A stretch of DNA of 37,186 nt from a virus. The stretch lies in the IMG/VR virus record IMGVR_UViG_3300025326_000120, positions 1 through 37,186 of that record. The stretch is one strand, 5' to 3'. The notes below the pieces were generated by a model that saw only the letters and a program-made list of their open reading frames with translations, ran no database searches and was not told the DNA's origin. This document shows, piece after piece, positions 1 through 37,186 of this stretch; within the stretch, counting starts at the first letter, position 1, and each line of letters begins with the position of its first letter. The translations under genes and the position numbers were made by a program.

Positions 1-339
1 CGCCCTCTGTTGATGGCCCGGCGCGTACACGTCGCGGTCACGGAAACCCTCGGCTGCCTCCACGAGCGCGGCGACCGCCTCGCGGCTGACGCCCCACGCC
101 TCACGAGCCGCGGCGATCCGCTCGGCGAATCGTTCGATCACGACGGCGTGGTTCTGCGGTTGACGACAGGCACACGAGTCGCCATCGGGACAGCGGTACA
201 GCTCGTCGGCGATCTTGCGGTCGCTGTCGAGCACGGTCGGCGTGGGCTCAGGCATGGGCGGCTTCGGCGCGTGGCGTGGGCACTTCTCGTTCAACCCCGC
301 TGTCGAACAGGTGCAGTAGTCAACTCGTCCAGTGGTCAT
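1..339 (-). CDS. Cys-rich hypothetical protein (partial, runs off left edge)
   Basis: The reading frame begins with an ATG at 339 and stays open for 113 codons to the window edge, so the C-terminus is missing. The ATG overlaps the stop codon of the upstream methyltransferase-like gene in an ATGA, the pattern used throughout this cluster, which supports the start. The N-terminus has a CTC pair, then a further cysteine near residue 20, a Pro-rich stretch, and a C-x5-CAC group near residues 45 to 53, followed by a helical region with an ARE-WGVS-E pattern. The cysteines suggest a small metal-binding module. I do not recognise the family. It is the last visible gene of the leftward early cluster. 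Confidence 0.7.
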   Translation of the reverse strand, partial: MTTGRVDYCTCSTAGLNEKCPRHAPKPPMPEPTPTVLDSDRKIADELYRCPDGDSCACRQPQNHAVVIERFAERIAAAREAWGVSREAVAALVEAAEGFRDRDVYAPGHQQRA

Positions 340-914
340 GATGCGTCCTCCATCGGGCGTGCGCTCCACTGTTCGGCCATCGCTGTCGCCACCCCTTGCA
401 GCGTTCGGCTGCGCTCCTTCCAGCGATCCGGCGATGGTGGCAGCCGCCAGACGCGGCCGTGACGACCCCCGACGATGTTCGTCGGCTGGAGTCGAGGCAG
501 CCCTTTGAGCCACAGACAGGTCGCCTTCGTCTCGCCGTGACCGAACATCCACGGCTGAATGATCTGATCGGGTTTGCGGTATCGAGTCGACAGCACCCCG
601 ATGGGGTTCTCGCCAGCGATTCGCGGGATCGTGGGCCACGTCGCCAACCGACGGAACGCCTCCACGTCGCGTGCTTGTTCCTCGCGCTTCAAGTGGAACC
701 AGCGCGCCCCGCTCACGGCCATGTTGGTGCAGGGCCAAAAGAACACCATGAGATCCCACCACGGATCACGCTCGATCACCTCGAACACGTCGCCCTGGAT
801 ATGCGGCCCAGGCCGCTCGCTCGGTAGCAGATCGCAACTCACCACCTCATGGCCGTGGGCGCGGAAGGCGTCGCGAACGATCCCGGAAAACTCACAGGCG
901 ACAAGAACCCTCAC
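336..914 (-). CDS. Phage DNA (cytosine) methyltransferase-like protein
   Basis: A 192-residue protein of a common phage family usually annotated as DNA methyltransferase. It starts VRVLVACEFSG (a Rossmann-like beta-G loop), has CDLLPSE near residue 27, a PCT motif at 61 to 63 followed by MAVSGARWF, then ENPIGVLSTR and KPDQIIQPW, and a Lys/Arg-rich DRWKERSRT end. These blocks define the family. The usual residues before PC are HP (IAHPPCT); here they are FW (VFFWPCT), a substitution next to the presumed active cysteine. The GTG at 914 overlaps the preceding stop as GTGA. The expected role is base methylation of phage DNA or protection against host restriction. The family's exact reaction is not certain to me, and the FW change could mean altered activity. 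Confidence 0.8.
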   Translation of the reverse strand: MRVLVACEFSGIVRDAFRAHGHEVVSCDLLPSERPGPHIQGDVFEVIERDPWWDLMVFFWPCTNMAVSGARWFHLKREEQARDVEAFRRLATWPTIPRIAGENPIGVLSTRYRKPDQIIQPWMFGHGETKATCLWLKGLPRLQPTNIVGGRHGRVWRLPPSPDRWKERSRTLQGVATAMAEQWSARPMEDAS

Positions 915-1366
915 GTCCCCGGCTCCATCGGGCGTGCGGGGCCATCGAAGTATTCCTGCGCCGGTTCTCGATATACGGGGTGGTCACACTTAGCTACCTC
1001 TCGCAAGATAACCTCGGCCTTCGCCAGCCTCGCCTCGGCTTCTGCCAGCCGAGTACGCCGTGACAACTGGACTGCTTGCTGTTCCTCCTTCGTCCGCTGG
1101 TCGAAGGGCACAAGGTTCATCAGGTCACGGATAGGCTCAATCGTCTCGTCGTCACCGCGCCAGTTGGGGTGGTCGAAGGTGAGGAACGCGGCGTGACAGG
1201 CGGCGTAAAGGTCGGCCAGCTTCATGTCTGCGGCCTCTGCTGCGTCGGCCAGTTGCGGGACGAACGCGATCACGTCGTCTTTGCTTGCGCCACCACCGAA
1301 GTCGTCGATAACACCATACTCATAGGCGCGGCGGGCCTCAGCGATCAGTTCAGCGTTGGTGGTCAT
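911..1366 (-). CDS. Hypothetical acidic helical protein
   Basis: A 151-residue protein without a family I recognise. The first half is helical and acidic with a YGVIDDFGGGAS stretch near residue 17. The middle has FLTFDHPNWRGDDE. The second half (about 90 to 130) is a charged helix that could form a coiled coil (RRTRLAEAEARLAKAE). The ATG at 1366 overlaps the end of the upstream MazG-like gene by 17 bases, and its stop overlaps the next gene's GTG as GTGA, so it is translated within the leftward operon. No catalytic motif is visible. Confidence 0.7.
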   Translation of the reverse strand: MTTNAELIAEARRAYEYGVIDDFGGGASKDDVIAFVPQLADAAEAADMKLADLYAACHAAFLTFDHPNWRGDDETIEPIRDLMNLVPFDQRTKEEQQAVQLSRRTRLAEAEARLAKAEVILREVAKCDHPVYREPAQEYFDGPARPMEPGT

Positions 1367-1622
1367 GGGGGGCGTCCTCCCGCAAGGCTCCCGCCATGTC
1401 GGCGATCATCATGGCGAAGTTGGCGATATCGGCGGCTTCCTCACCGATTACTGATGGCGACTCGTTTCTCAGGAGAGCGGTCGCCAATTCGTCCGTTTCC
1501 TCTCGCAGTCGCACAAGAGCCGATACTGTCTGCCAGCCCTTCCATCCGCCCTTGTGATCGTTGGCGCGCAGTTCACGCTCCATGAGTCGGGCGAAGGCGG
1601 CTACCTCACGCCTTGGTCGCAT
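1350..1622 (-). CDS. MazG-like nucleotide pyrophosphohydrolase-type protein
   Basis: A 90-residue all-helical protein with the signature spacing of phage MazG-like proteins: a FARLMERELRAND opening, a KGGW segment, LREETDELATAL near residue 40, and EEAADIANFAMMIAD near residue 61. The paired acidic helices (E-x-x-E-L and E-E-x-x-D-x-x-N) normally coordinate magnesium and cleave nucleoside triphosphates to monophosphates, which in phages may adjust nucleotide pools or alarmone signalling. It starts at ATG 1622, immediately after the TAG of the upstream gene with no gap. The substrate cannot be told from sequence. Confidence 0.7.
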   Translation of the reverse strand: MRPRREVAAFARLMERELRANDHKGGWKGWQTVSALVRLREETDELATALLRNESPSVIGEEAADIANFAMMIADMAGALREDAPHDHQR

Positions 1623-1904
1623 CTAGCGGTCCTCCCCGGCCTTGGCCTTCGGCACACATACCGCGCAGCGACACGCCTCGAAATCCTCGCATCGCCGACC
1701 GTGCTTACCGCAAACGCCTTCTACGTCGATGATGTGGTTCGGGTCGGCGGTATGGATGACAGCGGCCTTGGCGAACGCCCGTCGTTTCCAGATCACGGCG
1801 AAGCCGAGCGGCCCGATGGTAAGTACGGTGCATCGCAGACGCCAGCCGCCAGCGGCCATAACGACCACCGCTTTCGACAAGTCGTATCGCGCCCAGAAGT
1901 TCAT
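1623..1904 (-). CDS. Small Cys-rich hypothetical protein
   Basis: A 93-residue protein starting MNFWARYDLSK at ATG 1904, which overlaps the upstream stop as ATGA. The start of the longer open frame lies inside that upstream gene and is rejected for this reason. The C-terminal third has a cluster CGKHGRRC-x6-CRCAVC (residues about 68 to 86), arranged like a compact zinc knuckle, preceded by an IHTADPNHIIDVEGVC segment reminiscent of HNH-type metal sites (a D-P-N-H-I pattern). A nuclease role is possible but the N-x-H catalytic pattern is incomplete, so I leave it unassigned. Confidence 0.65.
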   Translation of the reverse strand: MNFWARYDLSKAVVVMAAGGWRLRCTVLTIGPLGFAVIWKRRAFAKAAVIHTADPNHIIDVEGVCGKHGRRCEDFEACRCAVCVPKAKAGEDR

Positions 1905-2329
1905 GTAGCCTCCCCGGCCTTGGCGTCCGCGGCCAGCGCAGCGCGGGCTAGCCTCTCGGCCTCCGTGAACTGTTCCGCAACCGAATGCTGGCGCGGGTCG
2001 TGGACGGTGAATGACCGCATGGAATCGAGCGCCTTCAGCCAGAGCGTCAGCGCCTCCACCAGCGCCCGGTTGCGCTCGCGGAGCTCCACGAGACAGTCGG
2101 GGCACGCCCACGCATGGCGGTAATCGACGGCAGCGTGATCTTTGCAGAGGCGTCGATAACCCAGCGGATTCGACGGCCCAACGTAGCCGATGCGCTCCGC
2201 TGCGAACGCCTCCAGCGCGGCGGCGATGGCTGCTTTGTCGTCGGTTGTTGACGATAACCCCATGCCGTCGTAGCACCGCTCAGCCGCCTCCATCGCTTCC
2301 TTGCTGGGGGCCTTCTCTGTCTCAGGCAT
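1901..2329 (-). CDS. Hypothetical protein with central Cys pair
   Basis: A 142-residue protein starting MPETEKAPSKE. The ATG at 2329 is chosen because a GGAG ribosome-binding site lies 7 bases upstream and because starting here leaves only a short overlap with the preceding small gene. It has a helical N-terminus (KEAMEAAERCYDGM), then a YVGPSNPLGYRRLCKDH stretch and ACPDC near residue 80, followed by a long helix with RERNRALVEALTLWL. The Cys/His residues could bind zinc. No family is recognised. Confidence 0.65.
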   Translation of the reverse strand: MPETEKAPSKEAMEAAERCYDGMGLSSTTDDKAAIAAALEAFAAERIGYVGPSNPLGYRRLCKDHAAVDYRHAWACPDCLVELRERNRALVEALTLWLKALDSMRSFTVHDPRQHSVAEQFTEAERLARAALAADAKAGEAT

Positions 2330-2474
2330 CGGGAGTCTCCTTGCGGCATACGTGGCGTCCCGAATCAGCGTGCCGCCAGACGCCGCCGCACGCCTGGCAG
2401 TACCGGCACTGGCTGTCTGCCGCACACGCGCCGATGTCGATGTGCTCGCTGTCGATCACGGTCTCTGTCGTCAT
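2322..2474 (-). CDS. Small zinc-ribbon-like protein
   Basis: A 50-residue gene. It begins MTTETVIDSEH with an ATG overlapping the stop of the RusA gene as ATGA. The second half has C-x5-CRYCQACGG then H-x6-HVC, a compact Cys/His pattern typical of a zinc ribbon. It is one of many such tiny proteins in this operon. Its partner and function are unknown. Confidence 0.65.
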   Translation of the reverse strand: MTTETVIDSEHIDIGACAADSQCRYCQACGGVWRHADSGRHVCRKETPDA

Positions 2475-2929
2475 GCCTCTACCTCCACGACAACCCTCGC
2501 CTCTTCTGGCATCGTCCAATACTTCTCGATCACGCCGCGCCATATCTGGCCGTCGTCGAAGATCACCCCGGCCCGCGGCCGCTTGCCGTCCGGCTTCTGC
2601 AGCACGTCCGCGATCAGCTTGTAGGCGACGTTCTCCAGATCGGGCTTCACCGTACACGGCGTTCCCACCATCGCGAGCGCCTTCCGCTTCGACGTGCTCG
2701 CCGGTATCGGCAGGTACGCGGTCACCGTGAGCGTCACGGGCACGCCCTGGGGCACCATGCGCCACCCCTGCTCACGAGCGGCCAGCGCGGCGGCCGTGGC
2801 GACCAGGTGGCCGTAGTCGGTCATTTGCGCCCTGTTGAAGGGCCGGACGGCCCCGGTGGTGGGGTTCCACGCTATCCGCGTCCGGGACCAGGCAACGGGC
2901 AAAGCGAGCACGGTGAACGAGAGCTTCAT
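2471..2929 (-). CDS. rusA: RusA-family Holliday junction resolvase
   Basis: A 152-residue protein matching RusA endodeoxyribonucleases, which are dimeric and cleave Holliday junctions during phage recombination. It opens with a hydrophobic beta strand, MKLSFTVLALPVAWSRTR, and has the family block KPDLENVAYKLIADVL at 95 to 110, followed by GVIFDDGQI at 121 to 129. Asp97, Asp125 and Asp126 are the likely metal-binding acids. The ATG at 2929 overlaps the HNH gene's stop as ATGA; the longer open frame is read-through of upstream genes. It belongs functionally with the ERF annealing protein at 10178 to 11068. Confidence 0.9.
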   Translation of the reverse strand: MKLSFTVLALPVAWSRTRIAWNPTTGAVRPFNRAQMTDYGHLVATAAALAAREQGWRMVPQGVPVTLTVTAYLPIPASTSKRKALAMVGTPCTVKPDLENVAYKLIADVLQKPDGKRPRAGVIFDDGQIWRGVIEKYWTMPEEARVVVEVEA

Positions 2930-3258
2930 GTGACGCCGACCGCTCGCTTCCAACCTTCGACGTGAGGGATCATCCACGCCGAATGAGGGAGCATGTATTG
3001 CTGCTCGAAATCGACCTTCCCTTGAATGCGCAGGTGGCACCGCTGACAGAGGGCGGCGAGATTCCAGTCGGCCACGTTCGCTTTGTTCATGTCGAGATGG
3101 TGGACGGTGAGCATGTAGCCCGCCTTCGAGTCGTGGGCGTGGCGGCACCGTTCGCACTTCCAGCCCGCGGCGTCCTTGACCCGCTTGGCGATCTCCGGCC
3201 AACCGGCCGGGTAGTCGGCGACCACGCCATCGGTGCGCTGCCGTTGAGACCGTGGCAT
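2926..3258 (-). CDS. HNH endonuclease
   Basis: A 110-residue protein with a complete HNH fold signature: CERC at 35 to 38, VHHLDMNKAN at 52 to 61, NLAALCQRCH at 66 to 75. The two CxxC pairs form the structural zinc site; His53/His54, Asn66 and His75 fit the metal and catalytic site. HNH proteins nick or cut DNA. In tailed phages a small HNH protein often assists terminase, but here it lies between RusA and other early genes, so a role in recombination or as a remnant mobile nuclease is equally possible. Confidence 0.85.
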   Translation of the reverse strand: MPRSQRQRTDGVVADYPAGWPEIAKRVKDAAGWKCERCRHAHDSKAGYMLTVHHLDMNKANVADWNLAALCQRCHLRIQGKVDFEQQYMLPHSAWMIPHVEGWKRAVGVT

Positions 3259-3456
3259 CTACTTCTTCCCTCCGCACGGCTTCTCGACAGCCTCTCCACT
3301 GACGCCGCGGTTGTCGTCACCGCGCTCGACCATCGCGGCCCCGCATCGCTGGCACGTCGACGACTTCATCACGCCCCAGTCCCGCCAAACACCGGGCAAA
3401 TGGTTCAGCGACCGCGCGACGGCGTTCGCCAGCGCAGCGTTCAGGATCGTGGTCAC
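3259..3456 (-). CDS. Small Cys-containing hypothetical protein
   Basis: A 65-residue protein read from GTG 3456, which overlaps the preceding stop as GTGA. The first half is helical and hydrophobic (TTILNAALANAVARSLNHL). The second half has CQRCGAAM and a final PCGGKK, suggesting a partial zinc ribbon. An internal ATG (MKSSTCQRC) is an alternative start that would leave a protein of about 36 residues. No family is recognised. Confidence 0.6.
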   Translation of the reverse strand: MTTILNAALANAVARSLNHLPGVWRDWGVMKSSTCQRCGAAMVERGDDNRGVSGEAVEKPCGGKK

Positions 3457-3797
3457 CGTGCCGACCGCTTGAATTCGACAGCCCAAACGCGTTCGTGAAC
3501 GACACGCGCACGACCACGTTTCGAGTCGACCTTGTTGATCTCGAAGAATGCGTTGAGGTACGCAGACCCCGAGTCGTAACCTTCCGCACATGCATCGGCT
3601 TCTGAGATGTTCCCGAGTTCTTCTCGCCACACCCGCAGTATGTGCAGCCGAGCGAATCGGCTATCGGGCTTGAAGGACGTTTGCGCCCAATGAACACTCC
3701 CGACCTTCGCACGACAGCCATGCGGCCACAATCTGCGGGTCTGCGTCTTGATATCGGCGAGAATCAACGGAACGTGAACGGCCTTGAACAGAATCAC
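3453..3797 (-). CDS. ASCH-domain-like protein
   Basis: A 114-residue protein from GTG 3797 (GTGA overlap with the upstream gene). It has the layout of small phage ASCH proteins: an opening that places the protein on a ligand (FKAVHVPLILADIKTQTRRLW), where the K-T-Q-T-R-R segment is the family hallmark, then LHILRVWREELGNISEADACAEGY and a final VWAVEFK strand. ASCH domains have a PUA-like fold and are thought to bind RNA or modified nucleotides; some are ribonucleases or amidohydrolases. Base composition is a little lower in GC than its neighbours. Confidence 0.7.
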   Translation of the reverse strand: MILFKAVHVPLILADIKTQTRRLWPHGCRAKVGSVHWAQTSFKPDSRFARLHILRVWREELGNISEADACAEGYDSGSAYLNAFFEINKVDSKRGRARVVHERVWAVEFKRSAR

Positions 3798-4216
3798 GAC
3801 TCGCTCCCTCCTGTCAGCCCTGCCGTCATCCGCCGAAACGCGCGCTCGTAGTCGGGCGGCACCTTGTCCAGCGACAGCCATTCGGGATACGGGCACTCCA
3901 GCGAGCGTTCCCACCAGCGATACCGCCAGCCTCGAAAGCCGCGGATCGTCTCCGGGATCGTCACTGCCACCGCGCCGCCTTTACGAATGAACGCGCCCCG
4001 GTAGCCGGACCAGTCGAGCCGCACCAACGGCGCGTACCCGATCAGGTGGCCCTTGTAGGTCACGTAGACCCGTTCGCCGGGGACTATGTCCGGCCTCGGC
4101 CCCGCCGTCGAGAAGTCCCACTCCTCGCCCGACTCAGGCGTACCGGCGGCGTCGCCCTCGATCACCCACGACACCAACCCGAACCACTGCGGCAAGGTCA
4201 CAACTACGTCGCTCAC
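3794..4216 (-). CDS. Hypothetical protein, possibly PUA-like
   Basis: A 140-residue protein starting [12 protein letters not shown] at ATG 4216 (four-base overlap with the upstream gene). It contains [23 protein letters not shown] near residue 45, a strand pattern like the ligand strands of ASCH/EVE proteins, then a hydrophobic VAVTIPE and [13 protein letters not shown]. It sits directly before a real ASCH-type gene. The similarity is only a strand pattern and the family is not certain. The C-terminus ([15 protein letters not shown]) is a short helix. Confidence 0.6.
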
Positions 4217-4482
4217 GACTCGCCTCCTACCAGCATGCTCAGCTGCGCCGCGCCCACCGCCGCGGCCGTCTCCTCGGTGTTCCCAATCGCGCCCTCGGTC
4301 GCTATCCTTTTCGTCGACATGGCGGCATACGTGGGCGAAAGCTCGCTTCCGATGTACCGCCGCCCCAGCTTCACGGCGGCTACCCCAGTAGTCCCGCTGC
4401 CACTGAATGGATCAAGGACCACGCATGGCTGCACGCCCGCGTAGGGGTAGTCCGTGGCGTACCAGAGGGGGTCGGGGGTCAT
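4213..4482 (-). CDS. Truncated N4/N6-type DNA methylase, SAM-binding part only
   Basis: An 89-residue protein starting [14 protein letters not shown]. It carries the SAM-binding motif I of beta-class DNA methylases, [15 protein letters not shown] at about 21 to 35, and the following [22 protein letters not shown], which are normally the last 70 or so residues of a protein of 250 or more. The catalytic DPPY-type motif is absent. It begins at an ATG overlapping the stop of the MT-A70 gene (ATGA), and no methylase sequence continues upstream in its own frame. It may be a remnant, or a partner of the upstream protein. Confidence 0.8.
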
Positions 4483-5075
4483 GGGGCGTTCTCCGCGGCG
4501 AGTAGGCTCACCGACTGAAAGCACTCGTCGCCCCACGTGTCCCAACCCATTCGTTGTCGGCGTGCGAATAGTTCGAGGTAGGGGCCGGGGCTCGCCTGCA
4601 TCACGAGGTCGTAGAAGCCATCCGGTTTCGCAGAGTGAATCTTCCCGCCGTTGTTGTGGGCTCGAGGAGACTTCCACCGCTGAACGCTGCCGACGTCCCT
4701 CGGCACATACGACAGCTTCCCACGGCGACAGACAAGCACGATTTCGTGTTGCGGTCGAGGGAATGCACCGAGGCCGTAGCCGATCTTGTCCCAAACGATT
4801 TCCGACACGACTGAGAACCCCCATGCCTTCGCTGCCCGTACCCCGATGCCCTGTCGATTGAGAGAGGCGGGCACCCATAGATACAGATGCGCGTCGTCCT
4901 CGGCGAGCGTGGCGACTGGTAGGGAGTCGATCCACTCCAACGGCTGGGATGAGTACGGCACAACCGTGGCCCGACGACGACGACCGCCCGCGCCTATCAC
5001 CCAGGGGCGTGTCCGCAGATCGAACGCCCCGTTAGCGGGCCACGGCGGGTCGGCGACGATGGTGCGGTACTTCAT
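4479..5075 (-). CDS. MT-A70 family adenine methyltransferase
   Basis: A 198-residue protein starting [16 protein letters not shown], with the DPPW catalytic motif at residues 9 to 12. Further family features are [12 protein letters not shown], a VVSEIVWDK strand, LVCRRGKL, and the terminal [21 protein letters not shown]. These enzymes methylate adenine N6 in DNA (phage members) or RNA. The start is supported by a GGAGG sequence about 8 bases upstream; the longer open frame reads into intergenic bases. It is followed by the methylase fragment at 4213 to 4482. Confidence 0.88.
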
Positions 5076-5124
5076 CCCGCCCGCCTCCGCTGCGTGAACC
5101 CGTGGTCGACCGCCCACGATGGGG

Positions 5125-6327
5125 TCACCGTCGCTTACCCTCACCGACGCCCTTGTAGTTGATGAACTGGTTGAGGACGGCGACGGTTTTGACAAGCGGC
5201 GCGGCGTCCTTCATCACGACTTCGATCGGCTTGTATGCGCTCGGCGCTTCGTCGATCAACTCGGCCGCGTTCCGATCCTGCCATGTCCGGCCGGTCATCT
5301 GTGCCTTGAAGTCGTCAACCGAGAGTGTTCGCCGTGCCTGTCCGCGTGACAGCAACCGGCCTGAGCCATGTGGCGCGGATTCGTAGGCGTCCTCGTTCCC
5401 AAGCCCGGTGACGATGTGGGTCTGCGTCCCCATTGAGCCGGGGATGATGCCGTGATCGCTGACGCCGGCCGCTATGGCTCCCTTGCGGGCCAGCAGCAGA
5501 GCGCCGGTCGCCTCGGCGTAGTTGTGGTGACAGTGGACGCGGCGGGCCTCGACGAATGAGGACTCGGCGCGCAGTGCGTCCAGCATCCGCGCCATCATCG
5601 CTTCTCGCTGGCCCCACGCGTACTGCTGGGCGTAGGTCATCTCCGCGATGTACCACTCGCTGTCAGGCGCGCCGCTCGGCAAGTAGGCCAGGTCGGGGTG
5701 CTCGATCTTCAAGCCCTCTCGCTCACAGATCGCCCGCGCCGTCGCGCAGTAGGATTCGGCAATCGCCATCCCGAGCGCACGGCTGCCGGAGTGGACGATG
5801 GCCCATGTCACACCCTGCTCGTCTTCCGCAAACTCAGCGAAGTGATTCCCGGAGCCGAGCGTCCCAAACTGCACGGCTGAAATCTCTTTCAGTCCATGTC
5901 CGTTCTTCGTCGTCGTGGTGCGTCCTATCGGGCCGAACTTGACGAAGAACGCGGCGGCATCCGCGGTGGGAGCCGGATGATTCTTTCCGACGCCAGATGG
6001 GATCGTGTCCCGCAATCGGCCCAGGATCCGACGGCAGGCGTCCTCAGCGAGAGCGGCACGCGGTAGATCCGTCTGCACGGCCAGCATCCCGCACCCGATG
6101 TCGACGCCAATCGCCGCGGGAATCACGCCGCCCTTCATCCACATTACGGAGCCGACCGTCGCGCCCATCCCGAAGTGACAGTCCGGCATCAGGGCGACGT
6201 GGCCCTTCACGACCGGAGATCGCGATGTCATCTCGGCCTGTTGTCGTGTCAGGTCGTCGATCAGCGAGGCCCACGACATGACGGTGCCGCGGCCGAACTC
6301 GTTCTCGGTCTCGTAAGTGGTGGTCAT
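5125..6327 (-). CDS. rtcB: RtcB-family RNA ligase
   Basis: A 400-residue protein, full length for RtcB. Motifs in order: MPDCHFGMG at 47 to 55, GVDIGCGM at 74 to 81, LGSGNHF at 157 to 163, VHSGSR at 178 to 183, HCHHNYAE at 265 to 272, IPGSMGT at 295 to 301, APHGSGR at 318 to 324 and SAYKPIEVVM at 363 to 372. By family analogy Cys79 and the histidines bind manganese and His320 carries the GMP. RtcB joins a 2',3'-cyclic phosphate or 3'-phosphate to a 5'-OH end, mending RNAs cut by toxins such as anticodon nucleases. The ATG at 6327 has a strong GGGAGG site; an ATG five codons upstream is less well placed. Confidence 0.93.
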   Translation of the reverse strand: MTTTYETENEFGRGTVMSWASLIDDLTRQQAEMTSRSPVVKGHVALMPDCHFGMGATVGSVMWMKGGVIPAAIGVDIGCGMLAVQTDLPRAALAEDACRRILGRLRDTIPSGVGKNHPAPTADAAAFFVKFGPIGRTTTTKNGHGLKEISAVQFGTLGSGNHFAEFAEDEQGVTWAIVHSGSRALGMAIAESYCATARAICEREGLKIEHPDLAYLPSGAPDSEWYIAEMTYAQQYAWGQREAMMARMLDALRAESSFVEARRVHCHHNYAEATGALLLARKGAIAAGVSDHGIIPGSMGTQTHIVTGLGNEDAYESAPHGSGRLLSRGQARRTLSVDDFKAQMTGRTWQDRNAAELIDEAPSAYKPIEVVMKDAAPLVKTVAVLNQFINYKGVGEGKRR

Positions 6328-6665
6328 TGATCCCTCCCCCACCTTGATCCCAAAAGTCCTGCGTCTCGCGCCGCGGCTGGCGAGCCATGGATCGCGTCAT
6401 GGCAAGGTCGGCAGCAGCACACAATATTCGCCTCGTCCACAATCGAGCCGAGCATCGCCCTGGTCTGTCGCTCATGGCAGTCCACGCTCTGCCCCGTGCA
6501 CGCCAGCGAGAACCGCGCCTCGCACCGCGGCCTTTCGGCCAGCAGGCGGCGCACCAGGGGCACGCGCTGCTCGCGGTACAGCTTGGCGACTCGCTTCGAC
6601 CGCGGACGTATCGGGGTCGTCGAGCGCGAGAGGCCGGTGACGCGGCGGAGGGCGGTGCGCTTCAT
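6324..6665 (-). CDS. HNH-type putative nuclease
   Basis: A 113-residue protein starting MKRTALRR at ATG 6665, overlapping the upstream stop. The N-terminal half is strongly basic (RRVTGLSRSTTPIRPRSKRVAK) and suits DNA contact. The C-terminal half has C-x5-ACTG, VDCHERQTRA, IVDEANIVCCCRPCHDAIHGSP, resembling compact phage HNH proteins in which His-Glu, Asn and the CR-x-CHDxIH block form the active site. It precedes RtcB with an ATGA overlap. Activity is inferred from the pattern only. Confidence 0.72.
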   Translation of the reverse strand: MKRTALRRVTGLSRSTTPIRPRSKRVAKLYREQRVPLVRRLLAERPRCEARFSLACTGQSVDCHERQTRAMLGSIVDEANIVCCCRPCHDAIHGSPAAARDAGLLGSRWGRDQ

Positions 6666-6841
6666 CGAGCGAATCGCACCCGTGACTCCGCGCATTCTTC
6701 GCACTGGCAAACGATCATCTCGCGTTCGCCCCGAACCATGATGTTGGCTTGTGGCGGGTTCGATAGGCCAGAGTGACAGCGGTGTTCCCACCCCGATATG
6801 ACGACACAGCCATCACAGATGACACGACCCTGTCCGATCAT
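6662..6841 (-). CDS. Small zinc-finger-like protein
   Basis: A 59-residue gene starting MIGQGRVICDGC. It has CDGC near residue 9, W-x-HRCH near 18, and a second pair CQCEEC at 45 to 50, a CxxC-x-HxxH/C layout suiting one or two zinc ions. Both ends overlap neighbours by four bases (ATGA), strong evidence that it is translated. Function unknown. Confidence 0.7.
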   Translation of the reverse strand: MIGQGRVICDGCVVISGWEHRCHSGLSNPPQANIMVRGEREMIVCQCEECAESRVRFAR

Positions 6842-7512
6842 CGTAGGTACTCCAATAGGTAGCGCCCTATGTATTCGGTGTAGGCGGGCGGGATGGCCTG
6901 ACTAAGCTCGGCGGCCTTCATCCATCCAATGTCCATGACCTCCTGACCGATTATTTGCGGCAGCACGATGCCGACAGGCTTCCCACGTTCCGAATGCAAT
7001 CGCGCGTAATGGCACTTTTCTTTGGCGATGTCGCGCACCTTGGAACCGTAAACGCCAGCCGTCATAGTCCCGTGACGACATGGGCCGGGAGCCAGTAATG
7101 CGAAGCTGGTTTCAAAGCATCGATGGCGCCGTAACTCGTATCCGCTCTTCGATTTCAGGCCGAATTGACTACCGCAGAGAATCAAGGGCGTTATTAGCGG
7201 AGCGCCAACTACGTTTTCGATGATCCACGGCACACCGGCAGCCGACAGGCGTTCGCGTACCGGGCCGACAAGATCGAGATGACCGGCGCGGAAGTTCCGC
7301 ATCGTATTGAGTGACGAATAGATTTGGCACGGCGGGCTTGCGTGGATCGCATCGAAGCCGTCAAGGGGGTACGTCATCGCGTCGGCCTCGACGAACGTGA
7401 ACGGATACCGCGGCTGCGGCTTGATATCCACGCCCACGATGTCCGTGAAGCCAGCGCGGCTGTAACCCATCGCTGCACCGCCCGCACCGCAGAACAAGTC
7501 GAGGAGCCTCAC
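6838..7512 (-). CDS. C5-cytosine DNA methyltransferase
   Basis: A 224-residue protein beginning VRLLDLFCGAGGAAMGY from GTG 7512 (GTGA overlap). It has motif I FCGAGG at 7 to 12, motif II VGVDI at 26 to 30, a FVEADAM segment, catalytic motif IV SPPCQ at 59 to 63 with Cys62, and motif VI IIENV at 97 to 101. Later blocks include the ILCGSQFGL strand and PQIIGQEVMDIGWM, replacing a large target-recognition domain; the enzyme is short for its class. It transfers a methyl group to cytosine C5, presumably to protect phage DNA. GC content is locally lower than in the flanking genes, hinting at separate acquisition. Confidence 0.88.
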   Translation of the reverse strand: MRLLDLFCGAGGAAMGYSRAGFTDIVGVDIKPQPRYPFTFVEADAMTYPLDGFDAIHASPPCQIYSSLNTMRNFRAGHLDLVGPVRERLSAAGVPWIIENVVGAPLITPLILCGSQFGLKSKSGYELRRHRCFETSFALLAPGPCRHGTMTAGVYGSKVRDIAKEKCHYARLHSERGKPVGIVLPQIIGQEVMDIGWMKAAELSQAIPPAYTEYIGRYLLEYLR

Positions 7513-7730
7513 AGCATCGCCTCTTGCCCTGCCAGCGGCCGTCGCTCGCCCTCCTCCAGCAGCAGCGCGAGCCTCCGGTTCCCGACGCCCGCCGTCACCG
7601 CCGCGTGCCGTTCCTGCCTGCACATCTCGCACAGGGCCGCGATGCGCGAGTGAGCCGGTACTGACCAGCCGCCATCGAATCGGACCCCGGTGCAGTGCAT
7701 GTGAACCGGCATGGAGCCGTCGAGCCTCAA
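7509..7730 (-). CDS. Small hypothetical protein with CxxC
   Basis: A 73-residue protein read from TTG 7730, where TTGA overlaps the preceding stop; an ATG seven codons later (MPVHMHCTG) is an alternative start. It has HC near residue 12, CEMC near residue 34, and a basic-acidic tail (LLLEEGERRPLAGQ). Two cysteines and several histidines may bind one zinc. Family unknown; the TTG start is inferred from the chain of overlapping genes. Confidence 0.55.
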   Translation of the reverse strand: MRLDGSMPVHMHCTGVRFDGGWSVPAHSRIAALCEMCRQERHAAVTAGVGNRRLALLLEEGERRPLAGQEAML

Positions 7731-7834
7731 GGCCCGCCACGTCGAACACGACGGGCAGTGGCCGTACTCCGGACGTTGACCAACGCGGCCGTGCAGGCAC
7801 AGTCCGGGCAGTGGCAGCGGTAAGTACGGTTCAT
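7727..7834 (-). CDS. Very small Cys-rich protein (35 residues)
   Basis: A 35-codon frame starting MNRTYRCHCPDCAC at ATG 7834. It has four cysteines and a histidine in the first 15 residues and a very basic C-terminus (TARRVRRGGP). Its ATG overlaps the upstream stop (ATGA) and its stop overlaps the next start (TTGA). That double fit and the zinc-knuckle pattern are the only evidence that it is a gene. Confidence 0.55.
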   Translation of the reverse strand: MNRTYRCHCPDCACTAALVNVRSTATARRVRRGGP

Positions 7835-7962
7835 CGCGCTGCCAGCCAGCCGGTGAGCGTCAACGTGACCCGCGTGTCGAGGTAGCAGTTACGGCACAGC
7901 CTGTCGCCGTACAGGCGCCGGACTGACAGATGGCACTTGGCGCAGCGGTGGAGGGGTTTCAT
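7831..7962 (-). CDS. Small zinc-ribbon protein (43 residues)
   Basis: A 43-residue protein starting MKPLHRCAKCHLSVRR, with CAKC at 7 to 10 and CRNC about 18 residues later, a clean two-knuckle zinc ribbon with basic residues between. ATG 7962 overlaps the upstream HTH gene's stop as ATGA. It may be a nucleic-acid-binding or protein-interaction module; no partner is evident. Confidence 0.68.
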   Translation of the reverse strand: MKPLHRCAKCHLSVRRLYGDRLCRNCYLDTRVTLTLTGWLAAR

Positions 7963-8309
7963 GACGTCGCCCCGTTCCGTCGTCGCAGGCCATTCCGGAG
8001 AGCGAGCTGGCTCACCGCCTGATTGGTCACGCCGTACTCGCGGGCGATCGCGGTCCACGTTAGCGAAGGATCGGCCTGCATCCGAGCGAGCATCGCCATC
8101 GACCGTTCCCGTGAGACTGGCGGCATGGGTCGGGGCGCCAGCGCCCTGCTGACCGCCTCCGCCTCGCCGATCCGCAGCCACCTGTACCCGGTCCGGTACG
8201 GGACGCCGGTCCTGCCGCACGCCTCGCGGATGCCGACCTTGTGGACGAGCCGCAAGAACCGGCGAATCGTCGCCTCTGGCCACCGGAAGCCGCGCCTATT
8301 GCCGGCCAT
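7959..8309 (-). CDS. Helix-turn-helix DNA-binding protein
   Basis: A 116-residue basic protein with two HTH-like regions. The first, residues about 13 to 48, runs ATIRRFLRLVHKVGIREACGRTGVPYRTGYRWL, resembling transposase or terminase-type HTH domains. The second, residues 82 to 106, runs LTWTAIAREYGVTNQAVSQLALRNGL. ATG 8309 lies 14 bases inside the end of the preceding gene. It likely binds DNA as a regulator or adaptor; operator unknown. Confidence 0.7.
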   Translation of the reverse strand: MAGNRRGFRWPEATIRRFLRLVHKVGIREACGRTGVPYRTGYRWLRIGEAEAVSRALAPRPMPPVSRERSMAMLARMQADPSLTWTAIAREYGVTNQAVSQLALRNGLRRRNGATS

Positions 8310-8529
8310 CGGCGGCCTTCTCGGCGTCCGCGATCACCGTTGCCATTGGGGTGAACGAGACCGCGTACTCCCCGCCCTCGGCCAGCCTCTGGAGGTCCGC
8401 GGCGTGGGCGATTATCTGGAACGGGATCGAGAGCTTCACCGATCCCTGGCCCGCAGACCCCTTGCGGCGTCGGCTGTTGAAGTCGATCTGGGGCTTCTCG
8501 ACCGTGACGCGCTCGAAGCGGATGATCAC
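8296..8529 (-). CDS. Hypothetical beta-rich protein
   Basis: A 77-residue protein read from GTG 8529 (VIIRFERVTVEKPQ), which overlaps the helicase loader's stop as GTGA; the longer open frame starts inside that gene. It looks beta-stranded at the start, has a basic stretch NSRRRKGSAGQG near residue 17, then SVKLSIPFQIIAHAADLQRLAEGGEYAVSF. No family is recognised. Position beside the replication genes suggests a DNA-related role, but nothing in the sequence proves it. Confidence 0.62.
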   Translation of the reverse strand: MIIRFERVTVEKPQIDFNSRRRKGSAGQGSVKLSIPFQIIAHAADLQRLAEGGEYAVSFTPMATVIADAEKAADGRQ

Positions 8530-9278
8530 GACTCCTCCCTCTGGCTCTCGCCTGGCATCGTTATCCATGCGCCGTCCTGCATGATCCGGTCGACCACCCT
8601 CACCCCGGCGTAACTCGCAAGCTCATCCCGTAGCAGGTTCGTAGTGAGCAGGCTGCCGAGGTCGCGCCGATAGCGGCCATCGAACAGGGCTTCCAGTTGG
8701 CTTCGCATCCACGGCGACCCGTCCTTGCCGCCGAAGCCGATGTCGTCGAAGGCGAGACGCGGAGCCTCGATCAGGTGGGCCATGTGCCGTTCTCTCACGT
8801 CGTTGGAAATGTCGAAGTTCTTGACCTGTCGCTCGAAGTCGGGACCGGACACATATGCCGGCCGCGCGTTCCTCAGGCCCAACTCGTAGACAGCGGCCTT
8901 CGCCAGATGCGTTTTGCCGACACCGATCGGTCCGCAGAGCACAAGGCTCGCCAGATCGCCAGCGATCCACTCGCGCACCTTCTGGCTTGCCAACGCCGCG
9001 GCCTCCCGTGCCTTGCGATCAGGTTGCCGGTTGACGTCGAAGGTGCCGAGATCCTCGATGCGTTCGTTCTCGGCGAAGCCGAGCCCGCGCAGGAAGTTCC
9101 AGCGTGAACAACCGTGGCAGGCTCGCCATCGCGGAAAGCCCTCGTGATCCTTGCCGGGCAGGACCAGCCAGGTTGCGCCGCCGCAGACGTGGCACTCAGG
9201 TTTCGTATCGGGAGGAGTCTGCGAAACCGCCTGCGCGTCCGGCTTCAATCGATGAAACATGCCCTTGAGACTTTCCAT
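8526..9278 (-). CDS. DnaC/IstB-like AAA+ helicase loader
   Basis: A 250-residue protein. The N-terminus carries a zinc ribbon (CHVC at 29 to 32, CHGC at 54 to 57). The AAA+ core has Walker A CGPIGVGKTHL at 115 to 125, Walker B RLAFDDIGFGG at 174 to 184 and sensor I LLTTNL at 210 to 215, then DELASYAGVRVVDRIMQDG, the arginine-finger and lid region of DnaC-type loaders. These proteins load a replicative helicase at an origin. It follows the winged-helix replication protein with an 83-base overlap; an internal ATG (residue 7) would shorten this slightly. Confidence 0.87.
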   Translation of the reverse strand: MESLKGMFHRLKPDAQAVSQTPPDTKPECHVCGGATWLVLPGKDHEGFPRWRACHGCSRWNFLRGLGFAENERIEDLGTFDVNRQPDRKAREAAALASQKVREWIAGDLASLVLCGPIGVGKTHLAKAAVYELGLRNARPAYVSGPDFERQVKNFDISNDVRERHMAHLIEAPRLAFDDIGFGGKDGSPWMRSQLEALFDGRYRRDLGSLLTTNLLRDELASYAGVRVVDRIMQDGAWITMPGESQREES

Positions 9279-9960
9279 TCCCGTTCATTCCCTCCCGAGA
9301 CAGCCAGTTGAAAAATGTCAGGTCGATGCGCTTATAACCGCGCCTATTCGACGGCGACCACTTGATCGATTCCCATTTCGCAGCGAGCGCAGTCGATGCC
9401 TCAGCCAGTCGGTGCGTCGTAAATACGCCGCTCTTGACGCGCTCAATCAATCTCGTTTCTGCGTCACGATTCAAGTCGTAACTAGGTGCGGTGCGTAAAT
9501 TCGTGAGCCACGCGGGTATCTCACTTACTGATTCCTCCGAAGCCTTTTCTTCTCCCGGAGAGAACAGAGAACTCTGAGAAGACAAAGACAGGGGGGCAAG
9601 ATCTGCGCGCACGCGAGGCTCAAGGGCTTTTTCTGCACCGCCAGATACGAGACTGCGTATATCGTGCGGGGTTTCATCTGGAAACTGCGTACTTGGTGCG
9701 GGGTTTCTGTCCAGCACTCGGAACCGCGCCGAGGAATTGGGGCCAGATCGGAACGGTGTGATTGTTTCGATGAAACCCTTGTGTTCAAGGGCGACAATGC
9801 CGTAGCGAATCGAAGTGCGCCGCAACCCGGTCCAGTCCTCAATATCCACGGCGGTAGTCACGACCTCACCGTCACGGTTCTTGTGGCGCAGCATGAACAC
9901 CGCCAGCCACTTTGCGGGTAGCGAAAGATTGGACTTTGCGACAACATCAACCCGTTTCAT
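9196..9960 (-). CDS. Winged-helix replication initiator-like protein
   Basis: A 254-residue protein. The N-terminal 80 residues form a winged-helix pattern: SLPAKWLAVFMLRHKN, then VDIEDWTGLRRTSIRYGIVALEHKGFIE, as in phage replication initiators and replisome organisers. A Ser-rich linker (PLSLSSQSSLFSPGE) leads to a C-terminal domain with WLTNLRTAPSYDLNRDAETRLIE and LTFFNWLSRE. ATG 9960 is the first possible start because a TAA lies two codons upstream; no clear Shine-Dalgarno is visible. It directly precedes the helicase loader, and the non-coding block upstream may be its binding region. Confidence 0.72.
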   Translation of the reverse strand: MKRVDVVAKSNLSLPAKWLAVFMLRHKNRDGEVVTTAVDIEDWTGLRRTSIRYGIVALEHKGFIETITPFRSGPNSSARFRVLDRNPAPSTQFPDETPHDIRSLVSGGAEKALEPRVRADLAPLSLSSQSSLFSPGEEKASEESVSEIPAWLTNLRTAPSYDLNRDAETRLIERVKSGVFTTHRLAEASTALAAKWESIKWSPSNRRGYKRIDLTFFNWLSREGMNGNGKSQGHVSSIEAGRAGGFADSSRYET

Positions 9961-10130
9961 TTGTTAGCGACAAAGCCCCGAAGAAAACCCCTTAGACGCA
10001 AATCGCCCCCAGATGAACCCGACCCTTTGCGAGAGTGTCCGGTAGCGTTCTGGGGGCGACTGCTGCGGGCTGTGAGCCCGCCGGTTAACCGACTACGATC
10101 TTACGCTAAACCCGAACACTCTCGCGGTCG
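9961..10130. other. Non-coding block with inverted repeats, candidate replication origin or control region
   Basis: No gene is supported here. The block lies just upstream of the replication initiator gene. It has a widely spaced inverted repeat (10029 to 10042 and 10112 to 10125), a perfect short hairpin GCGGGCT-GTG-AGCCCGC (10065 to 10081) and a perfect palindrome CGGTTAACCG (10082 to 10091). Such symmetry beside an initiator and helicase loader fits an origin or a regulatory site. No promoter could be assigned with confidence. Confidence 0.5.
10029..10125. repeat. Inverted repeat, 14-base arms with one mismatch
   Basis: The left arm GCGAGAGTGTCCGG (10029 to 10042) is matched by the right arm CCGAACACTCTCGC (10112 to 10125), reverse-complementary except at one base. 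The hairpin and palindrome described for the surrounding block lie between the arms, giving the whole 97 bases a nested symmetrical layout. Confidence 0.75.
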
Positions 10131-10181
10131 CTACACTACCGCTGCCGCGCCGCGACCGTCAAGGTACTTTCGTACTCTCAT
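10131..10181 (-). CDS. Possible micro-ORF after the ERF gene (16 residues)
   Basis: A 16-codon frame starting MRVRKYLDGRG whose ATG overlaps the ERF stop as ATGA. It follows the same overlap rule as the verified neighbours and is basic at its start. Nothing else supports it, and it may be chance. Confidence 0.25.
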   Translation of the reverse strand: MRVRKYLDGRGAAAVV

Positions 10182-11068
10182 ACCGGCCTCGTGTTCTCTG
10201 CCGTGGCCGGGGGCATGCCGCCCCAGCCCAGATCGCCCTGCTTGTCGTTGGCCTGCTGATCGAGGCCAGGCATGGGCGCGAGCTCGCACACGATTCGATT
10301 GCCGTTGACCGTGCGCCAGTGGCCCTTCTTGCCGGTGTTGCCGATCGGGACCAGGACGGCCTTGTGCTCTGGGCAGACGCCGTGCGGGGCCATCGCGGTG
10401 TTCAAGGGCATCGGCGTGCGATCGCGGGCGATCTCGGCGGCCTGCGCTGCAAGTGACGGCGCTGGCGGTGGCGTGGGCTCGTTCTCTGGCTTGTCGCACC
10501 AGCCGCCGCCGTCGATCTTGTGGGCGGGGTTCCGCATCTTGGCCGACTTGAAGTAGGCGACACCGTGATCGGGGCAGATGCCGAAGCCCTTGTCCTCGAT
10601 GTCTCGCTTTGGAGCATCTGGGCGGGCAACTCGTTCCTCGTGGCTGGCGTCGGGGTCCTCGGCGGCGTCGCCGGTCGTCATCATCACGAGCTTCGAGACG
10701 GCCAACTTTTGCGCCGCGGTCATGGCCTTGTTGGTGGCCTTGTCTGACGTGTCGAGCGCCTCACCAACCGTGCGGAAGCTGATCGACGCGCCGTCTGAGC
10801 CGTAGAGGGTCCAGCGCACCGTCATGTGGCACGTCGTCGTGGCGGTGCCGCGGGCAGACTGGCCCTCGGTCCACTCACACGTCTCGACGTCGGGCACCAT
10901 GACGATGCCGCGTTGCGCCATCGCGGGGCGTATCTCGTCCAGCATGTCCATGACCGACGTGTAGGACCACCCCTGGGGGTTGCGCTCGCCCTTCGGCATG
11001 CGGATCGTGTCGGCCATGATCTCGGCGAGATTGGCGATTAGCGGGCCGATTGTGGGCGTGTCTACCAC
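10178..11068 (-). CDS. ERF-family single-strand annealing recombinase with zinc modules
   Basis: A 296-residue protein from GTG 11068, supported by a GGAGG site 7 bases upstream. The N-terminal domain has the ERF pattern: LIANLAEIMADTIRMPKGERN, WSYTSVMDMLDEIRPAMAQRGIVMVP (residues 34 to 59), SFRTVGEALDTSDKATNKAMTAAQKLAVSKLV (98 to 128) and TTGDAAEDPD. ERF proteins anneal complementary single strands in phage recombination. The C-terminal half carries two similar Cys/His units, C165-x2-H168...H183...C191 and C232-x2-H235...H250...C261, probably zinc-binding, which is unusual for the family. It works naturally with RusA at 2471 to 2929. Confidence 0.88.
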   Translation of the reverse strand: MVDTPTIGPLIANLAEIMADTIRMPKGERNPQGWSYTSVMDMLDEIRPAMAQRGIVMVPDVETCEWTEGQSARGTATTTCHMTVRWTLYGSDGASISFRTVGEALDTSDKATNKAMTAAQKLAVSKLVMMTTGDAAEDPDASHEERVARPDAPKRDIEDKGFGICPDHGVAYFKSAKMRNPAHKIDGGGWCDKPENEPTPPPAPSLAAQAAEIARDRTPMPLNTAMAPHGVCPEHKAVLVPIGNTGKKGHWRTVNGNRIVCELAPMPGLDQQANDKQGDLGWGGMPPATAENTRPV

Positions 11069-11367
11069 GGCAGTTCCTCCGCTCCGAATCCAAGAATGAC
11101 CCATCCACCCGCCAACCCTGGAGTCACCTTGTCGTGGGTGGGATTGAAGAACGGGCCAGCGAGGATGTACGTGATGGACTCCGATAGCTCGCGGCCGGTG
11201 TAGCCCTTCTCTGGCGACCACTCACGCAACCGAATACGGTCGCCGACTCGGTAGCCGCGGTCATCGAAGCGCAGGTCGAAGGGCTTGCGACCGTCACGGA
11301 CCGCCTCGAAGTATTCGGGCCAGCACTTGACCTCGTGATCTGTTGACGGGAGGGGCGCGGTGGTCAC
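11062..11367 (-). CDS. DUF3850-like (ASCH/PUA-fold) protein
   Basis: A 101-residue protein from GTG 11367 (GTGA overlap). It has HEVKCWPEYFEAVRDGRKPFDLRFDDRGYRVGDRIRLREW in residues 11 to 50; the pattern of H-x-x-K, P-x-x-F, G-x-K and F-x-x-R-x-x-D-R-G-Y-x-V-G-D marks DUF3850, a phage relative of ASCH domains thought to bind nucleic acid or nucleotides. YTGRELSESITYIL follows as expected. It precedes the ERF gene with a short overlap. Confidence 0.8.
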   Translation of the reverse strand: MTTAPLPSTDHEVKCWPEYFEAVRDGRKPFDLRFDDRGYRVGDRIRLREWSPEKGYTGRELSESITYILAGPFFNPTHDKVTPGLAGGWVILGFGAEELPW

Positions 11368-11816
11368 GGCTTCACCCCTTCAACCACGAGCTGCGGGTCT
11401 GCTCGTACACAGTTGCGATCGAGCGCGTCGCGGAACTTGTCGCCTCTGCGCTTGATCGAGTTGGCGACCACGCCGTCGATGCGATCGGCGGCCGTGCCTG
11501 AACCCTGGCAGGCGCGGCACTGCTCGCCGTGGACGATCAGCTTGTCGAGCGCCTCGGGCTCAAGGATTTCCCCCAGCGCGGCGCGCACCTCGTTGACCAG
11601 GTAGCTGGGTGCGCCGGGCTTGAGCGTGGCCGAGACCTTGCCATCGGTCCACACAGTCGCGCTCTCGGCTTGCATGTAGGCGGTGATCGCGGCGCGTAGC
11701 TCGTAGATGGCCCTCTGCGTCTCGCGGACAGCGGACGCCATGATGAGCAGGTTGTGGACGTGCTCGGCCACGTTGTGCTCGTTGACGACGATCTGGGGCT
11801 GCATGGTGGTTGTCAT
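11364..11816 (-). CDS. Hypothetical protein with zinc motif
   Basis: A 150-residue protein starting MTTTMQPQ at ATG 11816, with GAGG 9 bases upstream; the longer frame would read through the preceding micro-ORF. It is mostly helical (VAEHVHNLLIMASAVRETQRAIYELRAAI), has a VSATLKPGAPSYLVNEVRAALGEIL middle, and a CRACQGSG motif near residue 108 like a DnaJ-type zinc repeat unit. Family unknown. Confidence 0.65.
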   Translation of the reverse strand: MTTTMQPQIVVNEHNVAEHVHNLLIMASAVRETQRAIYELRAAITAYMQAESATVWTDGKVSATLKPGAPSYLVNEVRAALGEILEPEALDKLIVHGEQCRACQGSGTAADRIDGVVANSIKRRGDKFRDALDRNCVRADPQLVVEGVKP

Positions 11817-11875
11817 CGGGAGTACCTCGTCGCATGAATACAGCGTCCGTAGCGACCACATTTAGGGCACGGCAT
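11813..11875 (-). CDS. Possible zinc-knuckle micro-protein (20 residues)
   Basis: A 20-codon frame, MPCPKCGRYGRC..., whose ATG shares one base with the upstream TGA (TGATG) and whose TGA overlaps the next ATG (ATGA). Three cysteines and a histidine in the first 14 residues mimic a zinc knuckle. The exact junctions at both ends favour real translation, but length makes it uncertain. Confidence 0.4.
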   Translation of the reverse strand: MPCPKCGRYGRCIHATRYSR

Positions 11876-12201
11876 CAAACGACCGCCTCCCCCGTCTTGC
11901 CGCTTGGGGGCTTCCTGATGGCGTCAAGGGCGGCGAGGGCCGCGACGACGGCTTTGGTGGCAAACGGGTCCTCGCGCGCTGCGGCCTCGACCGCCTTCAG
12001 GGCGTCGTACTCATTGACGGCGGTGACGATCAGGGTGGCGTTGGCGGCGTTATTCGGGCCGTGAGTCTCACAGAGCGGCGTGGCGTAGTCGGGCAGCTTC
12101 GACCAGTTGAGCGGCTTGTCGCGGTCCACCAAAACGACGATGTAGTCTGGGAAGCCTTGTAGCATCGCCCACGGTCGCGGTGTGGCCTGTGTGTCTGTCA
12201 T
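11875..12201 (-). CDS. Hypothetical protein (108 residues)
   Basis: A 108-residue protein starting MTDTQATPRPWAMLQGFPD. It has a beta-like YIVVLVDRD, then CETHGPNNAANATLIVTAVNEYDALKAVEAAA, a pattern I associate with phage proteins that begin with an E-T-x-P-R-P-W motif and contain H-x-x-x-N-A-x-x-I-V-x-A-V-N. That family is common in phages and of unknown function. The helical end has AVVAALAALDAIRK. ATG 12201 overlaps the upstream stop as ATGA. Confidence 0.7.
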   Translation of the reverse strand: MTDTQATPRPWAMLQGFPDYIVVLVDRDKPLNWSKLPDYATPLCETHGPNNAANATLIVTAVNEYDALKAVEAAAREDPFATKAVVAALAALDAIRKPPSGKTGEAVV

Positions 12202-12512
12202 GGGGCTGGGGCCTCCTCGGCAACCGTTTCCGGTGCGAATGGGTCAGGTGCCATCAGCGTGTCCTCCCATGTGAGGGCGGCGGCATTCTCGCGGCATGTC
12301 TCGCAGTTGTGGCCGACTATGACCGCCCTCTTCGGCACATACGCCCCTCCGAGGGAATCGCCTACCTGCGCCTCACACCGTCCGCACGAGTAATACCCGA
12401 AGCAATGCGTCTGAATCTGGCTATGCCTTGTCAGGGCGCAGATCACGGCCTTAGCGGTGTCGACGTCTAGTCCGGCTATTCGTTGCTCAACCTCGGCCTT
12501 TGTCACCGTCAT
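12198..12512 (-). CDS. Hypothetical zinc-ribbon protein
   Basis: A 104-residue protein from ATG 12512 (ATGA overlap). The N-terminus is helical (TKAEVEQRIAGLDVDTAKAVICAL). The centre has HCFGYYSCGRCEAQ and, about 25 residues on, HNCETCREN, forming a split zinc ribbon; the tail is acidic and Pro-rich (DPFAPETVAEEAPAP). No family is recognised. Confidence 0.66.
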   Translation of the reverse strand: MTVTKAEVEQRIAGLDVDTAKAVICALTRHSQIQTHCFGYYSCGRCEAQVGDSLGGAYVPKRAVIVGHNCETCRENAAALTWEDTLMAPDPFAPETVAEEAPAP

Positions 12513-12847
12513 AGCCCCTCGTCCCTCATTGCGTCTGCCCTGCGCTCTGCGGCGTCCTCGGCGTCGGCCGAGGTTTCCTCGTCGCACGAGCAGCCAGGCT
12601 CTAGCACGGCGCGTAGTCCCTCGATGGCGGCTAGGAGGCGCTTTTCGTTGGCCTCGGTCCATTCGCGGGTGTCGTCCCATGTGTTCACGACGTCGTAGGC
12701 GACATCGACCAGGTTGGCGATATCGGGCTTCCAGTAGTAGCGCTCAGGGCAGCGGACGTGGTGCTCGCGCTCACCGAACTGGCGCTCGATGTCGGCGCCG
12801 GTCGTGCCGGGGGGCAGGTTCGAGAGATTCGCCGTGAAGCCGTTCAT
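12509..12847 (-). CDS. Hypothetical protein
   Basis: A 112-residue protein starting MNGFTANLSNLPPGTTGADIERQFGE from ATG 12847 (ATGA overlap). An N-terminal L-P-P-G-x-x-x-x-D-I motif like this one is frequent in short phage proteins of unknown function. The middle contains RCPERYYWKPDIANLVDVAYDVV, and the acidic end holds a CSC pair then EETSADAEDAAERRADA. Function unknown. Confidence 0.65.
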   Translation of the reverse strand: MNGFTANLSNLPPGTTGADIERQFGEREHHVRCPERYYWKPDIANLVDVAYDVVNTWDDTREWTEANEKRLLAAIEGLRAVLEPGCSCDEETSADAEDAAERRADAMRDEGL

Positions 12848-13107
12848 CGGGCTTCCTCCGTGGTCGCCGGGGCCGGGGCTTTCGCCGACTCGTTTACGTA
12901 CGCGGTTACGAGGGTTACCCATGCCATCGTGTGGATGTTTGGTTGGCCCGCGAAGATGGACATGACGCCCTCGGCATGTACCGGCGCTATTTCTCGTGCG
13001 TACACCTCGTCCCCGAACTGCGCCCGAAATTCGGCATTGGCCCTGATCTCGGCGTTATTGATGTGGCCGTTGAACACAGCGAAGTAGGCGTCCATGCGCT
13101 CGCTCAC
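12844..13107 (-). CDS. Hypothetical protein (87 residues)
   Basis: An 87-residue protein from GTG 13107 (GTGA overlap). It contains FAVFNGHINNAEIRANAEFRAQFGDEVYAREIAPVH and MAWVTLVTAYVNES. No cysteines, no catalytic signature and no recognised family. It is held in the gene chain by four-base overlaps on both sides. Confidence 0.62.
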   Translation of the reverse strand: MSERMDAYFAVFNGHINNAEIRANAEFRAQFGDEVYAREIAPVHAEGVMSIFAGQPNIHTMAWVTLVTAYVNESAKAPAPATTEEAR

Positions 13108-13490
13108 GCCTCGCCTCCCTTCGCGGGGTGTTCAAAACAGGCGGCGTTGCACTTCGCCGGGGCCGCGTGCGCTTGCTGGGGCCGGAAGGGGGCTGGCGGC
13201 CCTTGAAGCGCGCGCACGGCGGCCCGCAGCGCATCGATTGCGTCACGCGTTGTAAGGTCCGCGTGAGCCAGAACGGTGTCGGCGATCTCGTCGAACTCCG
13301 TGGCGGTGCGCAGGAGGTCCGACAGCGGACGCAGGGGCGCGTCGGCCACGGCGTGCAGGGTCGGGTCGGGGCAGATTGCCTCCGCGAGTCGTTGACGAAT
13401 CGGGCACTCACCCGCGGCGGCGGGGCGGTCGTGGCCGAAACAACTACAGACAGCGGCGTGCAGGTGCTCGACACGGCGAGCGAGGGTCAT
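13104..13490 (-). CDS. Hypothetical Cys-containing protein
   Basis: A 128-residue protein starting MTLARRVEHLHAAVCSCFGHD. It has CSC-x4-D near residue 15, C-P-I near 29, CPD near 40, a helical middle (PLSDLLRTATEFDEIADTVLAHADLTTRDAIDALRAAV) and CNAACFEH at the end. The terminal Cys/His group may bind zinc. ATG 13490 overlaps the upstream stop. Family unknown. Confidence 0.64.
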   Translation of the reverse strand: MTLARRVEHLHAAVCSCFGHDRPAAAGECPIRQRLAEAICPDPTLHAVADAPLRPLSDLLRTATEFDEIADTVLAHADLTTRDAIDALRAAVRALQGPPAPFRPQQAHAAPAKCNAACFEHPAKGGEA

Positions 13491-13918
13491 CGGGGTTCCT
13501 CCGAGTCGCGCTGGTTGTAGCCAGCGGTTCGTGCCTTGGCAAAGTGCTCTGCCATCTTGTCGAGTTGGATCGTCTTGGCTTGTGCGTCAATCTGGAGCCA
13601 CGTCTCCGGCCAGACGTCGCGCATCATGGCCGCGGCGCGGAGTCTGTCGTTTGCGATTGGAATCACGGCCATGTGGCGGCGGGGCGGACGTTTCGGCACC
13701 TTCCACGACTGGACGTCCGACTCGGACGCCGTCATTGGCTCGCCAACCACGTAGGCAATGTAAGCGTCAAGGTCATAGGATCGGCGGACGCCATCGTCAT
13801 GCCATGCGAAAGCCCGCACGGCGCGCAGGATTGCCTGGGTTTCGTTCCACGCATCAACGTAGACCTGCTCAGCGTCGCGAATGTCGCCGGAGTGGACCTC
13901 GACGCAATACTGCTTCAC
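13487..13918 (-). CDS. Hypothetical protein (143 residues)
   Basis: A 143-residue protein from GTG 13918, which overlaps the preceding small gene as GTGA. It starts VKQYCVEVHSGDIRDAEQVYVDAWNETQAILRAVRAFAW, like proteins with an alpha-beta ligand-binding opening, then SYDLDAYIAYVVGEPM and a basic KVPKRPPRRHMAVIPIANDRLRAAAM. No motif identifies the activity. Confidence 0.64.
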   Translation of the reverse strand: MKQYCVEVHSGDIRDAEQVYVDAWNETQAILRAVRAFAWHDDGVRRSYDLDAYIAYVVGEPMTASESDVQSWKVPKRPPRRHMAVIPIANDRLRAAAMMRDVWPETWLQIDAQAKTIQLDKMAEHFAKARTAGYNQRDSEEPR

Positions 13919-14043
13919 CGGGCGTTCGCCTTCGCCCGGAATTGGGCGATTGCGTAGCAGCAGACGCACTGAGACACACCGTCGATGGTGGCGAACAGGG
14001 TGCAATTGGGGCAGCGGGGGCAGGGGGCGGGGCTAGCGGGCAT
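13915..14043 (-). CDS. Small zinc-ribbon protein, first gene of the leftward operon
   Basis: A 42-residue protein starting MPASPAPCPRCPNCTLF, with C-x2-C-x2-C and a second CVCCYA group, a zinc ribbon. ATG 14043 has a strong GAGGAGG site 6 bases upstream and is the first start codon after the leftward promoter at 14071 to 14099. It opens the early cluster. Confidence 0.75.
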   Translation of the reverse strand: MPASPAPCPRCPNCTLFATIDGVSQCVCCYAIAQFRAKANAR

Positions 14044-14070
14044 GGCGGACCTCCTCGTTTCCATGCGGTC

Positions 14071-14099
14071 ATTGTGGTGCTACGCAATAGTATTGTCAA
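14071..14099 (-). promoter_or_regulatory. Leftward promoter for the early operon
   Basis: On the minus strand a perfect -35 TTGACA (14099 to 14094) is followed after exactly 17 bases by CACAAT (14076 to 14071), matching four of six -10 positions. Transcription would start near 14064 and give a leader of about 20 bases with a GAGGAGG ribosome-binding site before the ATG at 14043. Confidence 0.7.
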
Positions 14100-14112
14100 G
14101 CGTTATTGCAAT
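14084..14112. promoter_or_regulatory. Candidate operator with palindromic repeats between divergent promoters
   Basis: The AT-rich interval has CAATA-G-TATTG (14085 to 14095), which overlaps the leftward -35, and ATTGCAAT (14105 to 14112), which overlaps the rightward -35. GCAATA (14084) and TATTGC (14104) also form a wider inverted pair. A repressor bound here could control both promoters; the HTH protein at 14141 to 14350 is the natural candidate. Confidence 0.5.
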
Positions 14113-14134
14113 GAGGTTGGGCAACCGTTAGAAT
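14106..14134 (+). promoter_or_regulatory. Rightward promoter, probably leaderless
   Basis: TTGCAA (14106 to 14111), a 17-base spacer and TAGAAT (14129 to 14134) form a good rightward promoter. The -10 ends six bases before the ATG at 14141, so the expected start site falls on or beside the ATG and the mRNA would have no leader. No Shine-Dalgarno is present, in agreement. Confidence 0.65.
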
Positions 14135-14140
14135 CGTCGC

Positions 14141-14350
14141 ATGGACAAGTTGCTAGACCGTGAGCAATGGCGGGCCGAGGTCGCTGTGCGCGCCGATGAT
14201 CTCGGGCGTAAGGTACTCGCGGAGTTGCGCATCAAGACGGTTAGGCAGGCGGCGCGTGACATGGGCCTGACGCCACAGCGCATCTACGCGATTCTGAAGC
14301 GTGCGAGGGAGCGGGGGCTGATCGAGAACAGCACGAACGCGGTAACGTAG
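14141..14350 (+). CDS. Small HTH regulator
   Basis: A 69-residue protein. After a short charged N-terminus, residues about 34 to 60 form an HTH: TVRQAARDMGLTPQRIYAILKRARERG, resembling sigma-region-4 or Trp-repressor-like helices. It is the first rightward gene and appears to be read from a leaderless transcript. Its place beside the divergent promoters suggests it is a repressor or Cro-like switch for the early operon, inferred from position. Confidence 0.75.
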   Translation: MDKLLDREQWRAEVAVRADDLGRKVLAELRIKTVRQAARDMGLTPQRIYAILKRARERGLIENSTNAVT

Positions 14351-14354
14351 GCGC

Positions 14355-14528
14355 ATGCCTGAGCCAGTCACGCCCCTTGACACTTTCGCCCGCCAGCGCA
14401 TTCAGGCCCGCGTCGATGCGATCCGCGCCAACGTCCGGGAGCGCGACGGCCGGGAAATGACGGCCGCGGAGGTCGCAAAGCTCCGGCGTCTGATCGAGCG
14501 GGAAATGCAGACAGAGGCGGTCGCGTGA
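14355..14528 (+). CDS. Small helical hypothetical protein
   Basis: A 57-residue protein starting MPEPVTPLDTFARQRIQARVD, almost entirely helical and charged (AIRANVRERDGREMTAAEVAKLRRLIEREMQ). It starts four bases after the HTH gene's stop and its own stop overlaps the next GTG (GTGA). It may be a small regulator partner; no family known. Confidence 0.6.
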   Translation: MPEPVTPLDTFARQRIQARVDAIRANVRERDGREMTAAEVAKLRRLIEREMQTEAVA

Positions 14529-14872
14529 GCCTGCCTTCCTCAGCAAATGGGAACAGGTCGCCTACTAGGCTCGCTCCGGGCCTGCCGTCGCTTGCGCAAT
14601 TCTCGCCCGAGGAGTTGGCGCTTGCCCGGCTGGCGGCGACGGGCCTGCGGGACGAGGCGATCTCGGAGCACGTCAACACGACGCTTGCAGCGGCGCGCGT
14701 CGCGGTCGTTCGGCTCTACTCGAAGTTCGGGGCTAATCGGGACATCGATCGGTACCTGCCGCGGGTCATGTTGGCGTTGCAATACTGGCGGCTTGTCGGG
14801 CAACTGCGGGAAGGCGACGAGATGTGTTGTTGTCCCCACGTCCATACGGGCAACGGGAACGGAAGGCATTGA
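14525..14872 (+). CDS. LuxR-type HTH DNA-binding protein
   Basis: A 115-residue protein from GTG 14525 (GTGA overlap). Residues about 24 to 73 match a LuxR/GerE-type HTH: FSPEELALARLAATGLRDEAISEHVNTTLAAARVAVVRLYSKFGA, where L-x-x-x-G-x-x-D-x-x-I and V-x-x-x-x-Y-x-K-x-G fit the family. No receiver or autoinducer domain is present, so it is a stand-alone DNA binder. The tail has CCCPHVH, perhaps metal-binding. A transcriptional regulator of late genes is possible. Confidence 0.75.
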   Translation: MSLPSSANGNRSPTRLAPGLPSLAQFSPEELALARLAATGLRDEAISEHVNTTLAAARVAVVRLYSKFGANRDIDRYLPRVMLALQYWRLVGQLREGDEMCCCPHVHTGNGNGRH

Positions 14873-15111
14873 AACCCATCTTCGTCCACGTCTGCGACCG
14901 CCCGTTCCGCCCCGGGGTGATCACGGGGCAATCGCCAGACTTCGCCGATCCCGTTCGCCGCGCCGCGATTGGCCGATGGCTCACGGCCCACAACGCCGGG
15001 CCGGGCGTTCACCGGGTCGTCGCCATCAACGGGGCAAACGTCTACGTGCGCAAGCGGTCGTGGCCGGGGCTGGTACTGGACATCTGCGGGGAACAGGCCA
15101 ATGGCGCGTAG
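14869..15111 (+). CDS. Hypothetical protein (80 residues)
   Basis: Read from TTG 14869, which overlaps the preceding stop (TTGA) and has GGAAGG just upstream. The protein, KPIFVHVCDRPFRPG..., has beta-like strands and RRAAIGRWLTAHNAGPGVHRVVAINGANVYVRKRSW. No family is recognised. It precedes the terminase small-subunit candidate with an 11-base overlap. Confidence 0.6.
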   Translation: MKPIFVHVCDRPFRPGVITGQSPDFADPVRRAAIGRWLTAHNAGPGVHRVVAINGANVYVRKRSWPGLVLDICGEQANGA

Positions 15112-15577
15112 CCCCCGGAAGTCGGCGAACAAACCCGCCAAACCCGCGCACCGCGGGCACGCGCGCGCCAAGACGAACATCTGGTACCCGGTGTTCCTCG
15201 CCGAGGTCGCCGCGTCGATGAACGTCCGCCGAGCCTGCGAGAAGGCCGAGGTTGACAGCACGACTGTCTATGACCGTCGCGAGTCGGACAAGGCATTCGC
15301 CGCAGCATGGGATGAGGCGCTCACGCGAGCCTGCGACAAGGCCGAGGCCGAGTTGTACCGGCGTGCTGTGGAGGGCGTTGAAAAGCCGGTGACCGTAGCG
15401 GGGAATCGAGAGGTCATCACGGAGTATTCCAATGACCTGCTGATGTTCATGCTGCGCGCCCACCGTCCGAAGTTGTACCGCGAGAAGCAGGAGATCACAG
15501 GCAAGGACGGCGGTCCTGTGACGATACGCGTGGTGTACGACGAGCCGAAGGAGGAGCCGAATGCCCAGAGTCGTTGA
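15101..15577 (+). CDS. Terminase small-subunit-like HTH protein
   Basis: A 158-residue protein starting MARSPRKSANKPAKPA, with a basic N-terminus. Residues about 28 to 62 form an HTH: YPVFLAEVAASMNVRRACEKAEVDSTTVYDRRESD, followed by helical AAAWDEALTRACDKAEAELYRRAVEGVEKP, and LLMFMLRAHRPKLYREKQEITGKDGGPV at about 118 to 145. This layout, with the closing R-P-K-x-Y-R-E and T-G-x-x-G-G-P-V, is typical of small terminase proteins that recognise packaging sites. It lies upstream of the large subunit in the same direction, with five genes between. Confidence 0.75.
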   Translation: MARSPRKSANKPAKPAHRGHARAKTNIWYPVFLAEVAASMNVRRACEKAEVDSTTVYDRRESDKAFAAAWDEALTRACDKAEAELYRRAVEGVEKPVTVAGNREVITEYSNDLLMFMLRAHRPKLYREKQEITGKDGGPVTIRVVYDEPKEEPNAQSR

Positions 15578-15830
15578 CAGTGCAACAGGTGAGGTCTTGA
15601 ACATCCCCGCCCGCGACCGCTATGAGCCGCCGCCAGTACGCTCGCCCGAATGGTCCGCGGAGCTTCGCCGCGCCGCCGAGGAGTGCGAAATCCTGCTCTG
15701 GGGTATGGCGAGCGCGGGGCGTTTCAAGGACGCCGACGAGCTGCAGACGGTCGCCAAAGCTCACAAGGCGGCGATGGTGCTGCGGCAGTTGGCCGACGAG
15801 AAGCTATCACAGGTCGGCTACGGGGTCTGA
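15561..15830 (+). CDS. Hypothetical helical protein
   Basis: An 89-residue protein from ATG 15561 with AAGGAGGAG just upstream. The start has VVDSATGEVLNIPARDRYEPPP; the rest is helical (AELRRAAEECEILLWGMAS, DADELQTVAKAHKAAMVLRQLADEKL). It overlaps the end of the terminase small-subunit candidate and touches the next start (TGATG). Possible packaging accessory; unproven. Confidence 0.66.
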   Translation: MPRVVDSATGEVLNIPARDRYEPPPVRSPEWSAELRRAAEECEILLWGMASAGRFKDADELQTVAKAHKAAMVLRQLADEKLSQVGYGV

Positions 15831-16153
15831 TGCCGCGCGCACGTAAGGGTTTCGCCGTCAACGGCAACGGGGCGACCCCGAAGCAGCACGCGTGGAACCG
15901 ACGCTCGAAGCCGCAGGCCGCGGTACCGGACGGCACGGGGTGCGCGCACCACTTCGCGATCCCGGCGCCGCCCGCGGAGCCGTTAGGGCAGTGCCGCAAG
16001 TGCGGCATCACGCGCATGCACTCGAACCTCGGCACGGGTCTCGACTCGACCGTATCGCCCTGGCGCATGTGGAAGATCGGGAAGGACCCGATGACCGAGG
16101 ACCTGCGGGTCCGGCTGCCCGCTGGCTTTCACCTCACGGGGCCGGTGGAGTGA
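15830..16153 (+). CDS. Hypothetical zinc-ribbon protein
   Basis: A 107-residue protein whose ATG shares one base with the preceding TGA. It has a basic N-terminus (PRARKGFAVNG), then CAHHF and, 16 residues later, CRKCGITRMHS, a C-x-H-H...C-x-x-C zinc ribbon of a kind scattered through phage genomes. The C-terminus has MWKIGKDPMTEDLRVRLPAGF. Function unknown. Confidence 0.66.
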   Translation: MPRARKGFAVNGNGATPKQHAWNRRSKPQAAVPDGTGCAHHFAIPAPPAEPLGQCRKCGITRMHSNLGTGLDSTVSPWRMWKIGKDPMTEDLRVRLPAGFHLTGPVE

Positions 16154-16172
16154 AGGAAGGTGGACACATAAC

Positions 16173-16676
16173 GTGGTGATGGAGACGCGCGACTCTCAGG
16201 CGAAACGCATTGAGGAGATGCGACGGTACGTGCGGGGGCGCGTTCGCCCCGGCTATCAATTCAGGTACACGACTGTGGGGCGCGATCTAGAGGAGGACAT
16301 GAGTCTGCCCGCCAACCGCCAGCGGTTGGGTCAGTGCATCCGTGATGAGGGATGGGCCGCCGATTGCAAGCCCGATTACGGGTACATCCTCAGTACGCCA
16401 GTGACAGCGCCGGTGATGGCGACCGCCGCGGCTGCGAAGGCGGGCAGGGCCGCGGAGAGGTCATTCGAGAAGATCGAGACGCTTGTGGACCGCCACGCAG
16501 ACGAGCTTGACACCGACGCCCGGCGCAGGGTGGAAGCCGAACGTCTCAGGGTGAGCGGTGCGAGGGTGGCCCTGCGGAGTTCAATCGACCAGGCTGACGC
16601 AAATGCACGCGAGGCGCGGAAGTTAGCCGGTCGACGGCTACCCCCGGCACGGATTCCGTTCGTGTCCACTCCATGA
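16173..16676 (+). CDS. Hypothetical helical protein
   Basis: A 167-residue protein starting at GTG 16173 or the ATG two codons later (16179); a GAAGG-type site is upstream. It has a basic start (KRIEEMRRYVRGRVRPGYQFRYTTVGRDLEED) and a long helical alanine/arginine-rich second half (AAAAKAGRAAERSFEKIETLVDRHADELDTDARRRVEAERLRV). A DNA-binding or scaffold role is possible. Family unknown. Confidence 0.6.
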   Translation: MVMETRDSQAKRIEEMRRYVRGRVRPGYQFRYTTVGRDLEEDMSLPANRQRLGQCIRDEGWAADCKPDYGYILSTPVTAPVMATAAAAKAGRAAERSFEKIETLVDRHADELDTDARRRVEAERLRVSGARVALRSSIDQADANAREARKLAGRRLPPARIPFVSTP

Positions 16677-16846
16677 TCAGCACCCGCGCAGCGCCGCGCC
16701 ATGCGCCGCATCACTTCGCGATGCTACGCCCCGCAACGCAACGTTTCTATTTCAAAGCGATGACCGCCGCGTCGCTGCGCACCACGTCGCCGTGCAGCGC
16801 CCCGCTACGCAACGCAACGTTCTAAAGCCCTAACAGGAGGAGTCCA
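16677..16846. repeat. Non-coding interval with 14-base direct repeats
   Basis: No gene is supported here. The sequence CGCAACGCAACGTT occurs at 16732 to 16745 and again at 16808 to 16821, each preceded by a CCCCGC-type stretch, so the wider match is about 20 bases with differences. The interval ends with an AGGAGGAG ribosome-binding site for the next gene. It may hold a packaging or regulatory signal. Confidence 0.6.
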
Positions 16847-17422
16847 GTGAGATCAGCCGTATGTTCCCTGCGTTCACTTGACCGATATAGCCAGAGCGCG
16901 CCGATTCTGGAGGTCAAGAAAAACAGCGAGACGCACGATCAGTTCGACGAACGCACGTGGCGTCTCCACGCTCATCTCAACCCGGACGATAGCGGAACGC
17001 TTTGTATCCCCGCGACTGCGTTCTCGAACTGCATCAAAACTGCCGCGCTGAAGCTCGGCAAGAAAGTCAAGGGCCGTGGGGCCGCTACGTACGGCAAATT
17101 CTTCCAAGGCGGCGTGATGGTCACGGACCCACTGCCGCTGCCCAAGTACCGCCGTGAGACGGTGACGGGCGAGAAGGTCTACGTTCATGCCAACCCATCG
17201 AAGGGTGAACGGGCAGGCCGTGTCTGGCGTACGTATCCCAAGATCGACGCGTGGTCGGGCGATGTCACGTTCTTGGTGCTGGATCAGGTCATTACGGAAG
17301 AGGTGTTCCGTGAAACGCTCATCTACGCGGGGCAGGTTATCGGGATAGGACGCTTCCGACCGGAGAACCGCGGCTACTACGGCCGGTTCGCGCTGGAACG
17401 CATGGTGTGGACGGACGAATGA
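16847..17422 (+). CDS. Conserved phage protein of unknown function (possible RAMP-like fold)
   Basis: A 191-residue protein from GTG 16847 with AGGAGGAG upstream. It has LRSLDRYSQSAPILEVKKNSETHDQFDERTW at the N-terminus, a LCIPATAFSNCIKTAALKLG helix near residue 52, GKKVKGRGAATYGKFFQGG near 70, TVTGEKVYVHANPSKGERAGRVWRTYP in the middle, and a glycine-rich end, GQVIGIGRFRPENRGYYGRFAL. I recall similar proteins in diverse phages without assigned function. The IP-x-x-x-F helix and G-rich C-terminus loosely recall RAMP proteins, but this is only an impression. It ends in an ATGA overlap with the large terminase. Confidence 0.65.
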   Translation: MRSAVCSLRSLDRYSQSAPILEVKKNSETHDQFDERTWRLHAHLNPDDSGTLCIPATAFSNCIKTAALKLGKKVKGRGAATYGKFFQGGVMVTDPLPLPKYRRETVTGEKVYVHANPSKGERAGRVWRTYPKIDAWSGDVTFLVLDQVITEEVFRETLIYAGQVIGIGRFRPENRGYYGRFALERMVWTDE

Positions 17423-18735
17423 CCGCCTCCGTCGAGTACCAGGTCCGGCTGCGCTCCCTGCAAGGCCATCCCAAGCAGGCAGCATTCGTGGCCTCACCGG
17501 CCAAGCGCAGGATTGCCCGTGCTGGACGTCGCGGCGGTAAGACGGTCGGGGCCGCGCAGATCGCGCTCAAATGGTTCCTCGCCGGCCGAAGGGTCCTGTA
17601 CGCCACCCCGACGCAGGATCAACTCGACGCCTTCTGGTGGGAGGTCAAACGTGCGCTCGGCGACGTGATAGACGCCGGGGTGTACTACAAGAACGAGACC
17701 ATGCACTTCATCGAAGTGCCAGGGACCAAGAACCGCATCCGGGCAAAAACAGCCTGGAACGCCGACACCTTGAGGGGCGACTACGCGGATGGGCTGATCC
17801 TCGATGAGTTCCACCTGATCGACGAGACGGCGTGGTCCGAGGTCGGCGCGCCCATGCTGATGGATAACAACGGGGATGCGGTGTTCATTTACACCCCTCC
17901 CTCGATGCGGTCGAGGTCGGTCACCAAGGCCCGCGACCCTCTCCATGCGCCGAAGCTGTTCAAGCACGCGAATGGCGACCACCGCTCGTGTCAGCATCCG
18001 GCCAGTGAACAGGACGAGGGCCGGTGGAGCGCCCACCACTGGACTTCAAAGGACAACCCGCACGTCACTGAGGAGGCGCTGGCCGAGACGAGGCGGGACA
18101 TGACCGAGTTGGCGTGGCGGCAGGAGATCGAGGCAGAGGACATAGAGAACGTACCCGGCGCGCTGTGGAAGCCAGAGATGATCATCTACGGAGAGCCGCC
18201 ACACGCCATCAACGCGAACGGCAAGGATATCGGCCGCGATCTGATATCGGTCGCGGTCAGCGTGGACCCGTCCGGTGGAGGGCCGCGGTCGGATGAGGTC
18301 GGGATCGTGGTCAGCGCTCGCGGCGTGGATGATCGGGGTTATGTGCTCGCCGACAGGTCGATTCAGGGCGTCTTGACGGACGTTTGGGCGCAACTTGCGA
18401 TCGGTGCCTACTACGAGTTCAACGGGCACAGGCTCATTGCCGAGGTTAACTACGGTGGCGACATGGTCCGAGACGTAATCCAGACGCGTGCCCCTGGGTT
18501 GCCGGTTGACGTCGTTCATGCGACGCACGGCAAACAGGTCCGGGCCGAGCCTGTCGCGGCGCTCTATGAACAGGGGCGCGTCTCGCACGTGCAGCAGTTC
18601 CCGGAGCTTGAGCAACAGCTATGCCAGTGGGTACCAGGGCCGGGAAGTAAATCGCCTGGTCGCCTCGACGCGCTCGTGTGGGGGATGACGGAGCTGATGG
18701 TGACCGGGGGGTCGCCGAACGTGAGGTGGCTGTGA
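17419..18735 (+). CDS. terL: Terminase large subunit
   Basis: A 438-residue motor protein. The ATPase has Walker A ARAGRRGGKTVGA at about 33 to 45, a TPTQ segment at 63 to 66, Walker B GLILDEFHLID at about 125 to 135, and YTPPS near 160. The nuclease half has VSVDPSGGG with Asp283, AEVNYGGDMV with Glu342, and RLDALVWGMTEL with Asp417, the three acids expected in the RNase H-like nuclease. It packages DNA into the prohead and cuts it. ATG 17419 overlaps the upstream stop (ATGA); its own TGA shares one base with the next ATG. Confidence 0.93.
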   Translation: MTASVEYQVRLRSLQGHPKQAAFVASPAKRRIARAGRRGGKTVGAAQIALKWFLAGRRVLYATPTQDQLDAFWWEVKRALGDVIDAGVYYKNETMHFIEVPGTKNRIRAKTAWNADTLRGDYADGLILDEFHLIDETAWSEVGAPMLMDNNGDAVFIYTPPSMRSRSVTKARDPLHAPKLFKHANGDHRSCQHPASEQDEGRWSAHHWTSKDNPHVTEEALAETRRDMTELAWRQEIEAEDIENVPGALWKPEMIIYGEPPHAINANGKDIGRDLISVAVSVDPSGGGPRSDEVGIVVSARGVDDRGYVLADRSIQGVLTDVWAQLAIGAYYEFNGHRLIAEVNYGGDMVRDVIQTRAPGLPVDVVHATHGKQVRAEPVAALYEQGRVSHVQQFPELEQQLCQWVPGPGSKSPGRLDALVWGMTELMVTGGSPNVRWL

Positions 18736-19403
18736 TGGCAAAGCGCATTCCTGAATGCCGCCTATGCGGTCACGCTCACTGGTCGTACCAGCCGCACAAG
18801 CTGATCGGCGGGCCGGAGCCGTCGAAGGCGGTCCGGGAACTGGCCGCGGTAGCTCAACGGTCAGAGCGTCGCTCTTATAAAGCGAAGGTCGACGGTTCGA
18901 CTCCGTCCCGCGGCACCATTGAAACCGTCGAAGTGCCGACGACGGTTGATGACGTGCGTCGAATGGTCCGCGAGATCAACCGGGATATCGAGAGTGCCGG
19001 GAAGCGTCTCGTGGCGATCAAGGATTCGGACCTGTGGCGTGAGTTCGGGTATGCGACGTGGGAATCGTTCGTCGAGGGAGAGTTTCCGTTCACGAGGCGC
19101 AGGGCGAATCAGTTGGTCGACCACGAGCGGTTTATGGCCGCGATACCGGGACCTGTCACGTCTGAGCCAGATACAAACGGGAACCATGGTTCCCACCTTA
19201 CTGAGCGCGAGACGCGAGCCATTAGAAACGATCCCGCGAAAGTCGCCAGGGTCAGGCGCTCGGTGGCTCAGGGCGTGGCTCCCGCCGAAGCGATCAAGCG
19301 CGCCACGTCGAGGACCAAGGATTCTGCGACCGGCGCGCCGTGCGAGCACCCGCGGACCGTGGCTGTCGTCGTCTGCGCCGACTGCGGCAGGAGGCTCGAA
19401 TAA
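18735..19403 (+). CDS. Hypothetical DNA-binding-like protein with a tRNA gene inside its frame
   Basis: An open frame of 222 codons. Residues 1 to 35 hold CRLCGHAH, a zinc-knuckle-like start. Codons 37 to 61 translate the tRNA-Ile gene and are unlikely to be a natural domain. After that comes VDDVRRMVREINRDIESAGKRLVAIKD, WREFGYATWESFVEGEFPFTRRRANQLVDHERFM, a pattern seen in plasmid and phage HTH proteins, and a C-terminal CEHPRTVAVVVCADCG zinc ribbon. Either one frame spans the tRNA or two genes flank it; GTG 18933 and ATG 18963 are possible second starts without clear ribosome-binding sites. Confidence 0.6.
   Translation: MAKRIPECRLCGHAHWSYQPHKLIGGPEPSKAVRELAAVAQRSERRSYKAKVDGSTPSRGTIETVEVPTTVDDVRRMVREINRDIESAGKRLVAIKDSDLWREFGYATWESFVEGEFPFTRRRANQLVDHERFMAAIPGPVTSEPDTNGNHGSHLTERETRAIRNDPAKVARVRRSVAQGVAPAEAIKRATSRTKDSATGAPCEHPRTVAVVVCADCGRRLE
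18843..18918 (+). tRNA. tRNA-Ile (anticodon UAU)
   Basis: A complete cloverleaf. Acceptor GCCGCGG (18843 to 18849) pairs perfectly with CCGCGGC (18908 to 18914); D arm GCTC/GAGC; anticodon stem TCGCT/AGCGA around loop CTTATAA (18874 to 18880) with anticodon TAT at 18876 to 18878; T arm GACGG-TTCGACT-CCGTC; discriminator A and an encoded CCA (18916 to 18918). It would read the AUA isoleucine codon, rare in a GC-rich genome. It lies inside an open reading frame. Confidence 0.92.
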
Positions 19404-19404
19404 G

Positions 19405-19662
19405 GTGGTCAAACGAGCGATCACTTGCCGGTATTGTGGTCTGCAGACTTGGCAAGGCGATCACGCCTGCGACAGGCTCCCCGATCTCCGGGCCATCACG
19501 AAGGGATTACGCAACCGGCCCGTAGGTCCGATGCGTACAGACTTGCCGCCGCCTACGTTGCCGCCAGGGGCGATTGATCACCGTTACGAGTCCGATGACG
19601 CGAACGCCGAGACGGGGTGCGAGCACCTGTTCCGGTGCGTCAGGTGCGGGGCCGAGCAGTGA
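19405..19662 (+). CDS. Double zinc-ribbon hypothetical protein
   Basis: An 85-residue protein from GTG 19405 with AGGAGG about 12 bases upstream. The N-terminus has CRYCGLQTWQGDHAC and the C-terminus CEHLFRCVRCG, two metal-binding groups separated by a Pro-rich stretch (DLPPPTLPPGAIDHRYESDD). The C-terminal C-x-H...C-x-x-C-G unit resembles the end of the preceding protein. Function unknown. Confidence 0.66.
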   Translation: MVKRAITCRYCGLQTWQGDHACDRLPDLRAITKGLRNRPVGPMRTDLPPPTLPPGAIDHRYESDDANAETGCEHLFRCVRCGAEQ

Positions 19663-19859
19663 CGTCGCTGCTCGCTCGCATCAAGCGCCATCTACCGACG
19701 CTCAGGCGTCACCTGCCGACGATAATCGAGGTCGTCGGTATCATTTCGGTGTGCGCCGGGGTGCTGTGGTACTCGATCCCGGCAGGCCTGATCGTGTCGG
19801 GACTCGTCGCGGTGGTGGTAGCGCAGGGGATAGGCAGGCTGCCGCGCGATGAACTGTGA
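19659..19859 (+). CDS. Small membrane protein with two predicted helices
   Basis: A 66-residue protein from GTG 19659 (GTGA overlap). A basic N-terminus (RIKRHLPTLRRHLPT) leads to IIEVVGIISVCAGVLWYSI and a second hydrophobic stretch, AGLIVSGLVAVVVAQG, likely a two-helix membrane hairpin with the basic end in the cytoplasm. Size and layout would suit a holin-like protein, but no lysis gene is next to it, so this is not claimed. Confidence 0.68.
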   Translation: MTSLLARIKRHLPTLRRHLPTIIEVVGIISVCAGVLWYSIPAGLIVSGLVAVVVAQGIGRLPRDEL

Positions 19860-20091
19860 ACGATGCGGTCATGAGTTTCAGTGGTTCGAAATCGGCCGCA
19901 AGACCGCGACCGGCGTCGTGCATAACGATCCGCGTGAAGGCATCTGTCCGCCCAAGCCCTGTCTGCGCTGCCGAAGGCCGAGAATGTCACTCGTGCACGC
20001 TACGTTTGCGGGCGTCATGATTGAGGCGCGGGTGAGTGGCGTGAGTATCGAGACGAGGGAGCATCCGTATGAGCCCGACACCGGGAACTGA
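19849..20091 (+). CDS. Zinc-ribbon hypothetical protein
   Basis: An 80-residue protein starting MNCERCGHEFQWFE, with CERC at 3 to 6 and a second group C-x4-CLRCRR near residues 33 to 42, a classic zinc ribbon. The second half is beta-like (VHATFAGVMIEARVSGVSIETREH). ATG 19849 overlaps the end of the membrane protein. It may bind nucleic acid or a virion partner. Confidence 0.66.
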   Translation: MNCERCGHEFQWFEIGRKTATGVVHNDPREGICPPKPCLRCRRPRMSLVHATFAGVMIEARVSGVSIETREHPYEPDTGN

Positions 20092-20464
20092 GGACCGGCC
20101 GCTCGGCTGCGGACGGGACATCCAGGACGAGCAGGATTGCGGCTGCCACGTCGACGTCTCTGGTCCGGGCTGCAACGACCCGGAGTGCTGCGACCAACAC
20201 GACTTCAGGGCCAGCATCCATCGCTGTGAGGCTCACGAGGCCATACACGAGCCGATCCGGCGTGTGGCCGAGGCATTCGCCAGCGCGAAGCTCTTGGAAG
20301 CCGAGAAGTACGTCGAGATGCAACTCTCGATCCTCGCCGCCGACCGCCTATCCGAAGGCGTGCGGCAAGTCGTTGAGCAGGACTTCAAGGTGCCGATGAT
20401 GACGCCAGACGAGTATTTGCGCGCCCTGCGGGACATGTATCGCAGCACGAGGGTAAACCGATGA
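20069..20464 (+). CDS. Cys-rich hypothetical protein
   Basis: A 131-residue protein starting MSPTPGTEDRPLGCGRD. Its first half has many cysteines and histidines (CGC-H, C-x4-ECCDQH, H-RCEAHEAIHE), likely binding metal. The second half is helical (PIRRVAEAFASAKLLEAEKYVEMQLSILAADRLSEGVRQVVEQDF) and ends with TPDEYLRALRDMYR. It ends four bases inside the portal gene (ATGA), so translation is coupled to the portal. Confidence 0.66.
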   Translation: MSPTPGTEDRPLGCGRDIQDEQDCGCHVDVSGPGCNDPECCDQHDFRASIHRCEAHEAIHEPIRRVAEAFASAKLLEAEKYVEMQLSILAADRLSEGVRQVVEQDFKVPMMTPDEYLRALRDMYRSTRVNR

Positions 20465-22587
20465 CGCTCCTGAGTAGGGCAATAACCTCGCTCGTCGTTC
20501 GCGCTCCGACCATCAGCCGAGTTCCGATGACCACGAACGCGGGCGGCTACGCGTTCGGGGTGGCGGGCGCGGTCGACCACGTCGCGGAGATGATGACCTA
20601 CTCGCAGGTCGGCTGGCTGTTCGCGGTCGTCTCCCGGATCGCCTCCACGGTCGCGGCCGTCGAGTGGAAGCTTTATCGGAAGGCACGCGAGCGCGTCGAG
20701 ATCGAGGCGCATCCGGCCCTCAGTCTGTGGCGGGATGCCTCTCCGTTCCTGACCGGGCACCAGTTTATCGAAGGCTTCCAGCAGCACGAGGAGTTGACCG
20801 GCGAGGCGTGGCTCCTGGTGCTCAAGAACCGCATGGGCCTGCCGGTGGAACTGATGGCCTTGCGGCCCGATCGGGTGGAGCCGATCCCCCACCCGACCGA
20901 GTTCATCTCGGGCTACTGGTACAAGATCGGCGGGCAGAAGTTCATGCTGGCCCCCGACGAGATAGTCCCGATCCTCATGCCGAACCCCATGAACCCCTAC
21001 CGGGGCGCCGGTCCGGTGCAGGCGTTACTGCCTGAGCTCGACGCCGAGCACATGAGCGTCCTGTGGTCGAGGGCGTTCTTCCGCAACTCGGCGAGACCAG
21101 GCGGAATCGTCGAGGTCGACCGCACACTCTCGGACCCCGAGTTCGAGCGGATGCGGGCGCACTGGAACGCCCAGCACTCCGGGATCTCGAACGCGCACCG
21201 CGTCGCGTTCCTGGAGCGCGCGAAGTGGGTCGATGTCTCGATGAGTCAGCGGGACATGCAATATGAACAGTTGAGAAAGTTGACCCGTGACAACATCCTC
21301 GGCGCGTACGGGGTACCCCTGTCGGTCATGGGGATCACGGAGTCAGTGAACCGGGCCAATGCCGAGGCGGGAGATGTGATGTTCGCCCGCTGGGTGATCA
21401 AGCCCAGGCTGATCAGGATTCGCGCTGCGCTCAACGAACGGCTGCTGCCGATGTTCGGCGAGGGCATGGAGTTCGACTTCGTGGACCCGGTGCCGGAGGA
21501 TCATGCGGCGTTGCTCCTGGAGGCCACCCAGGGCTACAGCGGGGGGCTGCTCACGCTGAACGAGGGACGCCGGCGCCTGGGCGAGGCCGCGGTTCCGGAC
21601 GGCGAGAAGTTCAAACCCGCCCCGGTCTCGCCATTCGCGCTGTCGGCCCGTACGCGCTCGTTCGCGCTGGAGATGGGCGATGACAACCTGCTCACGACTC
21701 CGGTACAGCGCGCCGAGGCCGTGATGCGAGCGGGATGGACGAAACGCCTTGGAGACGAGGCTGACGCGATCGCGGCGTTCATGGAGCAGTTCAAGGCGGT
21801 CAGGTACTACAGGGCTGCCGTCGTCAACGAAACAGAAGTGGTCAAGATCGAAGTCTCGGACCTCGCGGGCTACGACTGGGACTGGTGGACCCGGTACGGC
21901 GCGGCCGTCATCGACGAACTGACGCTGGTGGTCACGCAGGCGCTCATCATGGACTTCCCGGACCTGGCCGTGGGGGAAGTGCAGCGGATCGCCGCCGCGT
22001 ACTCACGGGAACGCGGGGCCGCGCTCCTGCAGGTGACCGGCGACGTGAACGTGGTCGCCCAGACGCGCGCACGAGTCGGGGAGTTGGTCGCGCAGACGAT
22101 AGAGCGGGGCGACTCGCTCAAGACGCTCGAAAAGAACCTGCGAGAGGACTTCATGTTCAGCCGTGATCGTGCGTCACGCGTCGCTCGCACTGAGACGGCT
22201 ACAGGACTCGGACAGGGCCAGAAGCAGGCCGCGCAGTCGATGGGCCGCGACGAGAAGCACTGGCGCACCCAGGGCGCGGCCGATCCGAGGGTGGACGAGA
22301 CGTGCCTGGCGAACGAGGCGCAGGGCTGGGTCGAGATCGGCAGCCTGTTCGTGTCGGGCCACGACACGGTTCCCGCGCATCCGAACTGTATGTGCAAGAC
22401 GGATTACCGCACGAGGGAGCTTCACGAGGAATCGGCCACGCCTCGCCTTACCCGCGAGGGCCGGTGCCCGCAGTGCTCGAAGCTCCTGTTACGGGACGTC
22501 TCGGACGCCACGGGGTGGTGCGGGAAGTGCCGCGTGGCGGTGCGGTTCACGGCTGGTGTGGCGAAGGTGCTGACGCCTGCCGTTTGA
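20461..22587 (+). CDS. Portal protein fused to MuF-like head morphogenesis domain and zinc ribbon
   Basis: A 708-residue protein. Residues about 40 to 380 match HK97-type portals: SQVGWLFAVVSRIASTVAAVEWKLYRK, ELTGEAWLLVLKN, PNPMNPYRGAGPVQAL, FRNSARPGGIVEV and LRKLTRDNILGAYGVPLSVMGI, ending with the VPEDHAALLLEATQGYSGGLLTLNEGR segment. Residues about 400 to 650 match the MuF/SPP1 gp7-type domain: SRVARTETATGLGQGQKQAAQ near 573, VDETCLANEAQGWVEIGSLF and VPAHPNCMCKTDYR near 640. The end adds CPQC-x16-CGKC (about 669 to 688), a zinc ribbon. The portal is the DNA entry ring of the head. Confidence 0.9.
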   Translation: MTLLSRAITSLVVRAPTISRVPMTTNAGGYAFGVAGAVDHVAEMMTYSQVGWLFAVVSRIASTVAAVEWKLYRKARERVEIEAHPALSLWRDASPFLTGHQFIEGFQQHEELTGEAWLLVLKNRMGLPVELMALRPDRVEPIPHPTEFISGYWYKIGGQKFMLAPDEIVPILMPNPMNPYRGAGPVQALLPELDAEHMSVLWSRAFFRNSARPGGIVEVDRTLSDPEFERMRAHWNAQHSGISNAHRVAFLERAKWVDVSMSQRDMQYEQLRKLTRDNILGAYGVPLSVMGITESVNRANAEAGDVMFARWVIKPRLIRIRAALNERLLPMFGEGMEFDFVDPVPEDHAALLLEATQGYSGGLLTLNEGRRRLGEAAVPDGEKFKPAPVSPFALSARTRSFALEMGDDNLLTTPVQRAEAVMRAGWTKRLGDEADAIAAFMEQFKAVRYYRAAVVNETEVVKIEVSDLAGYDWDWWTRYGAAVIDELTLVVTQALIMDFPDLAVGEVQRIAAAYSRERGAALLQVTGDVNVVAQTRARVGELVAQTIERGDSLKTLEKNLREDFMFSRDRASRVARTETATGLGQGQKQAAQSMGRDEKHWRTQGAADPRVDETCLANEAQGWVEIGSLFVSGHDTVPAHPNCMCKTDYRTRELHEESATPRLTREGRCPQCSKLLLRDVSDATGWCGKCRVAVRFTAGVAKVLTPAV

Positions 22588-22614
22588 CAGTAACCCCCGG
22601 TTGTGCATTAGAGT
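22584..22614 (+). promoter_or_regulatory. Candidate promoter for the tRNA-Met
   Basis: A perfect -35 TTGACA (22584 to 22589) overlaps the portal stop codon; TTAGAG (18-base spacer) or TAGAGT (22609 to 22614, 19-base spacer) serves as -10. Transcription would start near 22620, about 40 bases before the tRNA. The long spacer lowers certainty. Confidence 0.5.
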
Positions 22615-22661
22615 TGTTGCCGACGGAAAGCGCCGCGGGTAGCCCGAGCGCACCGTCATAT

Positions 22662-22737
22662 TCCGGGGTGGAGCAGTGGTCGGCTCGCGACGCTCATAAC
22701 GTCGAGGTCACAGGTTCGAATCCTGTCTCCGGGACCA
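22662..22737 (+). tRNA. tRNA-Met (anticodon CAU)
   Basis: Acceptor TCCGGGG (22662 to 22668) pairs with CTCCGGG (22727 to 22733), with a U-G at the first pair and a G-U at the sixth. D arm GAGC/GCTC, anticodon stem CGACG/CGTCG, loop CTCATAA (22693 to 22699) with anticodon CAT at 22695 to 22697, T arm ACAGG-TTCGAAT-CCTGT, then A and an encoded CCA. The stem lacks the three consecutive G-C pairs of typical initiators, so an elongator Met or lysidine-modified Ile tRNA is likely. Confidence 0.9.
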
Positions 22738-22793
22738 AGATTCACATAGGGCCGACAACCGAATAGACGGCCAGAGCGCCTAGAGCGCCACAG

Positions 22794-22837
22794 CGCCCGA
22801 CGAACCTCTTAGAACGAGTCGTCGGGCGTTTTGTTTT
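22794..22837 (+). terminator. Rho-independent terminator
   Basis: Perfect 10-base arms CGCCCGACGA (22794 to 22803) and TCGTCGGGCG (22819 to 22828) around a 15-base loop, followed by TTTTGTTTT. It ends the tRNA-Met transcript and lies only 11 bases before the protease start codon. Confidence 0.88.
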
Positions 22838-22848
22838 GCGGGGGAAAC

Positions 22849-23628
22849 GTGATCCGACGCAAGTTGATCCGGTCCGAGGTCAAGGTGCTCGACGCCGCGT
22901 CTGGGCGCGTCGAGGCCGTTGTGTCGACCGAATCCACCGACCGGCAAGGCGACATCATCCGGCAGGACGGCTGGGATATGAAGTCGTTCATGCTCCACCC
23001 CGTCCTCCTCGCATCACATGACTACTACGACCTCCGCTCGCAGATCGGCGAGTGGGAGGAGATGGCCGTCAAGGGCCGCAAGCTCGTTGGCACCGCCCGC
23101 TACTACGTGGGCGAGGGGAACGAGCAGGCCGACTGGGGTTTTAAGCTCGCCTCCAAGGGCCGCGCCGCGTTCTCGGTCGGCTTCATCCCCGACATGGACA
23201 AGGCCAAGCGGATCGAGGGCGACGAGTCTGACGGCGACTTCTGGGGCCATTACGAGTTCAACGGACAGGAGCTTCTGGAAGTCTCCCATGTGACCATCCC
23301 GGCCAACGCGGACGCCTTGCAGGTGATCCGTTCGGCCAAGGGCCTGCACCCGGCCATCGCCGAGATCGTGGACGAGGCGCTGAAGGATCTGAAGATTCCG
23401 GCCTCGATCACGCTCGCAAACTCATTTGACAGCCAGACCGAGGCGTTACTGGACGCCATTGCGGAGCGTATTTCGGCGACGCTCGGCAAAAACGGCCTGG
23501 CCTCACCTCCCTTGGGGTCCCCGGCTCCGGCTGTCAGGGCGCGGCCGGACGCCGGGGATTCTCCGAACACACCGAACCGCGTAGTTGACGAGGCTATCGA
23601 CCTCGTGAAGGAGTTTTGGCTGCCATGA
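22849..23628 (+). CDS. Prohead protease (HK97 family)
   Basis: A 259-residue protein from GTG 22849, with a GGGGG site in the six to eleven bases before it; a TTG six codons earlier would fall inside the terminator's T tract and is rejected. It begins VIRRKLIRSEVKVLDAASGRVEAVVSTESTDRQGD, has LLASHDYYD with candidate catalytic His57, then AAFSVGFIPD with candidate Ser109 and ELLEVSHVTIPANADAL with a Glu that may complete the site, matching U35/S78-type proteases. The C-terminal third (about 170 to 259) is a linker with Pro-rich NGLASPPLGSPAPAVR. It matures the capsid protein encoded next, which overlaps it by four bases. Confidence 0.92.
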   Translation: MIRRKLIRSEVKVLDAASGRVEAVVSTESTDRQGDIIRQDGWDMKSFMLHPVLLASHDYYDLRSQIGEWEEMAVKGRKLVGTARYYVGEGNEQADWGFKLASKGRAAFSVGFIPDMDKAKRIEGDESDGDFWGHYEFNGQELLEVSHVTIPANADALQVIRSAKGLHPAIAEIVDEALKDLKIPASITLANSFDSQTEALLDAIAERISATLGKNGLASPPLGSPAPAVRARPDAGDSPNTPNRVVDEAIDLVKEFWLP

Positions 23629-24932
23629 CGACTATTACCGCTCCCGAGCGACCTGACCAGCTCGAAGAGGTCCTGCTCGACGACAAGCGGCGAGGCGAAT
23701 TGCTCGCCGACCCGGCGAAGTTCCGGGCGTTCACGGTCGAGTACGCGAAGAACGCGATGCGCGACGGCGAGATCGCGAAGGCCATCCGGTCGCAGATGGA
23801 CGAGGTCCTTGAGAAGTTCGTGAAGGACCAGGGCTTCGACAAGCCCGTCCGACGCCTTCCTGCCTCCGACGACGCGGACAAGGGGCAGAAGCCAAACTCC
23901 GAAGCCACCGGCGCTGAGCTCGATGGCAAGTTCAAGAACGCCGGCGAGTTCTACAAGGCCGCCTGGCACCGCAGCGGCCCCGACACCCGCCTGAAGGTGC
24001 TCAACGAATCGGAGGGCGCAGATGGCGGCTTCCTGGTGCCCGAGGAGTTCCGGGCCGAGCTGCTCAGGCTGTCGCTCGAAACCGCGCTCGTGCGGCCACG
24101 GGCCCGCGTGATCCCGATGGGACGGTCCAGCCTCGCACTCCCGGCAATCCGGGAGACCTCGCACGCCTCGAACGTCTACGGCGGCATCGTCAACAACTGG
24201 GCGGCCGAGGGCGCGGATGTGTCCTCGAACACCAACCAGCCGACGTTCAGCCAGGTTCGCCTCACGGCGAAGAAGCAGACGGCCTACACGGTCTTGGGGA
24301 ACGAGTTGCTTGCAGACTCCGCGATCGCAGTCGAGGCGACGGTCAACCCGCTGTTCGCAGAGGCGCTCAGCTACTTCGAAGACGACGCCTTCGTTGCAGG
24401 CTCCGGCGCCGGTCAACCCCTTGGTGTGCTGAACGCCGACGCGCTGATTTCCGTCTCGAAGGAGTCGGGGCAGTCGGCGGATACGCTCGTCTGGGAAAAC
24501 ATCGTGAAGATGTACGCCCGGATGCTACCGACGTCGTTGGGCCGGGCCGTGTGGTACGCCCACATGGACACGATCCCGCAGCTCTACACGATGTCCCTGT
24601 CAGTCGGCACCGGCGGCGCGCCGATCTTCGTGCAGAACGGCGCGGCGGGAGCCCCCGCGACCCTGCTCGGCAGGCCGGTCATCTTCACGGAGAAAGCGGA
24701 AACCCTGGGGGACGCCGGCGACATCGTGCTTGGCGACTTCGGCTACTACCTGATCGGCGACCGCCAGTCGCTCACCGTGGCGACCTCCCCGCACGTGCAG
24801 TTCATCAACGACCGGACCGTCTGGAGGTTCATCCAGCGCGTGGATGGCAGGCCGTGGATCGACTCGGCGATCACCCCGCGCAACGGTACGAACACGCTGT
24901 CTCCGTTCGTGTCCCTGGCTGCGAGAGCGTAA
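23625..24932 (+). CDS. Major capsid protein (HK97 fold)
   Basis: A 435-residue protein starting MTTITAPERPDQLEE at ATG 23625, which overlaps the protease stop (ATGA) and has AAGGAG upstream. Residues 1 to about 125 are charged and helical, like the delta domain removed during maturation. The mature part begins near residue 130 with SEGADGGFLVPEEFRAELL; further HK97 landmarks are PALRE-like ALPAIRE, the WAAEGADVSSNT strand, KKQTAYTVLGNELLADS, FVAGSGAGQPLGVLN, LGRPVIFTEKAETLGDAGDIVLGDFGYYLIGDR and FVSLAARA. It forms the capsid shell. A small hairpin, CAGGC-AAAA-GCCTG, at 24947 to 24960 follows the gene. Confidence 0.93.
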   Translation: MTTITAPERPDQLEEVLLDDKRRGELLADPAKFRAFTVEYAKNAMRDGEIAKAIRSQMDEVLEKFVKDQGFDKPVRRLPASDDADKGQKPNSEATGAELDGKFKNAGEFYKAAWHRSGPDTRLKVLNESEGADGGFLVPEEFRAELLRLSLETALVRPRARVIPMGRSSLALPAIRETSHASNVYGGIVNNWAAEGADVSSNTNQPTFSQVRLTAKKQTAYTVLGNELLADSAIAVEATVNPLFAEALSYFEDDAFVAGSGAGQPLGVLNADALISVSKESGQSADTLVWENIVKMYARMLPTSLGRAVWYAHMDTIPQLYTMSLSVGTGGAPIFVQNGAAGAPATLLGRPVIFTEKAETLGDAGDIVLGDFGYYLIGDRQSLTVATSPHVQFINDRTVWRFIQRVDGRPWIDSAITPRNGTNTLSPFVSLAARA

Positions 24933-24984
24933 CTGGCCTAGTGGCGCAGGCAAAAGCCTGACCGCGAGCAATAGGAGAACTTCG

Positions 24985-25482
24985 ATGCGACTTTCCGAGC
25001 ACGCACTGATCTCGCCGATCGACCTGCTGAACGCGGTCGCCGGCGAGCCGTTCGCGGCCGACGTCGGCGGCACGAACGGGCAGACCGGCTACGAGAACAT
25101 GAAGAACTACAGCCGCGTCATGGCCTACGTCGAGATCGGTACGTGGAACGCGACCGACGATCTGGACGAGTGCCGATTGCAGCAGGCGTCCGCGGCGGCC
25201 GGCACGGGCGTGAAGGACCTGACCACCGACGCCTCGGGCGGCGACTACGACACCGACAACCCGGTGGACGCCGACGGCGACTTCGTGCTGATCGAGGCGC
25301 GGGCCGAGAACCTGGACATCGACAACGGCTTCGAACACGTGCGGTTCTACGTGGCGGAAACGTCCGACTCGGGCGTCGACACCGCGAACGGCTACATGGT
25401 CCTGTACGGGTACGCGTACCCGCAGAAGCAGGTCCAGGGCGCGGCTGCCACAGGCTCTCAGGTCTACGTGGAGCCTTCGTAG
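24985..25482 (+). CDS. Putative head decoration or structural protein
   Basis: A 165-residue acidic protein with AGGAG upstream of ATG 24985. It starts MRLSEHALISPIDLLNAVAGEPF, has YENMKNYSRVMAYVEIGTWNATDDLDECRLQQAS, a Ser/Gly/Asp-rich loop (TTDASGGDYDTDNPVDADGD), then LIEARAENLDIDNGFEHVRFYVAETSDSG and YMVLYGYAYPQKQ. The strand pattern and location right after the capsid gene suggest a virion protein, perhaps a decoration protein. No family assigned. Confidence 0.72.
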   Translation: MRLSEHALISPIDLLNAVAGEPFAADVGGTNGQTGYENMKNYSRVMAYVEIGTWNATDDLDECRLQQASAAAGTGVKDLTTDASGGDYDTDNPVDADGDFVLIEARAENLDIDNGFEHVRFYVAETSDSGVDTANGYMVLYGYAYPQKQVQGAAATGSQVYVEPS

Positions 25483-25889
25483 TGCGAGTGATCGTGGGCA
25501 ATAAGCGTGAGGTGCCTCCGGGCCTGCCGATCTCAGAGTGGTGGGACCGGGTGCTCGCGCTCGAAGAGCGAGAGGACCTCTCAGCGTTGCCCTGGTACGA
25601 CAACCGAATGGAGTTCCTCTCGCCGGACGAGTTGCGGCGCATACGTGCGAAGGCGCTCGTCTGGCGGGAGGAGACCGGCGAATGGCCGCCGGAGATTGCC
25701 TGGTGGTGGGAGATCAGGAACGCTCGCAAGCGCGGCGACCTCCCGCACGGGGCGACCATCGCCACGGTCCGAGTTATCGATGGGGTGACGCACTGCGGGT
25801 ATTGCGGGGCGCGCTGGAGTCCGCCGGCGCCTGATCGGTGTCCGTTGTGCGACTCCCTGTTCCTAATCGAGGAGGCAGTTCATGTCTGA
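25482..25889 (+). CDS. Zinc-ribbon hypothetical protein (head region)
   Basis: A 135-residue protein from GTG 25482, sharing one base with the preceding TAG. The N-terminal part has PPGLPISEWWDRVLALEERE and FLSPDELRRIRAKALVWREETGEWPP. The C-terminus is a zinc ribbon, HCGYCGARWSPPAPDRCPLCDS (about 104 to 125), nearly repeated in the next protein. It may bind the virion or nucleic acid. Function unknown. Confidence 0.7.
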   Translation: MRVIVGNKREVPPGLPISEWWDRVLALEEREDLSALPWYDNRMEFLSPDELRRIRAKALVWREETGEWPPEIAWWWEIRNARKRGDLPHGATIATVRVIDGVTHCGYCGARWSPPAPDRCPLCDSLFLIEEAVHV

Positions 25890-26217
25890 GAACGAGAAGA
25901 AGCCCGCGGAGACCGCGGAGCCACAGGCACCCAAGAAGAAGGTCGATGGGCCTTTGACCACGCTCAGGAAGCTGGCAACCAAGAAGCCCGAGGCAGAGCC
26001 GGTCCCCGCTGCGCCAGTGGAGCCACCCGCGCCCGAAGTGGCGCCAACCGCCGTCACCGAGGCGCCGGCCGTCGAGACAGCGGCGGCTACCGAGGCAGTC
26101 GTGGTCGACGTGGTCGTTGAGACGCCAAAGCCGCGACGGTGCGCATGTGGCAGGAAGTGGAGCGCCCCGGCGCCGGACCAGTGCCCGGAGTGCGGTGGAG
26201 ACACGAGGGAGGAATAG
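25882..26217 (+). CDS. Ala/Pro-rich protein with C-terminal zinc ribbon
   Basis: A 111-residue protein with a GAGGAGG site upstream. Residues 1 to 85 are low-complexity Glu/Pro/Ala/Lys (MSENEKKPAETAEPQAPKKK, then repeated VPAAPVEPPAPEVAPT), probably an unfolded linker. The last 25 residues form a zinc ribbon, CACGRKWSAPAPDQCPECGGD, very like that of the preceding protein. It may be a tether that brings the zinc module to a partner. Confidence 0.7.
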   Translation: MSENEKKPAETAEPQAPKKKVDGPLTTLRKLATKKPEAEPVPAAPVEPPAPEVAPTAVTEAPAVETAAATEAVVVDVVVETPKPRRCACGRKWSAPAPDQCPECGGDTREE

Positions 26218-26222
26218 GCCCG

Positions 26223-26552
26223 ATGGTTACCGCTATCGACGAGTTCGCGAAGAGAGCCGTAGCAGCGGGACTCTCACTGAAGGAAGGTTCGGACGGCCGG
26301 ACCTATGTGAAGTGCCCGGATTGCTCGAAGCTCTACGGCTGGGTCTCCGACGAGGGCAAGGTCGTCGAGCAGGAGATCCCGTCGAGGTGCAAGCGGTGCG
26401 GCTGCCCGATGGATGCGAAGAAGGCGGCCGAGTTCTCCGAGGCACAGGCCCGGGCCGGGCATTCTCCCGCGCTCGCTGAGATCGGAAACCGACTGAGGGG
26501 CATGGCCGGTCCGCCCGTCGACAAGATGGTCAAGGCAGCGAACACCAAGTAG
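26223..26552 (+). CDS. Zinc-ribbon hypothetical protein
   Basis: A 109-residue protein from ATG 26223. The first 30 residues are helical and beta (VTAIDEFAKRAVAAGLSLKEGSDGRTYVK), then CPDC at 31 to 34 and CKRCGCPMD at about 57 to 65 form a zinc ribbon, followed by KKAAEFSEAQARAGHSPALAEIGNRL. It is the third consecutive zinc-ribbon gene after the capsid. Function unknown. Confidence 0.68.
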   Translation: MVTAIDEFAKRAVAAGLSLKEGSDGRTYVKCPDCSKLYGWVSDEGKVVEQEIPSRCKRCGCPMDAKKAAEFSEAQARAGHSPALAEIGNRLRGMAGPPVDKMVKAANTK

Positions 26553-26597
26553 CGCAACAAGGGTTCTGAACCCCGAAAAGCGCAGGAGACTCCTACG

Positions 26598-27995
26598 ATG
26601 CGAACCTTCAAGCGACTCTCGACCGCTCTCGTGCTGGCCATGGTCTACGCCATGGTATGGACCTTCGGCGAGGTCGCGGCTGCCCCGCTGGCCGTCCTCA
26701 ATCGCGCACAGCGGCGTGAGGCCGGGATTCGCCTCGTTCGCCAACCGCGACCCGTCAGCAAGGCGTACCTGTGGCTCCGCAAGCGAACGCGGGCGCTCAG
26801 GCTGCGGGTCAAGTACGACCTGATCGAGGCCTCGGCCGCGATGCTTGCCGTCTACTGCTGGGCGACACGGCAGCCTCAGTTCGAAGGGCTTCGAATGTCG
26901 TACTGGCGCTGGCTGGCGACGATCCACCTGGCGCTCAAGGAGCGGGAGCAGAAGCGCACCGCGCTTGAGCTGGGCTACGCGTGGATGATGGGCTCCGGCG
27001 GCGGGCAGACGTACAGGCTCGGCCAGTGGCGTCCGGTCCCGACTGGCGGGGCCAAGACGCACGTCGGGCAGGTCTCGCCTCTCTACTACAAGAAGGTCGC
27101 GGGCGGGCTGCCGGTCCTGATGGACATGACGGTGTTCCCCGGCAACATCTTTTTCGTCGACTCCGGCGATGCTGACGGCGCTGACTCGGCGGGTAGGGGT
27201 ACGCACCCCGACACCCCATTCATCACCTGCGACTTCTCAATCGCTCAGTGCACGGCCAGCCAGGGCGACGTGATCTTCGTGCTCCCTGGGCATAACGAGG
27301 GTCTCACCACGGGCCAGACGATTGACCTGGACGTGGCGGGGATCTCGCTCATCGGCGTGGGCGTCGGAGCCGCAAAGCCGCGGATCGACTTCGACATCGC
27401 GGCGGCCTCGATCGACATCGGCGCGAGTAGCTGCATGGTCAAGAACATCAGGCTGCTCCCCTCGGTCACCGACGTGCTGATCGGGATCGACGTCGAGACG
27501 CTGTTTACAGATACGGTCCTTGAGGACATCGAAGTGATCCCCGGCGAGGACGGCGCGGGCGCCGATGACTTCGCAGCCGGACTCGAAATGAAGGTCGGCG
27601 TCGACCGGACGACGATCAAGGGCCTCACCTACGACGAATACGCGGCGTCCGCTGGCTACTACCGGGCGATCTACTTCAACGGGGCGTCCACGAAGGTACG
27701 CATCAGCGACTTCTGGATCGAGATCTCAGGAGCCGCCGCCGTCGCGGGCATCGAGGGCACAGGCAGCTCGCTGCGGAGCCTGATCGAGAACGGCACGATC
27801 ATCACCGACGCCGAGCCGGGTATCGAGCTCGCATCCGGACAGACCGGTGTGATCCGCGACGTGGACATCTTCGGGGACCTCGCCACCGTCGCGGCGGCAA
27901 CAGTAGCCGCGGGGATGGCGCACTTCCGGGTGAGCTACGTCGAGGTCGGCGACGAGTCCGGCGAGGTGGTCAAGACTGCCTCGGCGAACGACTAG
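26598..27995 (+). CDS. Predicted beta-helix virion protein with hydrophobic N-terminus
   Basis: A 465-residue protein. The N-terminus has a hydrophobic segment, LSTALVLAMVYAMVWTFGEVAAAP (residues about 7 to 30), followed by a basic helical region to about 130 (RQPRPVSKAYLWLRKRTRALRLRVKYD). From about 185 the sequence becomes a repetitive strand pattern typical of a right-handed beta-helix: PGNIFFVDSGDADGADSAGRGTHPDTPF, SQGDVIFVLPGHNEGL, DVAGISLIGVGVGAAKPRIDFD, MVKNIRLLPSVTDVLIGID. Such proteins are seen in phage heads or tail spikes. The signal-like segment in a structural protein is odd. Confidence 0.72.
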   Translation: MRTFKRLSTALVLAMVYAMVWTFGEVAAAPLAVLNRAQRREAGIRLVRQPRPVSKAYLWLRKRTRALRLRVKYDLIEASAAMLAVYCWATRQPQFEGLRMSYWRWLATIHLALKEREQKRTALELGYAWMMGSGGGQTYRLGQWRPVPTGGAKTHVGQVSPLYYKKVAGGLPVLMDMTVFPGNIFFVDSGDADGADSAGRGTHPDTPFITCDFSIAQCTASQGDVIFVLPGHNEGLTTGQTIDLDVAGISLIGVGVGAAKPRIDFDIAAASIDIGASSCMVKNIRLLPSVTDVLIGIDVETLFTDTVLEDIEVIPGEDGAGADDFAAGLEMKVGVDRTTIKGLTYDEYAASAGYYRAIYFNGASTKVRISDFWIEISGAAAVAGIEGTGSSLRSLIENGTIITDAEPGIELASGQTGVIRDVDIFGDLATVAAATVAAGMAHFRVSYVEVGDESGEVVKTASAND

Positions 27996-27997
27996 CA

Positions 27998-28330
27998 ATG
28001 AGCAACGACCCTGGGGCAGAGGAGGCGGCTCGGCCGCTTCCCCTGCGGATGCCGCCCGGAGTGGTGGCGATTGCGGTGCCGACGCTGATCCAGATCAAAG
28101 AGGACGCAGAGACACGACAGACGGCTCTCGGAACGGTACGGCACATACGCATGTGGGCGATCGACTGGAAGCCCCTGACGTGGAGAGAGCAATGGGAAGC
28201 GTTCGCACGAGCGTATCCGGGCAAATGGGCGGTGCAGGCGTTCCCGCCGGCCGATCAGCTCGTGGACGGTAAGGCGGTCTATCACATGTTCGTGTGCGAA
28301 CAGGCGCCAGAGGGGTTGAACATCCGATGA
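27998..28330 (+). CDS. Hypothetical structural-region protein
   Basis: A 110-residue protein starting MSNDPGAEEAARPLPLRMPPGVVAIAVPTLIQIKEDAE. The second half has IDWKPLTWREQWEAFARAYPGKWAVQAFPPADQLVDGKAVYHMFV. I recall no family. It begins two bases after the beta-helix gene and its stop overlaps the next ATG (ATGA). Confidence 0.65.
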   Translation: MSNDPGAEEAARPLPLRMPPGVVAIAVPTLIQIKEDAETRQTALGTVRHIRMWAIDWKPLTWREQWEAFARAYPGKWAVQAFPPADQLVDGKAVYHMFVCEQAPEGLNIR

Positions 28331-28614
28331 CGGTGAAGCTCGAAGGGACGATCAAGCGGTTCATCGGCCTGTCGACAGACCGGAAACCCGCCATCGGCTG
28401 GAACCCGCGGGACGATGCGGGCGTGGAACTGACGCTCACCGCGACGGACCTCCCGTCTGGATCGAGCTTCCTTGAAACGGACACCGGGACAATCTGGCGG
28501 TGGAACGGCTCAACGTGGACGGCTTCGCCGGTAGATAACGCTTTGGCTGAATGGCTGGGGCTGATCTACGGGGAACTCGTGAAGGTGCGTGAACTGAAGG
28601 AACTCACAGGCTAG
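28327..28614 (+). CDS. Small hypothetical protein, possibly virion
   Basis: A 95-residue protein with VKLEGTIKRFIGLSTDRKP, a beta-rich middle (GVELTLTATDLPSGSSFLETDTGTIWRWNGSTWTASP) like a carbohydrate-binding or head-fibre repeat, and a helical end (LAEWLGLIYGELVKVRELKEL). The T-D-T-G-x-x-W-R-W-N-G-x-x-W motif is common in phage structural proteins. Function unknown. Confidence 0.66.
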   Translation: MTVKLEGTIKRFIGLSTDRKPAIGWNPRDDAGVELTLTATDLPSGSSFLETDTGTIWRWNGSTWTASPVDNALAEWLGLIYGELVKVRELKELTG

Positions 28615-28654
28615 TCGCCGCCAAAACGAAAGCGGCGAAGGAAGGACAACCTCA

Positions 28655-29287
28655 ATGGTAGACATAGCACTTGAATACGCTGTCCGGCGTGCCCAGTCTG
28701 GCACTCGAAGGTCTCCTCAGGTGAACGACCAGGGAGACGCTCTCGTCTCCGCCGGGCTTCCGCCGTACACCGAGATCACGCGCGAAGGCGGCGGCTGGCA
28801 GGCGATGGCGACCGCGGCCGTCGCATCCCTCGTCGTGCGGCCGGACACTGTCGCGATGGCGACGCTCTGGAACGGTGAGCCGGCCGGGGGCAAGAGCCTC
28901 ATCATCGACGCTGTGTTCGCTCACAACCTCGTGGCTGTGGCGAACTCCAGCTACGGGATCTGGCTCTGCGTCCATCCCGAGGGCATGGCCGCGCCGACTA
29001 ACGACATCACGATCCGCAACAGCCTGTCGGGCCGCCGTGCCACCGCTGGCGCGCGGACCTTCTTCGACAACGGCGCAACCGTGGCCGACGACGGCTGGTT
29101 CCCGTGGGGCGGCGCAGACAAGGTGGTCACCGTCACGGTGCCAGGCGGTCAACTGACGGCCGAGGTCAGCGGGCGCATCATCATCCCGCCGACCGCAGGG
29201 CTGTCGATGCAATCCGTGGCAAGCACCACAGCCGTGACGATCACCGCGGGCTTCCGCTGGTACGAGAAGGTCCTGCCCGCCAACTAG
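28655..29287 (+). CDS. Predicted beta-structured virion protein
   Basis: A 210-residue protein from ATG 28655 with AAGGAAGGA upstream. It starts VDIALEYAVRRAQSGTRRS and then shows repeating strands: WQAMATAAVASLVVRPDTVAMATLWNGEPAGGKSLIIDAVFAHNLVAVANSSYGIWLCVHPEGM, ADKVVTVTVPGGQLTAEVSGRIIIPPTAGLSM, VTITAGFRWYEKVLP. This resembles a jelly-roll or head decoration protein. A GC-rich hairpin follows it. Confidence 0.7.
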   Translation: MVDIALEYAVRRAQSGTRRSPQVNDQGDALVSAGLPPYTEITREGGGWQAMATAAVASLVVRPDTVAMATLWNGEPAGGKSLIIDAVFAHNLVAVANSSYGIWLCVHPEGMAAPTNDITIRNSLSGRRATAGARTFFDNGATVADDGWFPWGGADKVVTVTVPGGQLTAEVSGRIIIPPTAGLSMQSVASTTAVTITAGFRWYEKVLPAN

Positions 29288-29302
29288 ACCCCCGTTCACA
29301 CG

Positions 29303-29330
29303 GGCCGGGAGGCCCCTCCACCTCCCGGCC
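29303..29330 (+). terminator. GC-rich hairpin, possible weak terminator
   Basis: Perfect arms GGCCGGGAGG (29303 to 29312) and CCTCCCGGCC (29321 to 29330) around CCCCTCCA, followed only by TTCC. The stem is strong but the U tract is absent, so it may instead shield or pause rather than terminate. Confidence 0.45.
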
Positions 29331-29381
29331 TTCCGCCAACTGAATGCCCCGGTCTCTGATCTCTAGAAAGCAGGAGCGCAG

Positions 29382-29414
29382 ATGCCAGCCACAATCCCAG
29401 TCATGGGCCGATAG
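29382..29414 (+). CDS. Ten-residue leader-like mini-ORF
   Basis: ATG 29382 with a GCAGGAG site six bases upstream encodes MPATIPVMGR, then TAG. The next gene's GTG is only three bases after the stop and lacks its own site, so ribosomes finishing this peptide could restart there. Confidence 0.4.
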   Translation: MPATIPVMGR

Positions 29415-29417
29415 CCC

Positions 29418-29657
29418 GTGGCAACTTACCGCATCCGCATCACACGCGGCGGGCTACCTGTCGTCGGCGCAGAGGTCACCGCGGCGGGCGAACGCCTGTT
29501 CCGCACCACGGACGCCAACGGGGAGGTCTCGGCCTCGCTCGGCGCGTACTCCGATCCCATCGCCGTGGGCCTGCACATCTACAAGGCGGGCGAGATCGAG
29601 ATGGGCATGAGCCCGATCCGCCTCGAACCCGGTGCCACACGGGTGATCGAGGTCTAG
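29418..29657 (+). CDS. Small beta-sandwich-like protein
   Basis: A 79-residue protein from GTG 29418. It has YRIRITRGGLPVVGAEVTAAGERLFRTTDANGEVSASLGA, which matches a carboxypeptidase-regulatory-like or Ig-like fold (G-A-x-V...T-D-x-x-G-x-x), and ends EMGMSPIRLEPGATRVIEV. It probably forms a domain of a head or tail fibre complex, working with the large repeat protein that follows one base later. Confidence 0.68.
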   Translation: MATYRIRITRGGLPVVGAEVTAAGERLFRTTDANGEVSASLGAYSDPIAVGLHIYKAGEIEMGMSPIRLEPGATRVIEV

Positions 29658-29658
29658 G

Positions 29659-31119
29659 GTGTTCCGGCTCCCCCTGCGCGTCATCGGCAAGCAGAAGCTC
29701 AGCGGAGTCGCCGCGTCGGTCACGTTTACCCTGGCGGACTACACGATTCCCAGCGGGACCCGACATCTTGCCGTGATCTGGAACGGGGCAAAAACCGCCA
29801 CCGCGGATATGGCCCTTTTGCAGTTCAACGCCGACATCGGGGCCAATTACAACGAACAACTACTAGTCGGGACTGGGGCGGTGGCTGCCGCGGCGCGGGT
29901 CACGGGCGAGACCAGCATTCGACTTGGGCAAGCGCCAACCGGGGCGAACCTCTTTGGCGGCGGCATGATCGTGATCCCGTATTCCGCGGGGGCCGCGAAT
30001 CACAAGGCCACTCTGTCGTTCGGCGGCGAAGTCGAGAACCGCATCGATGCCATCGCTGGACGCTGGGCGAACGTGGCCGCGATTACGCGCATTGACATCC
30101 TGACGAGCAGCAGCACGTTCGTCGCCAACTCCATCTTCTGGCTCTGCGCCGTGGACGAACGGTATCTCGTCGAAGAGCAGCTACTCGCCGCCGATGGGAC
30201 GGTGACGTTCTCCAGCATCCCGCAACTGGACGGCGATCTTGTGGCGCTTGGTTTCGTGCGCACCGATCGCGCGGCAACATCCGACGACATCGACGTTACG
30301 GTCAACGCCGACACCACGGACGCCAACTACGCACGCCAGCGGCTCTCTGGGAGCAACACGACCACGGCGGCAGCGGCGGCGGCAGACCGTGCCTTCATCG
30401 AGGGCGTACCGGGCGACAGCGCGACCGCGAACGCGTTCGGGGCATTCGTGCTCTCGATCAGCCAGCACGCGAACGGGGTGAAGCAGCCGCACATCCTCGC
30501 CGTATCCGGCTACCACGAAACGTCGGGGCCGACCTCGAACGTGGCGGTCGCTTCGGGCCGCAGGGCCAACATCGAGGCGTACACGTCCCTGCTGTTCGCA
30601 CCGGGCGGAGGCGGCACTAACTTTAAGTCCGGCTCGCTGATCTCCCTCTACCACGTCCCCAAGCGGCTCGTGGATTACGACAAGCTCACCGTGGACGCCG
30701 CGACGGTCACCCACGCGGTGCCATCTGGGTTGGAGGTGCTGGTGGAGTCGGTGTTCGCCCGGTCGGATGCGGTGGCGGCGGTCGATGCGATGGCACCAGC
30801 ATTCAATAATGATGTGACAGCTGCGAATTACGATCAACAATACCTGACTGGTAATGGTGCAGCGGTTTCAGCTGCGCAAGGTTCGGCGGAAAGAAACGTC
30901 GTCAACATACCGGCTGCTTCGGCGGGTGCCAATATCTTCGGTGGCGGTTGTGTTTTGATCCCCGCATACGCCGAAACAGATCGCCATAAGCATTTCCTGA
31001 CATTAGATGGACCTGCCGACGATGCAGTACTAATCCGTTCGATGCGATGGGAAAACGCCGCCGCAATCACCGAGATCGATCTGACGCTTACCACCGGTCC
31101 CAACTTCGAGGGCGACTAG
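29659..31119 (+). CDS. Large virion protein with three repeated domains
   Basis: A 486-residue protein from GTG 29659. Three repeats of about 150 residues share a strand pattern: I-P-S-G or I-P-x-L, L-V/A-x-x-x-x-R-T/S-D, a N/D-A-D-x...NY-x-x-Q/E-x-L-x-G block (near residues 58, 222 and 390), and a long alanine/glycine stretch ending in G-x-G/A-x-I-x-I. The first and third repeats both have TGANLFGGGMIVIP-like or AGANIFGGGCVLIP-like ends. The protein is likely a head or tail fibre, or receptor-binding or decoration protein. The third repeat (about 30780 to 31060) is lower in GC. Confidence 0.72.
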   Translation: MFRLPLRVIGKQKLSGVAASVTFTLADYTIPSGTRHLAVIWNGAKTATADMALLQFNADIGANYNEQLLVGTGAVAAAARVTGETSIRLGQAPTGANLFGGGMIVIPYSAGAANHKATLSFGGEVENRIDAIAGRWANVAAITRIDILTSSSTFVANSIFWLCAVDERYLVEEQLLAADGTVTFSSIPQLDGDLVALGFVRTDRAATSDDIDVTVNADTTDANYARQRLSGSNTTTAAAAAADRAFIEGVPGDSATANAFGAFVLSISQHANGVKQPHILAVSGYHETSGPTSNVAVASGRRANIEAYTSLLFAPGGGGTNFKSGSLISLYHVPKRLVDYDKLTVDAATVTHAVPSGLEVLVESVFARSDAVAAVDAMAPAFNNDVTAANYDQQYLTGNGAAVSAAQGSAERNVVNIPAASAGANIFGGGCVLIPAYAETDRHKHFLTLDGPADDAVLIRSMRWENAAAITEIDLTLTTGPNFEGD

Positions 31120-31121
31120 CC

Positions 31122-31310
31122 ATGCCGTGGGAACAACTCAAAGCGATCATCGACGAGAACCGCCAGCTTGCACAGCAGGCACGGCAGGAGCCGCCCGTGG
31201 CCTGCCCCATCGACGGCGACGTGCTCGACATCCACCCGGACGGGTCGCGCTCGTGTCCGATGGGAAATTTCGCATGGCCGTTCGCACGGCGAAAGGGCCG
31301 AGATGCCTAA
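31122..31310 (+). CDS. Small conserved phage protein with CPxDG motif
   Basis: A 62-residue protein starting MPWEQLKAIIDENRQLAQQAR, with VACPIDGDVLDIHPDGSRSCPMGNFAWPF. I recall the opening and the C-P-x-D-G...C-P pattern from phage head-gene regions of actinobacterial phages, located before a connector as here. The two cysteine pairs may bind zinc. Function unknown. Its stop overlaps the connector start. Confidence 0.7.
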   Translation: MPWEQLKAIIDENRQLAQQARQEPPVACPIDGDVLDIHPDGSRSCPMGNFAWPFARRKGRDA

Positions 31311-32358
31311 CTGGCTGGCGACGCGAGAACAGGTCAAGCGCGCCGGGAACATCACCGGCGTGTCGCTCAACGCGATGGTCGACCGCATCATCGAGGCGGT
31401 CTCACGGGACATCGACCGCCGCACCCGGCGCCGGTTCATCCCGATCACCGAGACGCGCCTGTACCGCTGGCCGCAGCGCAACGGCCGGTCAAGCATCCTG
31501 CTGCTGGACGCCGATCTGCTGGCTGTCACGACGCTGCAGACCAAGGCGCAGGACGCCAGCCCGACGACCATCTCGTCGGACGACTATTTCCTCGAGCCCG
31601 ATAACTTCGCGCCGCCCTACGACCGCATCGAGATCGACCTGTCCGGGTCCGCGGCGTTCGAGTCGGGCAATACGTCTCAGCGATCGATCTCCGTGGCCGG
31701 TCGCTGGGGCTACTCGGAGGACACCGCAGCAGCAGGGACCGTGGCGTCGGGCCTCGCGTCATCCGCCTCGGCCGTCTCGATGGTGGGCTCGAACGGATCT
31801 CTGGTCGACGTGGGCGACACGCTTCTGATCGAGAGCGAGCAGCTTTTCGTCTCCGAGCGTGCGAACGCTCAGGTAGCGACACAGCTTCTCGACGGCGCGC
31901 TCACAGCGAGCCAGGCGGAAGTAGCGGTCACCGTGGACACCGGGACGCTGTTTTTCGCCGGCGAGATGATCCTGGTCGATTCCGAGCGCATGTTCATCGA
32001 GTCCATTTCCGGCAACGTCCTGACCGTGATCCGCGCCTACGACGGCTCCGTGCTGGCCGCGCACGACAACGACACGGCGGTCCATGCGTTCCGCACCTAC
32101 ACGGTGGTCCGCGGCGTCAACGGGACGACCGCGGCCACGCACGCAGACACCACGGCGGCCACGAAGTACGTACCGCCTCAGGACATTCGCCGCCTCGCCA
32201 TCGCAGAGGCACTGGCGGGCTACCAGCAGGAACGGTCGGGCTACGGTCGCACCATCGGGACCGGTGAGGCTCAAGTCGAGTTCACGGGCAGGGCGCTCGA
32301 TTCCCTGCGCAAGTACGTGGTCGACCACTATCAGCGGTTGAGGATTGCGACGATCTGA
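31303..32358 (+). CDS. Head-tail connector (gp6-like adaptor) with inserted repeat domain
   Basis: A 351-residue protein. Residues 1 to about 150 are the adaptor pattern: MPNWLATREQVKRAGNITGVSLNAMVDRIIEAVSRDIDRRTRRRF, then YRWPQ and a DYFLEP strand. Residues about 165 to 235 hold two similar segments, VGDTLLIESEQLFVSE (near 170) and FAGEMILVDSERMFIES (near 217). After TYTVVRGVNGTTAATHAD comes VPPQDIRRLAIAEALAGYQQERSGYGRTIG, the usual adaptor C-terminus. It joins the portal to the tail terminator. Confidence 0.82.
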   Translation: MPNWLATREQVKRAGNITGVSLNAMVDRIIEAVSRDIDRRTRRRFIPITETRLYRWPQRNGRSSILLLDADLLAVTTLQTKAQDASPTTISSDDYFLEPDNFAPPYDRIEIDLSGSAAFESGNTSQRSISVAGRWGYSEDTAAAGTVASGLASSASAVSMVGSNGSLVDVGDTLLIESEQLFVSERANAQVATQLLDGALTASQAEVAVTVDTGTLFFAGEMILVDSERMFIESISGNVLTVIRAYDGSVLAAHDNDTAVHAFRTYTVVRGVNGTTAATHADTTAATKYVPPQDIRRLAIAEALAGYQQERSGYGRTIGTGEAQVEFTGRALDSLRKYVVDHYQRLRIATI

Positions 32359-32780
32359 TGACCACAGCCAGCGTGCGAATCGAAACCTCAGGGCCGCTGT
32401 TCTCGGCCAACGCCCCGAACATCGTGCGGCGGGCCGCGCAGCGCACGGTCGCGCAACTCGTCGAGATCGGCGAATCAAAACTCGATCAGATGCTCAGGCC
32501 ACGACCCGCAGGCGTGTTCCTGTCGGTCTCGGAGGCGCGCACCGGGCAGGCCAGCAAGGGCAACTACCGCCGCAACCTGCACACGGTGGTCGAGGACCTG
32601 CGCGGCGTGATCTCAGACGGCGGCGTCGTGTACGGGCCTTGGTTAGAACTTGGGCGCGCGGGTACCCGGTTCCGCGGCTATGCCAGTTTTAGACGGGTAG
32701 GTCAAGAACTCGAAAAGCAGGTGCCTGCGGTCGCACGAAAGAACGTCGAGGACGCGGTGAGGGACCTGAATGGCTTTTAA
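32358..32780 (+). CDS. HK97 gp10-like head-tail protein
   Basis: A 140-residue protein starting MTTASVRIETSGPLFSANAPNIVRRAAQRTVAQLVEIG. A GNYRRNLHTVVEDLRGVISDGGVVYGPWLELGRAGTRFRGY block matches the phage gp10 / minor tail family, in which the G-P-W-L-E-x-G segment is typical. It joins the head completion complex. ATG 32358 shares one base with the preceding stop. Confidence 0.75.
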   Translation: MTTASVRIETSGPLFSANAPNIVRRAAQRTVAQLVEIGESKLDQMLRPRPAGVFLSVSEARTGQASKGNYRRNLHTVVEDLRGVISDGGVVYGPWLELGRAGTRFRGYASFRRVGQELEKQVPAVARKNVEDAVRDLNGF

Positions 32781-33216
32781 CATCAAGGCGACGTTGCAGG
32801 CGATCACGTCGTACCTCGCGGCCTCCGGGTACGTGAAGTTGGCGCGTCTCGGCGAGCCGAAGGCCCCGCCGGAGAACGTGACGGCCGCGGTATTCATGTC
32901 GTCGGTCTCGGTGGCGCAACTGACGCTGGGTACGACCATCGAGCAGCACGTCGTCACGATCCGGCTGTACCGCAACATGCTCGACGAGTCGGCGGACGTC
33001 GAGCTTGAGCTCGCCCGCATCGTGTCGGAGATATCCAGCGATCTTCTGGGCGAGTTCGACCTGGGAGCCACGATCCGCAACGTCGACGCGGGCGGCCAGT
33101 ACGGGGTCGGGCTTTCGACCCGCTGGGGCTACGTGGACGTGGGCGGCACGATGTTCCGGGTCGCCGACATGACGGTCCCGCTGGTGGTCGACGACTCAGC
33201 GACGCTGGCGGCGTAG
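32770..33216 (+). CDS. Tail terminator-like protein
   Basis: A 148-residue alpha-beta protein starting MAFNIKATLQAITSYLAASGYVKLARLGEPKAPP, with VFMSSVSVAQLTLGTTIEQHVVTIRLYRNMLDESADVELELARIVSEISSDLLGEFDLGATIRNVDAGG. The N-terminal helix, central strand and R-x-Y-x-N-M pattern are those of phage tail terminators located between connector and tail-tube genes. It overlaps the preceding gene's end by 11 bases. Confidence 0.75.
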   Translation: MAFNIKATLQAITSYLAASGYVKLARLGEPKAPPENVTAAVFMSSVSVAQLTLGTTIEQHVVTIRLYRNMLDESADVELELARIVSEISSDLLGEFDLGATIRNVDAGGQYGVGLSTRWGYVDVGGTMFRVADMTVPLVVDDSATLAA

Positions 33217-33231
33217 GGAGATGTCACAAAA

Positions 33232-33456
33232 ATGTCATACCTGATTAAGCGGGGCTGTTCGACGAGACGCGTGCCGCTGGACCCGGCCGCAAAGGTGTTC
33301 GACCTGCGCACGCAGGAGTTCATCAATTACCGACCAGGCGACATCGTCGAGACGTTCCCGGCGCACGTCCCGGTCGACGAGTGGGTGCGTGACGGGGTGA
33401 TCGTGGCCGTCGAGGCGCCGGTCGGTGAGGCCCCGAGCAAGAAGGGCAAACGGTAG
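33232..33456 (+). CDS. Small hypothetical protein in tail region
   Basis: A 74-residue protein starting MSYLIKRGCSTRRVPLDPAAKVFDLRTQEFINYRPGDIVETFPAHVPVDEWVRDGV. Basic tail (SKKGKR). It has the size of small proteins often found between tail terminator and tail tube genes. Function unknown; ends directly before the HNH gene. Confidence 0.66.
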   Translation: MSYLIKRGCSTRRVPLDPAAKVFDLRTQEFINYRPGDIVETFPAHVPVDEWVRDGVIVAVEAPVGEAPSKKGKR

Positions 33457-33996
33457 ATGGCAAAGCCCACTATCTGCCACCCGGATCGAAAGCACTACGC
33501 AAAAGGGAAATGCCATCGTTGCTATAAGCGTGAGCAATATAGGCCCACGCCTAGGGTCGAACGTAAGGCAGAATGTCATCCGGATCGCAAACACAAAGGC
33601 AAAGGGCTTTGTGGACCATGTATTCAAAAGCAAAATCGTGTAACAAATCCAGAATTGTATAAAGAGCAAGGGCGGAAATCCTACGCTCGCAATATCGAAG
33701 CGATGCGCATGCGAGCGCGACGACAAAAGGCGATGTTGAAAGCCGAACTTTTGACCGCATATGGCGGACGCTGCATGTGCTGCGGCGAGACAGCGCCAGA
33801 ATTCTTGAGTATCGATCACGCTAACGGGGATGGACAAGAGCACCGTAAACGCGTTGGGTCAGGCGGGGTGTGGGGTGACTTACGGCGACAGGGATATCCG
33901 CGTGAGGGATACCGCTTGCTCTGCATGAATTGTCAGTTTGGAACGATGCGCGGCAAAGCCTGTCCCCATCAGGTCGCCAAGGAGCAAATTGCGTGA
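33457..33996 (+). CDS. HNH homing-endonuclease-like protein with zinc-finger N-terminus
   Basis: A 179-residue basic protein. The N-terminus has two tandem units, CHPDRKHYAKGKCHRCYKR and CHPDRKHKGKGLCGPCIQKQ, each a C-x2-H-type zinc finger. A basic helix follows. The C-terminal HNH has CMCCGETAPEFLSIDHANGDG, with CxxC at about 107 to 110 and D-H near 120, then GYPREGYRLLCMNCQFGTMRG. This resembles homing nucleases of phages and their hosts. GC content is clearly lower than its neighbours. It starts right after the preceding stop and overlaps the tail gene by four bases. Confidence 0.85.
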   Translation: MAKPTICHPDRKHYAKGKCHRCYKREQYRPTPRVERKAECHPDRKHKGKGLCGPCIQKQNRVTNPELYKEQGRKSYARNIEAMRMRARRQKAMLKAELLTAYGGRCMCCGETAPEFLSIDHANGDGQEHRKRVGSGGVWGDLRRQGYPREGYRLLCMNCQFGTMRGKACPHQVAKEQIA

Positions 33997-34733
33997 GTAA
34001 GCAGTCGGGGTTAGGCGATCAGGCTTACGTTCAGGGCTACGACCTGTCCGGCGACGTGGCGAGCCTGTCCCGGATCGCGGGCGGGCCCGGGCTGGGCGAT
34101 CTCACGGGCATCAACAGTTCGGCGCACGAGCGCGTCGGGTTGCTCAGGACGGGCGAGATCGCGTTCACGTCATGGTTCAACGACGCGGCGCTTCAAGAGC
34201 ATGCCGCCCTCTCGCCGCTACCGCTAACCGACGTGATCGTGTCGTACCTGCGAGGGACCACGCTCGGCAACCCGGCGGCCTGCATGACGGCCAAGCAGGT
34301 CAACTACGACCCGACGCGCAATCAGGATGGGTCTCTCCAGTTCGGCGTGCAGGCATTGTCCTCGCATTCCAAGGTCGGCCTCGAATGGTGCGAGCAGTTG
34401 ACGGCTGGCAAGGCCACGCACGCGAGCGCGACGAACGGCACGTCACGGGACTACGGCTCGGTCTCGACGCTGTTCGGTGCCTCGGCGTACTGGCACGTGT
34501 TCTCGGTGGCCTCTGGGACCGTGGACGGCGAGATACAGGACTCGGCCAACGACACCGACTTCGTAGCGGTCACCGGGCTGGCCTTCACGGCCCTCACCGC
34601 GAGGGGCGCGGAGCGGGTAGCCACGGCGGCCGACGCGACGATCCGGCGCTACGTCCGATTCGCGTCCACGGACACGTTCACCACGGCTGTGCTATGGGCG
34701 GCCTTCATCCGGCACCTTACTTCAACACTCTGA
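33993..34733 (+). CDS. Tail tube (major tail) protein, first copy
   Basis: A 246-residue protein from GTG 33993 (GTGA overlap with the HNH gene). It starts with SKQSGLGDQAYVQGYDLSGDVASLSRIAGGPGLGDLTGINSSAHERVGLLRTGEIAFTSWFN, a recognisable tail-tube opening of actinobacterial siphophages, then TDVIVSYLRGTTLGNPAACMTAKQVNYDP and QALSSHSKVGLEWCEQLTAGK. It should polymerise to form the tail tube. A second, shorter relative is at 35168 to 35575. Confidence 0.82.
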   Translation: MSKQSGLGDQAYVQGYDLSGDVASLSRIAGGPGLGDLTGINSSAHERVGLLRTGEIAFTSWFNDAALQEHAALSPLPLTDVIVSYLRGTTLGNPAACMTAKQVNYDPTRNQDGSLQFGVQALSSHSKVGLEWCEQLTAGKATHASATNGTSRDYGSVSTLFGASAYWHVFSVASGTVDGEIQDSANDTDFVAVTGLAFTALTARGAERVATAADATIRRYVRFASTDTFTTAVLWAAFIRHLTSTL

Positions 34734-35158
34734 TGAACATCTACCAGATGGCCACCAATCCCTTGCTGCACGCCTCGCAGCTGTTCTCGATCAAACGGCC
34801 CATGGCGACGCACTGGCGGCCCGCCGCGTGCGCGGAAGTCCGGTGCCCGCATCACCTCAACGGCTGGCGGACGGAGATCGACGAACGCTCAGGCCTCGGG
34901 CAGGGGCAGGCGGCATACATCCGCCGCAACTCAGGCCGAAGGTTCGTCGAGGAGAAACAGGAAACGGGCCTCACTCGGTTCACGTTCGAGGCCGGCCAGC
35001 GGTGCTTCGGGGAGCACAAGTTGCCATCGGGGCTTGATCCGCTGTTCATCCGCCAGCGGGTCCGCTCGGGCATGATCGCCAGCACCCAGCGGGCCGAGTG
35101 GCCTGAGTGGATGGATACGTTCAACACGGAAATGGAACGGGCGGCAAAGGGCCGCTAG
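34733..35158 (+). CDS. Conserved phage protein in the tail region
   Basis: A 141-residue protein whose ATG shares one base with the preceding TGA. It has ATHWRPAACAEVRCPHHLNGWRTEID near residue 24, a C-x3-V-x-C-P-H-H cluster likely binding zinc, AYIRRNSGRRFVEEKQETGLTRFTFEAGQRCFGEHK, and a helical end. I recall proteins with an H-W-R-P-A-x-C-x-E-V-x-C-P motif from actinobacterial phages. Function unknown. Confidence 0.7.
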   Translation: MNIYQMATNPLLHASQLFSIKRPMATHWRPAACAEVRCPHHLNGWRTEIDERSGLGQGQAAYIRRNSGRRFVEEKQETGLTRFTFEAGQRCFGEHKLPSGLDPLFIRQRVRSGMIASTQRAEWPEWMDTFNTEMERAAKGR

Positions 35159-35167
35159 GAGGTACAC

Positions 35168-35575
35168 GTGACTAAGCAGAGTGGCATGGGTATGACGGTC
35201 GCAGTCGATTCCTCGGCCCCGGCGGTGGAAGCAATCGGCAACGACATCACGAATCTGTCGTTCGCGACACCTCGCGGCGTGCAGGACATCACGGGCGTCA
35301 ACTCGTCCGCGATGGAACGGCTGCTATTGCTCGCCGATTTCTCGATCACGATCAATGGCCCGTTCAACCCCGCGAGCTCTCCATCCTCGCACGACGTGTT
35401 CTCGACGGTGCCGAGCACGTCGGTGACCCGGACGGTGACCATCGTGGTCGGTGGGAAGACGTTGCCGAACGAGGTCCTATTCAGCGACTACGCGCTCAAC
35501 CGGGGCGCGGACGGCTCGCTGACATTCACCGCGTCGGGTGCGCTGAATAGCACGGTCGTTCCGACCTGGGCATGA
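35168..35575 (+). CDS. Tail tube-like protein, second copy
   Basis: A 135-residue protein from GTG 35168 with an AGGAGG site upstream. It opens TKQSGMGMTVAVDSSAPAVEAIGNDITNLSFATPRGVQDITGVNSSAMERLLLLADFSITINGPFN, sharing the K-Q-S-G, D-I-T-G-V/I-N-S-S-A and E-R-L-x-L-L pattern with the first tail tube protein. It is shorter. It may be a second major tail protein or a tail-tip or decoration form. Confidence 0.78.
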   Translation: MTKQSGMGMTVAVDSSAPAVEAIGNDITNLSFATPRGVQDITGVNSSAMERLLLLADFSITINGPFNPASSPSSHDVFSTVPSTSVTRTVTIVVGGKTLPNEVLFSDYALNRGADGSLTFTASGALNSTVVPTWA

Positions 35576-35586
35576 AGGAGTAGCAC

Positions 35587-35970
35587 ATGGGTTTCAAGAT
35601 CGCGGCGGCCTCAGAGCGTCTGGCCGTCCTCGTGTTCGAGGGCGACTACAAGGGCGCGGAGGTCACGGTACGGCTCAACGTGCCCATGCGGGTGTTCATC
35701 GAGGCCCGCAGGGTGGCGGCGTCACAGGACTGGGAGCCGTTCCTGGCCTACTTCGTCGCCGAGGTCGTGCGCGGCTGGAACCTCGAGAATGCGGATGACC
35801 AGCCTGTCCCGGTGACGTCGGATGGGCTGGCCTCCGTGCCGCTCGACTTCCTGATGCGGCTGATAACCGAGTGGGCGAATCAGGTCGGCTCAGTCGCCGC
35901 CCCTTTAGTCTCGCCATCGAGCAATGGAAGGCCGTCGGTGGAGGCGTCACTGCCGATGGCGAACTCGTGA
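35587..35970 (+). CDS. Tail assembly chaperone, upstream (short) form
   Basis: A 127-residue protein starting MGFKIAAASERLAVLVFEGDYKGAEVTVRLNVPMRVFIEARRVAAS. The size, position between tail tube and tape measure, and the downstream -1 frame identify it as a G-type tail assembly chaperone, which helps build the tail around the tape measure. LDFLMRLITEWANQVGSVAAPL precedes the slippery site; the zero-frame continues about 20 residues to a stop (MANS). Confidence 0.82.
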   Translation: MGFKIAAASERLAVLVFEGDYKGAEVTVRLNVPMRVFIEARRVAASQDWEPFLAYFVAEVVRGWNLENADDQPVPVTSDGLASVPLDFLMRLITEWANQVGSVAAPLVSPSSNGRPSVEASLPMANS

Positions 35971-36119
35971 CGAAACCCGCCGAGCTCGTGGAGGCCGAAC
36001 TGATCGACGGCATCTGTCAGCGATACGGCTGCCTGCCTTCCGCGCTCATGGAAGAGGACGCAGACCTGTTGCTTGGAACACTCGCACTCGTAGGCATAGG
36101 AAAGGTCGAGACCGAGTAG
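35587..36119 (+). CDS. Tail assembly chaperone, -1 frameshifted long form (G-T type)
   Basis: Reading shifts by -1 at the slippery site and continues from AGT (35907) as SLAIEQWKAVGGGVTADGELVTKPAELVEAELIDGICQRYGCLPSALMEEDADLLLGTLALVGIGKVE to the stop at 36119. The joint product would be 177 residues: 107 codons in the first frame and 70 in the second. Long and short chaperones are normally made in a fixed ratio in siphophages. The junction is inferred from the sequence; it needs protein evidence. Confidence 0.78.
35901..35907 (+). promoter_or_regulatory. -1 frameshift slippery heptamer CCCTTTA
   Basis: In the zero frame this reads C CCT TTA, which fits the X XXY YYZ rule; slipping back one base lets the tRNAs re-pair as CCC TTT, and translation then continues at AGT. 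It lies inside the region where both frames are open (35871 to 35970). Confidence 0.75.
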
Positions 36120-37186
36120 ATGGCGAACGAGGTCCGCATTGTAGTCAGTGGCGACTCGCGAGACGCCGAGGCGGCGCTCAAGCGCGCCGGTGGGGCCGTC
36201 GACGACTTCGCGAAGAAGGCTCGCGGCATCGGCCTCGCGATGGCCGCGCTCGGCGCCGCAGGCACGCTGGCGCTTGCGGGCGCCGTGAAGGGCGCCATCG
36301 CCGAAGCGGCCTCCATCAAGCTTCTCGATCAGGCGCTCCGCAACGTCGGCCAGTCCTACAAGGCGCAGGAAGAGGCGATTGAAGGCGTCATTGCGGCTCA
36401 GGAACGCAAGACGAACTTCGGGGACGATGCACAACGAGCGGCACTGCAGACTCTCGTCGCTCTGAGCGGCGATTACCGCAAGGCTCTCGATGCCCTGCCT
36501 GCGACGTTGGACCTTGCGGCTGGGCTAGAAATCGACCTTGCGACCGCATCGAACCTCGTCGGTCGCGCACTCGCCGGCAATACGGAGATGCTGACCCGCT
36601 ATGGCATCCAACTCCGGGAAGGTGCGACGGCCGCGGAACTCAACGCCGAGATCACCCGGAAATTCGGTCGGTCAGCCGAGGCCGCCGCCAACCCGTTGAC
36701 GCAACTTGGCAACGCCATCGGGAATCTGAACGACGCCTTCGGCAAGGCTCTGCTGCCCGCCATTCTCCCGGTGATCAAGGCGCTCAAGGACTTCACGGTG
36801 TTCCTGAACGAGCACCCACGCATCGTCGAGATCGCCGCGCCAATCGCGGCAGTCGGCACGGCGTTCCTGGTGGTCAACGGTGCGCTCCTGCTTCTCCTTG
36901 CGACCATCCCCGCGGTAATGGCCGCCGGGGTCGCGCTGCAGGTCTCGATTGGTCCGCTGCTGCTCGCCGTCTTGGGCATTGAGGTCGCAATCGTGGCGGT
37001 GATCGCCGCGGGCTACCTGCTCGTTAAGCACTGGGACTGGGTGAAGTCGCACCTCGACCTGTTCATCCAGATCGTCGCCGCGGTCGGGGCGACTATCTTC
37101 GGCCCAATCGTGCTCGGTATCGCCGCGCTTATCACGGCCGGACGCTTCCTCGCTAGTCACTGGGACGACATTTCGGCCACGGCGAA
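36120..37186 (+). CDS. Tape measure protein, N-terminal part (cut by right edge)
   Basis: An open frame from ATG 36120 to the window edge, about 355 codons. The N-terminus, MANEVRIVVSGDSRDAEAALKRAGGAVDDFAKKARGIGLA, leads to hydrophobic MAALGAAGTLALAGAVKGAI and helical repeats (KLLDQALRNVGQSYKAQEEAIEGVIAAQER), the opening pattern of phage tape measures. Hydrophobic segments IAAPIAAVGTAFLVVNGALLLLLATIPAVMAAG and LLLAVLGIEVAIVAVIAAGYLLV follow near residues 240 to 305. It sets tail length. Confidence 0.85.
   Translation, partial: MANEVRIVVSGDSRDAEAALKRAGGAVDDFAKKARGIGLAMAALGAAGTLALAGAVKGAIAEAASIKLLDQALRNVGQSYKAQEEAIEGVIAAQERKTNFGDDAQRAALQTLVALSGDYRKALDALPATLDLAAGLEIDLATASNLVGRALAGNTEMLTRYGIQLREGATAAELNAEITRKFGRSAEAAANPLTQLGNAIGNLNDAFGKALLPAILPVIKALKDFTVFLNEHPRIVEIAAPIAAVGTAFLVVNGALLLLLATIPAVMAAGVALQVSIGPLLLAVLGIEVAIVAVIAAGYLLVKHWDWVKSHLDLFIQIVAAVGATIFGPIVLGIAALITAGRFLASHWDDISATA

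Follow-up and report, generated by a model that had tools for sequence, protein, structure and literature searches.

In Alphaproteobacteria, bioinformatic prediction has placed selC, the gene for tRNA-Sec, within selB (Mukai 2021, PMC8124441). The open frame is kept across species, processing would yield a stop-less mRNA, and protein and tRNA have been proposed as alternative products (PMC8124441). A phage example is the tRNA-Lys(TTT) of mycobacteriophage Fionnbharth, which overlaps gene 37, has its own tested promoter and has a function shown in lysogeny (PMC10865867). In mitochondria of Armadillidium vulgare, as the case is cited in PMC8124441, trnK lies fully inside the coding region of cox1 in direct orientation, and exclusive fates were proposed. 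Here we describe a nested locus that an uncultured tailed phage carries between its terminase and portal genes. Coordinates refer to the whole stretch of DNA that was analysed (the window, 37,186 nucleotides). The tRNA, the frame around it and the flanking genes are as follows.

18843..18918, plus strand: tRNA-Ile(UAU) gene with encoded CCA, called by ARAGORN and the Rfam tRNA model; as protein AAVAQRSERRSYKAKVDGSTPSRGT
18735..19403, plus strand: open reading frame (ORF) of 222 codons through tRNA-Ile, stop-free from ATG 18735 to TAA 19403; open in the distant relative L004 too
17407..18735, plus strand: large terminase gene, directly upstream and presumably on the same transcript (Terminase_6C, E 3e-15)
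20461..22587, plus strand: portal / Mu-F-like gene, downstream (Phage_portal, E 2.2e-62)

The initial annotation had described a cloverleaf with encoded CCA at 18843-18918, and both ARAGORN and Rfam bear this out. The Rfam tRNA model scores 76.1 bits there against a cut-off of 29 (E 4.6e-15, 0 non-standard pairs), and the segment has the standard cloverleaf stems, anticodon TAT and CCA of a bacterial-type tRNA. The frame from ATG 18735, likewise reported as running through the tRNA without a stop for 222 codons, was recovered as described; GTG 18732, which overlaps the terminase stop, is an alternative start. As in selB/selC, the whole tRNA lies on the sense strand within a stop-free frame. 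One of the three frames of tRNA-Ile is free of stops and the ORF uses exactly that one, in which the tRNA becomes a 25-residue stretch of the protein. Judged by its sequence, the tRNA is probably functional, and it would be charged and used. AUA, its codon, is rare in the late genes, at 11 of 210 Ile codons, and tRNA-Ile(UAU) would therefore not obviously speed up translation by much.

Window GC is 64.5%, and long spurious frames are common. Chance expectation was estimated by dropping the same tRNA at every window position, and from Markov sequence. An open tRNA preceded by at least 36 open codons arose at 36% of window positions in this placement test; with at least 160 open codons downstream as well, the figure was 3.8%, and the full condition (upstream, tRNA and downstream open) was reached in 0.5% of Markov sequence. 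In a single genome the nested frame is mildly unusual and weak evidence. Because single-genome chance is too high, the weight of the case rests on retention of both tRNA and frame in L004. The 36% figure also favors an alternative in which the head of the ORF is not a gene: a single real tail gene would come after a real tRNA, with the open frame upstream a chance product of high GC. Evidence from the head itself, given below, makes us regard this as quite unlikely.

The locus is present in three IMG/VR records besides the window. Close strains with the locus are L002/L005 and L003/L008, and the distant relative is L004, the one genome on which joint conservation of tRNA and frame was judged. 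Identity between L004 and the window is 66% for terminase, 84% for portal and 55% over 220 residues for the ORF protein. The tRNA-Ile is identical at 76/76 positions, and across -108 to +406, counted from the start of the tRNA, frame 0 alone lacks stops in both genomes. The arrangement is therefore kept in a diverged relative, as it is for selB/selC, with L004 as the one relative concerned. Residues conserved as protein without a tRNA fold had been named by the initial annotation as evidence against nesting; L004 keeps both the protein and the tRNA.

One reading offered earlier, that the tRNA was inserted in one gene and the frame survived by chance, fits worse, given the same tRNA and frame in L004. 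Insertion into one contiguous gene is not supported, as searches of IMG/VR, GTDB genomes, INPHARED phages and PLSDB plasmids yielded no relative that has both halves without the tRNA, and no uninterrupted gene came up in 400 genomes of the phylum to which a Chloroflexi MAG belongs. No relative in these collections shows the gap of about 25 residues that the initial annotation had proposed as a sign of insertion. Terminase relatives at 24-56% identity have no tRNA at the corresponding place, and those read downstream of terminase lack the nested ORF as well. A DNA pattern combining the Zn head with the tRNA box retrieved no further family. Among named phages, Methanosarcina virus MetMV gives the best terminase match (46% over 95%; its annotation is gene transfer agent terminase), and genome relatives at 50-56% come from Dehalococcoidia, Chloroflexi, Pirellulales, Blastocatellia and TA06 MAGs.

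Another tRNA of the window and L004, the free-standing tRNA-Met, shows differences between them at 10/76 positions, with paired changes at 27/43 and 51/63, versus 0/76 for the nested tRNA-Ile (Fisher P 0.0014). This suggests that the nested tRNA-Ile is under more constraint than tRNA-Met, which fits double duty. Near-identity with L004 extends over the block 18807-18918, whereas identity in the flanks, taken in 18-base steps, is 33-72%, with 6/18 bases identical directly after tRNA-Ile. Recent exchange of a short leader-tRNA block could contribute to its identity. Taken further, an exchange of this block between two phage lineages would mean that identity says little on selection and that the frame was kept by recency, and the contrast between block and flanks speaks for it. 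However, site and frame of the tRNA are shared although the sequence to either side has diverged, and a block swap alone would not explain the open frame shared across both diverged flanks. We consider this full form of the explanation very improbable.

The tRNA-Met(CAT) gene itself (22662-22737, in 22584-22837, plus strand) lies between the portal and protease genes. By eye, a TTGACA...TAGAGT-like element precedes it and a GC hairpin with a T run follows it, and L006 largely retains both. The first pair of tRNA-Met is U1-G72, and its identity may accordingly be that of an elongator, an initiator or Ile2.

Three features lie at or before the 5' side of tRNA-Ile.

18723..18728, plus strand: Shine-Dalgarno GAGGTG, 6 nt before ATG 18735; kept in L004
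18735..18842, plus strand: head module, 36 codons with no stop of its own and a C-x2-C-x-H-x-H-W-x4-H putative Zn-binding motif
18813..18836, plus strand: leader hairpin within the head, adjoining the tRNA, in the block nearly identical in L004

By several sequence measures the head looks coding. Its C-x2-C-x-H-x-H-W-x4-H motif is kept in L004, and the CxxC noticed earlier in the N-terminal piece corresponds to C8 and C11, also kept there. The window and L005 differ at 6 sites over 14.7 kb, with five of these in the head (18755, 18759, 18761, 18764 and 18788). In the ORF frame, every one of these five changes is synonymous (P about 0.0003-0.0008); read in the other two frames, the same changes cause 5 and 4 amino-acid changes. 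The clustering of 5/6 window-L005 differences in 34 bases (18755-18788) perhaps reflects a short exchange with an unsampled relative. The Shine-Dalgarno duplex at ATG 18735 is -10.5 kcal/mol against a background median of -4.1, and the head is stop-free in both lineages. A chance frame upstream of the tRNA would agree with the even spread of differences from L004 in codons 1-22 (10/10/10 by codon position, no bias), but it sits poorly with the five of five synonymous changes, the kept C/H/W motif and the strong Shine-Dalgarno kept in L004. Leader codons are unusually unchanged between the window and L004 (joint P 6e-4). The leader hairpin was considered as a special RNA element and rejected: both phages have it, yet 14-19% of synonymous re-codings give an equally good fold.

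The remainder of the ORF forms one module.

18918..19403, plus strand: tail module, with weakly kept codons 62-101, an HTH-like helical domain at about codons 70-136 and a C-terminal Zn-ribbon-like CxH...CxxC

By its pattern of differences from L004 (11/14/27 and 13/13/23 by codon position, a third-position bias), the tail is coding from about codon 102. Codons 62-101, directly after the tRNA, show no third-position bias (21/22/25). In the shared frame, signs of coding appear in the head and again in the tail beyond codon 101, but not in codons 62-101. Because these codons show no measured codon constraint, the link over the 3' junction of the tRNA is supported by the open frame that both genomes share and by the missing head stop. 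The initial annotation had placed an HTH-type and a zinc-ribbon region after the tRNA. The latter holds, as the C-terminal CxH...CxxC is present and kept in L004; the former is plausible from AF2 helices but not proven, with no Pfam match for the ORF protein and no Pfam or PHROG family of note. AF2, with 2 sequences as input and a mean pLDDT of 53, gave confident helices at about residues 70-136 only, and no confident structure for the head, the tRNA-encoded linker or the Zn ribbon. From the helical domain and the Zn-ribbon-like C terminus, the ORF protein is predicted to bind DNA or RNA. Plasmid proteins of Streptomyces and Gloeothece match the domain at about codons 70-136 and carry it near the N terminus after short unrelated heads, without Zn head or tRNA; one genome from the Chloroflexi phylum sample has a matching frame as well. 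Most likely, the tail began as an independent gene that the Zn head joined later through the tRNA. In the window, the next gene after the nested ORF is a small one (19405-19662, plus strand) with Zn-ribbon-like CxxC motifs at both ends; its counterpart is missing there in L004, where a small membrane-protein gene comes next instead.

A second reading in the initial annotation, that the tRNA separates two genes and processing cuts the shared mRNA, fares better in that the tail domain occurs elsewhere without the head. It fares less well at the head, which is stop-less: a ribosome starting there must read through the tRNA into the tail. With two separate genes and the tRNA in the gap between them, the tail would start in frame at GTG 18933, GTG 18954 or ATG 18963 (ATG 2822 in L004), and head ribosomes would run on or be rescued. 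That tail homologues lack the head and have the domain close to their N terminus, that codons 62-101 lack coding bias and that candidate in-frame starts exist after the tRNA all agree with this arrangement. These starts are nevertheless weak beside the head start at -10.5 kcal/mol: Shine-Dalgarno pairing is -1.5 kcal/mol at GTG 18933 and -3.7 at ATG 18963, weaker than the median, and -5.0 at ATG 2822 of L004. Moreover, with no head stop in either lineage, an intact message would give a fused protein anyway. We judge two separate genes to be rather unlikely. A leaderless start of the cut tail at TTG 18919 was rejected, as this codon is out of frame with the ORF and the frame it would open is interrupted in L004.

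The explanation we hold to be probable is that tRNA-Ile(UAU) is nested in a coding frame, with head and tail read through it as one protein and either tRNA or protein produced per transcript. Translation from the strong start at 18735 would give a Zn-finger-like head and an HTH/Zn-ribbon-like tail as one protein, with the tRNA sequence as a 25-residue linker joining the two. On an intact message, ribosomes would pass through the tRNA sequence to make the full protein. Alternatively, RNase P and 3' processing would excise tRNA-Ile from the terminase-to-portal transcript and leave a stop-less head message and a headless tail. For one RNA molecule, whole translation and cutting would be mutually exclusive, and because one molecule cannot do both, one transcript would yield either tRNA or full-length protein. 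The RNA stretch probably serves either as transfer RNA or as message part. We infer that the full-length 222-residue protein is made and that tRNA and protein compete.

A sigma-70-like consensus scan of 16700-23000 returned no site, although this insensitive scan missed the element before tRNA-Met too, and by eye no TTGACA...TAGAGT-like element adjoins tRNA-Ile. Since no promoter-like element was seen beside it, tRNA-Ile most likely comes from cleavage of the terminase-portal transcript. The ends produced by RNase P and 3' processing, 5'-phosphate and 3'-OH, are ones that RtcB does not join, and resealing of the mRNA by RtcB after tRNA removal was rejected on these grounds. The phage, which carries two tRNA genes, encodes an RtcB RNA ligase (5125-6342, minus strand; Pfam RtcB, E 4.5e-87) that perhaps repairs tRNAs cut by host defence.

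More tentatively, the locus may act as a two-way switch, in which tRNA excision silences a DNA-binding-like protein and protein translation blocks tRNA maturation; we regard this as possible rather than probable. If true, tRNA supply and protein expression would be coupled in opposite directions during infection. The locus allows competition of ribosomes and tRNA-processing enzymes for one RNA to be tested as a means of control. It also carries a warning for annotation, as gene callers and tRNA finders that suppress each other's calls will easily miss such loci.

Among described systems, selB/selC shares with the phage locus an entire sense-strand tRNA in a bacterial ORF and the same model of alternative expression (PMC8124441). 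There, selC forms a C-terminal extension that stops at the next gene or close to it, whereas the phage tRNA-Ile is interior, with a conserved domain after it. selC is mostly a multiple of 3 in length (PMC8124441) and encodes tRNA-Sec within the gene for its own partner factor; the phage tRNA is an ordinary tRNA-Ile(UAU), and it has no known functional tie to its ORF. Pfam detects no SelB domain in the phage ORF, which together with the identity of the tRNA sets the locus apart from selB/selC proper. The Fionnbharth tRNA similarly overlaps a phage protein gene and extends its product, and related phages lack that tRNA (PMC10865867). In contrast to tRNA-Ile, which is interior, on the same strand and without a promoter seen, it lies on the opposite strand, covers the gene 3' end only and has its own promoter. 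No integrase, as for lysogeny of the Fionnbharth type, was found among the window proteins scanned, a subset of genes. As far as its citation in PMC8124441 describes it, trnK/cox1 resembles the phage tRNA-Ile in lying fully inside a coding region, in direct orientation and with exclusive fates proposed, but it is a 60-nt tRNA of a compact animal mitochondrial genome rather than of a phage. In searches of open-access literature, no earlier case emerged of a phage ORF with a whole sense-strand tRNA in its interior. The locus would represent a phage tRNA deep inside a coding frame with structure and frame both kept over long divergence. Nested tRNAs as such are known, with selB/selC as the nearest precedent; what is new here is that a complete tRNA lies internally, on the sense strand, in a phage ORF.
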